64,000 nucleotides of DNA from Botrimarina mediterranea (GTDB taxonomy: Bacteria; Planctomycetota; Planctomycetia; Pirellulales; Lacipirellulaceae). Positions within the stretch are counted from its first letter, which is position 1. Each line of letters starts with the position of its first letter. Under the pieces are notes generated by a model, which saw nothing but the letters and a program-made list of their open reading frames with translations, did not search any database and was not told the origin of the DNA. The translations under genes and the position numbers were made by a program. Shown here piece after piece: positions 1 through 64,000 of the stretch. The stretch lies in assembly GCF_007753265.1 (NCBI RefSeq), contig NZ_CP036349.1, positions 5,330,862-5,394,861 of the forward strand, read 5' to 3'.

Positions 1-2076
1 GGCCAAGGCGGCGTGCGTGTCTTGAATGTCGTCCTTGCCGAGGATGTCGCGGACGCCGACCCGCAGGTGCTGGGCGTGCTTGAAGCTGTGGAGGATCGGG
101 TCGAGGTCCTCGGCGCCGCGCGTCAACTCGGCGAGGCTCTCTTCGAGCTGACCCGTCGTCGGCAAGCGGCCGACGAGCAGGCTGTCCATCAGCTCGTCGA
201 TCATGCCCGGGTTGCTCGTCAGAATATCCGCCAGGTAGGGGCACGCCGCGCAGAGCATCACGTAGAGGTGCAGCGAGTCGGGGTTGCTGCTGAATAGCTC
301 CCACAGCGCCGCCTTGCCGCCGAGCGAATCGCTGACGCGGCTGAGGTTGACGAGCGTCGCGTCGGGCTCGGGCGTTTGGGCGATCGCCGATAGCAACCGC
401 GGCGCGATCGACGCCAGGAAGTGACGGCAACGCCTTGGCGAGAGGAACCGGATCGGCTCGGTCGCCAGCGACATCAGGTTGGCGTAAGCCGCCTTGTTGT
501 CGGCGAACGGGTAGCGTCCCAGCACGGCCTCGATCGCTTCGGGCGACGGCTCCGGGTCGTTGACGAGGTCGACCTCCGGCTCGGCGACATGGTCGTCGTG
601 GAAAGCGTCGTGAAGCAGGTGGTCGAGGATGCGGCGGTTGACCTCGGTCCGCAGGCGGAAGTCGGCCTGGAACGCCTCGAGCGCCGTTAAGTCCTTCTTG
701 TCCGTAAAGCCCATCCGCACCGCGACCTTACGCAGCTCGTCGGCGTCTTCGGGGAGCGTGTGCGTTTGCAGGTCGAAGACGATCTGCAAGCGGTGCTCCA
801 GCTTGCGGAGGAACTCGTAGTTCTCCGTCAGGTGGATGCGCTCCTGCGGCGTCAGGCAGCCTGCCTTCTCCAGGCGCTGGATCGCGTCGAGCGTCGTGCC
901 GGTGCGCACTTCGGGGAGCGTGCCGCCGTTGAGCAGTTGCAGGAACTGGATCACGAACTCGATGTCGCGGATGCCGCCGTGGCCCGTCTTGACGTCGCTG
1001 GCGTCGTCCCCTTCGCCGGTCGAGAGGCTCTCGATGCGGCGCTTGAGCGACTTGATGCCGGCGATGTCGGCCATCGTCAGGTAGCGGCGGTAGACCCATG
1101 GCTCGAGCACGTTGAGCAATCGCCCGCCCAGCGCCAGGTCGCCGGCCACCGGCCGGGCCTTGATCATCGCCTGGCGTTCCCAGGTGCGGCCGCGCGTGTC
1201 GTAGTAGGCGATCATCGCGTCGATCGGCTGCACCAGCGGACCGCGCGAGCCCTCGGGCCGCAGCCGCATGTCGATGCGGTAGCAGCTGCCGTGCTCGGAC
1301 GACTCGCCGACGAGCTTCACGAGGTCGCGCGCCAAGCGGTCGAAGTACTCACGGTTGGTCGTCGGGCGTGAGTGATCGGTCTGGCCCTCCTCTTCGTAGA
1401 GGAAGACCAGGTCGATGTCGCTGGAGTAATTGAGCTCGACGCCGCCGAGCTTCCCCATCGCCAGCACGCAGAAGCGGGCCCGCTCGCCGTCGCGCCGCAG
1501 CGGCACGCCGAAGCGTTCTTCGAGTCGCCCCGCCAAGAACACCAGCGCCGCTTCGAGGATCGCGTCGGCGAGGTAAGAGATCTGCCGGGCGACGACCGCG
1601 ACGCTCTGGCCGCGGACGATGTCGCCGTAAGCGATGCGGGTGGTTTCGCGCCGCTTCGCGCGACGCAGGGCGGCGCTGACGCGGGCCCAGTCGGTAAGCC
1701 CGCCGACCTCGCTGACGAGCTCATCGACGAGAACCTCGCGCGCGACGGGACGGCCCTCGGTCATGCGGACGAGGTCGTAGCACTCTTGGTCACGGACGAG
1801 CTGGTCGGCGAGGTATTGGCTCGACGAGAGGAGCTGCAAGAGTTGCGGCAGCGCGTCGCGGTCGCGCTCGAACAGCGCGGCGGTCGAGAGCGGGTTGCGG
1901 GCCCCGGCGAGGAACCGTTCGAGGTTCCGCAGGGCCATCGTCGGGTCGGCGAGACGCGGCTCGGTGACGTTGAATTGCGTCTGGATCAGACCGACCAGAT
2001 CGTCGGGCACACCGGAACGGGCGATCCGTTCCCAGGGAGTCAGAGCGGCTGCCACGGGGGCGTCGGAAGCGGTCAT
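1..2076 (-). CDS. glnE: Bifunctional glutamine synthetase adenylyltransferase/adenylyl-removing enzyme, truncated by window edge
   Basis: Reading the minus strand from an ATG at 2076 gives an open frame of 692 codons that runs off the start of the window, so about the last third of a roughly 1000-residue GlnE is missing. The first catalytic half carries the nucleotidyltransferase signature GKLGGVELNYSSDIDLVFLY and, further on, GGIRDIEFVIQFLQLLNGG, both hallmarks of the family. A second nucleotidyltransferase half begins before the cut. GlnE adds or removes AMP on a tyrosine of glutamine synthetase and so matches nitrogen assimilation to glutamine supply in the cytoplasm. The gene stands alone on this side; no glnA or glnB is visible. 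Confidence 0.93.
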   Translation of the reverse strand, partial: MTASDAPVAAALTPWERIARSGVPDDLVGLIQTQFNVTEPRLADPTMALRNLERFLAGARNPLSTAALFERDRDALPQLLQLLSSSQYLADQLVRDQECYDLVRMTEGRPVAREVLVDELVSEVGGLTDWARVSAALRRAKRRETTRIAYGDIVRGQSVAVVARQISYLADAILEAALVFLAGRLEERFGVPLRRDGERARFCVLAMGKLGGVELNYSSDIDLVFLYEEEGQTDHSRPTTNREYFDRLARDLVKLVGESSEHGSCYRIDMRLRPEGSRGPLVQPIDAMIAYYDTRGRTWERQAMIKARPVAGDLALGGRLLNVLEPWVYRRYLTMADIAGIKSLKRRIESLSTGEGDDASDVKTGHGGIRDIEFVIQFLQLLNGGTLPEVRTGTTLDAIQRLEKAGCLTPQERIHLTENYEFLRKLEHRLQIVFDLQTHTLPEDADELRKVAVRMGFTDKKDLTALEAFQADFRLRTEVNRRILDHLLHDAFHDDHVAEPEVDLVNDPEPSPEAIEAVLGRYPFADNKAAYANLMSLATEPIRFLSPRRCRHFLASIAPRLLSAIAQTPEPDATLVNLSRVSDSLGGKAALWELFSSNPDSLHLYVMLCAACPYLADILTSNPGMIDELMDSLLVGRLPTTGQLEESLAELTRGAEDLDPILHSFKHAQHLRVGVRDILGKDDIQDTHAALA

Positions 2077-2211
2077 AGCCAAGCGGCGGGCCGGGTGCGG
2101 AAACGGCCCCTATCGAAAGTGCGTCGCGGTCGGAGAAGCCCGGGCGGCCGCCTGGCCAACGCCCGTGCAGGTCATCGTAGCAGGTAGCCGACCGCGGGGC
2201 GAGCAGAGGGG

Positions 2212-2377
2212 GTAGGGTCCGCTGTGCGGACCGTCGTGTTGAGCTTAGTTCGGTTGCAACTCCGCTTCCTAACGGGCGCGGCTCGAGCCACGCCCATTAG
2301 CTTGAGCCGCGCGCGTTAGGAAGCGGAGTTGCGATGGACTGCCGACCGCCAACTACGGTCCGCACAGCGGACCCTAC
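2212..2377. repeat. Nested intergenic inverted repeat between glnE and the GH2 gene
   Basis: The outer arms at 2212-2234 and 2355-2377 are perfect reverse complements (23 bp, starting GTAGGGTCCGCTGTGCGG). The inner arms at 2256-2284 and 2304-2332 pair over 29 bp with one mismatch. The element lies in the 513-bp gap 2077-2589, upstream of glnE and downstream of the GH2 gene. I see no convincing gene in the rest of the gap. Confidence 0.85.
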
Positions 2378-2589
2378 GTGGCTATTAGCAAGCAAAAAGG
2401 CCGCAAAAACCCGGGGAAGAGGGCCCCCGCGCCAGAGGCTCTCAGAGCCATTTTGGGCGCGTTTCCGGGCTGGGCCGAGGTGGACGCCGGGACACCTCGC
2501 GAGGGCCCGCAAGGGCCCTCTATGCGGCTCTACGGGGGTGTTACGGGGCCGCTCCCGCCGGGGCCCTCTGACGGGTCCTCCGCCGGTCG

Positions 2590-5433
2590 TCAGGGGCTCT
2601 GGCGGCGCGTCTGGAGGGTGATCGATTGGCTTGGCAGGCCCGCAGCGGTGGCCTCGACCGTCACCTCGCCGCCGAGGCCCTGGTCGGCCCGGATAATCGC
2701 CACCGCTTTGCCGTTGAACAACGCGACCTTCGAGTCTTGAAACGAACGCATCGACGTCGGGTCGCCGCCCGCGGCCGCCGCGAGTTTGCCGACGCCGGTG
2801 ACTTCGACCTCGACCAACGCGTCGGCGAGCGGGCACGGCGTGCCGCGCTCATCAACCGCCTCGAGCGTGACGAACGCCAAGTCCTGTCCGTCCGCCGTGA
2901 GGGTGGAGCGGTCGGCGGTCAGCACCAGCTTCGCCGGCGCGCCGGCGGTGCGGACGACGGCCTCGCCGATCGGCTCGCCCTCCTGGTAGGCGACGGCGCG
3001 TAGCTCGCCCGGTTCGTAGGCAACTTCGTTCCAGCGCAGACGGTAGTCGTACGTCGGCAGGTAGTAGGGCGACTCGTACTTGTCGGCGTACACCCGGATG
3101 CTCGAGACCTTCGGCTCAACGTTATCGAGGCAAGCGCCGAAGACGACACGCAGCTTGCTCGCCTGGACATCGACGTGATGGATCGCCTCGTTGACGCCGC
3201 CCCACGCCGGCTCATGCGTCGCGACGTGCGAAGCGACCTCGCGCCAATCGCCGTCATCATTCGCCGCCTCGATCCGATAGCCGTACAGCTTCGACTCGCG
3301 CGGGAAGTCGAGGGCGATCGACCGGACGTGACTCGCGGCGCCGATCTGCACCATGGACCACGTGGACGACTCGGAAGCCGAAGCGCTAACGAGGGACGTT
3401 GAGGATGATGTTGCCGCTTCGGTCAGCTTGGCGCCGCCGACTTCGAGCGTTGCGCCGGCGGCCAAGTCCTTCGGCGTCGATGGTCGTTCGCCCTTGCGGC
3501 GGACGCCGAGCGACTTGCCGTTGAGGAACAGTTCAGCCGAATCGCCGTTGGTGTAAACGATCACCGGCACGTTCTGGCCTTCGTGGCCGTTCCAGTTCCA
3601 GTGCGGCGCAATGTGGACGGTCGGCGTGTGGGGCCGCCACAGGCTGCGGTAGAGGTAGTAGCGGTCCTTGGGCAGGCCCACCAGATCGACGACGCCGAAG
3701 TACGAACTGCGGGCGTCGTGCTCGAATGGCGTCGGCTCGCCGAGGTAGTCGAAGCCGGTCCAGATGAACTCGCCCAACAGGTAATCGTCGCGGCGCAAGC
3801 GCTCGAACTCGACCTCGGGGATGTCGGCCCAGGCCGCGGAAGAAAACTCGTAGGCGTTGACGACGGGCGCGTCGGGGAAGTCGCACTTCGCCCCGGCGAT
3901 AGGCAATCGATAGGCGCCGCGCGTCGAGAGCGCCGAGGCGGTCTCGCTGTAGATGATCGGCTTGTCGGGGTACCGATTCCGCGCCCGTTCGTAGCGTGCT
4001 TGATAGTTCCAGCCGGTGAAGTCGAGGGCGTCGAGCACACCGGTCTCGGTCGAGTGCGGGATGTGGCAGCCCAAGCCGACGGGGCGGGTGGCGTCGTGGG
4101 CGCGGATCGCTTCTCGCGCGAAGGCGACGCGCTCCTTCGTGAGCCCGTGCGGGTCGTGCGGCGCCTCGACGATCTCGTTGCCGATCGACCAGACAAACAC
4201 GCTCGGGTGGTTGCGGTCGCGACGCACCAGCGCCGCGGCGTGACGGGCGTAGTACGGCTCGAACGGTTCGTCGGGCCGCTTGTCGGCGGTCTCGTTCCAC
4301 TTGTCGAAGAGCTCATCCCACACCAGGACGCCGCGCTCGTCGCAGAGGTCGAGCAGCTCGGCCGCGGGCGGGTTGTGGGCGGTGCGGATGGCGTTGGCGC
4401 CCATCTCTTGCATGAACTCGAGCTGTCGCTCGGCGGCCCGGCGGTTGAACGCGCCGCCCAAAGGGCCGAGGTCGTGATGCAGGTTGACGCCCTTGAGGGC
4501 GACACGCTGACCGTTCAGCAGCAGGCCGTCGTTGGGCGTCAGCTCGATCGTCCGCACGCCGAACCGCACGTCACGGCGTTCGACCTCTTTGCCGGCGACC
4601 AACAGCGAGGTCTTCGCTTGGTAGAGCGTCGGCGAGTCGAGGTCCCAGAGCTGTGGTTGCGGCAGCTCCAACGTCGTTGAGACCTCGATCGTAGCGCCAG
4701 CTTTGGCGACTTCCGAGAGGCGGCGCTTCGCCACCTCCTGCCAGTCGGGCGCGTAGATCGTCACTTCAAGATCGATCGGCTCGTCGGACTCGAGGTGGTT
4801 CTCGATCTCGTTGTCGATGGTGACGGTCGCTTTCTCTGCCGAGACGTCGGAAGTGACGATGGCCGTGCCGTTCTTGACGAGGTGAACCGGCGGGCTCACG
4901 GTCAAGAACGCCTTCCGATAGATGCCGGCGCCGGGGTACCAGCGCGTGCCGTGCCCCGTCGTATCGACACGCACCGCGACGACGTTCGCGCGACCGAACT
5001 TCACGTAGGGCGTGATGTCGATGCGGAAGGGCGTGTAGCCGTAGTCCCATTCGCCGGCCAGCTGGCCGTTGACGTAGACCTTCGGCGAGGCCATGACGCC
5101 GTCGAAGTCGAGATAGACCTGCGAGCCTTCTTCGCGGCGATCAACGGCGATCCACTTGCGGTACCAGGCGACGCCACGCCAAGGGAGCTTGCCGGCGTAC
5201 CCGCTCTTTTCGTTCGCGTCGAAGGGCCCGGCGATCGCCCAGTCGTGCGGCGTGTTGACCTCTTCCCACGAGTAGTCGTCGAACGCCAGTTGCTTCGCTT
5301 CGGGATGATCGCCGCGCTTGAAGCGCCAACCGAGGTTGAAGTCGATCGTCCGAGCGAAGGAGTCAACGCCCACACCAAAGGCGATCGCCACGACGGCGGC
5401 AGTTAGTAGACGGCGTCGATACGAATGTGGCAT
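2590..5433 (-). CDS. Secreted glycoside hydrolase family 2 protein (beta-galactosidase-like)
   Basis: A 947-residue protein with a Sec signal peptide in the first 28 residues. The order is a GH2 sugar-binding domain (about 30-190), an Ig-like domain, a TIM barrel (about 305-600), a DUF4982-like segment (TNGDSAELFLNGKSLG), a discoidin-like region near 675-785 and a C-terminal Ig-like domain. The acid/base glutamate is E420 in WSIGNE; the likely nucleophile is E497 in PIIYSETAS. Such enzymes release beta-linked sugars, usually galactose, from polysaccharides in the periplasm or outside the cell. It follows the GH31 gene after 51 bp in the same direction, so both probably belong to the operon led by the ECF sigma factor. 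The exact substrate is not visible. Confidence 0.9.
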   Translation of the reverse strand: MPHSYRRRLLTAAVVAIAFGVGVDSFARTIDFNLGWRFKRGDHPEAKQLAFDDYSWEEVNTPHDWAIAGPFDANEKSGYAGKLPWRGVAWYRKWIAVDRREEGSQVYLDFDGVMASPKVYVNGQLAGEWDYGYTPFRIDITPYVKFGRANVVAVRVDTTGHGTRWYPGAGIYRKAFLTVSPPVHLVKNGTAIVTSDVSAEKATVTIDNEIENHLESDEPIDLEVTIYAPDWQEVAKRRLSEVAKAGATIEVSTTLELPQPQLWDLDSPTLYQAKTSLLVAGKEVERRDVRFGVRTIELTPNDGLLLNGQRVALKGVNLHHDLGPLGGAFNRRAAERQLEFMQEMGANAIRTAHNPPAAELLDLCDERGVLVWDELFDKWNETADKRPDEPFEPYYARHAAALVRRDRNHPSVFVWSIGNEIVEAPHDPHGLTKERVAFAREAIRAHDATRPVGLGCHIPHSTETGVLDALDFTGWNYQARYERARNRYPDKPIIYSETASALSTRGAYRLPIAGAKCDFPDAPVVNAYEFSSAAWADIPEVEFERLRRDDYLLGEFIWTGFDYLGEPTPFEHDARSSYFGVVDLVGLPKDRYYLYRSLWRPHTPTVHIAPHWNWNGHEGQNVPVIVYTNGDSAELFLNGKSLGVRRKGERPSTPKDLAAGATLEVGGAKLTEAATSSSTSLVSASASESSTWSMVQIGAASHVRSIALDFPRESKLYGYRIEAANDDGDWREVASHVATHEPAWGGVNEAIHHVDVQASKLRVVFGACLDNVEPKVSSIRVYADKYESPYYLPTYDYRLRWNEVAYEPGELRAVAYQEGEPIGEAVVRTAGAPAKLVLTADRSTLTADGQDLAFVTLEAVDERGTPCPLADALVEVEVTGVGKLAAAAGGDPTSMRSFQDSKVALFNGKAVAIIRADQGLGGEVTVEATAAGLPSQSITLQTRRQSP

Positions 5434-5484
5434 TGCCGAGTGGGAGAGGTCTAGTGGAAGAGAGGGGGTGTTAGCGATTGTATT

Positions 5485-7785
5485 CTACTGGCCGTCGCTG
5501 ACTCCGCCGCCGTCGGGCAAGACCGTGTTGGCGGTCGATCCAGCGGCGCCGAAACGGACGAGCTCCACCTTGTCCCAGTCGATGGCGGCGGTGCTTTGCG
5601 CGGCCGCCACTCGTGGGACAACGGCGCCCTCGCGCGCCAGAACAACAATCGGGACTTCGCCGGCGCTCAGCCGTCGCCAGCCGCCGCCCGCGTAGCGCTC
5701 GCCGGTCTGATAGTCGATCCAACCGCCCGGCGGCAGGTAAACGTCGCGCGACATCGATTCCTCGAGAAGCGGCGCCACGAGCAGGTCCTTGCCGAGCAGG
5801 TACTGGTCCTCGACAAGCCAGCTCGTCCTGTCTGTGGGGAACTCGTAGAACAGCGGGCGCACGAGCGGCGCCCCGGTCGAGGCGGCCTCGGCGCCCTGTG
5901 TGGTGATGTACGGCAAGAGCTCGTAGCGCATCTCGATCGTCTTGCGGAAGAGGTCGACGAACTCCTCGTCGTACTCCCATGGCTCGCGCGGCGGGGCGCC
6001 GTGGCACCGGGTGTGCGAGCTGAGCGCCGCCATCGCCAGCCAGCGGGCGTACAGGTCGCGCGGCGCGCGTTCGACAAAGCCGCCCGCGTCGTGGCTCCAA
6101 TAGGTAAAGCCGCAGAGGCCGAGCGACATCCCCGCGCGGAGCGTCGCGGCCATCGCCGAGTAAGTGTTCTCGGCGTCGCCACCCCAGTGGAGCGGGTAAC
6201 GCTGGCTGCCGGCCCACGCGCTGCGGGCCCAGATGATCCGCTCGTCGTTTTCATGTTGCGTCAGGTCGGAGACGAGCCGGTTGTACCGCAGGGGGTAGAG
6301 GTTGCGTTCGTACCAACCGGTGCGGCCCGAGGCATAGAGCCCCTGCAACGGAGCGTCTTCGCCGAAATCGACCTTGATGGCGCCGACCCCGAGGTCGAGC
6401 AGGCCCTTTAGCTTGGACTCGTACCACTCGATGGCTTCGGGATTCGAGAAGTCGAGCACGCCGTCCTCGGCCGGCAGGACGCCGCCGCTGTTGCGGACGA
6501 AGAGCCCCGCCTCGGCGGCCTCGGCAAAGAGCGGGTTCTTCGCCGTGAAATAAGGCAGTTGCCAGAGGCAGACGCGGAAGCCGTCGTCGTGCAGGTCGCT
6601 GATCATCTTCGCCGGGTCGTCGAACCGCGACGGCGCGAACTGATAATCGCAGCGCCAGTCGGTCTCGAACCAGCCGGTGTCGAGGTGGATCACGTCGCAG
6701 GGGATCCGATGCTCGCGCAGCTTCTGGGCGACGTCGCGGACCTCCGCCTCGCTCTTGTAAGTGATGCGGCTCATCCACAGACCGAACGACCACAGCGGCG
6801 GCCGCGGGCTGCGCCCAGTGATCGCCGTATACTCTTGGACGATCTCCTTGGGTTCGCCGATGAACAGGAACACGTCGAGCGTCTCGTCGCCGACATACGC
6901 GACGTTGGTGGCGTCGAAGTCGCGGCCGAAGTCGAATGTCGTTGGCGTGCTGGTGTGGACGAAGACGCCGTAGCCGCCACTGCTCAGGTAGAAGGGGATC
7001 GGCTTGTACATCCGCGGCGACTGGGCGCCCATCGCGTCGCGGACGTACTCGACGACGCGTTGGCCACGCTTGTTGAGGCGCGTGAACGATTCGCCGCACC
7101 CGTAGATGCCTTCGTCGTGCGTGAGCGAGGTCGCTAGCGCGAAGCAACGCGACAGGTCGCGCTCGCGGCGGATGAACGACAACGCCGGCGGCGCCGAGTA
7201 CGACGCGGGCTCGCCGAGGGCGCGGGTCTCGGTGAGCGTCCGCCCCTCGGCGTCGAGCAGCGTCAGCCGGAAGGGCTTGCGTGAGATGCGTAGCGCGCCG
7301 TGGGGACCTTTGTAGGTGACGCTGTCTTTGTCTTCCTCGACGTTCCACGCGTCGCTACGCGGCGGCGCGCCGTCGAGCATCAGCGAATCACCCGGTCCCA
7401 ACTCGGCCGCTCGGGCGGCGAAGCGCAGCCGCACGGCCCGGTCGCTGACGAACGTCACTTCAAAGGGCAGCGCCGGGTCGCGGTCGTACTCCGTGCCGGG
7501 GAACTCGGTCGATGGGGCGCGCGAGAGCGGCGCGTCGAGCTTGTTGAATGAAAGGCTTGGCTGCCGCACGTAGCGGTTCCAGCGGACCTCGCCGGCGCCG
7601 GTCTTCGGGTCGAACCGTTCGAGCGAATCGGCGACGAAGTGTATCGCGCCGGGGTCGGCAAATTCGGCCGCGACATCGATGATGTCGCCGAGCCGTTCGC
7701 CCGCGGAGGCGGCGCATGGCGTCAGGCAAGTGAGTAACCAAGCGGCGCCGAGCAGCGCCGCGTCACAACGTCGAAGAGAGTTCAC
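5485..7785 (-). CDS. Secreted glycoside hydrolase family 31 protein (alpha-xylosidase/alpha-glucosidase type)
   Basis: A 766-residue protein, the usual length for the YicI-like branch, with a signal peptide ending near residue 28. The nucleophile is D473 in IKVDFGED and the acid/base is D537 in HWGGDAENT, both in canonical GH31 contexts. The N-terminal half is the beta-sandwich, followed by the barrel that contains GYGCGESFTRLNKRG. It removes alpha-linked glucose or xylose from oligosaccharides. With the GH2 gene 51 bp downstream, it suggests stepwise trimming of a xyloglucan-like or mixed-linkage glycan, which is inference. It lies 56 bp downstream of the FecR-like gene on the same strand. 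Confidence 0.9.
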   Translation of the reverse strand: MNSLRRCDAALLGAAWLLTCLTPCAASAGERLGDIIDVAAEFADPGAIHFVADSLERFDPKTGAGEVRWNRYVRQPSLSFNKLDAPLSRAPSTEFPGTEYDRDPALPFEVTFVSDRAVRLRFAARAAELGPGDSLMLDGAPPRSDAWNVEEDKDSVTYKGPHGALRISRKPFRLTLLDAEGRTLTETRALGEPASYSAPPALSFIRRERDLSRCFALATSLTHDEGIYGCGESFTRLNKRGQRVVEYVRDAMGAQSPRMYKPIPFYLSSGGYGVFVHTSTPTTFDFGRDFDATNVAYVGDETLDVFLFIGEPKEIVQEYTAITGRSPRPPLWSFGLWMSRITYKSEAEVRDVAQKLREHRIPCDVIHLDTGWFETDWRCDYQFAPSRFDDPAKMISDLHDDGFRVCLWQLPYFTAKNPLFAEAAEAGLFVRNSGGVLPAEDGVLDFSNPEAIEWYESKLKGLLDLGVGAIKVDFGEDAPLQGLYASGRTGWYERNLYPLRYNRLVSDLTQHENDERIIWARSAWAGSQRYPLHWGGDAENTYSAMAATLRAGMSLGLCGFTYWSHDAGGFVERAPRDLYARWLAMAALSSHTRCHGAPPREPWEYDEEFVDLFRKTIEMRYELLPYITTQGAEAASTGAPLVRPLFYEFPTDRTSWLVEDQYLLGKDLLVAPLLEESMSRDVYLPPGGWIDYQTGERYAGGGWRRLSAGEVPIVVLAREGAVVPRVAAAQSTAAIDWDKVELVRFGAAGSTANTVLPDGGGVSDGQ

Positions 7786-7841
7786 AGGAGCGTAAAGTCA
7801 AAAGGAGAAGCAGCGACGCTCAGGCGCCGAGCGACAGGCGA

Positions 7842-9278
7842 TCAGCGGGGCGTTGCGACGATGCCGTACATGGCCCGGGCCTCGCTCCCCACGCCCATCG
7901 AGCCGAGCGTCATCACGTCGCCGGCGCTGCACGGCCGGCTCCAGACGGTGAAGACGTTGTCGATGCTGACGCCGGGGCCGACATCGACGCTGAACGTCGG
8001 GTTGCCGAACCAAGCGTCTTCGTCGAGGCCGACTTGCAGCGAGGTGCTGGCGAACTGCTCTTTGAGCCAGTCGGGCGCCGGGGTGCGGTTGTCGAACAGG
8101 ATATAGAGCGTCGAGTCGCGGGCGATCTCGACATGGATCACCTGCTCGCCGGAGTAACGGAAGTCGTTGATCGTGCGGACGTAGTCGCCGCCCAGCAGCG
8201 GCTTGGGAAGGCCCGCGCCCGTGGCGCCGTTCCACTGGTGCGGGTGGTCCACGTAAGCCGGCGCGTCTTCACCGAAGCCGCCGGTCAAGACTTGGTAGTA
8301 GCTAATGTTCTTGGTGGAGTACATGTTGTCCCAAACGGCGGTGATGATCGCCCGCTGGTTGGGGAGGTCGGCGGTGGACCAGTTGTTGCCGACCGACTCG
8401 CCGTGGACCTGGAAGATGCGTTGGACGTCGCCGTCGCGGTCGATGCGGGCGGCCTCGCCCTGCGTGAGGCGCCGCTGAAACGGTCGCTTGGTGGAACGCA
8501 ACGACTTGAGGTCCACCAGGCCCTCGAAGACGACCACGTCGGTCTTGCCGGCGTTGCTGGTGGCGACGCCGAAACGCGTGCCGAGGTCGATCACCTCGAC
8601 GTCGGGCGTCTCGACGGTGAAACCCCGCGCCCAGCGCGGCACGTCGGCGGTCGCTTGACCCGAGTCGAGTTTGACGAGCATCCCCGAGACGATCTCGCAG
8701 GAGGCGGGCCCGCTGACTTCGAACTTAACGCCGTTCTCGAACTCCATCGCGAAGCGGCCCGATTCGACCTCGAGGCGTCCGGCGACGACGCGGTCGCCCA
8801 CGACCGCCGTTGAGGCGCTCGCGAAGACCACCGCCTGGGCGTCCACGACGTTGCCGACACTCGTGCCGGCCGACGACCTGAGAAAGCCGGCGATGAGCAG
8901 CGTCGCCGCCGCCGCCGCGACCCCGAGCGAGGCGAAACGCCAGCGCGACCGTCGAGCGGGGCGTTCCGCCATCGATTCGTCCCGTTCACGCAGTTCGCAG
9001 ACGAACTCGCTGGCGCCGTCCGCGCCAGCCGCGGCGGGAACCACGTCGGCGCCTTGCGGCGTGACCGTCGAGGGGGCGAGCTTCCAGTTCAACAGCGCGT
9101 GGGTGCGCAGTTGCGCGACCACCATCGGCGTCAACTCGGGGCGCCCGTCGAGCAGCTGGGAGAACTCGGCGCGGTCCGCTTCGCTGTACGAGCCGTCGAG
9201 GACCGTGTCGAGCAGTTGCAGGAGCCGCGTCTCGGGGCGCTCCGGCTCGAGACGATCGGTGAGGTTGTCGGGATTCAT
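7842..9278 (-). CDS. FecR-like transmembrane regulator (anti-sigma type)
   Basis: A 478-residue protein with an N-terminal cytoplasmic zone (1-110), a single membrane helix at about 115-133, a FecR domain at about 150-270 (with SGPASCEIVSGMLVKLDSGQ) and a C-terminal extracytoplasmic region of about 200 residues that may bind a ligand. Its ATG overlaps the stop of the upstream sigma factor by four bases, which signals translational coupling. In planctomycetes such pairs typically pass an envelope signal to the partner sigma factor. Two glycosidase genes follow, so the signal is plausibly a carbohydrate; that link is inference. Confidence 0.82.
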   Translation of the reverse strand: MNPDNLTDRLEPERPETRLLQLLDTVLDGSYSEADRAEFSQLLDGRPELTPMVVAQLRTHALLNWKLAPSTVTPQGADVVPAAAGADGASEFVCELRERDESMAERPARRSRWRFASLGVAAAAATLLIAGFLRSSAGTSVGNVVDAQAVVFASASTAVVGDRVVAGRLEVESGRFAMEFENGVKFEVSGPASCEIVSGMLVKLDSGQATADVPRWARGFTVETPDVEVIDLGTRFGVATSNAGKTDVVVFEGLVDLKSLRSTKRPFQRRLTQGEAARIDRDGDVQRIFQVHGESVGNNWSTADLPNQRAIITAVWDNMYSTKNISYYQVLTGGFGEDAPAYVDHPHQWNGATGAGLPKPLLGGDYVRTINDFRYSGEQVIHVEIARDSTLYILFDNRTPAPDWLKEQFASTSLQVGLDEDAWFGNPTFSVDVGPGVSIDNVFTVWSRPCSAGDVMTLGSMGVGSEARAMYGIVATPR

Positions 9279-9793
9279 CGGAGTCCCTCCCCCGCCAATC
9301 GTCGTTCGATGCAGTCGGCGAGCGACTTGCGGATACGGTAGAGCTTCGCCGAGACTTGGTCGGGCGTGGCGCCGAAGCGGACGGCGAGCCCCTTCACCGT
9401 TGAACCCACCGAGTAGCGTTCACGGACGAGCTGCCGCTGGTCCTCGCCCAGGTGCTCCAGGCAATTGCCGAGCGCGACCAGGCGCTGATCGGCGCTGAGG
9501 GGCTCCTCGGTGAGGGCGTCGCTTAGCGTCTGGACGTACTCGTCCGAGAAGACGAGCCGCGAGCGGCCGCGTGACTTGCGGTAGGCGAGCACCCGGTTGA
9601 ATGCAAAACGCAGCGCCCAGGGCAGGAAGGGCCGCTCCAGGTCGCACTCTTCCTTATGGGCCCAGAGATCGAGGTTGGCGTCTTGGACCACGTCGGGCGC
9701 CGAGGAGTCTCCCGCCATCAGGGCGTACACGTACGCGTACAGGTCGCGCTGATGCGACGTCAGCAGGTCGACAAATCGTCGATCGCGGTCCAA
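9275..9793 (-). CDS. ECF sigma-70 factor, Rhodopirellula/Verrucomicrobium family
   Basis: About 172 residues. Sigma region 2 is visible as FVDLLTSHQRDLYAYVY and region 4 as DQVSAKLYRIRKSLADCIE. I start at the TTG at 9793, because GGGAG sits nine bases upstream and no ATG or GTG lies closer to the first conserved residue (LDRDRRFVDLL). The frame stays open far upstream, but that part is only antisense to the next gene. It directs RNA polymerase to a small regulon and is probably held by the FecR-like protein, whose start it overlaps. It is the first gene of the likely operon running to 2590. Confidence 0.88.
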   Translation of the reverse strand: MDRDRRFVDLLTSHQRDLYAYVYALMAGDSSAPDVVQDANLDLWAHKEECDLERPFLPWALRFAFNRVLAYRKSRGRSRLVFSDEYVQTLSDALTEEPLSADQRLVALGNCLEHLGEDQRQLVRERYSVGSTVKGLAVRFGATPDQVSAKLYRIRKSLADCIERRLAGEGLR

Positions 9794-10168
9794 TGAGCTC
9801 GACTCCCGCTGGCGGATGAGCGCGTGAGAAAAGATGCAGGGCGGCCCGGCGCCGCGGTGATCGGCGCGAGCCGTCTCCGTGTTATATGAGCCGAAATGGG
9901 GCGAATCTGACGAGGTTCTCATTTTTTTCGTCAGATCGGATCGGCTCGGGCTTAATTCCTGTGCAAGTCGTCGTGTCCGGGACGGTCGAGGGGGAGCCAT
10001 GGGTTCCCCCTCGCCGCCCCGAATCAAGCCACGGCGGCCGGACTTATCTGCGTGCTGCTCTCCGTTGTGACAGCTTCCTCGTCGTCGATTCTTGACTTTG
10101 CACCCGCTGAAACCCGGCCCCAACGCCGGGCGAAACCACCCGTGCTGGTTCCTCAGGGAAACGCTGTA
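9794..10168. other. Divergent intergenic region with two small hairpins
   Basis: This 375-bp gap separates the minus-strand sigma operon from the plus-strand glycosidase set and must hold promoters for both. Visible structures are a 9-bp inverted repeat ATCTGACGA at 9905-9913 and 9928-9936 with a T-run in its loop, and a GC hairpin with arms CGAGGGGGA at 9987-9995 and TCCCCCTCG at 10005-10013. No promoter is clear enough to call. Confidence 0.5.
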
Positions 10169-12187
10169 TTGATCGCTCCGACGCGATGGCTCGCCGCCAT
10201 CGTGATCCCCTTGGCTGCTGCCGGCTTGTTGCCCCGTCGCGCCGACGCCCAGATCGTCGCCACCGCGACGGTCGATGTGACCCAACCGCTCGCGACCGTT
10301 TCGCCCCTCGCTCTCGGGATGCACACCTCCCCTTACTACAACGAACTCGCCAACGCTTCGCTCGATGAGCGGATCGAAGAGGCCGGCGTCACCACGCTCC
10401 GTTACGGCGGCGGGGGTTACGCCGACGTCTTCCATTGGTCGGTGACGCGCTCCGGCAACGGCATCCAGGGCAATGGCCTCAGCCCGTGGTGGGGGGAACC
10501 CAACAACTTCGGCTACGTCGGCCCCGGATCGGACTTCGCAACGTTCGTGCGGCTGCTCGATCGCACCGACAACGCCCAGGCGGTCGTCACCGTCAACTAC
10601 GGCTCGGCGATGAAGATCGTCGACGGCCAGTCGCGCGTCCCCGACTTCGGCGGGCAGCCCCAAGAGGCGGCGGCCTGGGTCGCCTACGCCAACGCCGACC
10701 CCGCAATCTACGGCACAGCCAACGACGTCGTTCTCGGTGTCGATCAGCAAGGCAACGACTGGAAGACCGCCGGCTACTGGGCCAGGCTCCGCGCCTCGAC
10801 CTCGGCCGAGTACCAGAGCTGGGCGTCGGCCGACGGCGTCTACGACGGCCTCAATTCGTTCCTGGCGATCGACCGCGCCGAGCCCGTCGGCATCACGCAC
10901 TGGGAGATCGGCAACGAGACGTTCGGCACGGGCTACTACGACGACAGCGGCAACGGCTACAGCGTCGACTACGACGTGCCCTACAACGGGACCGCCCGTG
11001 AGAACCATCCGAACCTCTCGCCGGCGCACTACGGGCAAGAGGTCGTCCAGTACGCGCAGCTGATGCGGGCGGTCGATCCGACAATCAAGATCGGCGCCGT
11101 GCTCGCCACCCCGCCCGACGATTACGGCTGGTCGTACGCCGACCTGAACAACAACAACTTCCGCAACTCGAACGAACCGTTCTGGAACGACGAGGTCCTC
11201 GCCAACGCGGCCAGCGAGATCGACTTCGTCATGGTTCACTGGTACCCCTACATCGGCGAGAACGCGAATGGCGCCACGCTGCTGTCGGAGGTCCCGGCGA
11301 AGCTCGGGCGGATGATCAACGGCTCGACACCGTTTCAAGACTCGGGCACAAGCGCCGGCGTGCGCGACTCGCTCGCCGCGCACGGCATCGCCGACGCCGA
11401 GATCATGGTGACGGAGTTCAACTACTTCGGCTCGCTGGCGCCGTCGGTCGCCAATGCGGCGGAGTCGCTGTTTGTCGCCGACGCCTACGCCACCTGGCTC
11501 AAGCTGGGCGTCACCAGCGTGCAGTACCTCGAGCTGCTCGGCAAAGACTTCCTCAACGACGGCAACTCGCTTAACCGCGGGTCGGCCTACTATGGCGTCT
11601 CGCTGGTCGACCGACTCATCGAGCCCGGCGAGTGGTTCGTCGAGTCCAGCGCCACACATAACGACATCGGCGTTCACGCCGCGCTGCAAGCCGACGGCAG
11701 CGTCGCCGTGATGCTGCTCAATCGCGACCTCTCCGACGATGCGAGCGTCACGCTCTCGCTCGCGGGCGCCGACGTCGCGTCGCAGGCGACCGTCTACACC
11801 GTAACGGGCGGTCTCAACCTCGAGGAAGGCGTCTTCGACGCCAGCGGCGGGCTCACCGTCAACGTCCCCGCTCGTTCGATGGCGGTCTACGTCTTCCCGC
11901 CCAACCCCGCCACGCTCGGCGACTTCAACGGCGACGGCGCTGTCGACGCCGCCGACTACACCGTCTGGCGTGACGGCCTCGGCGCCACGCACGCCGCCGG
12001 CCAGTACAACGCCTGGGCCGGCGCCTACGGATCCACCACTCAGACATTCTCAACGAGCACGCAGGCGCCCGAGCCGAGCAGCCTGGTGCTGACAGCGATC
12101 CTCAAGGCGACGCTCGTCGCCAATGCCCGACGAGCGTCGTGCCTCCGATCACGGCCAGCATGCTCCCGATCCCCTCGATCCCCCTAG
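10169..12187 (+). CDS. Secreted clan-A glycoside hydrolase (alpha-L-arabinofuranosidase-like) with dockerin-like repeat and PEP-CTERM
   Basis: About 672 residues from a TTG at 10169 that is preceded by AGGGAA eight bases away and opens directly into a signal peptide (TRWLAAIVIPLAAAGLLP). An in-frame ATG at 10052 would add a poorly placed 39-residue leader. The acid/base glutamate lies in HWEIGNETFG (residue 250) and the likely nucleophile in IMVTEFNYFG (residue 416), as in GH51/GH39-type enzymes. Near the C-terminus is a calcium-loop dockerin-like motif (DFNGDGAVDAADYTVWRDG), then PEPSSLVL, the start of a PEP-CTERM anchor. The anchor is odd: the hydrophobic stretch contains Lys and the protein runs about 20 residues past the Arg cluster. 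It faces the sigma-controlled glycosidase operon. Confidence 0.8.
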   Translation: MIAPTRWLAAIVIPLAAAGLLPRRADAQIVATATVDVTQPLATVSPLALGMHTSPYYNELANASLDERIEEAGVTTLRYGGGGYADVFHWSVTRSGNGIQGNGLSPWWGEPNNFGYVGPGSDFATFVRLLDRTDNAQAVVTVNYGSAMKIVDGQSRVPDFGGQPQEAAAWVAYANADPAIYGTANDVVLGVDQQGNDWKTAGYWARLRASTSAEYQSWASADGVYDGLNSFLAIDRAEPVGITHWEIGNETFGTGYYDDSGNGYSVDYDVPYNGTARENHPNLSPAHYGQEVVQYAQLMRAVDPTIKIGAVLATPPDDYGWSYADLNNNNFRNSNEPFWNDEVLANAASEIDFVMVHWYPYIGENANGATLLSEVPAKLGRMINGSTPFQDSGTSAGVRDSLAAHGIADAEIMVTEFNYFGSLAPSVANAAESLFVADAYATWLKLGVTSVQYLELLGKDFLNDGNSLNRGSAYYGVSLVDRLIEPGEWFVESSATHNDIGVHAALQADGSVAVMLLNRDLSDDASVTLSLAGADVASQATVYTVTGGLNLEEGVFDASGGLTVNVPARSMAVYVFPPNPATLGDFNGDGAVDAADYTVWRDGLGATHAAGQYNAWAGAYGSTTQTFSTSTQAPEPSSLVLTAILKATLVANARRASCLRSRPACSRSPRSP

Positions 12188-12286
12188 CCGATTCCGTCAT
12201 TGATCCAGCTTTGGCCACTAGGCCGTCTCGCTCATCTCATCAAGTCTCCTGCACTCCTCCGCTCTTCACCCACCGAGTTGCACCTA

Positions 12287-12940
12287 ATGAACGTCTCTTC
12301 TTGCCACTCACCATCGCACGCCTTACGGATCGCCCTCGGGCTCGCCCTGGTTGGGTTCGCCTCCGGTACGGCGTCGGCCGGCCTACTGGCGTCGTTCGAG
12401 AACGACGCCGAGGGCTGGACAATCAACACCTCCGAGAACGCCACCTACGCGTTCAACGGCTTTAGCACGACCGACGGCGTCACCGAGGGGACTTACTCCG
12501 CGATCATTACGGGTGGTGCCGCCCCCAGCTATGGCCAGCTGCTCGTGAGCCCCGACTCGACCGCACTTACCGCCGAACTCGCAACCGCGGCCGAGGTCTC
12601 GATCGATGTCGCCACGGCTCCGGGCGCCTTCGGCTTCGGAACACAATGGTCAGCCGTCATCAATAACGCCGACCTCGGCTACACGTCGCTCGACGGCTAC
12701 ACCTACACCGGCGCTGTCGGGCCGGGCGCCTCGGGACAGTTGGTATGGAACATCACCCCCGCGCAACGCGCCGTGCTTGCGGCTTCCTCGGAGAGCTCAA
12801 CGTTGATCTTCCAAGTCGGCGGCGGTGATGGAGGGACGATGTACGTCGATAACGTGCGGCTGACGCCGGTCCCTGAGCCGTCGTCACTCGCAATGTTGAC
12901 GGCTCTCGCAGTCGCTGCCCTACGCCTGCGGCGACGCTGA
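12287..12940 (+). CDS. PEP-CTERM surface protein of unknown function
   Basis: 217 residues from the ATG at 12287, chosen because a clear signal peptide (RIALGLALVGFASGTASA) follows it. The mature part begins with GLLASFENDAEGWTIN, the usual opening of carbohydrate-binding-like beta-sandwich domains that start with a Phe-Glu-x2-x2-Gly-Trp motif. The C-terminus is a textbook PEP-CTERM sorting tail: VPEPSSLAML, a hydrophobic stretch, then RLRRR. In exosortase organisms this tail is cut and the protein stays at the cell surface. It lies 99 bp after the glycosidase gene and may be a glycan-binding partner; no catalytic motif is visible. Confidence 0.75.
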   Translation: MNVSSCHSPSHALRIALGLALVGFASGTASAGLLASFENDAEGWTINTSENATYAFNGFSTTDGVTEGTYSAIITGGAAPSYGQLLVSPDSTALTAELATAAEVSIDVATAPGAFGFGTQWSAVINNADLGYTSLDGYTYTGAVGPGASGQLVWNITPAQRAVLAASSESSTLIFQVGGGDGGTMYVDNVRLTPVPEPSSLAMLTALAVAALRLRRR

Positions 12941-13092
12941 CAAGACCTGGATTGGCTGCCGGTAACCCGGTTGCGAGGGACGACGGCGTGTGGGGGTGGT
13001 TCACGCCGTCGCTCTTCCCTCCGGTAGACGCTTCGGACAAGGCAAGAGCACTTCACGACTCAGCACGACCTCCTCAAATAGGCGACAAACCC

Positions 13093-14097
13093 ATGTTGAA
13101 CCGCTCCCTCACGATCGCATCGGCGCTGCTGCTATTCACGACGGCGGCGACGGCGCAGGTCGTCAACCTCTACTCTGTGAACTACGAGGACGATTTCCCC
13201 GGCGTCGGCGCGCCGGCGAGCAAAGGATTCTCGTTCTCCGGCGACTCCACCTCCGACAGCGGAGGCGCGCAAGTCGTCGAGTTTATCGAGGAGATCACCG
13301 AAACGGGCGGCGCCGAGGGCACCCAGGGCTACTCGATCACCACCAACGCCGCCAATGCGGTGAACTATTGGTACGCCGGCATCGGCAACTTCGTGGGCTT
13401 CTTCGGCGACGAGTTCCGCCTGGCCGACGGCGTCATGGGATCGACCAACCCGTCCAACTACGAGTACTCCTTCGACCTCAAGGTGATCGGCGCCACCGCG
13501 GCCGTGCCGCTGCGGGGGCAGTTCGCCATCTTCGACCCCGACTACGAGGCGACCTACAACGTCGACGTGAACGGCGACGAACTCTTTGATGGCGGCGCGG
13601 ATGTCTTCATCAAGGAACTGGAGTTCTCCGCCAACGGCGACACGTTTACTACCAACACCTTCAACCTAGGCGAAGGGCCCGTCACCGCCCAAGCCGGCGT
13701 CCTAGCGCCCGAGTTCCAGGACAACGCCACCGTGGTGATCCGCTGGTTCTGGGGCGCGGGTGAGTTCGGCTTCAACGACGGCAACGTCGTGGTGCTCGAT
13801 AACGTCTCGCTCGATTTCATCACCCCGACGCCGCTGCCGGGCGACTACAACACCGACGGCGTCGTCGATGCGGCCGACTACACCGTTTGGCGCGACAACC
13901 TCGGTCAGACGATCACCCTCGACAACGAGGGGGACGGCGTCACGCCCGGTGAGGTCACGCAAGAAGACTACGCGTTCTGGGCTTCCCAGTACGGCGCAAC
14001 GGCGACTCCCGTCGCGGCGGTGGCGGTCCCCGAACCGACGACTCTCTGGATCGTCCTGGCGGGCGCGTCCGCAGCGGTGGTGCGGCGACGCGGCTGA
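13093..14097 (+). CDS. Secreted protein with dockerin-like repeat and PEP-CTERM anchor
   Basis: 334 residues from the ATG at 13093, followed by a signal peptide (RSLTIASALLLFTTAATAQ). The central 200 residues resemble a beta-rich extracellular domain seen in planctomycete surface proteins; I cannot name it. Residues near 250-310 carry two Asp-rich dockerin-like loops (DYNTDGVVDAADYTVWRDN, then a degenerate second one), and the end is VPEPTTLWIVLAGASAAVV followed by RRRG, a PEP-CTERM tail. It shares the dockerin plus PEP-CTERM layout with the glycosidase at 10169, which suggests the proteins assemble or are displayed together. Confidence 0.75.
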   Translation: MLNRSLTIASALLLFTTAATAQVVNLYSVNYEDDFPGVGAPASKGFSFSGDSTSDSGGAQVVEFIEEITETGGAEGTQGYSITTNAANAVNYWYAGIGNFVGFFGDEFRLADGVMGSTNPSNYEYSFDLKVIGATAAVPLRGQFAIFDPDYEATYNVDVNGDELFDGGADVFIKELEFSANGDTFTTNTFNLGEGPVTAQAGVLAPEFQDNATVVIRWFWGAGEFGFNDGNVVVLDNVSLDFITPTPLPGDYNTDGVVDAADYTVWRDNLGQTITLDNEGDGVTPGEVTQEDYAFWASQYGATATPVAAVAVPEPTTLWIVLAGASAAVVRRRG

Positions 14098-14172
14098 GCG
14101 GCAGTGGTGGAACGACCAGAGAACCGCCCAGGCATTCGGCCACGCGGTATGAGGCAAGAGGAGCAATAGGCT

Positions 14173-15294
14173 ATGCGTCGCGCATTCACATTGGTCGAAC
14201 TGCTGGTGGTGATCGCCATCATCGGCATCCTTGTCGCTCTGCTGCTGCCGGCGGTCCAGGCGGCGCGCGAGGCCGCCCGCCGGACCAAGTGCAAGAACCA
14301 GCTCAAGAACATTGCGTTGGCGATGCAGAACCACGTCGATACGTACGGGGTCTTTCCGACCGCCGGCGCGACATGGGGCGAGCCGATCGAGTGTTACTCG
14401 CAGGGTGGCAATCCCTTCGGGCCTCAGAAGCAGGGGCTCAGTTGGGCCTTCCAGATCCTCCCCTTCATCGAGGAGGGTTCCCTGCACAGCATCGGCGACA
14501 ACACGGCCCTGCTAGGCGGCACGGTCCCGCTTTACAACTGCCCTTCACGACGGCCCCCGACAGCTTACGAGGCGCAAAGACTCCGCGACGGTCCTGAGGG
14601 GGACACGGTCACGGCTTACCTGATGGACTACGCCTCGGCCCAGCCGGGGACCACGCTCAACGCCTCGACCGGAAGCCCGTTGGTGGACGCCAAGCGCGAC
14701 GGCGACAACGGCACGCGGATGCGTTCGCTCTTCTGGTCGCTCTCGCTCCCCGGCGGCGGCACGGGCTCGCGCCCTCCCGACAACGGCGTCTACGACGGCG
14801 TCATCGTCCGATCTCCCTGGCGGATGACCTCGCCCGCAAGCCTGAGCGGCTGTGGCTCGACGCCGAGCCAGGGCGTCGTCGCGGCGAACGTCGCCTCGCC
14901 GACGCGGTTCGCCAAGATCACCGACGGGTCGAGCAAGACGATGGTCATCGGCGAGAAGTACGTCGACGCCACCCTCTACGAAGGCAACGACCCCTCGGAC
15001 GACCGCGGCTGGCTCGACGGATGGGACACCGACACCGTCCGGCTCACCGCCACGCAGCCGTACCCCGACTCCGCGACGGGCGCCAGCGCGCCGCCGGTGA
15101 TCACTCACTCCGGCAACGTTTACCGTGAGTCATTCCTGTTCGGGTCCGCCCACCCGGGGGCGTTCCACGCCGCGTTCGCCGATGGCGCCGTTCACGGAAT
15201 TTCTTATGACGTCGACCTCTACGTCTTCAACAGCCTCGGCACCCGCAACGGCACGGCGGTCGAGGAAACGATCGACCTAACCGGCGTGCAATGA
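14173..15294 (+). CDS. DUF1559 pseudopilin-like protein
   Basis: 373 residues. The N-terminus (RRAFTLVELLVVIAIIGIL) is a type IV prepilin-like leader and hydrophobic helix, cut by prepilin peptidase in the family. The body is DUF1559, ending in the H-X9-DG signature (HPGAFHAAFADG). AAGAGGAG nine bases upstream supports the start. DUF1559 proteins are greatly expanded in planctomycetes and often sit next to PEP-CTERM or glycosidase genes; their role is thought to be surface fibres or secretion but is unproven. Here it follows three secreted proteins on the same strand. Confidence 0.9.
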   Translation: MRRAFTLVELLVVIAIIGILVALLLPAVQAAREAARRTKCKNQLKNIALAMQNHVDTYGVFPTAGATWGEPIECYSQGGNPFGPQKQGLSWAFQILPFIEEGSLHSIGDNTALLGGTVPLYNCPSRRPPTAYEAQRLRDGPEGDTVTAYLMDYASAQPGTTLNASTGSPLVDAKRDGDNGTRMRSLFWSLSLPGGGTGSRPPDNGVYDGVIVRSPWRMTSPASLSGCGSTPSQGVVAANVASPTRFAKITDGSSKTMVIGEKYVDATLYEGNDPSDDRGWLDGWDTDTVRLTATQPYPDSATGASAPPVITHSGNVYRESFLFGSAHPGAFHAAFADGAVHGISYDVDLYVFNSLGTRNGTAVEETIDLTGVQ

Positions 15295-15341
15295 GCCGCA
15301 CGCCGCGGAGGCGCCAGGACGCCGCCAGCCGATCCCGCAAG

Positions 15342-15414
15342 CGCCCCCGGCAGGACTTGAACCTGCGACACGCGGTTTAGGAAACCGCTGCTCTATCCCC
15401 TGAGCTACGGGAGC
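15342..15414 (-). tRNA. tRNA-Arg (anticodon CCU)
   Basis: A 73-nt cloverleaf is readable on the minus strand: acceptor GCTCCCG pairs with CGGGGGC, the D-arm stem is GCTC/GAGC, the anticodon stem GCGGT/ACCGC closes loop TTCCTAA, and the T-arm is GCAGG-TTCAAGT-CCTGC with discriminator G. CCA is not encoded. Anticodon CCU reads AGG, a rare arginine codon in high-GC genomes. Confidence 0.95.
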
Positions 15415-15495
15415 GAAACACGCATGCGTGCGTGAGACTTGGCAGACTAATGCCTCGGGTCGGGTTTCGCCAGCGGCGGGAGGGGAGGCCAGCAT

Positions 15496-15524
15496 TTAGC
15501 CCCCGGTCAATGACCGGGGGCTAA
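15496..15524. repeat. Perfect 29-bp hairpin, copy 1 of family C
   Basis: TTAGCCCCCGGTCA at 15496-15509 is followed after one base by its exact reverse complement. The same 29-bp sequence occurs again at 59244-59272, and a half copy lies at 17032-17043. It sits between the tRNA-Arg gene and the end of phoU. It could act as a transcription stop but has no T-run. Confidence 0.9.
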
Positions 15525-15569
15525 TTACGAGGTTTCGTCCCTCTCGGGGATTGGCAGCCGACCCGCGCT

Positions 15570-16235
15570 TCAGGCCGATTGCGCCCAGCGGTGGCGCATG
15601 ATGCGGCCCTTCGCCAGATAGATCACATCCTCGGCGATGTTCGTGGCGTGGTCGGCGATGCGTTCGATGATCCGTGTTGCGCTGAAGACGTGGAGCAGGC
15701 CTTCGACCTGCTGGGGGCTCGACTCCATCTGCTTCACCAAATCGGCGATCACACGGCGGTTGAGATCATCGACCTCGTCGTCGCGCTCGCGGACGCTGTG
15801 GGCAAGCGCTTCGTCCACGCTGACGAACGCCGAGTGGGCGTCGCGGAGCATCTCGATCGCCCGTTCGACCATCTGCTCCAGCTCTGCTGGGACGGGCACG
15901 TCGGGGCACTGCGCCAGGCTCTCGGTGCGCTCGGCCAAGTTGAGGGCGAGGTCGCCGATGCGTTCGAGGTCGCCGTTGATCTTGAGGGTCGCCGCGACGC
16001 GACGCAGGTCGATCGCCACCGGCTGGTGCAGAGCGAGGAGCTCGAGGCACTTCTCTTCGATGTCCACCTCGCTGCGGTTGAGCTGCGACTCGCTGTCGAG
16101 CACCTGGGCGGCCGAGCCGAGACACCTCTCGCGCAGCCCCTGATAGGCGGCGTGGACCATCCGCTCGACGGCGTCGGCCTGCTCTGAAAGAGCGGTCTCG
16201 ACTTCGGTTAGGTGACGTTGCAGCAGTTTGCTCAT
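15570..16235 (-). CDS. phoU: Phosphate signalling protein PhoU
   Basis: 221 residues from the ATG at 16235 (MSKLLQRHLTEVE), the usual PhoU length; an upstream extension in frame lacks PhoU character. Two helical PhoU repeats are visible, with E(X)4RIGDLALNLAE in the first and RIIERIADHATNIAEDV in the second, the metal-binding E/D-X3-D patterns. PhoU links the Pst phosphate transporter to PhoR and keeps the Pho regulon off when phosphate is ample. No pst or phoBR genes are visible, but a porin O/P gene lies about 870 bp upstream on the same strand. Confidence 0.93.
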   Translation of the reverse strand: MSKLLQRHLTEVETALSEQADAVERMVHAAYQGLRERCLGSAAQVLDSESQLNRSEVDIEEKCLELLALHQPVAIDLRRVAATLKINGDLERIGDLALNLAERTESLAQCPDVPVPAELEQMVERAIEMLRDAHSAFVSVDEALAHSVRERDDEVDDLNRRVIADLVKQMESSPQQVEGLLHVFSATRIIERIADHATNIAEDVIYLAKGRIMRHRWAQSA

Positions 16236-16448
16236 GGCGCGCAGACCTTTAGCTTGAACGGGCGAAAATGTCGCCCGACAAGACCGCACTGGCGCCCGCT
16301 GATACTCTCCGGGGCTTTCCGGGAAAGGGCGCGGGCGTCTTCATCGGGGCTTAACACTGCCTTAATAATAGGCCAGCGTTGGACCTCGGGCGAGATCATT
16401 CCCCGCGGAGTTGCGTCGGGAATGCCGCCCTATCCGGCTTTTCTGCCC

Positions 16449-16955
16449 CTACCCACCGATCGGGCAGCCGCATCCGAACGCGCTGCTAGCATCCATCACT
16501 TCGCACCCGCATTGCCCGCACTTGCACGGCGGCAGGCGGCGGACCTCCCACTTCCACTGGCGGGCGTTGACCTCGTAGGTCTTCTCGACCAAGTCGCGGA
16601 CCTGCCGGACTTCGCCGCAGCGGACGCACTGGCAGCCGGGTTGGCAGGGATGACAAGGTTTGCCGCAACGCTTCCCGCGGACGCTCTCGCCGTGCCCGAG
16701 GAGCCGTTCGAGCCAGTCGAACGTGTTGATCGGCGAACCGCCCGGCTCCCAGGGGCAGAGCACCGGCGGGACCGAGACGTTCTTCCCTTCGACGCACCAG
16801 CAACACTTTTCCTCTTTGGTCGCTTCGCGTTTGGGGACGCAGACCAAACAGTCGTGGCCGTGAGGACACTTCGCCTGGGCGAGGGGCGTCAAGCACGACA
16901 ACGCCGCAAGCAATGCGACGAGCGGCCGGAGGGTGATGCGGCGATGGTGGGTCAT
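16449..16955 (-). CDS. Cysteine-rich secreted protein of unknown function
   Basis: 168 residues from the ATG at 16955, opening with a signal peptide (PLVALLAALSCLTPLAQA). The mature part holds about 20 cysteines, largely in CxxC or CxC pairs (CPHGHDCLVC, CCWC, CKCGQCGC), and several His. This suggests bound metal or a disulfide-tight fold. I recognise the style from planctomycete exported proteins but not the family. It lies between phoU and the porin gene, both on the same strand. It could be a metal-binding envelope protein; no catalytic motif is seen. Confidence 0.7.
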   Translation of the reverse strand: MTHHRRITLRPLVALLAALSCLTPLAQAKCPHGHDCLVCVPKREATKEEKCCWCVEGKNVSVPPVLCPWEPGGSPINTFDWLERLLGHGESVRGKRCGKPCHPCQPGCQCVRCGEVRQVRDLVEKTYEVNARQWKWEVRRLPPCKCGQCGCEVMDASSAFGCGCPIGG

Positions 16956-17106
16956 GTCTGTCGAAACCCGATGACGGGAACCGGACGCTAAGGCGTGCCG
17001 GCTGATTCTTCTAATCATTCGCCGCGGGGCCTTAGCCCCCGGTTGGCTGGCAGGACATTCGGTTCGTCACCCGCGGCTGGCGCCGACGGCTCGCGGCTTG
17101 GCTCGC

Positions 17107-18753
17107 TTAGAAGTCAACTTGGAACCGCGTGCCGAGGATGTGGTAGTCGCCGAAGTTCGGCGCTCCGAGCGGCGCGTTGAGGTCGTTGTTGGTGATGTCG
17201 CCGTAGATGTAGTTGAACTGCCACTTGGCGTAGGGCGTCCAGTACCAGTTGAGCGCCGCGGTGATCGCGTCACCGCGGCCGCCCTGGATGTCTCCGTCGG
17301 CCGTGTCGAGGTACGACCAGCGCGCCGCGACCTGCCATGCGCCCATGCCGCTAGCGACGCCGCTGTTGCAGGTGTTCACGAGGAAGAAGTTTTCGAAAGG
17401 ATGAGCGCGGTCGAGCTGGCCCGTCTCGCGGTCCCAGGGGACGTGCTCGCCCGTCAAGAAGTACGACAGGTAGGCGTAGGCGCCGTGGAACCGCACTGGC
17501 TCGGCGCCGATGCGGTCGACCCAGATCGTCTGCTGCTCGCCGACGAGCTGCCAAGGGCCGAGGTTGACGACCGACTCGAAGGCGAGCAGCTCGTAATCGT
17601 CGGCGCCGGGAATGACGCCCGTGTCGTACCAACGCGATTCGGTCCGTGCTTCGGGCCTAGTGCGGAAGCGAGCCTCACTGACGCCCGAGCCGGCGAAGTT
17701 CTCTGTCAGCGCGTTCTGATCGGTGTTGGCGTACGATCCGGCAATCGCCAAGTGGATGTAGCCGCGCCCGTCGGACGCCTCGTCCCACCACAAGGTGTTG
17801 GAGAGACGCCCGGCCACCTCGGGCTGCCAGTGATCGCTCACGTAGCCGCCCTCGTCCTGTACGATCCGCTGGTTGAACACCCCGTAGCGCCAGTTCCAGC
17901 CGAGGTCGTCGGTGTAGCCCCACGACTGAATCCCCAGCCGGCGGTTGTCTTGGTTGAACGCCTCGATCACCGAAGGGCGTTCCATGAAGACGTTGTAGCG
18001 GCTGCTATTGATGTGATCGAGTCCGTAAGGCCGCTTCTGGTTGCCGATCAACAGCTCTTGAAAAACCGGCAGTTCCTTCCATCCGAGGTACACGTCGCGG
18101 AACTCCGTCTCATTACCACCGGCGAGCTCGAGGTCGAGGCGGTAGAGCATGTTGCCGGGCAGGTCTCCCTCCGCGCCGAAACGCAGCCGGCGTATCGTGA
18201 GGCGGTCTTGCGGTGAGACGTTGGGATCGCCCGTCTCGAAGCCGTTGACGCCCGGCGAGTCGCCCGGGAAGCCCCAGGCGTCGAAGTGCAGCCGGCCGAA
18301 GAGCTGCATCGTTGACTTGCTGTGGCCGCTTGTAACGAGATAGCCAAAGTCATCTTTCAAGGTGTTGTGGGCCGTCCGCAACTCGGAGTGATCGGACTCG
18401 AGGCTCTTCAATCGCTTCTCGATGTCCGCCACATACTCGTCGGCGGAGCGGGATATCTCTTCGATCTTTTCCTCTTCCCTCTCTAGGGCGCTCTTTACGC
18501 CATTGGAGCCCTCCGACGGCGGCTTTCCGGCGGGTGTCTCGTCGTTTGTTGCCGATCCGCTGGCCCCCCCGGATGTCGGCTCACCGGCCGGCACAGCCTC
18601 TTCGGCGGCGAGAAGGCGGATCTCCCCATTCGGCAATCGTGGCGCAACGAGGCGGTCCACCTCGAGCGTCCAGCCGACGTCCGCCGACGCGACAGCGGCG
18701 CCCAAGGTCGCCACGCCCGAAGCGAATGCAATTCGTAGCCAAGCCTTCAACAC
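17107..18753 (-). CDS. Porin O/P family (phosphate-selective type) outer-membrane protein
   Basis: 548 residues: signal peptide (1-24), a Pro/Gly/Ser-rich linker (about 45-85), a charged coiled-coil segment (about 88-130), then a beta-barrel with alternating aromatic strands ending in FQVDF, the C-terminal Phe typical of outer-membrane proteins. The barrel start (LFGRLHFDAWGF, LTIRRLRFGAEGDLPG) and LLIGNQKRPYGLDHINSS fit the OprO/OprP family. The coiled coil may tether the barrel to the periplasmic layer. Lying with phoU, it may import phosphate or polyphosphate; selectivity cannot be read from the sequence. Confidence 0.85.
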   Translation of the reverse strand: MLKAWLRIAFASGVATLGAAVASADVGWTLEVDRLVAPRLPNGEIRLLAAEEAVPAGEPTSGGASGSATNDETPAGKPPSEGSNGVKSALEREEEKIEEISRSADEYVADIEKRLKSLESDHSELRTAHNTLKDDFGYLVTSGHSKSTMQLFGRLHFDAWGFPGDSPGVNGFETGDPNVSPQDRLTIRRLRFGAEGDLPGNMLYRLDLELAGGNETEFRDVYLGWKELPVFQELLIGNQKRPYGLDHINSSRYNVFMERPSVIEAFNQDNRRLGIQSWGYTDDLGWNWRYGVFNQRIVQDEGGYVSDHWQPEVAGRLSNTLWWDEASDGRGYIHLAIAGSYANTDQNALTENFAGSGVSEARFRTRPEARTESRWYDTGVIPGADDYELLAFESVVNLGPWQLVGEQQTIWVDRIGAEPVRFHGAYAYLSYFLTGEHVPWDRETGQLDRAHPFENFFLVNTCNSGVASGMGAWQVAARWSYLDTADGDIQGGRGDAITAALNWYWTPYAKWQFNYIYGDITNNDLNAPLGAPNFGDYHILGTRFQVDF

Positions 18754-18988
18754 GCCGCTCCCCCCGAATGACAGCTGGCCCCGACATGACCGCGGCCACC
18801 GCTACCATCGGCACAACCGCACTGACCGGATCGGGTAAGGAGCACGCGGTTCAGCCGATACTGCCGAAAGCAAGGTCCCGTTAACAGCACAACCGGCAAG
18901 GTCGCCGCTAGCACCGCATGGAGGCCGCTATGCTTGCAGCGCTCGCTACGCACCTCAACGAACGCGTCTCTCCGCCAACTAGCCGCCC

Positions 18989-20761
18989 GTGTCGAAGAAG
19001 ACCAACAAGCTGAACCCCGCCGTCGGCCTCGGCTGCGCGACGCTCTTCGCCCTGCCGTTCGCGGGCGTGGGTGTCTTTATGGCGTGGAGCTTGGCGTCGA
19101 TCCTCTGGCTCTCTTGGTCGGCGGCGTCGTGGGTTGAAGTCCCTGCAACGATTACGAGCGTCGAGTTGCAGAGGACTGGCGATAAGAAGAACAGCCTGCG
19201 AGTCGTCGCCGACTATCGCTACGAATACGCCGGCCAGGCTTACGAGAGCGACCGCGTCGGCCTCTCAACGATGGCGGATAACTTCGGCTCGTACCATCGC
19301 CGCCTGCACGATCGGCTGCACGCTGCGTGGAAGGCGGAGAAGACCGTCGATTGCTTTGTCGATCCCAATGATCCAACGCAGGCGCTGCTTGATCGTCGCC
19401 TGCGGCCGGTCGTGGTTGTGTATCATGTGCCGTTCGTGCTCGCCTTCGGCGGCGTCGGCTTCGGGATCATCGCGGCGGCCCTCTACGGAATGAGAAAGGC
19501 TCGGCGGGACGATGTGATCTCCGCCGACTCGCCCGATAAGCCCTGGCTGTTGCGCGACGAATGGCGTGAGGGCGTGCAGCGCGAAGGCAACAAGGAGTTC
19601 TACGGGGTGGCGTTCTTCGCCGTCTTGTGGAACAGCATCGCCCTGCCGTTCGCGGCGATCTTCCTGATGAGCGACGACAAGAAGCCTTGGTGGCTTTACC
19701 TGATCGTCGCGATCTTCCCCGCTGTCGGCGTCGGCTTCATCGGCTGGCTGGTGAAGCACTGGCTCCGTCGCCGCAAGTACGGCGCCTCGACGCTTCGGCT
19801 GGCGACGATGCCGGGCGTCGTCGGCGGCAAGTTGGCGGGCGTCATCCTGGCGCCGGAGGCGGTGCGTGCCGCCGACGCGGTGCGCGTCTCACTGACCTGC
19901 ACCCGGGTCGTCCGCCGTGGCAAGAACTCCACGACCGAGGTCTTGTGGCAGGACGAACGCGACATCGCCAAGTTCCTCGACGCCGGCGAGCCCGGCAGCT
20001 TCGGCGTGCCGATAACGTTCACGATCCCCAGCCATGCCCAACCGACCGACGACGACAAACGAGTTGCGTGGACGCTCAAGGCCATGGCCGAGCTGCCGGG
20101 GATCGACTACGCGGCTTCGTTCGAGGTTCCGGTCTTCCGCACCGAAGACTCGCAAGAGAATATCGACGTCGAACTCACCGCGCTGAGCGAGTACGAATCG
20201 GATAAACCGCTCGAAGCGCTGCTCGCTGCCGAAGGAATTCTCGTCGAACCGCAAGCGGCGCTGGGGAGCATCCGTTACTTCGCCCCCGCGGGTCGGCATC
20301 TGGGCATGGCGATCCCGCTCACGATCATGACGCTGATCGTCGGCGGCGCGAGCCTTGGGCTGCTCTGGAACTCCGTCTGGCTGATCGGCGGCGCCTCGTT
20401 GCTGGTGACGCTGGTGATGATCGCCGCGACGCTGCACACGTGGCTCGCCGAGTCCGAGCTGATCGTCGCCGACGACCATTGGACGACCCGCCAAGCCTGG
20501 CGCGGCCTGGCCGGGAGTCCACGCACCTTCGAGACCCAATACGTTCGCGCGATTGAGCTACGGACAACCTCGACATCGCAGTCCGGCAACAACGTGCAGC
20601 GTTACCAAGACGTCGTCGCCAGACTCCTCGGCGAACCCAAACCCGTCAAACTCCTCGGCAGCCTCCGCAGCGCCGCCGCGGCGCGAAAGCTCGTGCTTGA
20701 CCTGCGACAGCGGGCCGGGCTGAATGACTTACAAGAATTGGCCGCAGATGATCGCAGATAG
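18989..20761 (+). CDS. DUF3592 membrane protein
   Basis: 590 residues from a GTG at 18989. The N-terminal helix (about 10-40) is followed by a DUF3592 segment (EVPATITSVEL ... DYRYEYAGQAYESDRVGL ... DCFVDPNDPTQALLDR) and a second helix; more helices lie near 200-260 and 430-480, with soluble domains between. The function of DUF3592 proteins is unknown. The last seven residues, LAADDRR, and the TAG stop are encoded by an intergenic repeat at 20741-20770 shared with the convergent neighbour, which ends in the same residues. No operon partner is seen. Confidence 0.78.
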   Translation: MSKKTNKLNPAVGLGCATLFALPFAGVGVFMAWSLASILWLSWSAASWVEVPATITSVELQRTGDKKNSLRVVADYRYEYAGQAYESDRVGLSTMADNFGSYHRRLHDRLHAAWKAEKTVDCFVDPNDPTQALLDRRLRPVVVVYHVPFVLAFGGVGFGIIAAALYGMRKARRDDVISADSPDKPWLLRDEWREGVQREGNKEFYGVAFFAVLWNSIALPFAAIFLMSDDKKPWWLYLIVAIFPAVGVGFIGWLVKHWLRRRKYGASTLRLATMPGVVGGKLAGVILAPEAVRAADAVRVSLTCTRVVRRGKNSTTEVLWQDERDIAKFLDAGEPGSFGVPITFTIPSHAQPTDDDKRVAWTLKAMAELPGIDYAASFEVPVFRTEDSQENIDVELTALSEYESDKPLEALLAAEGILVEPQAALGSIRYFAPAGRHLGMAIPLTIMTLIVGGASLGLLWNSVWLIGGASLLVTLVMIAATLHTWLAESELIVADDHWTTRQAWRGLAGSPRTFETQYVRAIELRTTSTSQSGNNVQRYQDVVARLLGEPKPVKLLGSLRSAAAARKLVLDLRQRAGLNDLQELAADDRR

Positions 20762-20905
20762 GCGCAGATGAAACGGTTCATTTGTAGGAGGCGTCTCTGA
20801 CGCCGATTTCTCGCACCATGCCGTTTCGGAATGGGGGCCGTAATCGGGGTCGGGAGACCCCTCCTACATTTCTCTTATCGGCGCTTATCTGCGATCATCT
20901 GCGGC
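20741..20905. repeat. Composite palindrome: outer GCAGATGATCGCAGAT arms around an 86-bp family A element
   Basis: The outer arms at 20741-20770 and 20876-20905 pair over 30 bp with a few mismatches. Each arm encodes the C-terminal AADDRR and stop of a convergent gene. Inside lies an 86-bp near-palindrome (20783-20868, starting TGTAGGAGGCGTCT and ending CCCCTCCTACA) that recurs at 54354-54439. Confidence 0.88.
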
Positions 20906-22342
20906 TACACTCCGCGGCGTCGCGGCGCCGGCGATCCAGGCGAGGCGGCCTAGCAGCCAGGCGTACGCAAGGTCGATGAGGAACTCCACCGGCAGGATCA
21001 CGAACACCGACCAAGGCCCCATCGACGCGGCAAGGTCCTCGCCAATCCACATTGATCCGACCGCGAGCCCGAACGCCGAGGCGTAGAACGCCAGCCATGT
21101 CACCGGCGCGTAGCGCATCGTGCGTAGCACGCCCGGCGATAGGATTGCCCACATCGAGGTCTCGTTGAGTTGCGACAAGACGATCACGGGAAAAGCAAAC
21201 ATCGCTCCGACGGCCGACCAGCCGAACACCGAATCGAGCGGCCATGGCAAGCTGGTGGCGTTGGGGATGAGCTGGCCGGCGATCGAGCCCGGGATCGCCG
21301 CGACGATCATCGCAAAGACGACCGTCACCGCCGGCGGCGCCCATTCGCCGAAGTCGAAGACCGGCCAGTTGTAGACGCACCGCGCGCCGGTCGCGGCGCT
21401 GTCCATCACCGTCCAGCACACAGTGCAGGCGATCGTCATCCACATCGCGGTGACGAACACCGTCGTCCCGAGCAGCAGGATCATGCCGATCCAGCCGTAC
21501 ATCCCCCCCGAAGACGCTAGTGCGTCGAGCGCGGCGATCATCAACACAACGAACAAGAGTCCGAAGCTCAGGCCGAACCAAGCGAGCAGCATCTTCGACT
21601 GCGTGAAGGCCGTTGCGAGGCCGTCGAACAGCCCGATCCCCCAGCCGAAGGTCGAGGCCGACTCGTTGTCGATCTCGGCCTTGCCGCCCTCCGGCGAATC
21701 CTTCGCCAAGAGCGTGCGGTAACCTGCCGGCGCCCGCTCGACGAGCTCTTCGAAACGCGTCCGTAGCACGGTCGTATCGACTTCGGGGGCCGCGTCGACG
21801 TCGTAGGTCTCGGCCACGAGGGCGAACTTCGCCGCCGGCTTAGCCGTAACAGGAACGGGCGTCGCTGCGCCGCAGTCGGGGCACGATACGGTCTCGCCGA
21901 CGCGGCTCGCCTCCGCCGAAAGGTGCGTCCCGCAGAGCCGACACGAGAACGAAACCGTTGGCGCCGCGACCCGGGCGAGATCGACGCCGTGCGGCTGCTC
22001 CCCTTCGTAGAGTTCGTAGCCCTCCTCGTCCATCGCCTTGGGCCGGAGCGACTTGGGCGGTTCGGGCGGCGGCGGGACGACCGTCAGTGTGTGGCAATCG
22101 GGGCACTTGGCTTTGCTGCCGACCAAGTCCGGCGGTGCATGCATCCGTGTCTGGCAGAGTCGGCAGTGGAAGCCGATCAGGTTGGCAAAGGGATCGATCT
22201 TCTGAGCGACCACCTTCGGCATCGGAACCAGCAGCGGCTCGCGACAACCGGGACACGGCGCGGTGCGTCCCGCGAACCGCGCCGGCGCGGAGACCTTCTT
22301 TCCACAAGAGGGGCAAACGAAAGTGACGGCGGTGCTGTCCAT
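20885..22342 (-). CDS. Membrane protein with three N-terminal zinc ribbons
   Basis: 485 residues from the ATG at 22342 (MDSTAVTFVCPSCGKKV). Three CxxC-type zinc ribbons occur in the first 180 residues: CPSCGKK...CPGCRE, CRLCQTR...CPDCHT and CRLCGTH...CPDCGA. A linker follows, then about six membrane helices from residue 240 on. The layout recalls planctomycete proteins in which zinc ribbons precede an integral membrane domain; their function is unknown. The ribbons suggest metal, nucleic-acid or protein binding on the cytoplasmic face. The tail AADDRR comes from the shared repeat. A metal-efflux type permease is encoded divergently 179 bp away, which may be relevant. Confidence 0.75.
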   Translation of the reverse strand: MDSTAVTFVCPSCGKKVSAPARFAGRTAPCPGCREPLLVPMPKVVAQKIDPFANLIGFHCRLCQTRMHAPPDLVGSKAKCPDCHTLTVVPPPPEPPKSLRPKAMDEEGYELYEGEQPHGVDLARVAAPTVSFSCRLCGTHLSAEASRVGETVSCPDCGAATPVPVTAKPAAKFALVAETYDVDAAPEVDTTVLRTRFEELVERAPAGYRTLLAKDSPEGGKAEIDNESASTFGWGIGLFDGLATAFTQSKMLLAWFGLSFGLLFVVLMIAALDALASSGGMYGWIGMILLLGTTVFVTAMWMTIACTVCWTVMDSAATGARCVYNWPVFDFGEWAPPAVTVVFAMIVAAIPGSIAGQLIPNATSLPWPLDSVFGWSAVGAMFAFPVIVLSQLNETSMWAILSPGVLRTMRYAPVTWLAFYASAFGLAVGSMWIGEDLAASMGPWSVFVILPVEFLIDLAYAWLLGRLAWIAGAATPRSVAADDRR

Positions 22343-22521
22343 CCGCGGTTGTGAAGCGACTTGAATGACGTAGGGGCGGGCGCAGGTTGACGCAGAAGCC
22401 AACTTGACGCAGAAGAGAGTACGGTAGTCCGTTAGTTTGTCAGTCCGATAGCGAAATTTTCCGCCCCTAGAACCGAAGCCCCCTACGGCCCTACCCACCT
22501 ATTCACCTCCGAAGGCCCCCC

Positions 22522-23598
22522 GTGCTCGAAGCGATGTGGCGGATGACGCTCGAACTGGCGCCCTGGATGCTCTTGGGAGCCGCCATCGCGGGGGCGATGT
22601 ACGCCTTTCTGCCGCAGGGGCTCATGCAGCGGCTGCTGGGGGGCAAGGGCGCCGTCTGGAAGTCGGTCCTCGTCGGCGTCCCGCTGCCGCTCTGCTCGTG
22701 CGCGGTGATCCCCGTCGGTCTCGGCCTCAAACGCCAAGGCGCCACCAGCGGGGCCTCGGTCGCGTTCTTGATCGCCACGCCGCAGACCGGCGTCGATTCG
22801 GTCCTCGTGACGGCGGGCCTCTTGGGCTGGCCACTGGCGTTGTTCAAGGTCGCCACGGCGCTGTTAACGGGCCTCGCCGGTGGTTGGCTCACCGACGCGG
22901 TGACGCCGAAGAAGTTCTCGCTTCCGGTCCTCGATAGCGGAGCGCCCGTCGCCAAGGACGCGTCCTTCATCGCGCGCTTGCGCTCCGGCGCCGCGCACGC
23001 GGACGACCTCGTGCGGTCTATCTGGAAGTGGCTCGCGCTCGGAGTGGTCCTCTCCGCAACGATCACGGCGTTCGTCCCGGAGGACTGGCTGGCGGGCCTC
23101 GGCGCGTACGGCGGCGCCGCGGCGATGGGCGCGGCGTTGGCGCTCTCGCTGCCGCTCTATGTCTGCGCAACCGCCAGCGTGCCGATCGCCGCGTCGCTCG
23201 CCGCCGCCGGGCTGCCGACCGGCGCTGTCATCGTCTTCTTGATGGCCGGCCCCGCGTCGAACGCTGCGACGATCGGCGCCGTCTACCGCGGCCTCGGCTG
23301 GCGCCCGCTCGTTGCCTACCTTTCGACGATCGTCGTCGGCAGCATCGCCGGCGGCATGCTCTACGACACGTGGCTCGGCGGCACAAGACTGACCCTCACC
23401 GCGACCGACCATCTCCATCACCACGAGCACGGCGGCGCCTGGTGGGAGATCGCCGCGGCGGTCGCACTCATCGCCTGGATCGCCTGGTGCGCGCTCCGCG
23501 ACCTGAAGAAAAGTTCAACGCACGAAACGCCGCTGGCCGACGTCGGAAACCCCTCGTGCTGCAGTTCAGATTCCGAAGCCAAAACCGCCTGCCACTGA
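22522..23598 (+). CDS. SO_0444-type Cu/Zn efflux permease (DUF318/ArsP-like)
   Basis: 358 residues from a GTG at 22522. Eight or more helices form the two-repeat permease fold. The key motif PLCSCAVIPVGLGLKRQG is in the first half and PLYVCATASVPIAASL in the matching place of the second. The tail is rich in His and Cys (HLHHHEHGG, CCSSDSEAKTACH), suitable for metal binding. Family members export copper, zinc or organoarsenicals across the inner membrane. No metal-responsive regulator is adjacent. A strong family D palindrome follows the gene. Confidence 0.85.
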   Translation: MLEAMWRMTLELAPWMLLGAAIAGAMYAFLPQGLMQRLLGGKGAVWKSVLVGVPLPLCSCAVIPVGLGLKRQGATSGASVAFLIATPQTGVDSVLVTAGLLGWPLALFKVATALLTGLAGGWLTDAVTPKKFSLPVLDSGAPVAKDASFIARLRSGAAHADDLVRSIWKWLALGVVLSATITAFVPEDWLAGLGAYGGAAAMGAALALSLPLYVCATASVPIAASLAAAGLPTGAVIVFLMAGPASNAATIGAVYRGLGWRPLVAYLSTIVVGSIAGGMLYDTWLGGTRLTLTATDHLHHHEHGGAWWEIAAAVALIAWIAWCALRDLKKSSTHETPLADVGNPSCCSSDSEAKTACH

Positions 23599-23610
23599 CG
23601 CCGACTATCT

Positions 23611-23686
23611 GCGAGCCCCGCGGCGTCAGCCCGGGGAGTGAAGCGGTTACCCGGCGCCCTCCCCGGGCTGACGCCGTGGGGCTCGC
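23611..23686. repeat. Family D palindrome, copy 1
   Basis: The arms at 23611-23637 and 23660-23686 (starting GCGAGCCCCGCGGCGTCAGC) pair over 27 bp with one mismatch. The loop begins AGTGAAGCGG, the same as in the copy at 44082. It may also stop transcription of the permease before the riboswitch. Confidence 0.88.
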
Positions 23687-23725
23687 ATGACGGATGCGGC
23701 GCTTTTGGGGGCCATATCTCATGGT

Positions 23726-23754
23726 TTGCATTGGCCTGCCGCCGGTGCTATGCT
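23726..23754 (+). promoter_or_regulatory. Candidate sigma-70-like promoter for the riboswitch operon
   Basis: TTGCAT at 23726-23731 and TATGCT at 23749-23754 are separated by 17 bp. Transcription would then begin near 23761, about ten bases before the riboswitch P1 stem. This is the only good match in the gap after the family D palindrome. Confidence 0.45.
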
Positions 23755-23770
23755 CCTCGCTCGATTTCGT

Positions 23771-23975
23771 GTGTTGGTGGTCGGCGCCGCGGCTTGCGGC
23801 TCGCCGACGTAACAGGGAACTCCGGTGCAATTCCGGGACGGCCCCGCCGCTGTAACCAAGCACTAACTTCGCCGGACCCATTCTTCACGCCATTGTCCTG
23901 CTAATGCCGCTTGCGGCGTAGCGAGATGAGAAGGCTGGTCCCGACGGGCTTGGGAGTCAGAAGACCTACCAACAC
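23771..23975 (+). promoter_or_regulatory. Cobalamin (B12) riboswitch
   Basis: The conserved core is plain: AACAGGGAACTCCGGTGCAA and GCCGCTGTAAC in the 5' half, then GAGAAGGCTGGTC, and the B12 box GGGAGTCAGAAGACCTACC at the 3' end. P1 can form between GTGTTGG (23771-23777) and CCAACAC (23969-23975). In known examples adenosylcobalamin or a related corrinoid binds the RNA and shuts off the downstream genes by ending transcription or hiding the ribosome site. The next gene starts about 140 bases on; I cannot assign the switching hairpin. A reading frame crosses the RNA but has no protein-like features. Confidence 0.95.
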
Positions 23976-24112
23976 GAGGCATGCGGAAGCTTCGAGGGGA
24001 AGCCGCCGCGTCGTTAGAGGTGTAGCTGCATCGGTCCGATACGTAGGCGTTTACCCGTGCGCGCAAGCGCCAGGGCTCGCGCTACGGACCGTCGCGGTAT
24101 GGAATAGGTCAC

Positions 24113-25036
24113 GTGGTACGCGAACGCGCCAAGTTGGAAGTAGACAGAGGGAAGTGGGAAGACGGCAGCTTGCCGTCATTCTCCGACTTCCGACTTCCGA
24201 CTTTCCACTTCCGCCCCGCCTTCACCCTCGTCGAGCTCCTCGTCGTCATCGCCATCATCGGCGTGCTCGTCGCGCTGCTGTTGCCTGCTGTTCAAGCGTC
24301 GCGCGAAGCGGCCCGCCGCGCGGCGTGCATGAACAACCTTAAGCAGGTTGGCCTCGCGCTGTTGAGCTATCACGACACCAACAACGATTTCCCACTCGGC
24401 GGCCGGCTCGACGACAAACACCGCGCCGATGTTGGGCCGAGTTGGACGACCGAGGTTTTGCCCTGGTTCGAAGAAGCGTCGCTACGCGATCAGCTCGACC
24501 TATCGCTGCTTTATACCGATCCCGCCAACCTCACCGCGGGCCGGACGCTATTGCCGGTGATGCTTTGCCCGAGCATGCCCGACGGCGATACGCCGCGCAA
24601 GTCGGTCGATCTATCGAGCACGTCTCCCCACGACTACGCGAAGACCGCCTACGGCGGCATCCAGGGTGAACGCGGCCTCCGCGCGACGAACGCCACCAAT
24701 AACCCCGAGCGCGGCGTGTTGATTTATGAGAAGCCGATCTCGCTCGCGCACTTCACCGATGGCGCTTCGCACACCGCGATCGTTGGCGAAGTCCCCGAAG
24801 GGATTCACTCGATCTGGATCAGTGTCCGCAACGTCTTCGACCAGTCGGCGCCGATCAACGCCCGCGACTCCACAACCCGGCAGCTCGCCGACTTCGGCCA
24901 AGAGCTGAGCAGCTTTCACCCCGGCGGCGCGCTCGTCGTCTTCGCCGACGCGTCCGTCCATTTCTACCCCAACTCGACCGACAACCTGACGCTCGCCGCG
25001 ATCTGTTCGCGCGACGACAACCTGGAGCGAAAATGA
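24113..25036 (+). CDS. DUF1559 pseudopilin-like protein under cobalamin riboswitch control
   Basis: 307 residues from a GTG at 24113. The pilin-like segment RPAFTLVELLVVIAIIGVL begins near residue 34, so the leader is about 25 residues longer than in the paralogue at 14173. The extra residues are encoded by a palindromic repeat (24129-24213), and the true start is therefore uncertain. The body is DUF1559; the final signature is altered to HPGGALVVFADAS (DG replaced by DA). The stop overlaps the next start by four bases (ATGA), so it is coupled to the DUF4465 gene. It presumably forms or assists a surface fibre or secretion path; control by a B12 riboswitch ties it to cobalamin supply. Confidence 0.87.
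   Translation: MVRERAKLEVDRGKWEDGSLPSFSDFRLPTFHFRPAFTLVELLVVIAIIGVLVALLLPAVQASREAARRAACMNNLKQVGLALLSYHDTNNDFPLGGRLDDKHRADVGPSWTTEVLPWFEEASLRDQLDLSLLYTDPANLTAGRTLLPVMLCPSMPDGDTPRKSVDLSSTSPHDYAKTAYGGIQGERGLRATNATNNPERGVLIYEKPISLAHFTDGASHTAIVGEVPEGIHSIWISVRNVFDQSAPINARDSTTRQLADFGQELSSFHPGGALVVFADASVHFYPNSTDNLTLAAICSRDDNLERK
24129..24213. repeat. Palindromic repeat inside the 5' end of the DUF1559 gene
   Basis: The left part (AAGTTGGAAGTAGACAGAGG onward) and the right part, with three GACTTCC-type words, are imperfectly complementary around the core palindrome ACGGCAGCTTGCCGT. The repeat lies between the riboswitch and the pilin-like codons and reads in frame, lengthening the leader. Confidence 0.65.
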
Positions 25037-25902
25037 ACCTACGTCATGCCCTGCTAAGTCTCTCGCTGCTCCTCGCTGGTAGCGTAGCCAGCGCTCACGC
25101 CGCGCAGAGCGTCGTCGATTTTGATGACCTCACGCTCGCTCCCGAATCGCGTTGGGTCGGCCCCGATCCCAATGGCGACACGGTCGATGGCGCCTTCGGG
25201 CCCGAGGTCCGCGGTGCGTTCGCCTCGCACGGCGCCGCCTTCGGCAATGTGTATGACCTTTCCTTCAGCACGTGGAGTGGCTTCGCCTACTCGAACGAGT
25301 CGGACAACACGACGCCCGGATTCGGCAACCAGCACAGCGCGATCACCGGCGATGGCCATGGCCCGGGCGCCGACAACTACGGCCTCGCCTTCGCCGCCAG
25401 CACGCTCGGCAGCGGCCCGATCGATGCGGCGGCGCTCGCGGGCCTGCCGACGATCACGCTCCCGTCCGGTCACAGCGTCGAGAGCGTCTGGATCACTAAC
25501 ACCACTTACGCGGCCCTGTCGATGCGCGACGGAGACTCGTTCGCCAAGAAGTTCGGCGGCGAGTCGGGCACAGATGAGGATTGGTTCATGGTCACCGCTT
25601 ATGGCGTCGACGCCGAGGGCGGAGTCCTCGACGCGTCGGTCGATTTCTATCTCGCCGACTTCCGCTCCGCCAACAGCGCCGAGGACTACCTCGTCACCGA
25701 TTGGACGGAGTGGGACCTGTCGCCGCTGGCCGGCGCCGCGAGCCTACACTTCGACTTCTCGTCGTCCGATGTCGGCGCCTTCGGCATCAACACGCCGACG
25801 TACTTCGCGATCGACGACCTGACGCTGAACACGATCCCCGAACCCGCGTCGATCCTGCTCGTCGCCATCGGCTGCGTCGCCATCGCCGCCAGGAAGGCGT
25901 GA
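25033..25902 (+). CDS. DUF4465 surface protein with PEP-CTERM anchor, B12-regulated
   Basis: 289 residues: signal peptide (1-23), a full DUF4465 domain, and a PEP-CTERM tail (IPEPASILLVAIGCVAIAA then RKA). Family signatures are WSGFAYSNESDNTTPGFGNQ, NTTYAALSMRDGDSFAKKFG, SGTDEDWFMVTAYG and VDFYLADFRSANSAEDY. Its start overlaps the DUF1559 stop and its stop overlaps the DUF5522 start, so three genes are coupled behind the cobalamin riboswitch. From memory, DUF4465 proteins of Bacteroidota occur in cobalamin-uptake loci near BtuB and some bind B12 on the surface; I cannot check this here. A role in corrinoid capture by a surface-anchored protein is the natural inference. Confidence 0.9.
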   Translation: MNLRHALLSLSLLLAGSVASAHAAQSVVDFDDLTLAPESRWVGPDPNGDTVDGAFGPEVRGAFASHGAAFGNVYDLSFSTWSGFAYSNESDNTTPGFGNQHSAITGDGHGPGADNYGLAFAASTLGSGPIDAAALAGLPTITLPSGHSVESVWITNTTYAALSMRDGDSFAKKFGGESGTDEDWFMVTAYGVDAEGGVLDASVDFYLADFRSANSAEDYLVTDWTEWDLSPLAGAASLHFDFSSSDVGAFGINTPTYFAIDDLTLNTIPEPASILLVAIGCVAIAARKA

Positions 25903-26120
25903 TGGCTCCGTCCTCGCAGCAACCGCAGCCGGTCCACCCCCTCGCCGACCACTACGTCGAGCACGGCCGCGTCGTCTTCACCGCCGCATTCTTGCTGCGC
26001 CGCGGAACCTGCTGCGACAACGGCTGCCGCCACTGCCCCTACCAAGGAGAGCCGTCGGCGCTAGCCGCGAGTAGCCCCACCATCGACGCCACGACCATCG
26101 TTCCAACTCCAATTTCTTGA
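25902..26120 (+). CDS. DUF5522 small cysteine-rich protein
   Basis: 72 residues. The core is HPLADHYVEHGRVVFTAAFL followed by RRGTCCDNGCRHCPY, the DUF5522 signature with a CC-x3-C-x2-C cluster that looks metal-binding. Start ATG and the previous stop overlap (TGATG), so it is the third coupled gene of the riboswitch operon. Its function is unknown. The last stop base touches the next palindrome. It is too short for a catalytic fold and may be an assembly or metal-handling factor. Confidence 0.82.
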   Translation: MAPSSQQPQPVHPLADHYVEHGRVVFTAAFLLRRGTCCDNGCRHCPYQGEPSALAASSPTIDATTIVPTPIS

Positions 26121-26199
26121 ACCACAAAGGAACGAAGGAACAAAGGATTTATCTGCAATTCGTTTGTTCACAAGAGTCTTCCTTTGTTACTTTGTGGTT
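26120..26199. repeat. Family G palindrome, copy 1
   Basis: The left arm ACCACAAAGGAACGAAGGAA (from 26121) is complementary to the right arm ending CTTTGTTACTTTGTGGTT at about 26199. The same words form the element at 36453-36595. It lies between the DUF5522 and methyltransferase genes. Confidence 0.8.
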
Positions 26200-26247
26200 C
26201 CCTTTCCTGCTTTTCGCTGCGTGATCGACGCTGGCTACAATCGCCGC

Positions 26248-27045
26248 ATGGAACTCGACCCGCGACGCACCGCTATCGAGCGTAACCGCCAGGCGTGGAA
26301 CGACCTCGCCCGGCAAGGCGTGCCGCTCGCTCGGCCGGCGACGGCGGCGGATTTCGCGGACCCGTTGCGGGCGGTTGACCCGGATGGGTGGCTGAGGCGT
26401 GGGCTTGGTGGTTCGGTCGTCGGCAAGCGGGTGCTGTGTCTTGCCGCGGGGGGTGGGCGGCAGGGGCCGTTGCATGTGGCGGCGGGGATGGAGGTGACGG
26501 TTGTTGATGTTAGCGAGGCGATGCTGGAGAAGGATCGTGCCGTCGCTGAGGCCCGCGGCTGCCGCCTGCGGCTGTGCCAGACGTCGATGGATGATCTGTC
26601 GGAGTTGCGTGACGACGAGTTCGACGCGGTCGTGCAACCCGTCAGCAGCTGTTACGCGTCGGACGTCGCCGCCGTTTATCGCGAAGTCGCCCGCGTGCTG
26701 CGGCCCGGCGGCGTTTACGTCTCGCAGCACAAGACGCCAACGAGTCTCCAAGCCGCTAGTCGGCTTAGCGGAAACGGCGCGCTAGAACTCCGCACCCCCT
26801 ACTACCACGAAGGCCCGCTGCCGCCATCCGACCCCTGCCGTACGCGCGAGCCGGGCACGCTCGAGTTCCTGCACCGCTGGGAACAACTCATCGGCGGCCT
26901 CTGCCGCGCGGGTTTCGTCGTCGAAGACCTCGGCGAACCGTCCCACGCCGAAGAACCCGGCGACCACGGCCAACGCAGCCGCTATGTGGCGCCCTACGTG
27001 CGGATACTTGCGAGACGGGTTTTAGCCGCAGATGTGCGCAGATGA
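26248..27045 (+). CDS. Class I SAM-dependent methyltransferase
   Basis: 265 residues from the ATG at 26248. Motif I is VLCLAAGGGRQGP (about 57-70), followed by the acidic strand EVTVVDVSEAML and motif IV near DDEFDAVVQPVSSCY; LRPGGVYVSQHKTP closes the fold. The substrate is unknown. It lies on the same strand as the riboswitch operon, but 127 bp and a palindrome separate it, so co-regulation is uncertain. The last residues, LAADVRR, and the TGA stop come from a repeat of the GCAGATG type, like the tails of the two genes that end near 20761 and 20885. Confidence 0.82.
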   Translation: MELDPRRTAIERNRQAWNDLARQGVPLARPATAADFADPLRAVDPDGWLRRGLGGSVVGKRVLCLAAGGGRQGPLHVAAGMEVTVVDVSEAMLEKDRAVAEARGCRLRLCQTSMDDLSELRDDEFDAVVQPVSSCYASDVAAVYREVARVLRPGGVYVSQHKTPTSLQAASRLSGNGALELRTPYYHEGPLPPSDPCRTREPGTLEFLHRWEQLIGGLCRAGFVVEDLGEPSHAEEPGDHGQRSRYVAPYVRILARRVLAADVRR

Positions 27046-27057
27046 ATGCGGATGGGG

Positions 27058-27915
27058 TTAAGCGGAGAGGTCGATGGAGCCAATTGTCTCGTCTCGATCT
27101 GGGGATTCGCCGTCGATGACTAAACCGCTACGATCAATTCGGAATCGAGGCGTCAGTAAATAGAGAGACAGCCCGATGATGGAGGCCTGTACGATGTAGT
27201 AGGGTAGAAAATCGCGAGGCTGGCCAATCATGGCGGGTCCTCCCCGTGGCGTCATCGCCCAAGCCGCTGTCGCTAACACGGCGACGAATGGAGTCGCCAG
27301 TAAGCCGTAGAATCGTTTCCACCCTTTGGGAAACCATCTATCAACCGCGACCATCGCGACTGCTGGCGCCGCTTCAACCACTGCCAGAATCAAAGTAAGT
27401 GGGTAAGCCAGAACGGACCAACCGGCGTTTCGAAGCACTGCAATTAGAAGAGCGACGACCAAGGTTATCCACAACACCGTCGCAATTCCGAACTTCCGCT
27501 TGCGTACTGCAATCACCTTGCGGCGTTGATGCGATGACGCTATCCAGCGGCTAAAGATGACTCCCAAGGCGGTCACGGCAAAAGTTGGGAAGATAACCGC
27601 ACGGATGTACTGATCTTCGTCGGGTTGCTCAACCAAACTAACCGCCGTCATAAGTAGACCAGTTGAGATCGCTACTCGCGGTGCCCAGCCACGCATTGAA
27701 TGGGTCGTCCAAATTGCCAGTAACCCTAGCTGTGCTCCGAGCATCGCTAGGAGCGATAGTTCAGCAAAATCGCTCCGCGAGCTCTCGGCGAACCTGAGCA
27801 CCGCGATATCAGCAGCCACAAACGCCGCCAGCAGGAACGGCAGCAGCGGGCGCCTTTTCAGGCGGCGGCGCCAGAGGCGGCGCCATTTCATCGGGAAAAG
27901 GGTCTCGGCGAGCAT
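27058..27915 (-). CDS. Orphan polytopic membrane protein
   Basis: 285 residues with about seven hydrophobic helices and a basic N-terminus (MKWRRLWRRRLKRRP; an alternative start is this internal Met at residue 9). The segment KFGIATVLWITLVVALLIAV resembles the helix found in many planctomycete membrane proteins of unknown role. Its DNA is visibly less GC-biased at third positions than its neighbours, which may mean recent acquisition or weak selection. It converges with the methyltransferase gene, 12 bp away. No function can be assigned. Confidence 0.68.
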   Translation of the reverse strand: MLAETLFPMKWRRLWRRRLKRRPLLPFLLAAFVAADIAVLRFAESSRSDFAELSLLAMLGAQLGLLAIWTTHSMRGWAPRVAISTGLLMTAVSLVEQPDEDQYIRAVIFPTFAVTALGVIFSRWIASSHQRRKVIAVRKRKFGIATVLWITLVVALLIAVLRNAGWSVLAYPLTLILAVVEAAPAVAMVAVDRWFPKGWKRFYGLLATPFVAVLATAAWAMTPRGGPAMIGQPRDFLPYYIVQASIIGLSLYLLTPRFRIDRSGLVIDGESPDRDETIGSIDLSA

Positions 27916-28090
27916 TCTTCCATGCTAACCGCCCTCGACGGCGCCGGCGCGTTGCGGTCGGCGCGTCGGGGAGCGAGAATTGGGAGCTCGCGTCGTTAGA
28001 TTCAGACCGCCCTCCCATGTCGGCACGACGCGACTCGCTACAGTCTCGTTGTTCCTGCCCACTGCCGACCGCCCACCGCCCCCTCCCCCC

Positions 28091-28960
28091 GTGTCCAACC
28101 TCCTCGAAAAGTGCTGCCTTATCGGCGAGTCGGTCGGCGGCGACCCGACGCACTTCATGATTGAGCGGGCCCTCGAGGACCTCGGGCTCGACTGGCGGTT
28201 CTTGTCGTTCCAGACCCAGGCCGAACGCCTCGGCGAGGCTCTGGCGGGGACCGACGCGCTGGGGTTCGCCGGCGTGCGGCTCCGTGGCGCCCTGGCCGAC
28301 AAGCCGGGGGGGGCCGCCAAGCGGACCGAGCGGGCCAAGCGGACCGGCCGGCTGACCCACCTCACGCGGCACGACGGCGCCCTCCAGGGGGACGACGCCT
28401 CGGGCCCCGCCCTGGTCGAAGCCCTGGCCGAGATCGGCGAGCCGGCCGGCAAACGCGTCGTGGTGCTCGGAGCGGGGGGCGAAGCTCCGTCGATCGCCGA
28501 CGTGCTGGTCGAACGCGGCGCGGCGCTGGTGGCGATCGCCGACCCGCTGGCCGACCGCGCCGCCGCCGTGGTGCTCGCCGCCCAGACAGGCCGCAGCGAA
28601 GCGGCGCCCAAAGACGCCCTCGCCTGCGAGGTCCGGCCGCTGGCGTGGGAGGGCGACTGGCTCGAGCTCCCCGACACCATCGACTGGATCATCTCGACCG
28701 CGTCATGGCCTAAGAGCGACAACCAACGCGTCGCCGATTCGCTGGCGCCGGAACTCGACGCGTCGCACGTGGTGATCGACCTGGGCATCGGCTCGAACCG
28801 CTCGCCGCTGCACCTCGCCGCCGAAGGCCGCGGCGCCCGCGTCGTCGACGCCCTCCCGGTGCTCATCGCCGAGACGGCCCTCGCCGTCGAAGCGTGGACA
28901 GGGCTCGAAGTCGACCGCGAAGTCCTCCGCGACGCGGCGGAAGAGTTCTTAGGAGTCTAG
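28091..28960 (+). CDS. Shikimate dehydrogenase (AroE)-like protein, active site diverged
   Basis: 289 residues from a GTG at 28091 (VSNLLEKCCLIGESVGGDP), close to AroE length. The Rossmann glycine loop is VVVLGAGGEAPSIADVL near 135-150, and the C-terminus SPLHLAAEGRGARVVDALPV matches the end of AroE. The expected catalytic motif N-V-T-x-P-x-K is replaced by FAGVRLRGALAD, so the key Lys is absent, and the shikimate-binding N-T-D region reads DDASG. It may be a pseudoenzyme or bind another substrate. A 7-bp tandem repeat separates it from bioD, on the same strand. Confidence 0.7.
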   Translation: MSNLLEKCCLIGESVGGDPTHFMIERALEDLGLDWRFLSFQTQAERLGEALAGTDALGFAGVRLRGALADKPGGAAKRTERAKRTGRLTHLTRHDGALQGDDASGPALVEALAEIGEPAGKRVVVLGAGGEAPSIADVLVERGAALVAIADPLADRAAAVVLAAQTGRSEAAPKDALACEVRPLAWEGDWLELPDTIDWIISTASWPKSDNQRVADSLAPELDASHVVIDLGIGSNRSPLHLAAEGRGARVVDALPVLIAETALAVEAWTGLEVDREVLRDAAEEFLGV

Positions 28961-28962
28961 GG

Positions 28963-29757
<795 letters not shown>

Positions 29758-29763
29758 ACCCCT

Positions 29764-31962
29764 TCACACCGACGCCATCTCCGGCGTGTGCTGCATTGCG
29801 CGGCCTTCGGCCGCCGATGTGTCGGCCGTGAGGCGGATCGTGACGCTCCAGCGGCCTTGCTCGTCGCCTTGCAGGATCCAGTGCGGCTGGACGGTGATCG
29901 ATTGGTTGACCAGCTCGAACCCGCCTTCGCTCTGGCTAACGGTCGAGATCGGGAACGTCCAGATCGACGTGGGACGGTCGATCGTGAAGCCCAGGTCGAT
30001 GCCGAGCCAGCCGTCCACGAGGTGCAGCTCTTCGACATCGGCCATGTCGCGGGGCTCGCCGAGTTGGCCGATCGACTGGCCGTCGCCCAGGTGGAAGAAG
30101 CGGTCGTCGGCGCCGGCCGGGAGGCCCGCCAAGTTGAACTCGGTGCTGAAGTGCAGCGGACGGTCGCCGGGCAGGTCTTCGAGCAGGTAGGCGATCTCGA
30201 GCGTCGCGCCGCCGGCGTCGAGCGTGACGCCCTTGGTGAGCCGCACGGGGCAGCCATCGACGTGGCCTTCGCGGGTGAACTGCACTTGCATCCGCTCGGG
30301 CTTGCGGCGGAGCTTGGTCTCGTAGATGGCGCCGACGAAGTCGCCCGCCTCGCGGGCCTCGTTCCGTGCGATCGCGTCACGTGAGACGTCGAGGTCGTAA
30401 AAGTGATCCGTCAGGCTGCGGCGTTGACGCGAGTCGTACTGCAGCATCTGGTCGAGGCCTTCTTGTTTGAAGACCACGCGGTCGTGGATGCTGGCAACAT
30501 CGCCGCCCGTCTGGTCGGGGCCGGCGAGCACCTTGCGGTGGTAGGCCTCTTCGCGACGGGCGAGCGTCGAGCCGACATTCAGGCAGATCGACCGCACGTC
30601 GAGTTCGTAAATCTCGGCGCCGTCGGACGGCGTCAGCAACGCGACGAGGCGGTTCGAGGCCAGACGCACCTCTTGGCGGGCGTCGAGGTTGTAGTCGGCC
30701 GTGTCGAGTTCGACCCAGTCGGCGTCGTTGAGGCCGCGGCCCTCGCGCTGGTCGAGCAGGTTCTCGGCCGCGATCAGGTGGTTGAACACGGCGTGACGCA
30801 GGTGGGGCAGGTAGATGCCTCCGAACGCGCCGTGCCAGTAGCTGCAGTTGCACTGGCCGCGGTACAGCTCGGTTCGCGCCGACTCGAGCGTGCGACACGG
30901 CTCAGCGTCGTCACGCCGGGCGGCGTCGGCCTGCGCTTCGGCGAGGCGCTTGCTCACCATCTGCATACGGGCGTACATGTCGCCGGTCTCGGGATAGCGG
31001 ACCTTGAAGTTCCGCCAGAACCCGCCGCGGGCGAACTGCGAGACCGCGTCCCAGCGGCCGATGTCTTGCAGGTCGTGCGCCACGTCGTGGTAGACGTTCT
31101 GCTGCTCAGCCGGCAGCGCCCACTCGGTCATTTCGCGGTAGCTGCACTCGGGGATGTAAAGCTTCCCCAGCGGGCTAACCGCGTCGAGCGCCTGCGACGG
31201 CGTGCAGACCCACAGCCAGTCGCTGTTCTGCTGGAGCGCGTCGAAGAACCGCCGCAGCCAGCCGTTCTTGTAGACGTGGTCCTTGGTGTCCGGCCACGTG
31301 CCGAGCTTCTCACCGTCGTCACCGAACAGCACGACCGCGCCGGGTTGTTGCTCGTACACCTGCCGCAGGTAGTTGATGGTCTCGTGCGGCTCTTGGAACG
31401 GGATCGTGTAGCGCAGCTTCTCGCTCCCGGGGAAGACCGACAACAGGCGGGTGTCTTCCTCGGTGAGGTAGTAGCCGTGGAGCTGGTTCTCGGTCCAGCC
31501 GGCGTTCTTGAAATGGAAGTCGTCGAGGATGGTGTACTCCATCCCCGCTTCGACCAAGTCGCGCGTCAGCGACTGCTCCCAGACACGCTCGGGCATCCAC
31601 ATGCCGCGGACCCGGGCGCCGAGGCGGTCGTTGAGCCACTGCGTGTACGAGCGGATCTGCCCGACGCGGTCCCGGCTGGGGATCATCGTCATGATCGGCT
31701 CGTAGAACGGGCCGCCAAGGACCTCGATGCGGCCTTCCGACACGAGGCGAGCCACCCGATGGAGGTACTCGGGCCGGTGTTGCTCGAGCCACTCGATCAA
31801 CGAGCCGCTGGTGTGCAGGCCGATCGGCAGGCCGCGGTACTCCTCAAAGACGTCGAGGAACGGCAGGTAGCTGTCCTGGTACGCCTGCTCGATAACGCCG
31901 TCGAAGTTGCCGATCGGTTGATGGTTGTGCAGGACGAGCACAAGCCGTAGCGGTTGGGTCAT
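29764..31962 (-). CDS. Glycoside hydrolase family 57 protein (4-alpha-glucanotransferase/alpha-amylase type)
   Basis: 732 residues without a signal peptide, hence cytoplasmic. HNHQPIGNF near the N-terminus is the GH57 opening. E125 in WMPERVWE and D216 in FGDDGEKLG align with the nucleophile and acid of the Thermococcus litoralis 4-alpha-glucanotransferase (E123 and D214, known from the literature). The C-terminal half is the beta-sandwich with DUF1925/DUF1926-like regions. It rearranges or cuts alpha-1,4-glucans. It lies downstream of glgA and galT on the same strand, in keeping with glycogen turnover. Confidence 0.92.
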   Translation of the reverse strand: MTQPLRLVLVLHNHQPIGNFDGVIEQAYQDSYLPFLDVFEEYRGLPIGLHTSGSLIEWLEQHRPEYLHRVARLVSEGRIEVLGGPFYEPIMTMIPSRDRVGQIRSYTQWLNDRLGARVRGMWMPERVWEQSLTRDLVEAGMEYTILDDFHFKNAGWTENQLHGYYLTEEDTRLLSVFPGSEKLRYTIPFQEPHETINYLRQVYEQQPGAVVLFGDDGEKLGTWPDTKDHVYKNGWLRRFFDALQQNSDWLWVCTPSQALDAVSPLGKLYIPECSYREMTEWALPAEQQNVYHDVAHDLQDIGRWDAVSQFARGGFWRNFKVRYPETGDMYARMQMVSKRLAEAQADAARRDDAEPCRTLESARTELYRGQCNCSYWHGAFGGIYLPHLRHAVFNHLIAAENLLDQREGRGLNDADWVELDTADYNLDARQEVRLASNRLVALLTPSDGAEIYELDVRSICLNVGSTLARREEAYHRKVLAGPDQTGGDVASIHDRVVFKQEGLDQMLQYDSRQRRSLTDHFYDLDVSRDAIARNEAREAGDFVGAIYETKLRRKPERMQVQFTREGHVDGCPVRLTKGVTLDAGGATLEIAYLLEDLPGDRPLHFSTEFNLAGLPAGADDRFFHLGDGQSIGQLGEPRDMADVEELHLVDGWLGIDLGFTIDRPTSIWTFPISTVSQSEGGFELVNQSITVQPHWILQGDEQGRWSVTIRLTADTSAAEGRAMQHTPEMASV

Positions 31963-32219
31963 CGCAGACGCTTCGGTGATAGCAGGAACGATGGTGAGGG
32001 CGTCGTTTTACGTCTTCGACGCGGAAAGTCCGCCGGCATGACCGCGATGGTAGCGAACGGCGCCGTAGGCCGTCCACGCAGCATCGCTAGCACAACCGGG
32101 GAATTCGGAGTCTTCGGCGCCTCCAAGCCGCACGATCGGCAGGGAGGCCGCTAACGCCGCGACTTGCCCAATCGGCCAAGCAGCCCAATCGGCAAGGTCG
32201 CTTCGCCAACAACAGCTAA

Positions 32220-33107
32220 CTAAGCAAGCTCTTCCGCCAGTCGCCGGGCGGCTTCTTCGGGACCAACGGGGTTGACCCACAGGCCGGTCGCCAGCTCGAG
32301 GCCGGCGATCCCCGCCGAGCGGGGCACGACCTCGATCCACCACCGATCGCCCACGTCGCTAGCGTGCGAAACGGGCGGGACCTGGACGATCAAGTTGTAC
32401 GCATCGCAGCCGCCCAAGTTGATGACGGCCGCCACGATTCTCCGCAGCTGCCGTGCCAACTCGCCGGCGCCCTCGCCCTCGGCAAGGGCCTCTAGCGGCA
32501 TCTGGCCCCCCCTCGGACGCCACCAGCACTCGTAAGCAAACCTTGGCGCCGTGGGCGACACGAGCTCCCAGGCGGCCGTCCTCACGACGCAGGACTCGTC
32601 TTGCGGCAGGTCGCCCCGGCGGATCGCGTCCCACATGGCCGCGGCCTGAGCCGGCGCCGTTGGGAGCGCGATCAGTTGGCTATGGACGTGCTGCATCGAG
32701 GCGCCCGCCGCCGGCCCTTCGTTCTTGAAGAGCAGCAGGTAATCGAAGCGACCCTCGCGGCGCCGATGCACCAGCCGCCGCGCCCAACAGGTCACGGCCG
32801 CCGTCAACTCTTCGTCGGTGAGTTCCCCCAGCCGACTGACGTGGCGGGGCGACTCAATGATGACTTCTTGGACGCCGTCGGCGCCGTCGACGGTTGGGTA
32901 CTGATTCGGGATGGCTCGCGCGGACCACGCCCCAGCGCTGTCGGCAATCCGATCGACCTCGGGCGGCGTGTCGGCTTCCGAACCGCCGCAGAAGGGGCAG
33001 CGACGCTTCTTCTCGGTCGGTCCGCCAAAGTCATTCGGCCGCAACGCCCGCGCCGGCGCGATCCGCACCTTCCGTTGGTTCAATGAATCGAAACGCCAAG
33101 TGGACAC
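32220..33107 (-). CDS. galT: Galactose-1-phosphate uridylyltransferase, short form
   Basis: About 295 residues from a GTG at 33107 (VSTWRFDSLNQRKVRIAPAR); another GTG at 33155 would add 16 residues, and neither has a clear ribosome site. C37 and C40 (CPFC) form the zinc site. The HIT-type active site is MQHVHSQ (H140, H142, Q144), where HVH stands in place of the usual HPH. GalT swaps UMP between UDP-glucose and galactose-1-phosphate in the Leloir pathway, which fits the beta-galactosidase-like genes of the window. It is shorter than the 340-350 residues of E. coli GalT. It lies between glgA and the GH57 gene on one strand. Confidence 0.85.
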   Translation of the reverse strand: MSTWRFDSLNQRKVRIAPARALRPNDFGGPTEKKRRCPFCGGSEADTPPEVDRIADSAGAWSARAIPNQYPTVDGADGVQEVIIESPRHVSRLGELTDEELTAAVTCWARRLVHRRREGRFDYLLLFKNEGPAAGASMQHVHSQLIALPTAPAQAAAMWDAIRRGDLPQDESCVVRTAAWELVSPTAPRFAYECWWRPRGGQMPLEALAEGEGAGELARQLRRIVAAVINLGGCDAYNLIVQVPPVSHASDVGDRWWIEVVPRSAGIAGLELATGLWVNPVGPEEAARRLAEELA

Positions 33108-33202
33108 GGGCGGCTGGGCAAGCGAAGTAGGGCACGAAGTCAAAACAGCAGTCACCTTACAAACCCCCAGCCCCGAATCCCTAGCCCCAGTCACCTCGGC
33201 TG

Positions 33203-34684
33203 CTACGCCATCGCGGGCGCTTTGGCCATCGTCCGCTCGTACAGCTCGACATACTGCCGAGCGCTGCGGTCCCACGACCAGTCTTGATTCATGCCCGTCT
33301 CGACGATCTGCCGCCACAACTCCGGTTGACGGTAGGCCCGCACCGCCCGGTCGATGACCATCGACAGGGCGTAGGCCGAAGCGTCGGCGAACGAGAAGCC
33401 GTTGGCCGTCCGGTCGCCGAGCGTGTACTCGGTCGCGTTGGTGATCGTGTCGGCGAGGCCGCCCGTCTCGCGGACGATCGGCACGGCGCCGTACTTGAGG
33501 CTGTACATCTGGTTGAGCCCGCAGGGCTCGTAGCGGCTGGGCATCAAGAACATGTCGGCGCCGGCTTCGATGCGGTGGGCCAGCTCGTTCGAGAAGCCGA
33601 CCCGCACGGCGACACGCTCGGGGTGCTCGGCCGCGAGGCGGAGCATCATCTGTTCGTAGTGCGGCTCGCCGGTGCCGAGCAGCACCCACTGGGCCTCGAG
33701 CGATTCGGCAAGCCGCGGCATGACGTCCGAGATCAGGTCGAAGCCCTTCTGATCCGCGAGCCGCCCGATGTTCGCCAAGAGCGGAACGTCGTCGCGCATC
33801 GGCAGCCCCATCTCTTGTTGCAGGGCGCGCTTGCAGGCGGCTTTGCCTTCGACGAAGTTCTCGACGCCGTAATTGGAGGACAAGAACGGGTCTGTCGCCG
33901 GGCTCCACTGGCCGTAGTCGACGCCGTTGAGCACGCCGGTAAGGTCGCTCTGGCGATGACGCAGCACGCCCTCCAGCCCGCAGCTCATCGGCGGGTCGAG
34001 GATCTCCTGGGCGTAGCGCGGGCTGACGGTGCTGATCACGTCGGCCTGCGACAGCGCGGCCTTCATGAAGTTGATCCGTCCGTAGAACTCGACCTCACGC
34101 CAGTTGAAGTGCTCCCAGCCGAGGCCGGTGAGCTCCATGTCCCAGTGCCAGAAGCTCCCCTGGTAGGCGAGGTTGTGGATCGTATAGAGCGTCGTCACGT
34201 GGTCGAGCGACGAGCGGTCGGCGTACAGCGTTTGCAGATAGGTCGGGATCAGACCCGATTGCCAGTCGTGGCAATGGATCACATCGACGTCGAGCCCGAG
34301 CAGGTCGACCGCTTCGAGGATCGCCCGATTGAAGAAGACGAACCGTTCGCAGTTATCGACGTAGTCGCCCGCCGCTTCGCGGTACAGCGCGGGACGGTTG
34401 TAGTAGCCGTGCTGCTCGACGAGGTAGACCGGCACGTCGCTCCCGGGGAGCGTGCTGCGGAGGTACTCGCCGACCACTTTCTTGCGCCCGATCGGCACCT
34501 CGAAGTGGATGCCCGTCGGCTCGATCGGCTGGCCCGACTCCATCGCCTGGCGGAACGCCGGCATGAACAGCACCGGCTTCACCCCGTGCTGTCGCAACGC
34601 GATCGGGAGCGAGCCGCACACATCGCCCAGGCCGCCCGTCTTGCAGAACGGCGTCGCCTCGGTCGTAGCAAAAAGGACATTCAC
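33203..34684 (-). CDS. glgA: Glycogen synthase (ADP/UDP-glucose starch synthase)
   Basis: 493 residues from a GTG at 34684 (VNVLFATTEATPFCKTGGLG); the open frame extends upstream but without homology. The K-T-G-G-L motif that binds the nucleotide sugar is at 15-19, HCHDWQSG and YTIHNLAYQG follow, and the C-terminal half has the GT5 region with RYEPCGLNQMYSLKYG. It elongates alpha-1,4-glucan chains. The order glgA-galT-GH57 on the minus strand suggests a glycan storage operon, with gaps of 95 and 257 bp. The 398-bp upstream gap holds a family E palindrome. Confidence 0.94.
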   Translation of the reverse strand: MNVLFATTEATPFCKTGGLGDVCGSLPIALRQHGVKPVLFMPAFRQAMESGQPIEPTGIHFEVPIGRKKVVGEYLRSTLPGSDVPVYLVEQHGYYNRPALYREAAGDYVDNCERFVFFNRAILEAVDLLGLDVDVIHCHDWQSGLIPTYLQTLYADRSSLDHVTTLYTIHNLAYQGSFWHWDMELTGLGWEHFNWREVEFYGRINFMKAALSQADVISTVSPRYAQEILDPPMSCGLEGVLRHRQSDLTGVLNGVDYGQWSPATDPFLSSNYGVENFVEGKAACKRALQQEMGLPMRDDVPLLANIGRLADQKGFDLISDVMPRLAESLEAQWVLLGTGEPHYEQMMLRLAAEHPERVAVRVGFSNELAHRIEAGADMFLMPSRYEPCGLNQMYSLKYGAVPIVRETGGLADTITNATEYTLGDRTANGFSFADASAYALSMVIDRAVRAYRQPELWRQIVETGMNQDWSWDRSARQYVELYERTMAKAPAMA

Positions 34685-34905
34685 AGGCGGGCGTTCCAGC
34701 GGAGAGGGAGTCCATCTGTCGGGCGGCGGCCAGCGGGCGGGTCGCAAGCCCAACAGCGTGAGCGCCAAGGGAGGCAAAGAAAAGAATCGACCCAACCGCC
34801 GAATCTTATGCAGCCGTTCCGGTTTGCCAAACCCAACTAGCGCCGCCCCGCGACAGAAAGGCCGACGCGATCGGGATAACCGGACCGGCAAGGGGCCTGG
34901 GAAGG

Positions 34906-35027
34906 AATGACCAATGACCAAGCCCCAATGACCAATGGCGTGCTGCCGCACGGACTATCCCTCATCCCTAGCCCCTAGCCCCTGGCCTCTCCTCCTTCAT
35001 TGGTCATTGGGGCTTGGACATTGGGAT
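34906..35027. repeat. Family E palindrome, copy 2, with heptamer run in its loop
   Basis: The arms are 34906-34937 (AATGACCAATGACCAAGCCC...) and 34998-35027. The loop holds CCCTAGCCCCTAGCCCC-like words (34966-34990). It lies in the 398-bp gap between glgA and mtnB, which are divergent; promoters for both must be here, but none is clear. No gene is seen in the rest of the gap. Confidence 0.9.
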
Positions 35028-35082
35028 CTGGCGCAGCCCCGGCGTCTTGGCGGTTCCGTTTTCGTCTGCGACGATTGACGGC

Positions 35083-35739
35083 ATGTCCACCGCCGTTGCC
35101 GCCGACATTTCGCCCGCCGCTCGCCGGGCCGCCGCCGAGGGGCTCGTCGCCCTTGGCGCCCAGATGCACGCCGAGGGCTGGTCCCGCGCCACCAGCAGCA
35201 ATTACAGCGTGCGGCTCTCCGCGGACCCCTTGCGCCTCCTGGTCACCGCCAGCGGCAAGCACAAGGACCGCCTGACGACCGACGACTTCGTCCTCATCGA
35301 CGACACGGGCGCCGCCATCGAGCCTGGTGCCCCCAAATCGTCCGCCGAGACCATGCTGCACGTCGTCCTCGGCCGCGACGCGGGCGCTGGGGCGATTGTC
35401 CACACCCACTCGGTCTGGGGGACGCTGCTGTCGGACGCCTACGCCACAACTGGTGTCCTGACGCTATCGGGCTACGAGATGCTCAAGGCCCTCCCCGGGA
35501 TCAAGACGCACGACACGTCCGTCGAGTTGGCCATTTTCCCGAACACCCAGGACATCGCCGCCCTCTCTGCTGAACTCAGCGAGAGAATCAAAGCGGGCGA
35601 CGAAGCGGTCCGTTACGGTTTCTTGATCCACAAGCACGGGCTGTATACTTGGGCCAGCGACCTCGACGGCGCGCGGGCGTGTGTCGAGGCGTTGGAGTTT
35701 TTGTTCGAGTGTGAGGGACGCAAGCTGTCTTTGAGGTGA
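35083..35739 (+). CDS. mtnB: Methylthioribulose-1-phosphate dehydratase
   Basis: 218 residues from the ATG at 35083. It is a class II aldolase-fold protein: SGKHKDRLTTDDFVLID, the zinc ligands in IVHTHSVWG and the later LIHKHGLYTWA. MtnB dehydrates methylthioribulose-1-phosphate in the methionine salvage pathway. The next two genes are mtnD and mtnC, which fixes the assignment over other class II aldolases. A gap of 106 bp with repeat fragments (a family D half copy near 35748 and a CCCCTGG run) separates it from mtnD. Confidence 0.92.
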   Translation: MSTAVAADISPAARRAAAEGLVALGAQMHAEGWSRATSSNYSVRLSADPLRLLVTASGKHKDRLTTDDFVLIDDTGAAIEPGAPKSSAETMLHVVLGRDAGAGAIVHTHSVWGTLLSDAYATTGVLTLSGYEMLKALPGIKTHDTSVELAIFPNTQDIAALSAELSERIKAGDEAVRYGFLIHKHGLYTWASDLDGARACVEALEFLFECEGRKLSLR

Positions 35740-35845
35740 GTTGGCGTCCACTTCACTCCGGGGGCTGACGCCACCCGGCTCGCCACCCAATCGCGACAGC
35801 GCGTTCCCTTAGCCCCTGGCCCCTCAGCCCCTGGCCCCTCCCAAA

Positions 35846-36442
35846 ATGGCTACCGTCAAAGTCCCCGCCACCAACACCCAGCTCGACGACGCCGCCGAGA
35901 TCGCCGCGTTCCTCAAGCCCTACGGCATCTGGCACGAGCGGTGGGACGTTGAGGGCCGCATCGGTGACGACGCGACCGCCGAGGAGATCCTCGCCGCGTA
36001 CGAGCCCGAGATCGAGCGGCTCAAGGTCGCCGGCGGTTACGTCACGGCCGACGTGATCAACGTCTCGCCCGAGACGCCGAACCTCGACGCGATGCTCGCC
36101 CGCTTCGACAAGGAGCACACCCATTCCGAGGACGAGGTCCGCTTCACCGTCCGCGGCCACGGCGTCTTCTGGGTCAATCCGGAGAACGGCGACCCGGTGT
36201 TCGCGATCGAGGTGGGCGTCGGCGACCTCATCAACGTTCCGCGCGGCACGAAGCACTGGTTCCACCTCTGCAACGACCGCACGATCCGCTGCATCCGCCT
36301 CTTCCAAGAGATGGCGGGCTGGACCCCCGAGTACATGGACAATGGCGTGCACGTCGAGCACCCGCCCGTCTGCTGGGGCCCCAACTTCCTCACCGCCGAA
36401 GCCGCCAGCGCCGCCCTCGGCGACGGGCCGGTCCGGCTTTGA
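35846..36442 (+). CDS. mtnD: Acireductone dioxygenase
   Basis: 198 residues, a cupin. The metal ligands are H91, H93 and E97 in HTHSEDEVRF, with H137 in RGTKHWFHL. The enzyme oxidises acireductone to formate and the 2-keto precursor of methionine when iron is bound. It sits between mtnB and mtnC. The C-terminal part (WTPEYMDNGVHVEHPPVCWG) is also family-like. Length is slightly above the usual 180 residues. Confidence 0.95.
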   Translation: MATVKVPATNTQLDDAAEIAAFLKPYGIWHERWDVEGRIGDDATAEEILAAYEPEIERLKVAGGYVTADVINVSPETPNLDAMLARFDKEHTHSEDEVRFTVRGHGVFWVNPENGDPVFAIEVGVGDLINVPRGTKHWFHLCNDRTIRCIRLFQEMAGWTPEYMDNGVHVEHPPVCWGPNFLTAEAASAALGDGPVRL

Positions 36443-36452
36443 AAAAGAAATC

Positions 36453-36595
36453 ACCACAAAGGAACGAAGGAACAAAGAAGGACATTAGGTGGATAGTCCG
36501 GTATACCGTTAGGGTTGGTCGGCAAACTTTCTCCTAACGGACTACCAGACTATCGGACTAACCGCTTCCTTGGTTCCTTCGTTCCTTTGTAGTTC
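36453..36595. repeat. Family G palindrome, copy 2, with inner arms
   Basis: The outer arms are ACCACAAAGGAACGAAGGAA (from 36453) and the complementary GGTTCCTTCGTTCCTTTGTAG near 36572-36592. Inner arms with TAGTCCGGTATACCGTTAGG (36494 onward) and CCTAACGGACTACCAGAC (36533 onward) also pair. It fills the mtnD-mtnC gap. Confidence 0.88.
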
Positions 36596-36613
36596 AAAAC
36601 AGCAGTGGAGAAG

Positions 36614-37309
36614 ATGCACTTCACCGGTCGGGGCGTTCTTGTTGACATCGAGGGGACGACCTCGGCGGTTGCTTACGTCTACGACGTGATGTTCCCCTTC
36701 GCTCGTAAGGGGATCGCCAGCTATGTCGCCCAGCATTGGGACGATGACGCGTTGGCGAGCGTGAGAGAGCAGTTCGCCGCGGACGCGGGCCGTGACTTGG
36801 CGACGCCCGACGAGCTAACGGCCGAGGCGCTGCGGCTGATGGATGGCGACGTCAAAGCCACCGGTCTCAAGACGCTGCAAGGTCTTGTTTGGGAAGCGGG
36901 CTTCCATTCGGGCGAGCTGCAAGCCCACGTCTTCGCCGACGTGCCGCCGGCCCTCACCGCGTGGCGTGAGGCGGGACTCGACGTGCGGGTCTACTCCTCC
37001 GGCAGCATCCACGCCCAACGGCTCTTCTTCGGCCACACCGAAGCCGGCGACCTGCTGTCCTATTTCAGCGGCCACTACGACACCACGACCGGCCCGAAGC
37101 GTGAAGCGGCGAGCTACACGGCGATCGCCAACGCCTGGGGCCTCGCGCCTGCGGAAGTGCTCTTCCTCAGCGACATCACCGAAGAACTCAACGCGGCCCG
37201 CGCCGCGGGGATGCAAACAGCGCTCGTCGTGCGACCGGGGAACGCAGCGGCGTCGCCCATCGAACCGCCGCATGAGACGATCGAGAGCTTCGAGCAGATC
37301 ACCCACTGA
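36614..37309 (+). CDS. mtnC: Acireductone synthase (enolase-phosphatase E1)
   Basis: 231 residues from the ATG at 36614, with GGAG a few bases upstream; a GTG nine bases earlier is less likely. It is a HAD-family enzyme: D11 and E13 in VDIEGTTSAV, SSGS near residue 130, and the acidic motif FLSDITEEL. MtnC enolises and dephosphorylates the diketo intermediate, making the acireductone used by MtnD. With mtnB and mtnD it gives three consecutive salvage steps; mtnA and mtnK are not here. Confidence 0.95.
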   Translation: MHFTGRGVLVDIEGTTSAVAYVYDVMFPFARKGIASYVAQHWDDDALASVREQFAADAGRDLATPDELTAEALRLMDGDVKATGLKTLQGLVWEAGFHSGELQAHVFADVPPALTAWREAGLDVRVYSSGSIHAQRLFFGHTEAGDLLSYFSGHYDTTTGPKREAASYTAIANAWGLAPAEVLFLSDITEELNAARAAGMQTALVVRPGNAAASPIEPPHETIESFEQITH

Positions 37310-37315
37310 GAAGAT

Positions 37316-37408
37316 GGCGAGCCCACGATGTTAATCGTGGGTGGGAAGCGCCATTCGATTCGACAAGTTGGCCAGGGTTCCACCCACGATTAACATCGTG
37401 GGCTCGCC
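37316..37408. repeat. Palindrome with perfect 29-bp arms after mtnC
   Basis: The arms at 37316-37344 and 37380-37408 are exact reverse complements (starting GGCGAGCCCACGATG). Each arm itself contains the smaller palindrome CCCACGATGTTAATCGTGGG. It separates mtnC from the convergent TPR gene and could stop transcription from both sides. Confidence 0.95.
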
Positions 37409-37413
37409 ACACC

Positions 37414-38868
37414 TCACTGCGACGCTTGTTCGAGCTGCTGCGCGATCTGCTCGAACTCCGCCCGCCGCTCATCGCCGCCGAGTGTTGGCGCTAAGAGCCG
37501 CGTCAGCGCTAACAGCTTCTTGGCGTCGTTACGTTTGCCCGTCGCTATGAGCAGGCGCAGGCGCTGGAGCCTCGCCTCGAACCAACCGTCGGACCCCGCT
37601 TCGCTCCGCGACTCGATAAGCCGCCATCGTCCGAGCGACGCTTCGCGGTCCTTGGCGTCTGTGCTCGAGCCGAGCAGCTTCGCATACTCGATCTGCACGC
37701 CGCGGTCGTCGGGGCGCTCGGCGGCGAGTTGCTTGTAGAGCTGTAGCGCTTCGTTGTCGCGGCCTGCGGCGACAAGAGCGGCGGCGGACTGGGCGTCTTG
37801 TCGGACCTCGCCTTCGAGCGCGCCGAGGCTCCGCAGCAACCGATCGGCCCCGGCGCCGACGCCGGGGTCCGTCCGCAAGTGATTGAGCGTCGTGATCAGC
37901 AGTTGCTCTCGCTCCGCTGACTTGCCCTTATAGACGCTTCGCAACCAATCGTCCGCCTCGGTCATCTCACCGCCGGCGAGCATCGCGACGACCAGCAACG
38001 TGGCCGCCCGGCGCCGCCAGGCCGGCTCGGGCGGCGGCGGGTCGTCGAGCGCGTGCACCAAGAGCCGCTTGCCATATTCCAAACCCTCGGCGTGTTGATC
38101 GACCGCGGCGCGAGCGAGCACTAGCGCCGCCTCGCGCTGCAGCGGCGACCACTCGGCGGGCCACGCCCGCGGATCGACGAAGATCAGCGGCTGCAACTCG
38201 TCGCGCGCCGCGTCGAAGCGCTTTGGCGAGCGATCCTCGACGAGCAGCCCCGCGTACGCCGACACCAGCAGTTCGCGCGAGCGATCGAAATGCGGGTCGT
38301 CAGGGCCTACGCTTCGCACCGCGGCGAGCAACGCGTCCCACTGGCCGCGGCGCGCGACGAGCTCGACGCGGCGCCAGCGCACCGTGTTGGCGGCAGCCGA
38401 TTCGGGCCAGATGCTGAGGTGCTGGTCGAGCAGCTTGGCGTATTGGTCGAGTCGCTCGGCCGGCGCGCCGTCGAGCGTCGCCCCCAAGACCTCGATCGCG
38501 GTCGCGTGCGCCTGCGCTGCGCGGGGGTCGCGGGTGTTGCTGAGCGCCGCTTGATGGAACCGCTCTGCCGCTTCCGCGGCGCTGCCCGCTTTGCGGAGCA
38601 TCTCGGCCGCGGTGAGCGACAGCTCGAAAGCCTTGCCCGTCGCCTCCGCCGCGAACGCCACGCCCGCCGCCCGGTCGAGCGCCGCCACCGCGTCGTCGAT
38701 ACGCTTGGCGCGATAATGCTCAGCCGCCTCGGCCACGAGCGCGTCCACCTTCTCCGGCGCCGGCGTCGCCGCCGGAGCGTACCGCGCCGCCGCGCGATCA
38801 AGCTCGGCGTCGAGCGAGAGCTGAGCGTTACAGGGCGACGCCACAAACAACGTTACCAGCAGCAACAA
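37414..38868 (-). CDS. Exported TPR/helical-repeat protein of the ExbBD-VWA module
   Basis: About 484 residues. The start is uncertain: I use a TTG at 38868 that opens into a hydrophobic stretch (LLLLVTLFVASPCNAQ) resembling a signal peptide; the G-rich repeat upstream could serve as ribosome site. The mature part is alpha-helical with TPR-like repeats (YRAKRIDDAVAALDRAAGVA, AGRDNEALQLYKQLAAERPD). Such proteins scaffold periplasmic complexes. It is the last gene of a likely unit with two exbD genes and exbB upstream, 206 bp away across a family B repeat. Confidence 0.72.
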   Translation of the reverse strand: MLLLVTLFVASPCNAQLSLDAELDRAAARYAPAATPAPEKVDALVAEAAEHYRAKRIDDAVAALDRAAGVAFAAEATGKAFELSLTAAEMLRKAGSAAEAAERFHQAALSNTRDPRAAQAHATAIEVLGATLDGAPAERLDQYAKLLDQHLSIWPESAAANTVRWRRVELVARRGQWDALLAAVRSVGPDDPHFDRSRELLVSAYAGLLVEDRSPKRFDAARDELQPLIFVDPRAWPAEWSPLQREAALVLARAAVDQHAEGLEYGKRLLVHALDDPPPPEPAWRRRAATLLVVAMLAGGEMTEADDWLRSVYKGKSAEREQLLITTLNHLRTDPGVGAGADRLLRSLGALEGEVRQDAQSAAALVAAGRDNEALQLYKQLAAERPDDRGVQIEYAKLLGSSTDAKDREASLGRWRLIESRSEAGSDGWFEARLQRLRLLIATGKRNDAKKLLALTRLLAPTLGGDERRAEFEQIAQQLEQASQ

Positions 38869-38880
38869 GCGAAGCGCGTA

Positions 38881-39062
38881 GTTCCCCTCCCCTTTCAGGG
38901 GAGGGGCTAGGGGAGGGGTTTTGATACTCCGCAACGATGTCGCTCGGTTTGGCGAGTGCACGAGTGATTTGGTTCGGTACCCCGTCCGCACCTTATTGAG
39001 CGTTCTCGCCCCTCCCCCCATTCCCTGGGAGAAAGGGCCTCCCCTTACATGGGAGGGGAACA
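38881..39062. repeat. Family B element, copy 1 (G/C-box palindrome with conserved core)
   Basis: The left box is CCCCTCCCCTTTCAGGGGAG from 38884 and the right box ends TTACATGGGAGGGGAAC at 39062. Between them the core reads GCAACGATGTCGCTCGGTTT and GGCGAGT. The same core occurs, inverted, in the copy at 40001-40159 and in the copy at 57904-58069. It lies between exbD and the TPR gene. Confidence 0.85.
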
Positions 39063-39074
39063 ACTGTCCGCACC

Positions 39075-39545
39075 TCATGGCTTGGTCTCCCCCGGCAGCG
39101 CATCTGCCGCGAGCAGCACCCGACCGAAGCCCGCGGCCCTTGCCGCATCGTACGCGCCGACGACGTCGCGCATTGGCACGGCCGCGCCGGCGTCGATCGT
39201 CACCGGTAGCGCGCGATCGATCGCGGCGAGTTGCTTCAGCAGCGTTGTCAGCTCGGCGAGGTCCGTCGTTTGTCGCCCGCCATTGACCGTCCACAGCGTC
39301 GAGTCGCCGCGCATCTCGCCGACGATCTTCACGTCTTCCAGCTCGGGCGGCGGCGTCATCGCGGCGCCAGCGCCGGGCGTCTGCTGGGCGACGACGAGGC
39401 TGGCGGCGAGGTTCTGTTCGGGCTCTTCGAACGACGACGTGCAGAGGAAGAACACCAGCAGCAGGAAGACCACGTCGATCATCGGCGTCATCACCGCGCC
39501 GATCGGGTTGCCGCCGCCGCGGCGTGGGAGGGCGGGCGCCTTCAT
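39075..39545 (-). CDS. ExbD/TolR-type biopolymer transport protein (second copy)
   Basis: 156 residues: short cytoplasmic N-terminus, one membrane helix with the family motif TPMIDVVFLLLVFFLCTSS (the Asp is essential for proton-driven energy transfer in ExbD/TolR), and a periplasmic domain. Its start overlaps the stop of the upstream exbD by four bases. The pair may form a heteromeric ExbD dimer with the ExbB encoded upstream. No TonB or TolB is nearby. Confidence 0.9.
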   Translation of the reverse strand: MKAPALPRRGGGNPIGAVMTPMIDVVFLLLVFFLCTSSFEEPEQNLAASLVVAQQTPGAGAAMTPPPELEDVKIVGEMRGDSTLWTVNGGRQTTDLAELTTLLKQLAAIDRALPVTIDAGAAVPMRDVVGAYDAARAAGFGRVLLAADALPGETKP

Positions 39546-39973
39546 CGCCGGGCCTCCTTGCCATAGACCGCCAGCGCGATGTCCTCAACGCCCGCCTCGG
39601 CGCACGCCGCCAGTGCCGGCTCGACGGCCGAGTACGGCGCCGCCCGGTCGCTGCGTAGCCGCACCCGTAGCGCGTCGCCTTCGGCCTCGCTCTGAGCGCG
39701 CAATCGCTCGGTGAGTTGCGTAGGGTCAATCGCTTCGGCGCCGAGCGACAACGCGCCGTCGGCGGCGACGTTGATCGTCAGACGTGGCGAGGGGTCGTCG
39801 TCCGCTTGCCCCGTCGCCGCCGTCGGCAGGTCGAGCGCCAGCCGGCTCTCACGGCGCGCGAGGTGGCTGCTGACGAGGAAGAAGATGATCAACAGAAATA
39901 CGACGTCGATCATCGGCGTCATATTCAGCTCACCCGCGGCGCGCGACCGCGCATCTCGAACCGGAGCCCGCAT
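39542..39973 (-). CDS. ExbD/TolR-type biopolymer transport protein (first copy)
   Basis: 143 residues from the ATG at 39973. The membrane helix carries MTPMIDVVFLLIIFFLVSSH with the conserved Asp; the periplasmic domain follows. It is coupled by ATGA overlap to the next exbD. The ExbB gene lies 217 bp upstream across a family B repeat. Together these form a proton channel that powers an envelope process. Confidence 0.9.
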   Translation of the reverse strand: MRAPVRDARSRAAGELNMTPMIDVVFLLIIFFLVSSHLARRESRLALDLPTAATGQADDDPSPRLTINVAADGALSLGAEAIDPTQLTERLRAQSEAEGDALRVRLRSDRAAPYSAVEPALAACAEAGVEDIALAVYGKEARR

Positions 39974-40000
39974 CACCGACCTCCGTCGAGGTTGGCGAAT

Positions 40001-40159
40001 ATCCCCCTCCCTATCAGGGAGGGGTTAGGGGAGGGTCGGCGGCGTCCTGCGTAACGCCGCGTTGAGTACCGACACTTTACGACTGACTCACCAAACAGCC
40101 GACATCGTTGCGGGGTGTCGAGACCCTCCCCCATCCCCTCCCTAAAAGGGAGGGGGGAT
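40001..40159. repeat. Family B element, copy 2
   Basis: The left box ATCCCCCTCCCTATCAGGGA starts at 40001; the right box, from GACCCTCCCCCATCCCCTCC at 40122, ends at 40159. The core contains CCGACATCGTTGCGGGG, the reverse complement of the core in copy 1. It lies between exbB and exbD. Confidence 0.85.
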
Positions 40160-40190
40160 TCTGCGGCAACGCCGATAGGTAGGTGACGAT

Positions 40191-40910
40191 TCATCCGATG
40201 ACGCCCGGCGGTGGTTGCAGGCGGATCGGCTTGGCGCCGGACAGCGCTCGCTTCAGCGGCCGCGTGGCGGACTCGGCTTCGACGACGGCGTCGGCGGCGA
40301 TCGCATCGACGCGGTTGCGCAGCACCGTGTAGGCGCCGAGCGACGGGATCGCCACCATCAGGCCGCCGACCGTCGTCACCAGGGCTTGGTAGATGCCGCT
40401 GGCGAGCTGCGCGGCGGTGGCGGCGCCCTGGGTCTCGGCGACTTCGCGGAAGGCGAAGATCATGCCGACCACGGTTCCCAACAGACCCACCATCGGCGCC
40501 AGGTTGCCGATCAGCGAAAGGTAGTCGAGCGGCCGGGCGAGCCGGGCCGCGTACGACGCGGCCTCTTCCTCCATCGCCTTCTCCACCGCGGGCCAGGCGG
40601 GGGCGGCGACGTCAGCGATCTCGGTCGCTTCGTCGATCGCGGTCGTTAGCAGGTCGCCCAGCATGCCGCCGTCGGCGCACGCCTTGCGGGCGCCGGCGAG
40701 GTCGCCCCCCTCGAGCAGCTTGCGGACCCGGGCGGCGAGCCCCTCGGGAACGAGGCGCGACACCCGCAGCGAGACCAACTGCTCGACCGCTAGCGCCAGC
40801 GCCGCCAGCGACAGCACCAGCAGCAGACCCAACAGGACCATGCCGACGACGCCGCCGGAGGTAATGAGCTGCCAGGCCCAGGCGGCGTCGGCAAAGAGGG
40901 GGATCGGCAT
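40191..40910 (-). CDS. ExbB/TolQ/MotA-type proton channel protein
   Basis: 239 residues from the ATG at 40910. Three membrane helices: about 15-45, then LDYLSLIGNLAPMVGLLGTV and the paired GIYQALVTTVGGLMVAIPSL near the C-terminus, with the cytoplasmic domain between. The last two helices carry the family Thr/Gly pattern. With the ExbD pair it converts the proton gradient into motion. The VWA gene, 271 bp upstream on the same strand, has a TonB-like anchor and may be the partner that is moved. Confidence 0.92.
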   Translation of the reverse strand: MPIPLFADAAWAWQLITSGGVVGMVLLGLLLVLSLAALALAVEQLVSLRVSRLVPEGLAARVRKLLEGGDLAGARKACADGGMLGDLLTTAIDEATEIADVAAPAWPAVEKAMEEEAASYAARLARPLDYLSLIGNLAPMVGLLGTVVGMIFAFREVAETQGAATAAQLASGIYQALVTTVGGLMVAIPSLGAYTVLRNRVDAIAADAVVEAESATRPLKRALSGAKPIRLQPPPGVIG

Positions 40911-41181
40911 AAGGCTGGCAGAATCGTGGGGGCGGGCCGAATCATCGCGGCGGGGCTCAGACGCCAGTCTCACGAAAAGCCGCGGACGCGCGAAGGCGGA
41001 TCGGGGCCTTCCCGGGGGAGCCCCCAGGAGCCGCTAGGAGGCCCTTTAACGCGTCCGAACCCCGGGGTCGACACTTTGGTCGTCCGGACGATTAGAAGCG
41101 ACTCTAGGGCCATCCTCGCACGCCTGAATGGACGTTCACGACCGCCACTCCCACTGCCTCACGGATGGGGGGGCCAGCCAC

Positions 41182-42135
41182 TCACCGCGACAGCATCGAC
41201 GTGTCGACGTAGGCGTGCTGGCCGCCGGTCCCTTCGGCGAGCTCCACGAGGAAGTTGCGGCGGCCGTCGCTGGGGCCTTTGCCGAACTCGATCGTGTGGA
41301 TGGCGACGCTGCCGGCGGCGTCGGCGATCGCTTCGGCGAGCTGGCCCGCCGTCATCGGCGTGTCCACGTCGGTGAGGAAGAAGATCACGTCGGGCCGGAA
41401 GGCGAACGCTTCTTCGAGGGCGGTCTCACGGACGGTGCCGCCATCGGCGTTGACGCTGAGGACAAACTTGGCGGCGCGGGTCTTGTTCTCGTCGGTCCCG
41501 TACGCGACGCGGCGTTGGCCGCCGGTGAGGTCGAGCGACGAGGTCCGCGAGTTGAAGAACAGGATATGGAACTGTTGCGCCGGGCCGATCCCCTCGAGGC
41601 TGGCGATGAGATGCGTCTTCACCGCGCGGAGCGGCGCGCCCTGCATGCTGATCGAACGGTCGAGCACATAGACGAACCGCGAGCCGACGCCTTCGACGCC
41701 GAGGAACTCGACCCGCGCCTTACCGATCGGCAGCTTCGGCCTCCCGCCCGATGGCGCGGACGCCGCGGCGCTCGGGCCGCCGGCCGACGCCTTGGGGCCG
41801 GCGCCCGGGTCTTTCGGTTCGACGAGTTGTTCGAGCAGGTCGCTGAAGGCGCTCGGCGCGAGCGACGCGGCTTCGGTCGGCGCGGTCTCGATCGGCGTCG
41901 CTTCCACCGGCGTGGGGACGTCGGCGTCGCTGAGCGAGTCGGACTCGAACGGCGACGGCGGCAGGCTCGACTCGCGCAACACGATGCCGATCTCGCGCGA
42001 CTCGGAGTCGCCGCCCGCCTCGGTCCCGCCCTGCGCGCCCGCCCAGAAGGCGCCCGCCGAGAGCATCGAGTGGACCGCGAGCGAAGTCGCCCAGGCGAGC
42101 GTGCGCGTGCGGCGGTCGGTAATCGGGGCGAGCAT
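41182..42135 (-). CDS. Membrane-anchored von Willebrand factor A domain protein
   Basis: 317 residues. A single N-terminal helix (about 13-35, with the TonB-like pattern AWATSLAVHSML) is followed by a long acidic, Pro/Ala/Ser-rich linker (45-135) and a VWA domain. The metal-dependent adhesion site is D159-x-S161-x-S163 in YVLDRSISM, with DVDTP further on. Anchor plus Pro-rich linker recalls TonB, with VWA in place of the TonB C-terminal domain. It is first in line with exbB, two exbD genes and the TPR gene, so I infer one envelope machine; the binding partner is unknown. Confidence 0.83.
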   Translation of the reverse strand: MLAPITDRRTRTLAWATSLAVHSMLSAGAFWAGAQGGTEAGGDSESREIGIVLRESSLPPSPFESDSLSDADVPTPVEATPIETAPTEAASLAPSAFSDLLEQLVEPKDPGAGPKASAGGPSAAASAPSGGRPKLPIGKARVEFLGVEGVGSRFVYVLDRSISMQGAPLRAVKTHLIASLEGIGPAQQFHILFFNSRTSSLDLTGGQRRVAYGTDENKTRAAKFVLSVNADGGTVRETALEEAFAFRPDVIFFLTDVDTPMTAGQLAEAIADAAGSVAIHTIEFGKGPSDGRRNFLVELAEGTGGQHAYVDTSMLSR

Positions 42136-42217
42136 GGGGTTGGGAGACTAGCAGTGGGGGGCGGTTGGCTCCAATGGCGACGCTGGCGCGTTGTTGATGG
42201 GGCGCTTGGTCCGTGGC

Positions 42218-42290
42218 GCACCCCGGTCGCTGACGCTCCCGGCTCGCCAGCAAGCCGTAGGCGAGCCGGGAGCGTCAGCGACCGGAGTGC
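42218..42290. repeat. Family D palindrome, copy 2
   Basis: The arms at 42218-42248 and 42260-42290 pair over 31 bp with one mismatch (core GTCGCTGACGCTCCCGGCTC). It lies between the divergent VWA gene and def, 66 bp before the def start. Confidence 0.93.
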
Positions 42291-42355
42291 ATCACCAGCC
42301 CGTTACGCTGTATATTACCCGTTCCACCAAAAGCCCTTCGCACGGAGCCGCTGTC

Positions 42356-42943
42356 TTGCCGCTGGAAATCGTCCACTACCCGCACCCCACGCTGCGGCAC
42401 GTCTCGAAGCCGCTAGCAAAGGTCGATCGGCAACTCCGGGACTGGGCCGCGGAGATGCTCGCGCTCATGTACGAGCACGAAGGGATCGGCCTCGCGGCCA
42501 ATCAGGTCGATCTTCCTTACCGGATGTTCGTCATCAACGTGACTGGCGACCCCGACCAGCCGGAGCATGAGCGGGTGCTCATCAACCCGGTCCTCTCGAA
42601 GGGGAAAGGTCAGACGACCATGAGCGAAGGCTGCCTGAGCCTCCCCGAGGTCCGCGGGCCGATGATCCGCAACACGTCGATCCGTGTGCAGGCGTACGAC
42701 TTGGCCGGCAACGAGATCGACGAGACCGTCGAAGGGATGCTCGCCCGCGTCATCCAACACGAGACCGACCACCTCGACGGCATCCTCTTTATCGACAAGA
42801 TGACGCCGACCGAACGGGCCGAGGTCGATGACGACCTCTACGAGCTGGAAGTCGACTGGCAGAGCCGCCAAAACACCGGCGACGTGCCGAGCGAAGAAAC
42901 GATCCTCGCGCGGCTCGCCGAACTCGAAGCTCTCCGCTGCTAA
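42356..42943 (+). CDS. def: Peptide deformylase
   Basis: 195 residues from a TTG at 42356, supported by GGAG eight bases upstream. All three family motifs are present: GIGLAANQV (44-52), EGCLSLPE with metal ligand C93, and HETDHLDG with H135, E136 and H139. It removes the formyl group from new proteins. fmt follows on the same strand, the common def-fmt pairing, but here a family F palindrome of about 110 bp lies between them. Confidence 0.95.
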   Translation: MPLEIVHYPHPTLRHVSKPLAKVDRQLRDWAAEMLALMYEHEGIGLAANQVDLPYRMFVINVTGDPDQPEHERVLINPVLSKGKGQTTMSEGCLSLPEVRGPMIRNTSIRVQAYDLAGNEIDETVEGMLARVIQHETDHLDGILFIDKMTPTERAEVDDDLYELEVDWQSRQNTGDVPSEETILARLAELEALRC

Positions 42944-42949
42944 ATGAAA

Positions 42950-43062
42950 GAACCACAGATGAACACGGATGCACACAGATAAGACAAATTCGTCGAGTGG
43001 ATTTCTTGGCAGCGCCGTCCTGTCCTTTTTCATCCGTGTTTATCTGTGTCCATCTGTGGTTC
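42950..43062. repeat. Family F palindrome, copy 1
   Basis: The left arm ACCACAGATGAACACGGATG (from 42952) pairs with the right arm, which runs from CATCCGTGTTTATCTGTG at 43031 to GTGGTTC at 43062. The copy at 50266-50427 uses the same words. It lies between def and fmt. Confidence 0.92.
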
Positions 43063-43081
43063 CCCTACTTTGGAAGAACCG

Positions 43082-44017
43082 ATGCGGATTGTTGCTCTAG
43101 GAACCGGGCCGTTTGCTGTGCCTTCGCTGCGGGCGCTGGTGGCGAGCAGCGCGCACGAGGTCCTGGCCGTGGTGACGCGGCCGCCGCGGGGGCGCAAGGG
43201 GGAACCGCCCGCTCCGATGGCGGCGGCGGCCGAAGAGCTCGGCTTGCCGCTTTGGCAGCCGGAGAGCGTGAACCTGCCCGAGTCGGTCGCTCGGCTCGCC
43301 GGCTATGAGGCCGACTTGCTCGTTGTGTGTGACTACGGCGAGATTTTGAAGCCGGACGCCCTCGGCGCGACGCGGCTGGGCGGGATCAACCTGCACGGGT
43401 CGCTGCTCCCCAAGTACCGCGGCGCGGCGCCGGTGCAGTGGGCGGTCCTCAATGGCGACGCGGAGACCGGCGCGGCGGTCATCCAGATGACGCCGGGGCT
43501 CGACGCCGGGCCGATCCTTGGCGAGGTCCGTACGCCGATCGGCTCCGAGGAGACTTCCGGCGAGCTCGAAGACCGCCTGTCGCGGCTCGGCGCCGAGGTC
43601 ACGCTGCGCGTGGTCAACGAGCTTGCTAGCGGGACGGCTTCGGGGACGCCGCAAGACAAGTCACTGGCGACGAAGGCGCCGCGGCTCAAGAAGGAGGACG
43701 GCCGGATCGACTGGTCCCGCCCCGCCCCGGCGATCAAGAACCAAGTCCGCGGCCTCCAGCCCTGGCCCCGGGCGTACGCGTACGTACCCCAACCCAAAGG
43801 CGAGCCTTTGCGGCTTTCCGTGGACCGGGTCGAGATCGTCCCCGGCGAGGGGCTGCCCGGCGAGGTGCTGGCGGTCGACAAACGGCTCGTCGTCGCGACC
43901 GGCGAAGGCGCCGTCGAGCTGCTCGAGGTCCAACCCGCGGGCAAGCGACGGATGGCGGCGGAGGAGTGGCTGCGCGGGGCAGCGCTGGCCGTGGGAACCG
44001 TACTCCAACCCGAGTGA
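43082..44017 (+). CDS. fmt: Methionyl-tRNA formyltransferase
   Basis: 311 residues from the ATG at 43082. The catalytic residues N103, H105 and D141 lie in INLHGSLLPKYRGAAPVQW and TPGLDAGPI, matching N106, H108 and D144 of E. coli Fmt. The C-terminal domain binds the tRNA. It formylates initiator Met-tRNA; def upstream removes the group later. The following 417-bp gap holds a family D palindrome and a partial copy. Confidence 0.95.
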   Translation: MRIVALGTGPFAVPSLRALVASSAHEVLAVVTRPPRGRKGEPPAPMAAAAEELGLPLWQPESVNLPESVARLAGYEADLLVVCDYGEILKPDALGATRLGGINLHGSLLPKYRGAAPVQWAVLNGDAETGAAVIQMTPGLDAGPILGEVRTPIGSEETSGELEDRLSRLGAEVTLRVVNELASGTASGTPQDKSLATKAPRLKKEDGRIDWSRPAPAIKNQVRGLQPWPRAYAYVPQPKGEPLRLSVDRVEIVPGEGLPGEVLAVDKRLVVATGEGAVELLEVQPAGKRRMAAEEWLRGAALAVGTVLQPE

Positions 44018-44081
44018 CGGGGAGCCGGGAGCGTCCGCGCCCGGAGTTGCAGCGGGTACACAACCCAACATAGAGAGGGGC

Positions 44082-44156
44082 GGCGAGCCGGCGACGTCAG
44101 TCGTCGGAGTGAAGCGGGCCCCGAGTTCCTCCGACGACTGACGTCGCCGGCTCGCC
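44082..44156. repeat. Family D palindrome, copy 3, perfect 28-bp arms
   Basis: The arms at 44082-44109 and 44129-44156 are exact reverse complements (starting GGCGAGCCGGCGACGTCAGT). The loop begins TGAAGCGG as in the copy at 23611. A T-run lies 12 bases after it, so it may end fmt transcription. A degenerate half copy is just upstream at 44025-44053. The rest of the gap to lpdA (44157-44434) shows no gene. Confidence 0.95.
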
Positions 44157-44434
44157 GAAGCGCCCTTTTTGTCGCGTTTGCCTGTCTTGTTCAGCCCATT
44201 GTGCCTCCCGACGCCGTGGGTAAACTCTAGGGGCTGTAACGGCTTTGGCGGAATAGATTTACGCTGACGGACGCAGAACCGTCGCAGCCGGCTCAGCCCG
44301 CCCTTGCGGCAGCGTCGATAAGCCGAGTCTCCCTTGTAGGTGAGAGAGGGGCCGAACGTCGCCCGCTCGGCGTGCGTCTCTCCTATCAGAGCCTCCCACC
44401 AACTGCTGGCCCCGCTACAGGACCCGAATCGACG

Positions 44435-45859
44435 ATGCACTCTCAGGTGGTAGTTCTTGGCGGCGGACCGGGCGGCTACGCCGCTGCGTTTCTGGCAGCC
44501 GACCTTGGCCTGGAAGTGACAATCGTCGAAGCCGACCCGCGTCTGGGCGGCACGTGCCTCCTACGCGGCTGTATCCCCAGCAAGGCCCTGCTGCACACCG
44601 CCAAGGTGATCTCCGAGGCCGAGGAGCTGGCCGACTGGGGCGTCGAGTTCGCGAAGCCCTCGATCGACATCAACAAGGTCCGCGCCCGCAAGGAAGAGGT
44701 TATCGAGACCCTCTCCGGCGGTCTGGCGAAGCTCGCCGACGCCCGCAAGGTGAAGCGGATCCACGCCCGCGGCGTTTTCGTCGATTCGAAGACTCTCAAT
44801 TTGGAGCCCGTCAAAGGCGCCTCAACGATCGTCGGTGACGAGCAGCTCACGTTCGACTACTGCATCCTGGCGACCGGCAGCGTCCCGGCGATGCCGAAGT
44901 TCCTCAACATTGGTTCGCCGCGCGTGGTGGATTCGACCGGCGCTCTGGCGCTGGTGGACATCCCCGAGTCACTTCTGGTGGTTGGCGGCGGCTATATCGG
45001 CCTCGAGATGGGGACGGTCTACCACGAGCTCGGCTCGAAGGTGACGGTCGTCGAACTCGCCGACGGCCTGCTCCCGGGCGCCGACCGTGACCTCGTCCGC
45101 CCGCTGGCCAAGCGGGTGAAGGAGCGGTTCGCCAACGTGCTGCTTAATCATAAGGTGGCGGGGCTCAAGGATGTGGGCGACAAGGTCGAGGTGCAGATCG
45201 AAGGTCCCGAGCTGAACGACACGGTCAAGTTCGACCGCGTGCTGGTCTCGATCGGCCGCTGGCCCGTGTCGAAGGGCTTCGGCCTGGAGAACACGAAGGT
45301 CACGGTCAACGAGCGCGGCTTCGTCGAGGTCGATACGCAGCAGCGGACCAGCGACCCGAACATCTTCGCGATCGGCGACGTGGCGGGTGACCCAATGCTC
45401 GCCCACAAGGCCGCCTACGAGGGCCGCATCGCCGCCGAGGTGATCGCCGGCAAGCCGTCGGCGTTCGACGCCCAGGCGATCCCCGCCGTCGTGTTCACCG
45501 ATCCCGAGATCGCGTGGGCCGGCCTCACCGTCGAGGAAGCCAAGAAGGCGGGCCGCGAGGTCGAGGTCGCCACCTACCCATGGCAGGCCTCTGGTAGGGC
45601 GACCGCCAACGGCCGCACCGACGGCCTCACCAAGTGGATCATCGACCCTAAGACCGAGCGTGTGCTGGGTTGCGGCATTGTTGGCTCCGGCGCCGGCGAG
45701 CTGATCGCCGAAGCCGTGCTCGCCATCGAGATGGGCTGCAACGTCCACGACATCGCCAGCTCGATCCACCCGCACCCAACGCTCAGCGAAACGATCGCCT
45801 TCGCCGGCGAAGTCCACCTGGGCACGGCGACAGAGATTTACAAGCCAAAACGTAAGTAA
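44435..45859 (+). CDS. lpdA: Dihydrolipoyl dehydrogenase (E3)
   Basis: 474 residues from the ATG at 44435. The FAD-binding GGGPGG is at the start, the redox pair C41/C46 lies in CLLRGCIPSK, the NAD-binding loop is VVGGGYIGLEMG, and HPHPTLSE near residue 445 supplies the His-Glu base. E3 reoxidises lipoamide and passes electrons to NAD. The order lpdA-aceE-aceF is the reverse of the common aceE-aceF-lpd arrangement; each gap holds a different palindrome family. Confidence 0.95.
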   Translation: MHSQVVVLGGGPGGYAAAFLAADLGLEVTIVEADPRLGGTCLLRGCIPSKALLHTAKVISEAEELADWGVEFAKPSIDINKVRARKEEVIETLSGGLAKLADARKVKRIHARGVFVDSKTLNLEPVKGASTIVGDEQLTFDYCILATGSVPAMPKFLNIGSPRVVDSTGALALVDIPESLLVVGGGYIGLEMGTVYHELGSKVTVVELADGLLPGADRDLVRPLAKRVKERFANVLLNHKVAGLKDVGDKVEVQIEGPELNDTVKFDRVLVSIGRWPVSKGFGLENTKVTVNERGFVEVDTQQRTSDPNIFAIGDVAGDPMLAHKAAYEGRIAAEVIAGKPSAFDAQAIPAVVFTDPEIAWAGLTVEEAKKAGREVEVATYPWQASGRATANGRTDGLTKWIIDPKTERVLGCGIVGSGAGELIAEAVLAIEMGCNVHDIASSIHPHPTLSETIAFAGEVHLGTATEIYKPKRK

Positions 45860-45887
45860 AGAGTCCACCACCGAGTGAGAATCTATG

Positions 45888-45965
45888 AATGACCAATGAC
45901 CAAGCCCCAATGACCAATGCTCGAAACTAGCTGCATTGGTCATTGGGATTTGGTCATTGGGCATT
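45888..45965. repeat. Family E palindrome, copy 3
   Basis: The arms at 45888-45920 and 45933-45965, 33 bp each, pair with few mismatches (AATGACCAATGACCAAGCCC...). It lies between lpdA and aceE. Confidence 0.93.
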
Positions 45966-46002
45966 CGATGAGCTCTGTGGTTAATCCGACCTAGGTACTC
46001 CT

Positions 46003-48738
46003 ATGGCCAGCGCCAACGCCAAAGTTCCCGCCTCGCCGATTCCTAACGACGTGGACCCGGTCGAAACGAGCGAATGGCTCGAATCGCTCGAGTATGTCCT
46101 GGAGAACCGTGGCCCCGAGCGCGCGCAAGAACTGCTCGCTGCGCTCGAGTCGGCCGCGGTGCGGAGCGGCGTCGAGTTGCCGTTCACGGCGACGACGCCT
46201 TACGTCAACACGATCCCCCGGACGGATCAGCCCGCTTACCCGGGCGACCGCGAGTTGGAGCGGCGCATCAAGAGCTACGTCCGCTGGAACGCGATGGCGA
46301 TGGTCACCCGCGCCAACCGCGACCCCGCTTCGCCGGGCGGTCACATCAGCACGTTCGCCAGTTCGGCAACGCTGTATGAAGTCGCGCTGAACCACTTCAT
46401 CAAGGGCCGCGGCGAGGACGGCTTCTCGGGCGACCAAGTCTACTACCAAGGCCACGCCGCCCCGGGCATGTACAGCCGCGCCTTCCTCGAAGGCCGGCTC
46501 ACCGAGCAGAACCTCGTCAATTTCCGCCGCGAGATGGGCGAAGGGGGCGGGCTCTCTAGCTACCCGCACCCGTGGCTGATGCCCGAGTTCTGGGAGTTCC
46601 CGACGGTGTCGATGGGCCTCGCGCCGATCATGGCGATCTACCAGGCCCGCTTCAACGAGTACCTCACCGACCGCGGCATCAAGGACTGCTCGAAGAAGCA
46701 CGTCTGGGCCTTCCTCGGCGACGGCGAGTGCGACGAGCCCGAGACGCTCGGCGCCATCACGCTCGCGTCGCGCGAGCATCTTGAGAATCTGATCTTCGTC
46801 ATCAACTGCAACCTGCAACGGCTCGACGGGCCGGTGCGTGGCAACGGCAAGATCATCCAAGAACTCGAAGGCGCGTTCCGCGGCGCCGGCTGGAACGTCA
46901 TCAAGGTCGTCTGGGGCGGCGACTGGGACCCGCTGATCGAAGCCGACCACGACGGTTTGCTCGCTCGACGGATGATGGAAGTCGTTGACGGCGAGTACCA
47001 GAAGTACGTCGTCGCCGGCGGCGATTACATCCGTGAGAAGTTCTTCGGCAAGTACCCCGAGCTCGCCGAGCGCGTGAAGAACTTCGCCGACAAGAAACTC
47101 GAGAAGATGAAGCGCGGCGGCCACGACCCCGAGAAGGTCTTCGCCGCCTACCAACGCGCTGTCACCCAGAAGAACGGCAAGCCGACCGTCGTCATCGCCA
47201 AGACGATCAAGGGCTACGGCCTCGGCGAGGCGGGCGAGGGTCGCAACATGACCCACAACAACAAGAAGCTCAACGAGGAAGAGCTCCGCGAGTTCCGCAC
47301 GCGGTTCGGCATCCCGATCAGCGACGAGCGCGTCGCCGAGGCGCCGTTCTACCGGCCGCCGAAGGACAGCCCCGAGATGAAGTACCTCCGCGAGCGCCGC
47401 GAAGCGCTGGGCGGCTCGGTGCCGGCGCGCTCGACGCAGCCGGTGACCATGGAGGTGCCGACGCTCGCCGAGTACGGCAAGACGCTCGACAAGCTCGTCA
47501 GCCAAGCGCCCGGCAAGGAAATGTCCACGACGATGGGCTTCGTCCGCCTGCTGAGCGACCTGCTGCGTGACAAGAAGATCGGCAAGCAGATCGTGCCGAT
47601 CGTCCCCGACGAGTCGCGCACCTTCGGCATGGAGGGCTTGTTCCGCCAGATCGGCATTTACGCCCACGCCGGCCAGCTCTACGAGCCGGTCGACGCCGAT
47701 CAACTCGCTTACTACAAGGAAGCGAAGGACGGCCAGCTGCTCGAAGAGGGCATCACCGAAGCGGGCTCGATGAGCAGCTTCAACGCCGCGGGCACCGCCT
47801 ATAGCTCGCACGGCGTGAACATGATCCCCATGTTCATCTACTACTCGATGTTCGGCTTCCAACGCATCGGCGACCTGATCTGGGCCGCCGCCGACATGCG
47901 GGCCAAGGGCTTCATGCTCGGCGGCACCGCGGGGCGCACCACGCTCAACGGCGAGGGGCTCCAGCACCAAGACGGCCACTCGCTGGTGAACGCCATCGCG
48001 TTCCCCACCGTCCGCGCCTACGACCCGGCCTATTCCTACGAGACGGCCGTCATCGTCTTCCATGGCCTGCAGAAGATGTACGTCGAGAACGAGACGTGCA
48101 TCTACTACATCATGGTCGAGAACGAAAACGTGATGATGCCGGAGATCCCCAAGGGCGCCGACGGTCAGCCCGACCCGGCGGTCATCGAGGGGATCGTCCG
48201 CGGCATGCACAAGGTGAGCAGTGTCGATGCTCAGAACAAGCAGCACCACGTGCAGCTCTTCGGTTCGGGCTCGATCCTGCACAGCACGCTCGACGCCCAG
48301 AAGATCCTCGCCGAGCGTTACGGCGTGTCGAGCGACGCCTGGAGCGTCACTAGCTACACCGAGCTGCGTCGCGACGCGCAAGAGTGCGAGCGCTGGAACA
48401 TGCTCAACCCGGCGGCGCCGCGTCGGCATTCGTTCTTCGAGCAGCAGATGGCCGGCGCCGAGGGCCCGATCATCGCCGCCAGCGACTACCTCCGCGCCCT
48501 GTCGGAGCAGCTCCTGCCGTACGCCCCCAACGGGATGTACTGCCTCGGGACCGACGGCATGGGCCGCAGCGAGAGCCGCGAGAACCTCCGCCGCCACTTC
48601 GAGGTGGACAAGGAGAGCATCGTCATCGCGACGCTCTACAAGCTCAGCCGCGACGGCAAGCTCGACGCGAGCGTCGTCGATCAAGCGATCAACGACCTCG
48701 GCTATGACCGCGAGAAGAAGTCGCCGCTGTACGCGTAG
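46003..48738 (+). CDS. aceE: Pyruvate dehydrogenase E1 component, homodimeric type
   Basis: 911 residues, the length of the single-chain AceE rather than the split alpha/beta E1. The thiamine diphosphate site is visible as GDGECDEPETLGAI to NLQRLDGPVRGNGK. PGGHISTFASSATLYEVALN and GAGSMSSFNAAGTAYS-like stretches are family marks. It decarboxylates pyruvate and passes the acetyl group to lipoate on AceF, which is encoded next on the same strand (113 bp gap with a family I palindrome). A long frame antisense to it is a shadow. Confidence 0.96.
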   Translation: MASANAKVPASPIPNDVDPVETSEWLESLEYVLENRGPERAQELLAALESAAVRSGVELPFTATTPYVNTIPRTDQPAYPGDRELERRIKSYVRWNAMAMVTRANRDPASPGGHISTFASSATLYEVALNHFIKGRGEDGFSGDQVYYQGHAAPGMYSRAFLEGRLTEQNLVNFRREMGEGGGLSSYPHPWLMPEFWEFPTVSMGLAPIMAIYQARFNEYLTDRGIKDCSKKHVWAFLGDGECDEPETLGAITLASREHLENLIFVINCNLQRLDGPVRGNGKIIQELEGAFRGAGWNVIKVVWGGDWDPLIEADHDGLLARRMMEVVDGEYQKYVVAGGDYIREKFFGKYPELAERVKNFADKKLEKMKRGGHDPEKVFAAYQRAVTQKNGKPTVVIAKTIKGYGLGEAGEGRNMTHNNKKLNEEELREFRTRFGIPISDERVAEAPFYRPPKDSPEMKYLRERREALGGSVPARSTQPVTMEVPTLAEYGKTLDKLVSQAPGKEMSTTMGFVRLLSDLLRDKKIGKQIVPIVPDESRTFGMEGLFRQIGIYAHAGQLYEPVDADQLAYYKEAKDGQLLEEGITEAGSMSSFNAAGTAYSSHGVNMIPMFIYYSMFGFQRIGDLIWAAADMRAKGFMLGGTAGRTTLNGEGLQHQDGHSLVNAIAFPTVRAYDPAYSYETAVIVFHGLQKMYVENETCIYYIMVENENVMMPEIPKGADGQPDPAVIEGIVRGMHKVSSVDAQNKQHHVQLFGSGSILHSTLDAQKILAERYGVSSDAWSVTSYTELRRDAQECERWNMLNPAAPRRHSFFEQQMAGAEGPIIAASDYLRALSEQLLPYAPNGMYCLGTDGMGRSESRENLRRHFEVDKESIVIATLYKLSRDGKLDASVVDQAINDLGYDREKKSPLYA

Positions 48739-48761
48739 CCCAATCTGATTCAAAGAAGTGA

Positions 48762-48827
48762 AACCGCGAATAACGCGAATCGACGCTAATTGATCTTCTT
48801 CGCGATAATTCGCGTCGATTCGCGGTT
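48762..48827. repeat. Family I palindrome between aceE and aceF
   Basis: AACCGCGAATAACGCGAATC (from 48762) pairs with the right arm CGCGTCGATTCGCGGTT ending at 48827. The words resemble repeats I know by eye from other high-GC genomes, but only one copy is in this window. Confidence 0.85.
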
Positions 48828-48851
48828 CCAACAATAGCAGCAATAGTCGCC

Positions 48852-50258
48852 ATGCCATCTGAAATCACCCTCCCCAGCCTCGGCGAGAACATCGAGTCGG
48901 GCGACATCCTTTCGATCCTCGTGTCGGAGGGGGACACCGTCTCCGTCGAGCAGGACCTGCTGGAGATCGAGACCGACAAGGCGACCGTCCCGGTCCCCAG
49001 CCCGTCGGCCGGGAAGATCACCAAGGTCCTCGTGAAAGAAGGGGACACGGTGGCCGTCGGCGCGGCGATCTTCGAGATCGAAGCGGGCGAGGCAGCACCG
49101 AAGCAGGAAGAAGCGCCAAAGCCCGAGGCACCGAAGGCAGAGGCCAAGGCGGAAGAGCCCAAGCCGGCTCCGAAGCAAGAGACGGCGAAGAAGGCGGAGC
49201 CCCAACCCGCTGACGACGACGCCGATGGCGACGCCCAGGCCGAGGACCTCGCCGATGGCATTCACCACCCGAAGGCCGAGCCTGCGCCGAAGCCCGTCGC
49301 CCCCGCCGCGAAGCCGGCGCCGGCCGCCGTCGCGAGCGAGAGCCAAGGCGCCTCGGCCGCGGCAAGCCCCTCGGTGCGTCGCCTCGCTCGGGAGCTGGGC
49401 GTCGATTTGCGTCGCGTTCAAGCCAGCGGTTCGGGCGGTCGCATCACCGAGGACGACGTGCAGGCCCACGTCCGCGCTGCTCAAGAGCAGGCCCGCGCGG
49501 CGGCGCCGAGCGGTGGGCCCGGCGTGCCCAGCAGCGACGCCGCGGGCGCCGTACGTCGCGAGCGGATGTCGCGCATGCGGCAGACCATCGCCAAGAACAT
49601 GGTCGCTAGCTACACGACCATCCCGCAGCTGACGAACTTCGACGACGTCGACGTCACGGAGCTCGAAGAGATCCGCCTGGCGAGCAAAGAAGACTACGCC
49701 GCCCAGGACCTCAAGCTCACGCAGATGCCGTTCCTGATCAAGGCGATCGCCGGCGCGCTAAAGCGGCACCCGATCGTCAACGCCTCGGTCGACATGGAAG
49801 CGGGCGAGGTGATCTACAAGGAGTACGTCAACATCGGCGTGGCGGTCGACACCGATCGCGGCCTAGTGGTGCCGGTGATCCGCGACGCCGACCGGCTGAG
49901 CATCTCGCAGATCACCCGCGAACTCGACCGCTTGGTGGACAAGGCTCGGGAGGGAGCGCTCGCCATCGACGAGATGCGCGGCGGCACGTTCACGATCAGC
50001 AACATGGGCGCGGTCGGCGGCACGTACTCGACGCCCATCATCAATCCGCCCGAAGTGGCGATCTTGCTGGTCGGCCGCAGCCGCATGCTGCCGTGGGTGA
50101 TTGGCAAGGGCAAGGACGCGAAGATCGAGCCGCGGCTGGTGATGCCCCTGTCGCTGACGTACGACCACCGCGTGGTGGACGGCGCCGACGCCGCCCGCTT
50201 CGTCAACGAACTGAAGGGCTTCCTCGCCGCCCCGGGCCGCCTCCTTCTGGCGCCGTGA
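48852..50258 (+). CDS. aceF: Dihydrolipoamide acetyltransferase (E2)
   Basis: 468 residues: one lipoyl domain with the lipoylated lysine K43 in EIETDKATVPVP, an Ala/Pro/Lys/Glu-rich flexible linker (about 80-170), a peripheral-subunit-binding domain (PSVRRLARELGVDLRRV) and the acyltransferase domain with the active-site motif DHRVVDGADAARF. E2 forms the core of the pyruvate dehydrogenase complex and transfers acetyl to CoA. It follows aceE and lpdA. Confidence 0.95.
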   Translation: MPSEITLPSLGENIESGDILSILVSEGDTVSVEQDLLEIETDKATVPVPSPSAGKITKVLVKEGDTVAVGAAIFEIEAGEAAPKQEEAPKPEAPKAEAKAEEPKPAPKQETAKKAEPQPADDDADGDAQAEDLADGIHHPKAEPAPKPVAPAAKPAPAAVASESQGASAAASPSVRRLARELGVDLRRVQASGSGGRITEDDVQAHVRAAQEQARAAAPSGGPGVPSSDAAGAVRRERMSRMRQTIAKNMVASYTTIPQLTNFDDVDVTELEEIRLASKEDYAAQDLKLTQMPFLIKAIAGALKRHPIVNASVDMEAGEVIYKEYVNIGVAVDTDRGLVVPVIRDADRLSISQITRELDRLVDKAREGALAIDEMRGGTFTISNMGAVGGTYSTPIINPPEVAILLVGRSRMLPWVIGKGKDAKIEPRLVMPLSLTYDHRVVDGADAARFVNELKGFLAAPGRLLLAP

Positions 50259-50265
50259 TTTTTTT

Positions 50266-50427
50266 GGAACCACAGATAAACACCGATGGACACGGATGAA
50301 GAGCTGAAAGGAGTAGCTGCATACTGCTGCAGGCTCCTACAACTCTTTGCATTGCTGACGCAACCAAGGCTAAACTGCGTCAACAGCGATAAAGCATCCG
50401 TGTTTATCCGTGTGCATCTGTGGTTCC
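50266..50427. repeat. Family F palindrome, copy 2, with inner hairpin
   Basis: The arms at 50266-50298 (GGAACCACAGATAAACACCG...) and 50395-50427 pair over 33 bp. An inner hairpin holds GGAGTAGCTGCATACTGCTG followed by CAGGCTCCTAC. It lies between aceF and the STAS gene. Confidence 0.92.
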
Positions 50428-50444
50428 TTCTCTAGGCGGTTACG

Positions 50445-50807
50445 ATGAGTGAGGCCTCGACGGTGGACCTCTTCGACGGCTGGCGGTCGACCTTCGAGGA
50501 CATCGGCGGCTGGCTCTGCGTGCGGCTGCACCCACCCGGGGGCCCGGGGCAGTTCAGGCTCGCCGACGGCCTCTGGAACGAGGTCCACGCCCGCGGCGCC
50601 CAGCAGGTCGTCCTCGAGATGGACGACGTGTCGTTCTTCTCGTCGGCCCTGATGAGCGAACTGGTGCGTTTGCACAAACGCATCGCAATGGGCGGCGGCC
50701 GCCTGCGGCTCAGCGGCCTCCAAGAACACCCCCACGAAGCGATGCACATGCTGCGGCTCGACGAGGTGATGGCGGTCTACCCCGACCGCGCCGCGGCGAT
50801 GCAGTAA
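50445..50807 (+). CDS. STAS domain protein (anti-sigma factor antagonist type)
   Basis: 120 residues forming one STAS-like domain. The central strand VVLEMDDVSFFSSALMSELV contains the SS pair where SpoIIAA-type antagonists carry the phosphorylated Ser. STAS proteins bind anti-sigma kinases in partner-switching pathways. No kinase gene is adjacent. The small GlsB-like gene follows after 27 bp on the same strand, so a stress link is possible but unproven. Confidence 0.83.
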   Translation: MSEASTVDLFDGWRSTFEDIGGWLCVRLHPPGGPGQFRLADGLWNEVHARGAQQVVLEMDDVSFFSSALMSELVRLHKRIAMGGGRLRLSGLQEHPHEAMHMLRLDEVMAVYPDRAAAMQ

Positions 50808-50834
50808 TCCCCCGCGGTAAACGAAGAGCCCTGT

Positions 50835-51083
50835 ATGCTCAGCCTGATCTGGTTCCTGTTCATCGGCCTCGTTGCCGGCTACCTCGCCACCTGGTTCATG
50901 GAGGCGGGCCGGGCGGGCGTGTTGGGCATGATGCTTGTGGGCGTCTTGGGATCGTTCATCGGCGGCTTCGTCTTCCGAATCTTCGGCTTCCAAGCGGTCG
51001 GCTTCCCGGCGACGCTCGTGTCCGCGACGGTCGGCGCCGCCATCTGTATCGCCGCCATCCGCTACTTCGGCCCGAAGTTCTGA
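50835..51083 (+). CDS. GlsB/YeaQ/YmgE family small membrane protein
   Basis: 82 residues with three membrane helices. LIWFLFIGLVAGYLATWFM and GMMLVGVLGSFIGGFVFRIF are the two glycine-rich segments of the family (also called transglycosylase-associated). Members respond to general stress; the mechanism is unknown. It lies 27 bp after the STAS gene and is probably co-transcribed. Confidence 0.9.
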   Translation: MLSLIWFLFIGLVAGYLATWFMEAGRAGVLGMMLVGVLGSFIGGFVFRIFGFQAVGFPATLVSATVGAAICIAAIRYFGPKF

Positions 51084-51086
51084 AAG

Positions 51087-51154
51087 GTCTCGCGCAGAGA
51101 CGCAGAGGAAGGCGAGCCGGCGACGCGGGTCGCCGGAGGACTCACGCAAAGGCG
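51087..51154. repeat. Family H element interrupted by a family D-like hairpin
   Basis: TCTCGCGCAGAGACGCAGAGG (51088-51108) and ACTCACGCAAAGGCG (51140-51154) match the left arm of the element at 52051. Between them lies GGCGAGCCGGCGACGCGGGT and CGCCGG, a short family D-type palindrome. This reads as one element nested in another. Confidence 0.7.
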
Positions 51155-51245
51155 TGAAGCCTCATAGGAGCGATTGCTGTGGTCAATTCGTGCGTGACCG
51201 GCGTATAGAAGTAGCAGCAGACAACCCCACGCCAGCTTCGCCGCC

Positions 51246-51980
51246 ATGATCGGTCCCGCTGATTCCAACGCCACGCCGCCCGCCGCTCCGCAACCGATGC
51301 GCGAGTTGGTCGTCCTGACGCACGGCATCGCCTCGACGCGGTTCTTTCTGGCGCCGCTAGCGGCCCGGCTCCGCTCGGCGGGATTCACGACGCGGCTGAC
51401 CGGCTACCCGTCGCTGTGGTGGTCGAACGAGACGTTCGGCAAACGCCTGGCGGCGCTGTTGCGTCGGGTCGCGCCGAGTTATGACCGGGTCCACCTCGTA
51501 GTCCACAGCATGGGGGGCATCGTCGCCCGCTGCGCGCTGCGTGAGGAATTGCCGCCGAACTTTGGGCGGGTCGTGCAGATCGCCCCGCCGAACCGCGGCT
51601 CGCACATGGCGACGCGGCTGGCGGTCGAGTGTGGTCATCCGGCGTGGGACAACTTCATCGTGCGGCCGCACCGGTTCATCGCGCCGACGCTCGTCGAACT
51701 CGTCGACGCGCCCGACAGCTTCGTGAACCGTCTCGGCCCGGCGCCGGCGGGGATCGACGTGGGGGTGATCGCCGCCAGCAACGACCGCGTTCTCTACCCC
51801 GAGCAGACCCTGCTCGAAGGCGCCGCCGACCACTGCACGGTGAACGGCTGGCACACGGGCGTCTTGTGGACCAAAGAGACGGCGGAGTTGACGGCGCGGT
51901 TCCTGCGCACGGGGCGATTTGGGGAAGGCGGTCAGCTATCAGCGGTCCGTGATCGGCTCACGCCGATGGCGGAAGCGTAG
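51246..51980 (+). CDS. Alpha/beta hydrolase (lipase/esterase-like)
   Basis: 244 residues from the ATG at 51246. VVLTHGIASTRFFLAPLAAR starts the fold; S88 in VHSMGG is the nucleophile, and the late GWHTGVLW has a plausible catalytic His. QIAPPNRGSHMA resembles class 2 lipases. No signal peptide is visible. The last residues (QLSAVRDRLTPMAEA) are encoded in repeat-like DNA next to a long palindrome. The substrate is unknown. Confidence 0.82.
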   Translation: MIGPADSNATPPAAPQPMRELVVLTHGIASTRFFLAPLAARLRSAGFTTRLTGYPSLWWSNETFGKRLAALLRRVAPSYDRVHLVVHSMGGIVARCALREELPPNFGRVVQIAPPNRGSHMATRLAVECGHPAWDNFIVRPHRFIAPTLVELVDAPDSFVNRLGPAPAGIDVGVIAASNDRVLYPEQTLLEGAADHCTVNGWHTGVLWTKETAELTARFLRTGRFGEGGQLSAVRDRLTPMAEA

Positions 51981-52050
51981 GCCGTAACAAGCGCCGACGC
52001 GGATACGGCCAGCAACCGCTGACTGCGATAGCGTCGTTCGTTTTGCCGCA

Positions 52051-52241
52051 GCGTCTCGCGCAGAGACGCGGAGACGCAGAGGGTAGGCAGCGAAGACTCA
52101 CGCAAAGCCGCCAAGGCGCAAAGACAAAGTCGTTGAGAAACGAGCGCAGCCGCAAACGATCGCGCAGGAACGCGTTCTTTGCGGCTTAGCGCCTTTGCGT
52201 GAGTCTTGAAGGCATCCTGCTCTGCGTCTCTGCGCGAGACG
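52051..52241. repeat. Family H palindrome
   Basis: The left arm 52051-52125 (CGTCTCGCGCAGAGACGCGG ... ACTCACGCAAAGCCGCC) pairs with the right arm 52177-52241, which ends TCTGCGCGAGACG. It fills the 351-bp gap between the hydrolase and the SDR gene; shorter words repeated further out (CAGCGGTC and GACCGCTG) also pair. No gene is seen in the gap. Confidence 0.88.
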
Positions 52242-52331
52242 TCCCCACGTTGCTCCGTTGATCAGCGCGGGGCTAGAAACGCTAAGGCTAGGTGAAGCAC
52301 GCTCTCGTGGCTGACCGCTGATGGCTCCTCC

Positions 52332-53069
52332 TCACACCTCCATCGGCGCCTCGACGATCGCCTTCGCGTAGCTCGCGTAGGCCTCGCCGAATTGCTTCGC
52401 CATCTTGTCTGGGAACAGGTGGAAGTCACCCGCGGCGAGCGACGCCACGATGCCTTCGGCGACGACGCTCGGTGGGTCGGCGTCGGTGAGGCCGGCGTGG
52501 TCGGCCATGTCGGTGGCGATCGGACCCGGGTGGACGCTCAGCACGGTGGTTCCTTGCTCCTTGAGCAGGTCGTGGAGCGCCTGGGTGATCGAGTAGGAAG
52601 CGGCCTTCGACGCGCTGTAAGTTGAGCCGACCGAAAAGCTGCGGATCGAAACCACCGAATTGAGTTGCACGAACGCGCCGCCGCCGTTCTTCTTCAGCAC
52701 CGGCGCGAACGCCCGCGCCACCCGCAATAGGCCGTAGAGGTTCACGTCGAGTTCGTACTCGAGCTTCTCGAACACATCGTCGGCAAAAGGATCGGCGCTG
52801 CCGAAGACGCCGGCGTTGTTGATCACCAAGTCCACGTCCGCCGCGGTCTTCGCGGCCGCTTCGATGGTCGCCGGCTTCTGCAGGTCCATCTCGATGGGGG
52901 CGACGATGGCGCCGCACTCGCCGACCAGGGGTTCCGCCGAATCGAGCGACCTTACCGCCGCATAGACCTTCTTGGCGCCGTGATCGACCAGCGACTTCAC
53001 GATCGCTTTGCCGATGCCACGGTTGGCGCCGGTCACCAGCGCAACACGGCCTTTCACGTCAAAACTCAT
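52332..53069 (-). CDS. Short-chain dehydrogenase/reductase
   Basis: 245 residues, classical SDR length. The cofactor motif is TGANRGIG near residue 14, NNAG lies near 85, and the catalytic pattern is [18 protein letters not shown] with Ser, Tyr and Lys. HPGPIATDM closes the pocket. The substrate is unknown. The upstream M50 protease gene is on the same strand but a perfect 30-bp-arm palindrome lies between. Confidence 0.88.
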
Positions 53070-53162
53070 GGCGGGGCTCCAAGGATGGAGGGAGTTGGGG
53101 AGGGGACGCGTAGGAGGAGGTACGCTGGGACGGTTGCGGTGGTTCGACCAAGTCGATCGCCG

Positions 53163-53243
53163 TTGAGCCGAACGCGCTAGCGTCGGGCGCCACCACGGTT
53201 GAGCAAGATCCGATGGCGCCCGACGCTAGCGCGTTCGGCTCAA
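53163..53243. repeat. Palindrome with perfect 30-bp arms
   Basis: The arms at 53163-53192 (TTGAGCCGAACGCGCTAGCG...) and 53214-53243 are exact reverse complements. It sits just after the M50 protease stop (53249) on the minus strand and could end its transcript. Confidence 0.95.
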
Positions 53244-53248
53244 GGTCT

Positions 53249-54292
53249 TCATTGCTTCAATCCCAACAGCGGGAAGCACAGCACCGGGATCGCTAGCGAC
53301 GCCATGCCAATCATCCAGCGGCGGTTGTCGAGTTCGATCGTGTCGTCCGACGTGGGCGGGTGATCGACGCCCATCAGGATCACCAGGATCAGCATCGGCG
53401 TCCACACGGCCGCTTGATCGAGGTTGATCACCACATACGTGATCGCGATGACGATGAACGCCCGCGCGAAGGTGTGCGCGTCTTTTCCGAAGAGGCCGTA
53501 GATGGTGTGGCCGCCGTCGAGTTGGCTGATGGGGAGCATGTTGAGGCCGGTGATGAGCATGCCGACCCAGCCCGCCATGAAGTAGGCGTTGACCTGCGAG
53601 ATGCCGATCCAGTCGCCTTTGTTGAGCGTGGTGTTACCCGCGGCGTCGACGACGGGCCGTGACGCGTCGCGGCTCTCGATCATCCACTTCACCACCAGCG
53701 GGCTGTTGAGCTGTATCTCGTTCGCCTGCGGGCGTTGCGAGAGGTCGAGTTGTCCGACGCCGTACCAGAGGATCGGCAGCGCGACGATGAGCCCCGCGAT
53801 TGGGCCGGCGAGACCGATGTCGAAGATCTCACGCCGGTTGGCGCGGAGGCCGTCCATGCCGATGACCGCGCCCATCGTGCCGATCGGGTTGAACGGCACG
53901 GGGATGCAGAGCGGGTAGCTCGCGGGGATGCGGTGGATGAGCGTGAGGATGAAGTGCCCCATCTCGTGCGACAGCAGGATGGCGAGCACGGCGAGCATGT
54001 AGACGACGCCCTGCCGCCAACCGCCCGACAGGGTCACGGCCATCGCGTCCCACGTGTCCATGTGCTCGAGCGGTCGCCAATCGGAGGCGCCGACCCAGAG
54101 CGTGCTCGCGCAGGTGGCGATAAAGAGCCCGACCGGCAGGCCGATCCGGCGACGGCGCACGCCGCGGCGCGGCTTCGACTTCAAGTCGGACGCGCGGAGC
54201 TCGCCCCCAACTTCAACCGAGAACTCGGCGGGCGGGGGCGAGACGTACTGATCGTCGGCGGACTGCGGGGGCGTTGGCGTGGGGTCGCTCAT
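53249..54292 (-). CDS. Site-2 protease family (M50) membrane metalloprotease
   Basis: 347 residues. Residues 1-50 are cytoplasmic, Pro-rich then basic. The zinc motif HEMGH is at 109-113 inside a membrane helix, and the third ligand region is LNMLPISQLDGGH. Several helices follow. Site-2 proteases cut membrane-bound regulators such as anti-sigma factors, after a first cut outside. The substrate here is unknown; no PDZ domain is visible. infC lies upstream on the same strand across a family A element. Confidence 0.9.
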   Translation of the reverse strand: MSDPTPTPPQSADDQYVSPPPAEFSVEVGGELRASDLKSKPRRGVRRRRIGLPVGLFIATCASTLWVGASDWRPLEHMDTWDAMAVTLSGGWRQGVVYMLAVLAILLSHEMGHFILTLIHRIPASYPLCIPVPFNPIGTMGAVIGMDGLRANRREIFDIGLAGPIAGLIVALPILWYGVGQLDLSQRPQANEIQLNSPLVVKWMIESRDASRPVVDAAGNTTLNKGDWIGISQVNAYFMAGWVGMLITGLNMLPISQLDGGHTIYGLFGKDAHTFARAFIVIAITYVVINLDQAAVWTPMLILVILMGVDHPPTSDDTIELDNRRWMIGMASLAIPVLCFPLLGLKQ

Positions 54293-54353
54293 GCCGCCGA
54301 TCGTAGGGCGCCCAAGGCGTCAAAAAAAGGCGAGGCGCACGCGTCGCTAAAAA

Positions 54354-54439
54354 TGTGGGAGGCGTCTCCAGACGCCGATGACGCGCACCATGCCGTAACG
54401 GCTCGGAACCGCAATCGAGGTCTGGAGACCCCTCCCACA
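54354..54439. repeat. Family A element, copy 2 (86 bp)
   Basis: It starts TGTGGGAGGCGTCTCC and ends GAGACCCCTCCCACA, exactly 86 bp like the copy at 20783-20868, and shares the inner words GCGCACCATGCCGT (GCACCATGCCGT in copy 1). It lies between infC and the M50 protease gene. Confidence 0.92.
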
Positions 54440-54451
54440 GAAACGAAGCGA

Positions 54452-54988
54452 TTACTTCGGCGCCATGGTCGCAATGATCCGCTTGCCCTGCATCGTGGGG
54501 CCCTGCTCGAGCTTGGAGCAGTCTTCCAACTCCTTGATCACGCGCTGCATGACCTTGAAGCCCTCGTCGGTGTGGGCGTTCTCGCGGCCACGGAAGATGA
54601 CCGAGAAGATCACCTTGTCCTTCTTCTCAAGGAAGCTGCGGGCGTTGTTGACCTTTGTCATCAGGTCGTGCTCGCCGATCTTCGGACGCAGCCGGATCTC
54701 TTTGTTCTGGCTCTGGTGCGTGTGGCCTTTGTGGTGCCGTTTCTTCTGCTGGTACTTGAACTTGCCGTAGTCCATGATCCGACAGACGGGGGGCCGCTCC
54801 GTAGGAGCTACCTCCACCAGGTCGAGGCCGGCGTCGCGGGCGCGCTGCAGCGCCTCCTCGGTCGGGATGATGCCGAGCTGTTCGCCCTCCGCGTCGATCA
54901 CACGGATGGGGGTGATTCGGATCGCCTCGTTGATGCGTTGACTGTCTTTGCGGTCGGCCGGGCGTTCGGCGGTACGGAAGCGGGACAA
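54452..54988 (-). CDS. infC: Translation initiation factor IF-3
   Basis: 178 residues from a TTG at 54988, with TAGGAAA upstream as ribosome site. The N-domain ([20 protein letters not shown]), the linker after [13 protein letters not shown] and the C-domain ([20 protein letters not shown]) are all present. IF-3 keeps ribosomal subunits apart and checks the initiator tRNA. infC often has a rare start codon that IF-3 itself discriminates against; here TTG instead of the classical ATT. rpmI and rplT do not follow, unlike in many bacteria. Confidence 0.95.
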
Positions 54989-55186
54989 GTGTTTTCCTAC
55001 AGGGGAATCGGGGACCCACCACCCCTTCAAGGGTGATCGGGCAGACGGAGAGACCCGCAAGTATTGGTCATACTGGCGGTCTGCGTCAACTGAACCGGCC
55101 ACGACTTTCGGCGGGATTCGGCCGAATAGCCGGTTTTTTTGGGTTCGGAGGGGTCCTGTCGCCGGCAGCCCTAGGAGACGGATCGC

Positions 55187-55891
55187 CTAGCGGTCGCGCG
55201 TCGCCCGGAAGAAGACCTGCGAGTTGCCGTACCAGGTGCCGATCGGCAGCGGCGAATAGGCGAGCACCTCGGTCCGCCAGCCCTTGGATCGGAGCGACGC
55301 CATCGCCCGGCGGAAGTCGAAACCGCGGTGGCTTGTCTTGATGTTGCTGGCGCGGCGGGCGGGGACGCCCAACAGGCTGGCCTTGAGGAACTCCACCGGG
55401 TAATGCTCCGACGGCCGCAGTCGGATCAGGAACCGATTGCACTCTTTCAAAAACAGCGCCGGGCCGACCTCGATCGGGCCGCTGATCAGGATCGCACCGC
55501 CCGGGTCGAGCACTTGCTCGCAGTCGGACAAGAACCGATCCAGCTCTTCGTCGGACAGGTGTTCAATCGTCTCGAAGAGGGTGACTGTCGCGAATGGACC
55601 GTGCCGCTGGACCTCGTCCATCGTGCCGAAGATCGGCAGGCCGGGCCGGCAGCGCTCGTCCATGAACGGCTCGTAACCCACGGCGCAGTCGGGCTTCTCG
55701 TCGATCAGCGCGGCAATCATCACCCCCGACCCGCAGCCGTAGTCCAGCACTCTGCCCTCCGCCAGTCGCTGGCGGACATACTCCAGGGAACGCCGTACGC
55801 GGGTGCGGTGAGCGTATCGCGCCAGGGGATTCGGCGAATTGATTGTCGCGGCGTCGTAATTCGCCATCACAAGCTTGGAGTTGGATCGCAT
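55187..55891 (-). CDS. Class I SAM-dependent methyltransferase
   Basis: About 234 residues from the ATG at 55891; another ATG at 55867 is possible. VLDYGCGSGVMIAALI is motif I, VGYEPFMDE the acidic strand, and TLFETIEHLSDEELDRFL the motif typical of type-11/UbiE-like methyltransferases, with HYPVEFLKASL later. Such proteins often act in polysaccharide or lipid modification. It lies between infC and a lipoprotein gene, all on the minus strand. Confidence 0.85.
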   Translation of the reverse strand: MRSNSKLVMANYDAATINSPNPLARYAHRTRVRRSLEYVRQRLAEGRVLDYGCGSGVMIAALIDEKPDCAVGYEPFMDERCRPGLPIFGTMDEVQRHGPFATVTLFETIEHLSDEELDRFLSDCEQVLDPGGAILISGPIEVGPALFLKECNRFLIRLRPSEHYPVEFLKASLLGVPARRASNIKTSHRGFDFRRAMASLRSKGWRTEVLAYSPLPIGTWYGNSQVFFRATRDR

Positions 55892-55968
55892 TGGTCGCCG
55901 GGCAGCCACCGATAGCCGGACCAATGAGTATAGTTCACGACCGCACCGCCGTAAAAACGACGGCAGGC

Positions 55969-56886
55969 TCAGCGTCCCGCGCCGAACTGGCCCGCCAGAC
56001 GCCCCAGCATTCGCTGCTCGAGGGCCTCGTCGCGGCCGATGTCGATCCACCGGTCCGAGCCGATGATCGGATCGACCGCCCCGGTGTCTGCCGAGAGGGC
56101 GGCGTCGTTGCGCAATGAAGCGGCGCCGGCGCTGGCGCGTTCGGGGCGGCTGAGGTCCTCAAGCTGCTTATCGACGCGGACATCGAGCTCATAGCCCCCC
56201 GCGGCCGGGATAACGCGGATCACCGCCCGCCGGCGGATCGTCTGCAACGTGCTCTGCCAACGATTGAACGCCCCGGCCGAGTCGCGGCGCCACGGCTCGA
56301 AGATCGTCGAGCCCGAGGCCCACTGCGTTTCCAAGCGGCCCTCGGTGAGCATCGAACCGGTCTGCCGGACGCGTTCCTCGCTGCGGATCGGGAAGTAGCG
56401 GCTCGCCTCGCGGGCGACCGTTTCCCAAGCGATGTCCGGATCGCCTGCGCGAACGTACATCGGGTTGGGGATGCGGTTCTCGATTGCCGGCTGCGACGGC
56501 AATCCAAAGTCGTCGCTGATCGGCCCGCCCTCGGGCGGCAGTACGTCGAACCACCCCGGTTCGGCCGTCATGGCGGCGGGCTGCGGCGGCTTGGGCGCCG
56601 GCGCTCCGGGGACGGGGCCGTTTCTTGGAACGAGAAGGGGCGGCTGGCTGAACGCGCCAATGGGCGGGCCCATTTCGTACCCCAACCCAAACGGCGGGGC
56701 CGGGGTGTCGCAGCTCAACTCGCCCGGCGCGAGGTAGCTCGGTCCCCACGGGGCCGGCTCGACGACCATCGGACCCTGCCCGCGGACAACGGCTTCTTCG
56801 TCCTCAACGACGACCGGCTTCTGCGCAAGCTGGGGCGCAGCGCACCCTACGGAAGCGAAAGCGGCGGCGAGAAGAAGGCGACGCAT
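55969..56886 (-). CDS. Putative lipoprotein of unknown function
   Basis: 305 residues from the ATG at 56886. A short lipoprotein signal (RRLLLAAAFASVGC) puts the lipid-bearing Cys at about 15. Then follow a Pro-rich region (about 40-125) and a conserved-looking C-terminal domain containing WETVAREASRYFPIRSEERV and TLQTIRRRAVIRVIPAAGGY, which resembles outer-membrane-linked planctomycete lipoproteins; I do not know the family. It is divergent from nnrE. Confidence 0.72.
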   Translation of the reverse strand: MRRLLLAAAFASVGCAAPQLAQKPVVVEDEEAVVRGQGPMVVEPAPWGPSYLAPGELSCDTPAPPFGLGYEMGPPIGAFSQPPLLVPRNGPVPGAPAPKPPQPAAMTAEPGWFDVLPPEGGPISDDFGLPSQPAIENRIPNPMYVRAGDPDIAWETVAREASRYFPIRSEERVRQTGSMLTEGRLETQWASGSTIFEPWRRDSAGAFNRWQSTLQTIRRRAVIRVIPAAGGYELDVRVDKQLEDLSRPERASAGAASLRNDAALSADTGAVDPIIGSDRWIDIGRDEALEQRMLGRLAGQFGAGR

Positions 56887-57226
56887 CGAGACCGGTGGTA
56901 GAACGAAGACCCCAGGGCCGGCGGCCCAGGGCGGCGGAGGGTCGCGAAAAGCCGGCTCGCTGGCAAGGCCTCTCCGACCCGGCTGCCGGAGGTTCGGGGA
57001 CCTAGGGACCGGACTAGGCACCTGGACGTGCGTTTAGGCGTGCATAGAGGGCCCATAAGCCGCCTTTCGCTTCCTCTCTTGACCCCATGGTCACCTCGCC
57101 CCGAAAACGCCGTAAACGGCTTCCTAGAGCCTCACACGGGGCGCCGCTGAAAGAGCCCTTTTTTTCCTGGGACGGAACCGCGCCGCTGGCGCTGGTTCCG
57201 GATTACCTCCTTGCTAGCATTCGCGC

Positions 57227-57892
57227 ATGGCTCCACCGTCCCTCACCCGTGACCAAGCCCGCGCTTTCGACCGCGATGCGATCGAACGGCTCTGCCTGCC
57301 GGGCTTGGTGCTGATGGAGAACGCGGGGCGCGGGTGCGTCGATGTGATGGAACGGCTTGGTATCGACGGTCCGGTGCTGATCGTCTGCGGCAAGGGGAAC
57401 AACGGGGGCGATGGCTTTGTGATCGCGCGCCACCTCAAGGTCCGCGGTCACGAGTGCCGAGTCGCGTTGGGCGCGAAGCCGTCCGAGCTAGCAGGGGATG
57501 CGCTGGCGATGTTCGGGGCGCTGACGCATTGTGGCGTTCCGATCCTCGACGTGACGGGCGTCAATGCGGGCCTCGCCATTCAAGAACTCGACGCCCTCTC
57601 GCGCGACGCGGCGTGGATCGTTGACGCGCTGCTCGGCACGGGCGCGACCGGTTCGCCGCGACCGCCCTACGACACGCTGATCGACTGGATCAACAGCGAG
57701 AACGGCAAACGCTTTGCGGTCGATCTCCCCAGCGGCATGGACTGCGACACCGGTTCGCCTGGGACGCCGACCGTCCGCGCGCATCACACCTGCACGTTCG
57801 TGGCGCCCAAGGCAGGGTTTGCCAACCCGACCGCGAAGGCGTTCCTCGGCGAGGTGCATGTCGTTGATATCGGCGTGCCGTTCGAACGATAG
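57227..57892 (+). CDS. nnrE: NAD(P)H-hydrate epimerase (YjeF N-terminal domain)
   Basis: 221 residues, the stand-alone epimerase without the C-terminal dehydratase domain. The start DRDAIERLCLPGLVLMENAG, the glycine-rich loop CGKGNNGGDGFVIARHL and DALLGTGATG are all typical. It epimerises damaged NADHX so that the dehydratase can repair it. No nnrD is seen nearby. A family B element follows. Confidence 0.93.
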   Translation: MAPPSLTRDQARAFDRDAIERLCLPGLVLMENAGRGCVDVMERLGIDGPVLIVCGKGNNGGDGFVIARHLKVRGHECRVALGAKPSELAGDALAMFGALTHCGVPILDVTGVNAGLAIQELDALSRDAAWIVDALLGTGATGSPRPPYDTLIDWINSENGKRFAVDLPSGMDCDTGSPGTPTVRAHHTCTFVAPKAGFANPTAKAFLGEVHVVDIGVPFER

Positions 57893-57903
57893 CGCGAGCG
57901 ACT

Positions 57904-58069
57904 ATTCCCCTCCCCTTTTTAGGGGAGGGGTGTTGATGGGCCGTTACGATGTCGCATGTTTGGCGCAAGACGGTCACTACTTCTGTTTAAGTAACCGACA
58001 TCGTCACGGACAACTTAGACCCCTCCCCCGTTCTTCTGGAAACGGGCTCCCCTAATAGGGGAGGGGATA
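57904..58069. repeat. Family B element, copy 3
   Basis: The left box CCCCTCCCCTTTTTAGGGGA starts near 57907; the right box ends CCTAATAGGGGAGGGGATA at 58069. The core has TTACGATGTCGCATGTTTGG and CGC, the same as copies 1 and 2. It lies between the convergent nnrE and DUF3500 genes. Confidence 0.87.
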
Positions 58070-58074
58070 AAGAA

Positions 58075-59130
58075 CTAACCCGTGGTGACACGCACGCTGG
58101 GATCATCCGCCACGTTCACCCACACGTGGACGTGCGGCGCGCCGCGGTAGTGCCAGACGAACGACGGGCCTTCGAGGCGCCAGTTGTCCCAGACGCCGTC
58201 ATCGCCGATGTCGCCTTCGGCGAAGTAAGCGAGGTGGCACGCTTCGAGACCGCTGCGGCCTTCGACCGACTGGCCGAGCAGGCAGTTCATCGCTTCGTCG
58301 CGGTCGCTCTGGCGGTAAGGCTCGACGAGTTTGGCGAGCACCTCGCGCAAGTGCTGTTGCTGGTCGGCGCTGAGCTGCCCGACCGGGATGCCCTGGTGCT
58401 TCTGCGGGTCGCGGAAGTTGATGTTGCTCTCTCCGGGCATGCCGGTACGGACGAGGGCCACGTCGCGCTGCGCGCCATCGAACATCTTGTAGAGCGCGTT
58501 GGCGGCGACGGCTTGCGGCCAGTAGACGTTGCCGGGGTGCGTGGCCTCTTCGTCGAACGCCTCGGCGGCGTGGCCGTAGAAGATCGGTCCGCCGAAGGCG
58601 AAGTTGGGCGTCGTGTTGCCGTCGCAGCGGACCGTCATGTGCCGGCCGGTCATCACCAACTCGCACTGCTCGGAACCCGGCTCGCCGAAAATGGCGATCG
58701 AGTTCTGCTCGCCAAAGCCGCCGGCGTCATCGTCGAGTTGCTTGTCGACTCGCTCGACCCACTCGGGGTTGTAGATGCCTTCGTAGATTGAACGGACGAG
58801 CGCCTTCTGATCGGCGTTGTAGAAGTCGTCGGTGACGTAGTGCTCCGTGATGTCCCAGTTCGCCGACACGTGGCGCCGGAGCGGACCGCCTTCGGGGCCG
58901 GCGTGGTCCCATGCGAAGCACACGGCCTCACGCTGCTTCGGCGTGAACGACTCGTAGAGCACTTTGACAAGCGACTCGGGCGTCGATGCCGGCGTGACGC
59001 TTGCTGCAGGCTTTGCCCAAACCTTGCCGGCGCCCGGCAGCCCAATTCCTGGAAGCAGGGCCAAACCCGCTCCCGCCGCGGCGGTGGTGAGGAATTCGCG
59101 GCGGTCGCAACACTTGATGCGCTCGGACAT
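58075..59130 (-). CDS. Tat-exported DUF3500-like protein
   Basis: 351 residues from the ATG at 59130. A twin-arginine signal (DRREFLTTAAAGAGLALLPG) lies at residues 8-30. The body, with FAFGGPIFYGHAAEAFDEEA and VWHYRGAPHVHVWVNVAD, looks like DUF3500, a family of exported proteins with unknown role. Tat export suggests it folds with a cofactor or metal before leaving the cytoplasm; several His near the C-terminus could bind it. No operon partner. Confidence 0.75.
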   Translation of the reverse strand: MSERIKCCDRREFLTTAAAGAGLALLPGIGLPGAGKVWAKPAASVTPASTPESLVKVLYESFTPKQREAVCFAWDHAGPEGGPLRRHVSANWDITEHYVTDDFYNADQKALVRSIYEGIYNPEWVERVDKQLDDDAGGFGEQNSIAIFGEPGSEQCELVMTGRHMTVRCDGNTTPNFAFGGPIFYGHAAEAFDEEATHPGNVYWPQAVAANALYKMFDGAQRDVALVRTGMPGESNINFRDPQKHQGIPVGQLSADQQQHLREVLAKLVEPYRQSDRDEAMNCLLGQSVEGRSGLEACHLAYFAEGDIGDDGVWDNWRLEGPSFVWHYRGAPHVHVWVNVADDPSVRVTTG

Positions 59131-59243
59131 GGCTGGCGCCCTTTGGGAGAGGAGAGTGGGAACGGTTGATTGTAGCCGATTCACGATGTCGAGTTGTGCG
59201 GCGAATCACCGACCCGACAACAAGATTGACGTCGCCCCTGCAA

Positions 59244-59272
59244 TTAGCCCCCGGTCAATGACCGGGGGCTAA
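59244..59272. repeat. Family C hairpin, copy 2 (identical to 15496-15524)
   Basis: The same 29 bp as at 15496: TTAGCCCCCGGTCA, one base, and its exact reverse complement. Here it lies between mutM and the DUF3500 gene. Confidence 0.92.
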
Positions 59273-59287
59273 ATGAGCCGATCGACA

Positions 59288-60124
59288 TCACCTTCGCCGC
59301 TGACAACTCGCGCAGAAGAACGTCGAGCGTTGCGCCTGGACGATCCGCTGGATGGTCCCGCCGCAGCGCGGACATCGCTCGCCCGCGCGGCCGTAGACGC
59401 GGTGGTGGAGTTGGTAGCCGCCGTCCTCGTTGAGCTTGTTGCGATACGTGCCATCGCCGAGCGACGAGCCCTCGTAGCGGACCGCTTCTTCGAGCACCGC
59501 CCGCGTCGCCTCGGCGATGCGCCGCCACGTCGCTTGCGTGAGCCGGTCGCATCGCGTCGCGGGGTGCACCTCGGCCACGTGCAGAATCTCCGCTGCGTAG
59601 ATGTTCCCGATCCCCGCGACCGCGCGCTGATCCAGCAGCGCCACTTTCACGGCCCGACGGCTGCCGGCGAGCCGGCGATGCAAGTCGTCGGAGGAAACCA
59701 CCAGCCCATCCGGCCCCAGTTTCTCCGGCCCCAACTCAACGGCAAACTCCGCCGCCGAATAAAGCCGAACCTTCCCCAGCCCCCGCCGGTCCCAGAACCA
59801 AACCCTTTCCAGACCAACGCCCTCAAGTCCCAGCTCAACCCGCAGGTAAAACGGATCGGGCGAATCACCGGCGCCCACCAGCCCCGTCATCCGCGGCTCC
59901 ATCACCAGCCGGTCGCCCGTCTCCAGCCGCAGGACCACCCGCTTGCCCAGCCGCTCAACCGCCGCCACCCCACGTCCAACGACACGCCGCCGCAAATGGT
60001 CCACGCGCGGCGCCACCCCGATCGGCTTCCGCGGGCAAGGCAACCGCTCGAACGAGGTGACCGTAGCGCCCGCCGCCTCGGCGACGCCCCGCCGCATGGT
60101 CTCAACTTCGGGTAGCTCGGGCAT
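59288..60124 (-). CDS. mutM: Formamidopyrimidine-DNA glycosylase
   Basis: 278 residues from the ATG at 60124 (MPELPEVETMRRG); after Met removal P2 and E3 are the catalytic residues of the family. The H2TH region is visible in QRAVAGIGNIYAAEILHVAE, and the C-terminal zinc finger is CPRCGG ... CASCQ. It removes oxidised guanine from DNA. The start codon lies five bases from the inverted repeat that flanks the next membrane gene. Confidence 0.95.
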   Translation of the reverse strand: MPELPEVETMRRGVAEAAGATVTSFERLPCPRKPIGVAPRVDHLRRRVVGRGVAAVERLGKRVVLRLETGDRLVMEPRMTGLVGAGDSPDPFYLRVELGLEGVGLERVWFWDRRGLGKVRLYSAAEFAVELGPEKLGPDGLVVSSDDLHRRLAGSRRAVKVALLDQRAVAGIGNIYAAEILHVAEVHPATRCDRLTQATWRRIAEATRAVLEEAVRYEGSSLGDGTYRNKLNEDGGYQLHHRVYGRAGERCPRCGGTIQRIVQAQRSTFFCASCQRRR

Positions 60125-60128
60125 GGGT

Positions 60129-61228
60129 ACCGCCAAGACGCCAGGAGCGCCAAGGATCGCCAGGGGGAGGTTCACCGCGGAGTTCGCGGAGGACGCGGAG
60201 AACAAAAGGAGTTCAGGGATGGATCGGCGTTGAAGTCATGGTCATTTCTGACGAGCGGGCCGATGGCAACTCGACTAACCGATAACCAGCCCAACGTAGC
60301 CATACGATGGACGCGACGATGGCCAGCACCTGAAATGCTGCACTGACAAGCCACATCAGTATGGTCCATCCTAAGTTGATCTGCCCGAACACTTGTGAGT
60401 AGTGCGGGTACGCCATTAGGCCATTTACTAGCACGATCAGTGGAGTGGAGACGACTCCTCCGATGATCGCTCTACGCCAACTGAGCGGTTGAGGATGGAT
60501 TGGCAACATTGCGATTAGAACCGGAAACAGGCTGACGGCTGCTACAAGCATGCAGACGAAATTGAAGCCAACTGACAAGACAAATGACCAACCCTTCATC
60601 GAGTCATAGATGTCTTGTTCAATGGGTTCCCGACGTAACAACCAGCCCCCCAGCCCTAGAGCGCACGCTAATAGCGCAGTCAGAATCAAAAGGTCCTTAA
60701 TTGTTGTGTGGCCGGCATTTGAGTTGGCTGATCGGTCGATAAGCCCCCAAACTCGTCGCCAACGCCAGCGGACCCACCACCCGATCGCTGCCCACACGCT
60801 CCAAAGTAATGAGTAGAAAACTATGAGCAGCGGCAGCAATCCCGACGACTGAATAACCGCTAGCAAACCTATTGCCGTCAGAGCACTTACGATCCGCCAA
60901 GGCCATGATCCAACGCCCAACCCCGTCCAAAGGCTTGCCAAAACTATGAATGCGCTCATAGCTGCTGCGACGACATTGGGACCTGTCCAAAGCAGCCATT
61001 GCAGGATTGGTCGTGGGATTGGGAAGTAGACCGCCGCGTTGAGGGCAAACTCGATCGACACCACGGCGCCAAACCAAACCGCAGGCGCCCAAATCGCCCG
61101 ATGACGATAGACAAGTTCCGATAGTGATTGAGACCGCTCGTCCACACCCATTCCCTCTCTCCGCGTCCCCCGCGTCCTCCGCGGTGAAATCCCCTGGCGA
61201 TCCTTGGCGTTCCTGGCGTCTTGGCGGT
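60129..61228. repeat. Long inverted repeat pair enclosing a single gene
   Basis: The left arm 60129-60200 (CCGCCAAGACGCCAGGAGCG ... TTCGCGGAGGACGCGGAG) is the imperfect reverse complement of the right arm 61159-61228 (CTCCGCGTCCCCCGCGTCCT ... GGCGTCTTGGCGG). The arms are about 70 bp. Unlike the other palindromes here, the loop of nearly 1 kb contains a complete gene (60213-61151). Confidence 0.85.
60213..61151 (-). CDS. Orphan membrane protein carried inside an inverted repeat
   Basis: 312 residues with about eight hydrophobic helices (for example IGLLAVIQSSGLLPLLIVFY and FNFVCMLVAAVSLFPVLIAM), no signal peptide and no known motif. Its DNA is clearly less GC-rich than mutM and trpB on either side. 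It starts eight bases inside the right arm and stops 12 bases from the left arm of the flanking repeat. In these respects it resembles the orphan membrane gene at 27058. It may be a cargo gene; function unknown. Confidence 0.65.
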   Translation of the reverse strand: MGVDERSQSLSELVYRHRAIWAPAVWFGAVVSIEFALNAAVYFPIPRPILQWLLWTGPNVVAAAMSAFIVLASLWTGLGVGSWPWRIVSALTAIGLLAVIQSSGLLPLLIVFYSLLWSVWAAIGWWVRWRWRRVWGLIDRSANSNAGHTTIKDLLILTALLACALGLGGWLLRREPIEQDIYDSMKGWSFVLSVGFNFVCMLVAAVSLFPVLIAMLPIHPQPLSWRRAIIGGVVSTPLIVLVNGLMAYPHYSQVFGQINLGWTILMWLVSAAFQVLAIVASIVWLRWAGYRLVELPSARSSEMTMTSTPIHP

Positions 61229-61294
61229 TCCCGTCCGCTTGCCCGCCGAGCCGCTCCAGCCGACAATAGACGGCTTACCCCACCAGGATAACCG

Positions 61295-62521
61295 ATGAGC
61301 ACGACTTCCTTAGACACTGCCGTTCCCACGACGCTCCCCGACGCCCTTGGGCGGTTTGGGGCTTACGGCGGTCGTTACGTGCCCGAGACGCTGATGCGGG
61401 CGCTCGAAGAGCTGACGGCCGAGTACGAGAAGTCCGTCAAGGACCAAGCGTTCCAGGACGAGCTGGCCGTGCTGTGGCGAGACTTCGTGGGGCGGCCGTC
61501 GCCGCTCTATCACGCCCAGCGGCTCAGCGAGAAGTGCGGCGGCGCCCAGATCTACTTCAAGCGCGAGGACACCAACCACACCGGCGCCCACAAGATCAAC
61601 AACACGCTCGGCCAGGCGCTACTGACGATGCGGATGGGCAAGAAGCGTGTCATCGCCGAGACGGGCGCCGGCCAGCACGGCGTCGCCACCGCCACGGCGT
61701 GCGCGCACTTCGGCCTGGATTGCATCGTCTATATGGGCGAAGAGGACATCCGCCGACAGTCGCCGAACGTCTTTGCGATGAAGCTCCTCGGCGCCGAAGT
61801 GCGGCCCGTCACCAGCGGCTCGCGCACTTTAAGAGACGCCGTCAACGAGGCGATGCGGGACTGGATGTCGAGCGTCGAGACGACGCACTACATCCTCGGC
61901 TCGGTCGTCGGTCCGCACCCGTTCCCGCGGATCGTGCGCGACTACCAGTCGGTGATCGGCAAGGAGACGATCGCCCAGTGCCAAGAGCGGCTCGGCCGGC
62001 TGCCGGACCTTGTGGTGGCGTGCGTCGGCGGCGGCTCGAACGCGGCGGGCATGTTCTATCCGTTCGTTGAGCATAAAGGCGTCGAGCTGGTGGGCGTCGA
62101 AGCGGGCGGACGCTCCGCCAATCCCGGCGACCACGCCAGCCCGCTCACCTACGGCCAGCCCGGCGTGCTGCACGGCAGCTTCTCGTACGTCATGCAGGAC
62201 GAGGACGGCCAGACGTGCGACGTCCACAGCATGTCGGCGGGCCTCGACTATCCGGGCGTGGGCCCCGAGCACAGCTACTGGAAGGACGCCGGCCGCGTGC
62301 AGTACACGAGCTGCCGCGACGACGAAGCGATGGCGGCGTTCGACGCCTGCGCGTCGCACGAAGGGATCATGCCCGCGCTCGAAACGTCGCACGCCATCGC
62401 CAAGGCGATGGAACTAGCGGCGAAGCGCTCGAAGGACGACATCGTGGTTATCTGCCTAAGCGGGCGTGGGGACAAGGACGCGATGGAGATCGCGCGGTTG
62501 AAGGGAGTAAACTACGGTTAA
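61295..62521 (+). CDS. trpB: Tryptophan synthase beta chain
   Basis: 408 residues. The pyridoxal phosphate lysine is K100 in [14 protein letters not shown], followed by [16 protein letters not shown] and the phosphate-binding GGGSNAAG. It joins indole and serine to tryptophan, with TrpA feeding indole through a tunnel. trpA lies 626 bp downstream on the same strand, but two small toxin/antitoxin-like genes have come between. Confidence 0.96.
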
Positions 62522-62538
62522 CCAACCGGAGCATTGCC

Positions 62539-62796
62539 ATGGTCCAGATCACGCCCGAACAAGTCGAAGCGCTCGCCCAGTCGGAAGACCATTGTCTTCG
62601 TATTCGCGACCCCAAGACGAACAAGCAGTACGTAATTTTCGAGGAGCCCGCGGTTCCCGAGGCCGACGCCGAGCACATCGAGTACATGCGGCGGGGGCTA
62701 GAGGAGGCCGAAGAGGCCATCGCCCAAGGTGACGTGGCCCCGTGGAACAAGGATGCGTTTCTTGCTGAGATGCATCAGCAGCACGGCGGCCGTTGA
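62539..62796 (+). CDS. Antitoxin-like small protein
   Basis: 85 residues from the ATG at 62539, 17 bp after trpB. The N-terminal half could form a small DNA-binding or dimer domain; the C-terminal half is acidic and helical (GLEEAEEAIAQGDVAPWNKD), as in antitoxins that wrap a RelE/ParE toxin. Its stop overlaps the start of the next gene (TGATG), typical of toxin-antitoxin pairs. Confidence 0.72.
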   Translation: MVQITPEQVEALAQSEDHCLRIRDPKTNKQYVIFEEPAVPEADAEHIEYMRRGLEEAEEAIAQGDVAPWNKDAFLAEMHQQHGGR

Positions 62797-63101
62797 TGCT
62801 TCAGCCGATCTTTACTGGTCCGGCACGCCGAGACCTCGGCGCCATCTGGAAGCACATCGCTGCGGACAGCGCCGAGGCAGCCGACCGCTTTGTCGATGAA
62901 GTTGATCGCCGCATTCACTTGCTGTGCGCTCAGCCGACCCAAGGTGAACGAGACCACCGCGTCGGCGGCTGCCGCCGCGTGCTCATCGGTCGTTATCTGC
63001 TGTTCTACGAACAAGCCGGGAGAGAGCTTCGCATCCTCCGGCTCTACCATTCGGCCCGCCGAATCGAGAAGATGCGGCTCCGCCCCGACGACTCGCCGTA
63101 G
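62796..63101 (+). CDS. RelE/ParE-family toxin
   Basis: 101 residues from the ATG at 62796, overlapping the previous stop by one base. The fold markers are PARRDLGAIWKHIAADSAEA, RFVDEVDRRIHLL, GCRRVLIGRYLLFYE and the C-terminal LRLYHSARRIEKM. ParE toxins block gyrase and RelE toxins cut mRNA on the ribosome; the helix-rich N-terminus favours ParE. With the small gene before it this forms a type II module within the trpB-trpA pair. Confidence 0.85.
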   Translation: MLQPIFTGPARRDLGAIWKHIAADSAEAADRFVDEVDRRIHLLCAQPTQGERDHRVGGCRRVLIGRYLLFYEQAGRELRILRLYHSARRIEKMRLRPDDSP

Positions 63102-63147
63102 TCGACTTCCGCAATCCGCAATCCGCAATCCAAATTCCGCCATCGCA

Positions 63148-63948
63148 ATGCCCGCGATCCCCGACCTCTTCGCCAAGCTCCGCGCCGAAGGCCGCAAGGC
63201 CCTGATGCCGTTCGTTACCGCCGGCGACCCCGACGTGGCCTTCACCGCCGCGGTGCTGCGGGAGGTCGTTGGCCGGGGGGCGAGCCTCTGCGAGGTGGGC
63301 GTCCCCTACAGCGACCCGATCGCCGACGGGCCTGTCATCCAGGCGTCGTACACCCGGGCTCTGAACAAGAAGATCAAGCTGGCTTCGATCTTGGAGATGC
63401 TCGGCGAGACGTGCCCGGCTTTGCCTGCTCCTGTGGTGACGATGGTCAGCTACGCGATCATCTACCGCCACGGCGTTGAGAAGTACTGCGACGACGTGGC
63501 CGAGCGCGGCGTCGCGGGACTGATCGTACCGGACCTGCCGCTCGACGAGTCGGCGGCGCTCGCGAAGGTGACCGCCGCGCGCGGGCTGTCGCTGATCCAG
63601 CTCGTGACGCCCACTACGCCGCGAGAACGGGCGGTGCGGATCTGCGAAACGTCCACCGGCTTCGTCTACTACGTCTCGGTGGCCGGCATCACGGGCGAAC
63701 GCACCGAGCTGCCGCCGCAACTGGTGGACAACGTCGGCTGGCTGCGGACGCAGACCGACTTGCCGATCTGCATCGGCTTCGGCGTCAGCAAACCGGAGCA
63801 CGTGAAGTTGCTGGCCCCCGTAGCGGACGGCCTAATCGTTGGCTCGGCCATCGTCAAGCGCGTCGCCGAAGCCGCGACCCGCCCGCAAGCCGAAGTGCTG
63901 AAGGAAGTCGGCGACTACGTGGCGACCTTACTGGCGGCTCTCAAGTAA
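63148..63948 (+). CDS. trpA: Tryptophan synthase alpha chain
   Basis: 266 residues from the ATG at 63148. The catalytic E49 and D60 lie in CEVGVPYSDPIADGPVIQ, at the same numbers as in E. coli, and the phosphate site is IGFGVSKPEHV ... ADGLIVGSAIV. It splits indole-3-glycerol phosphate to indole. The 46-bp gap before it holds three AATCCGC words in tandem. After the stop, ACCACAGAGACGCAGAGG begins another repeat that runs to the window edge. Confidence 0.95.
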   Translation: MPAIPDLFAKLRAEGRKALMPFVTAGDPDVAFTAAVLREVVGRGASLCEVGVPYSDPIADGPVIQASYTRALNKKIKLASILEMLGETCPALPAPVVTMVSYAIIYRHGVEKYCDDVAERGVAGLIVPDLPLDESAALAKVTAARGLSLIQLVTPTTPRERAVRICETSTGFVYYVSVAGITGERTELPPQLVDNVGWLRTQTDLPICIGFGVSKPEHVKLLAPVADGLIVGSAIVKRVAEAATRPQAEVLKEVGDYVATLLAALK

Positions 63949-64000
63949 CCACAGAGACGCAGAGGACACTGAGGACGCACAGAGAGTTTGACCGGATCTA
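63949..64000. repeat. Left arm of a family F/H-type repeat cut by the window edge
   Basis: ACCACAGAGACGCAGAGGAC followed by ACTGAGGACGCACAGAGAG has the same style as the arms at 42952 and 52051. The matching right arm would lie outside the window. Confidence 0.6.

Follow-up and report, generated by a model that had tools for sequence, protein, structure and literature searches.

The inverted arms that frame a membrane gene between mutM and trpB in Botrimarina mediterranea belong to a dispersed family of word-repeat hairpins, and the gene that recurs between such arms encodes GxxExxY (TIGR04256 / PF13366 PDDEXK_3), a small PD-(D/E)XK nuclease. We propose, with confidence just short of even, that the arms are halves of a dispersed REPIN-like hairpin element, that its mobility enzyme is most likely GxxExxY, and that arm-framed genes are passengers. 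For the locus in the window (the whole 64-kb stretch of DNA that was analyzed) our statement is more modest: in three out of four congeners, arms of this family frame a resident, fast-evolving membrane gene.

Inverted arms around a gene between mutM and trpB

The features at the locus are as follows.

59288..60124, minus strand: mutM, formamidopyrimidine-DNA glycosylase (Pfam), left neighbor, co-directional with gene X
60129..60166, plus strand: left outer arm, type A, GCCAAG/GCCAGG words with start-to-start spacing of 8, 9 and 10
60171..60201, plus strand: left inner arm, type B, CGCGGAG words
60213..61151, minus strand: gene X, 312 aa, several hydrophobic segments, GC3 0.585
61158..61188, minus strand: right inner arm, type B, inverted
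61191..61228, minus strand: right outer arm, type A, inverted
61295..62521, plus strand: right neighbor, which we take to be trpB, as in the first-pass annotation

Each window arm has two parts, type A outside and type B inside, and the A-then-B order is common to both. In a local alignment of 60129-60201 with 61158-61228, 65/71 aligned bases are identical and 6 differ, with a single 2-base gap; the 100-bp flanks score 57, whereas 2000 shuffles reach no more than 18. Gene X is separated from the arms by 11 bp on the left and 6 bp on the right, and the left arm starts 5 bp upstream of the mutM ATG at 60124. The first-pass annotation, made from the letters alone, had described an inverted repeat enclosing a complete 312-codon gene that starts and stops within 12 bp of the arms and differs from mutM and trpB in base composition, and both points are borne out, GC and GC3 being 0.542 and 0.585 for gene X, 0.693 and 0.821 for mutM, and 0.665 and 0.885 for trpB. 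Searches of Pfam and NCBIfam with the gene X protein gave no match. Of the 38 relatives searched, 34 have a near full-length homolog of the trpB product at 74-87% identity, and a further one matches it in two pieces. Downstream of trpB, a ParE-like toxin gene (Pfam PF05016) lies at window 62793-63101.

The mutM-trpB interval was compared across 30 trpB loci, one per genome and including our own (G000), with 1.5 kb examined beside trpB. An X-like gene stands between mutM and trpB in seven of these loci (G000, G001, G002, G003, G005, G018 and G023); eight, from more distant relatives, have a mutM-trpB gap of 119-305 bp without an X-like gene; and 14 have no mutM within 1.5 kb of trpB. The six homologs align over their length with the window protein at 17-20% identity, and an RWAGYR-like C-terminal motif is present in five of the seven X proteins. 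A profile search, with a profile built from these same seven proteins, finds a single copy in our genome. Assignment to the X family rests on position, direction, colinear alignment, the C-terminal motif and the profile search, while single blastp E-values, obtained without composition correction, are soft; G001 and G003 hold the weakest members. The trpB products of three congeners are 86-87% identical to our own, and gene X therefore evolves very fast yet keeps its place. At the remaining one of the 30 loci, in G007, trpB adjoins three X-family genes in tandem (contig 3, 419144-421668; L095, L102 and L107).

A fuzzy search of the X locus found type A and B arms in G000 and G001 and type A in G003, and no type A or B arms in G002, G005, G018 or G023; G018 apparently carries another word type by eye, and in G001 one side bears an additional set of arms. 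A genome-wide search of the congener G002 with the arm patterns gave no match, and gene X is retained there. X is thus a resident of the mutM-trpB gap, and what varies is the arms; the arms may have been placed around X, or X may have arrived between arms. We reject recent insertion of gene X as foreign cargo because its homologs stand between mutM and trpB in six relatives, four of them without type A/B arms.

The first-pass annotation had read the locus as a minimal cassette without a transposase, possibly moved in trans, and this stands only in part: arms of the same family do frame other genes, but gene X is resident in six relatives. The empty mutM-trpB site that it had proposed to look for exists as the X-less gaps described above, but these belong to more distant relatives, and the congener G002 keeps X. 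Conservation of gene and arms together, which it had set against its own reading, is likewise partial, with the gene at 7 of 30 loci and A/B arms in 3 of those 7 genomes.

A dispersed family of word-repeat hairpins

The arms are strings of a 6-7-nt word repeated every 8-10 nt, and their pairs are convergent. The 16-nt core of type A has 49 matches at one mismatch or fewer in our genome, against 0 and 1 for the reversed control. Separation within convergent pairs ranges from less than 50 bp to about 1 kb, with or without genes between, and 9 of the 18 arm pairs examined are hairpins of about 170 bp with a nested second hairpin of ACAGGAT words. The 64-kb window itself holds a second arm-framed segment and at least five additional word hairpins, as listed here without strand.

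51087..52240: second arm-framed segment, GCAGAG/GCGGAG and GCAAAG word arms around gene 51246-51980
20741..20905: gene-less word-repeat hairpin, GCAGAT words
26119..26200: gene-less word-repeat hairpin, AAGGAAC words
36453..36593: gene-less word-repeat hairpin, AAGGAAC words
42950-43062 and 50266-50427: further gene-less word-repeat hairpins

The gene at 51246-51980 looks alpha/beta-hydrolase-like by eye, and the right side of its segment is itself a nested hairpin. Here the first-pass annotation, which held every other palindrome in the window to be short-looped, was mistaken, as these arms also enclose about 1 kb with a gene. The words GCAGAT and AAGGAAC of the window hairpins match those of two of the six GxxExxY genes of our genome (L356 and L353). 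Three hairpins of AATGACCA words also lie in the window (29679-29752, 34911-35024 and 45887-45966), and this word type was not seen beside any of the GxxExxY genes examined. A palindrome, GGAGGCGTCTCCAGACGCC, occupies 54354-54439, and the same kind of repeat flanks RAYT genes at leuS-glgC (L015, L198 and L211).

Among loci chosen for their arms in six genomes, neighboring arms of the same type at most 1200 bp apart run plus-then-minus in 65 of 70 cases, many of them short hairpins. This orientation bears on the possibility that the framing in the window is a coincidence, with hairpins or single arms landing separately to the left and right of a resident gene. Such a history would fit the residence of gene X in relatives without A/B arms, the extra one-sided arm set at the X locus of G001, and a pair of arms 3.5 kb apart in G001 (L120) around two ordinary genes of high GC. 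If insertion were independent, however, orientation should be random; the window arms also share both the A-then-B order and 65 of 71 bases, while most framed genes elsewhere are low-GC accessory genes. We consider coincidence quite unlikely. The L120 pair is itself taken as chance.

Within an element, the two arms do not clearly resemble one another more than random arms of the same genome overall (0.833 against 0.827, with 322 of 2000 draws as high), and co-variation of an element's two arms was dropped as a candidate signal; in G000 alone the values are 0.887 and 0.854 (31 of 2000 as high). The window pair entered this test one base out of register (0.37). By eye, no target-site duplication, for which the first-pass annotation had suggested looking, was seen at 19 element borders (18 plus the window), though old insertions could have lost one. 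Eight arm loci searched against Rfam at gathering threshold gave no match, and a known RNA family was discarded as an identity for the arms.

Similar hairpins extend well beyond these relatives. A pattern of three words, broad enough for types A and B and for AT-richer forms, occurs in at least 120 stretches in named genomes, from which 80 loci in many phyla were taken. Of 84 cross-phylum arms, 45 have a convergent partner (at least 20/26 bases, within 3 kb), against 4-7 for four controls. A search for GxxExxY or other cargo near the arms of the 80 loci returned one weak match (L303). Cross-phylum hairpins are thus mostly away from GxxExxY, as expected of non-autonomous copies, which is not positive evidence for that status.

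Loop content differs at fixed operon junctions

Elsewhere in our genome, arm-framed genes lie between operon genes and run with a neighbor; where called, their GC3 is 0.51-0.64, against 0.82-0.92 for most flanking genes. The check proposed in the first-pass annotation, for other genes framed by the same arms, is positive: type A or B arms enclose single low-GC genes at other operon junctions, with no transposase in common. The cargo is unrelated from place to place and includes SUKH, GIY-YIG and RAYT genes and others without a family. We compared ten junctions between our genome and its relatives, the flanking genes being named provisionally from their sequences, and loop content differs between species at fixed sites.

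At pheS-pheT, a SUKH gene lies between B arms in G000, the B arms are bare in G001 and the gap is 7 bp in G002, while G003 and G018 carry other word hairpins by eye. Within an ABC permease pair, G000 has a small membrane gene between A arms, G001 an A arm and nested hairpin without a gene, and G002 a gap of 30 bp. The MoxR-DUF58 junction holds different genes in G000 (B arms), G001 (B arms, SUKH-like by eye) and G003 (GxxExxY with CACGGAG-type arms), other genes in G018 and G023, and 41 bp in G002. Between pnp and a histidine kinase, unrelated genes stand between A arms in G000 and G001; the gap is 177 bp in G002, 211 bp in G023 and 230 bp with one A arm in G003, and G018 has a small reading frame with decayed arm-like repeats. 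At leuS-glgC, a RAYT gene is present in G000, G001 and G003, with A arms on both sides only in G000; G007 has GxxExxY between A arms, G002 an unrelated armless gene, and G018 and G023 short gaps. At apgM-lysC, GxxExxY lies between A arms in G000, G001, G003, G005 and G013 and between decayed arms in G023, whereas G018 has 138 bp and G002 an unrelated armless gene. Among the places listed for G002, eight junctions have neighbors no more than about 3 kb apart: at five the gap measures 7-177 bp, at two there is an unrelated armless gene, and the remaining one spans about 1.1 kb; gnd and zwf are separate in this genome, and yeaH-spoVR is absent among the places listed.

Inverted repeats flank most GxxExxY genes

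In the flank test, the 140 bp on either side of a gene were scored for inverted similarity, and a gene passed at more than 3 above the best of 12 shuffles. The relatives' sample comprised 40 further GxxExxY copies from 12 genomes, chosen by genome among the places listed; 38 have inverted-repeat flanks, and in 26 both arms lie within 3 mismatches of the A/B pattern. Among control genes 10 of 224 passed, and by coordinates two of the ten are gene X itself, one is a GxxExxY gene and one a RAYT gene. In 30 arm-bearing genomes of other phyla, 25 of 30 GxxExxY copies passed, two of them (L393 and L401) by GC-rich or low-complexity repeats and not by word arms. The words beside GxxExxY genes include GCCAAG, GCGGAG or CACAGAG, AAGGAAC, CGAAT, GCAGAT, GGGGATG, AGGAT and CACTAAT. 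None of the six GxxExxY genes of our own genome has B arms, though the genome has B arms. Type A ends are shared by the GxxExxY unit at apgM-lysC (L016), whose enzyme is not known as a transposase.

Eight plasmid records were chosen by the protein alone and not by arms, and of their GxxExxY genes three pass the flank score, although in one of the three, L427, the stop codon was set wrongly. By eye, clean inverted word arms are present in two records (Bacteroides finegoldii and Bernardetia), one-sided arms between fabD and fabG in a Sphingomonas record, and direct word repeats in Persicobacter, a Fusobacteria record and Prevotella. Direct instead of inverted word repeats were seen by eye to flank the GxxExxY genes L424, L429, L430 and L417. 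A hairpin-homing model would have to explain direct-repeat flanks, for example as one hairpin duplicated by insertion.

The catalytic columns are conserved at D66 (46/46), E76 (44/46) and K78 (46/46), and since these PD-(D/E)XK residues are kept, the GxxExxY proteins look active. Framed GxxExxY loci are retained from one species to another, and any movement is therefore slow.

Word type clusters on the nuclease tree

The nuclease trees are quick trees of short sequences, in which single branches are unreliable. On a tree of 46 sequences, 44 of them typed by eye, the word types need 15 changes against a minimum of 11 and a shuffled mean of 30.6 (0/200 as low). Much of this clustering is orthology: the type A copies of six species all sit at one junction, apgM-lysC. 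The type A nucleases of one tree group do not occupy three separate loci, since L379 in G013 also lies at apgM-lysC. When each locus is represented by a single row (24 rows, 22 typed), 11 changes are needed, which is the minimum, against a shuffled mean of 16.0 (0/200 as low). The B words of five loci then form one group (support 76) and the GCAGAT-type words of two loci another (support 84); A words, one row per locus, do not cluster (3 changes, 117/500 shuffles as low). Word type is not strictly tied to the nuclease gene. The locus before apgM carries AAGGAAC words in five genomes, CACAAAG-like words in one and CACGACG in one. In G000, G001, G003 and G023, two adjacent GxxExxY copies of a single operon keep different words: AAGGAAC stands ahead of apgM and GCCAAG behind it.

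The arms might instead act at the level of RNA, pairing within a polycistronic mRNA to isolate the enclosed gene or to process it out in the manner of RNase III, as happens with 23S rRNA intervening sequences, with selection keeping them around operon inserts. It is in line with this that arms abut stop and start codons inside operons (pheS-pheT, MoxR-DUF58 and apgM-lysC) and that they are kept at orthologous GxxExxY loci across several species. Many arm pairs contain no gene, however; on the nuclease tree, word types group together even from different loci; direct repeats were seen by eye at some flanks; and the eight loci compared with Rfam gave no match at gathering threshold. We regard an RNA-level role as decidedly unlikely to be the explanation.

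The nuclease co-occurs with the arms

Among 39 genomes including our own, PDDEXK_3 is present in 25/25 with exact arm patterns and in 6/14 without (Fisher 4.9e-5, uncorrected for kinship). Co-occurrence is weaker in a phylum sample of 119 genomes including our own, where presence was called at E<=1e-10: 17/21 genomes with arms and 36/98 without have the nuclease (Fisher 2.5e-4, also uncorrected for kinship), and two of the four arm-bearing genomes that lack it are arm-rich (34 arms in G126 and 16 in G114). In other phyla, 32 of 37 arm-bearing genomes have PDDEXK_3 and 5 do not, against 3/14 well-known control genomes, a comparison likewise uncorrected for kinship. A nuclease gene that is mere cargo would co-occur trivially. 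The congener G002, without arms and without GxxExxY, serves as a natural control. One genome of the phylum sample, G119 (12.3 Mb), has 210 exact arm matches and two PDDEXK_3 genes at E<=1e-10; its arms among the matches listed are CACGGAG words.

RAYT was considered as the arm-moving enzyme and discarded, as its presence does not track the arms: at E<=1e-10 it occurs in 34/39 genomes, 23/25 with arms and 11/14 without, and G002 has one. Within the A arms of L015, the RAYT gene is accompanied by REP-type inverted repeats of its own.

The arms could also belong to an ordinary family of MITEs or mobile insertion cassettes moved in trans by some transposase, with GxxExxY only as the commonest cargo. 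Convergent pairs from less than 50 bp to about 1 kb, with and without genes, fit such a family, as do several unrelated cargo genes (SUKH, GIY-YIG, RAYT and others without a family), and arm-rich genomes without GxxExxY exist. However, the arms have no single terminal sequence, their words varying by locus and clustering on the GxxExxY tree; no target duplication was seen by eye; and almost all GxxExxY genes that were examined have inverted repeats beside them, whereas the other cargo varies. The sole transposase met between arms, RAYT, does not track them. We judge this explanation unlikely.

Discussion

In the model that we infer, which covers nuclease action on the arms, any movement and its route, a full element would consist of an arm, a GxxExxY gene and an inverted arm. 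Its non-autonomous forms would be bare hairpins, some with a nested second hairpin, and cassettes with another gene between the arms. The nuclease would recognize and cut arms of its own word type, probably in cruciform or hairpin form; through repair or strand transfer, the DNA bounded by arms would then be copied into a different hairpin or gap. The content of the loop would be exchanged and the site would stay. No movement was observed in the genomes compared.

Several known systems resemble this arrangement in part. RAYT genes are flanked by their own units and are mostly single-copy. The REPIN-RAYT system (Bertels and Rainey 2011, PMC3116915) has short palindromic units that pair, as inverted repeats, into hairpins scattered among genes, with REPIN groups related to specific enzymes. 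The likeness lies in dispersed convergent palindromic pairs in extragenic space, which are present here. The enzyme differs, however, being a PD-(D/E)XK nuclease here and a tyrosine transposase (HUH) there, and the arms here are strings of 6-7-nt words at 8-10-nt spacing that also enclose other genes. In TIRtrons (PMC3733652), a transposase-like (TIRYT) gene lies between long terminal inverted repeats, some recurring as dimers or clusters. A gene between long inverted repeats that recur in the genome is common to both, but TIRYT genes, as presented there, encode tyrosine transposases, which do not track the arms here. The main text of that paper contains neither CACAGAG nor CCAAG. Because the defining enzyme differs, the element is filed as a member of neither REPIN-RAYT nor TIRtrons.

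Mobile insertion cassettes have terminal inverted repeats and a cargo gene, lack a transposase and are presumed to be moved in trans. The arms here resemble them and MITEs in forming terminal inverted repeats with cargo or nothing between; the ends of such a cassette match a known insertion sequence, whereas none was identified for these arms and no target duplication was seen. The intervening sequences of 23S rRNA that bear an S23 protein gene, a protein unrelated to GxxExxY, are gene-bearing inserts in a transcript that are likewise closed by inverted repeats, but they sit in rRNA, and the arms here lie in operon gaps between protein genes. Integron gene cassettes, which go with an attC site and an integrase, were considered as well; the framing arms here stand at both ends, in inverted orientation. 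A literature search, with figures, supplements and most subscription journals outside its scope, turned up no account of such arms or of what flanks GxxExxY genes.

A bolder reading, possible but doubtful in our view, is that GxxExxY is the founder enzyme of an as yet undescribed, bacteria-wide class of mobile hairpins, homing by cutting cruciform word-repeat hairpins, with repair copying content between matching arms. If this is true, operon gaps would be exchangeable gene sockets, and nuclease types and arm words would co-evolve as RAYTs and REPs do, with unrelated chemistry.

Many bacterial genomes have GxxExxY annotations that state no function. Should nuclease and hairpins prove to form one system, a protein family with no known role would gain a testable substrate, and the hairpin repeats met here in many phyla would have an explanation as a class. 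It would also provide a route by which single accessory genes may pass into and out of conserved operons while the operons stay unbroken.
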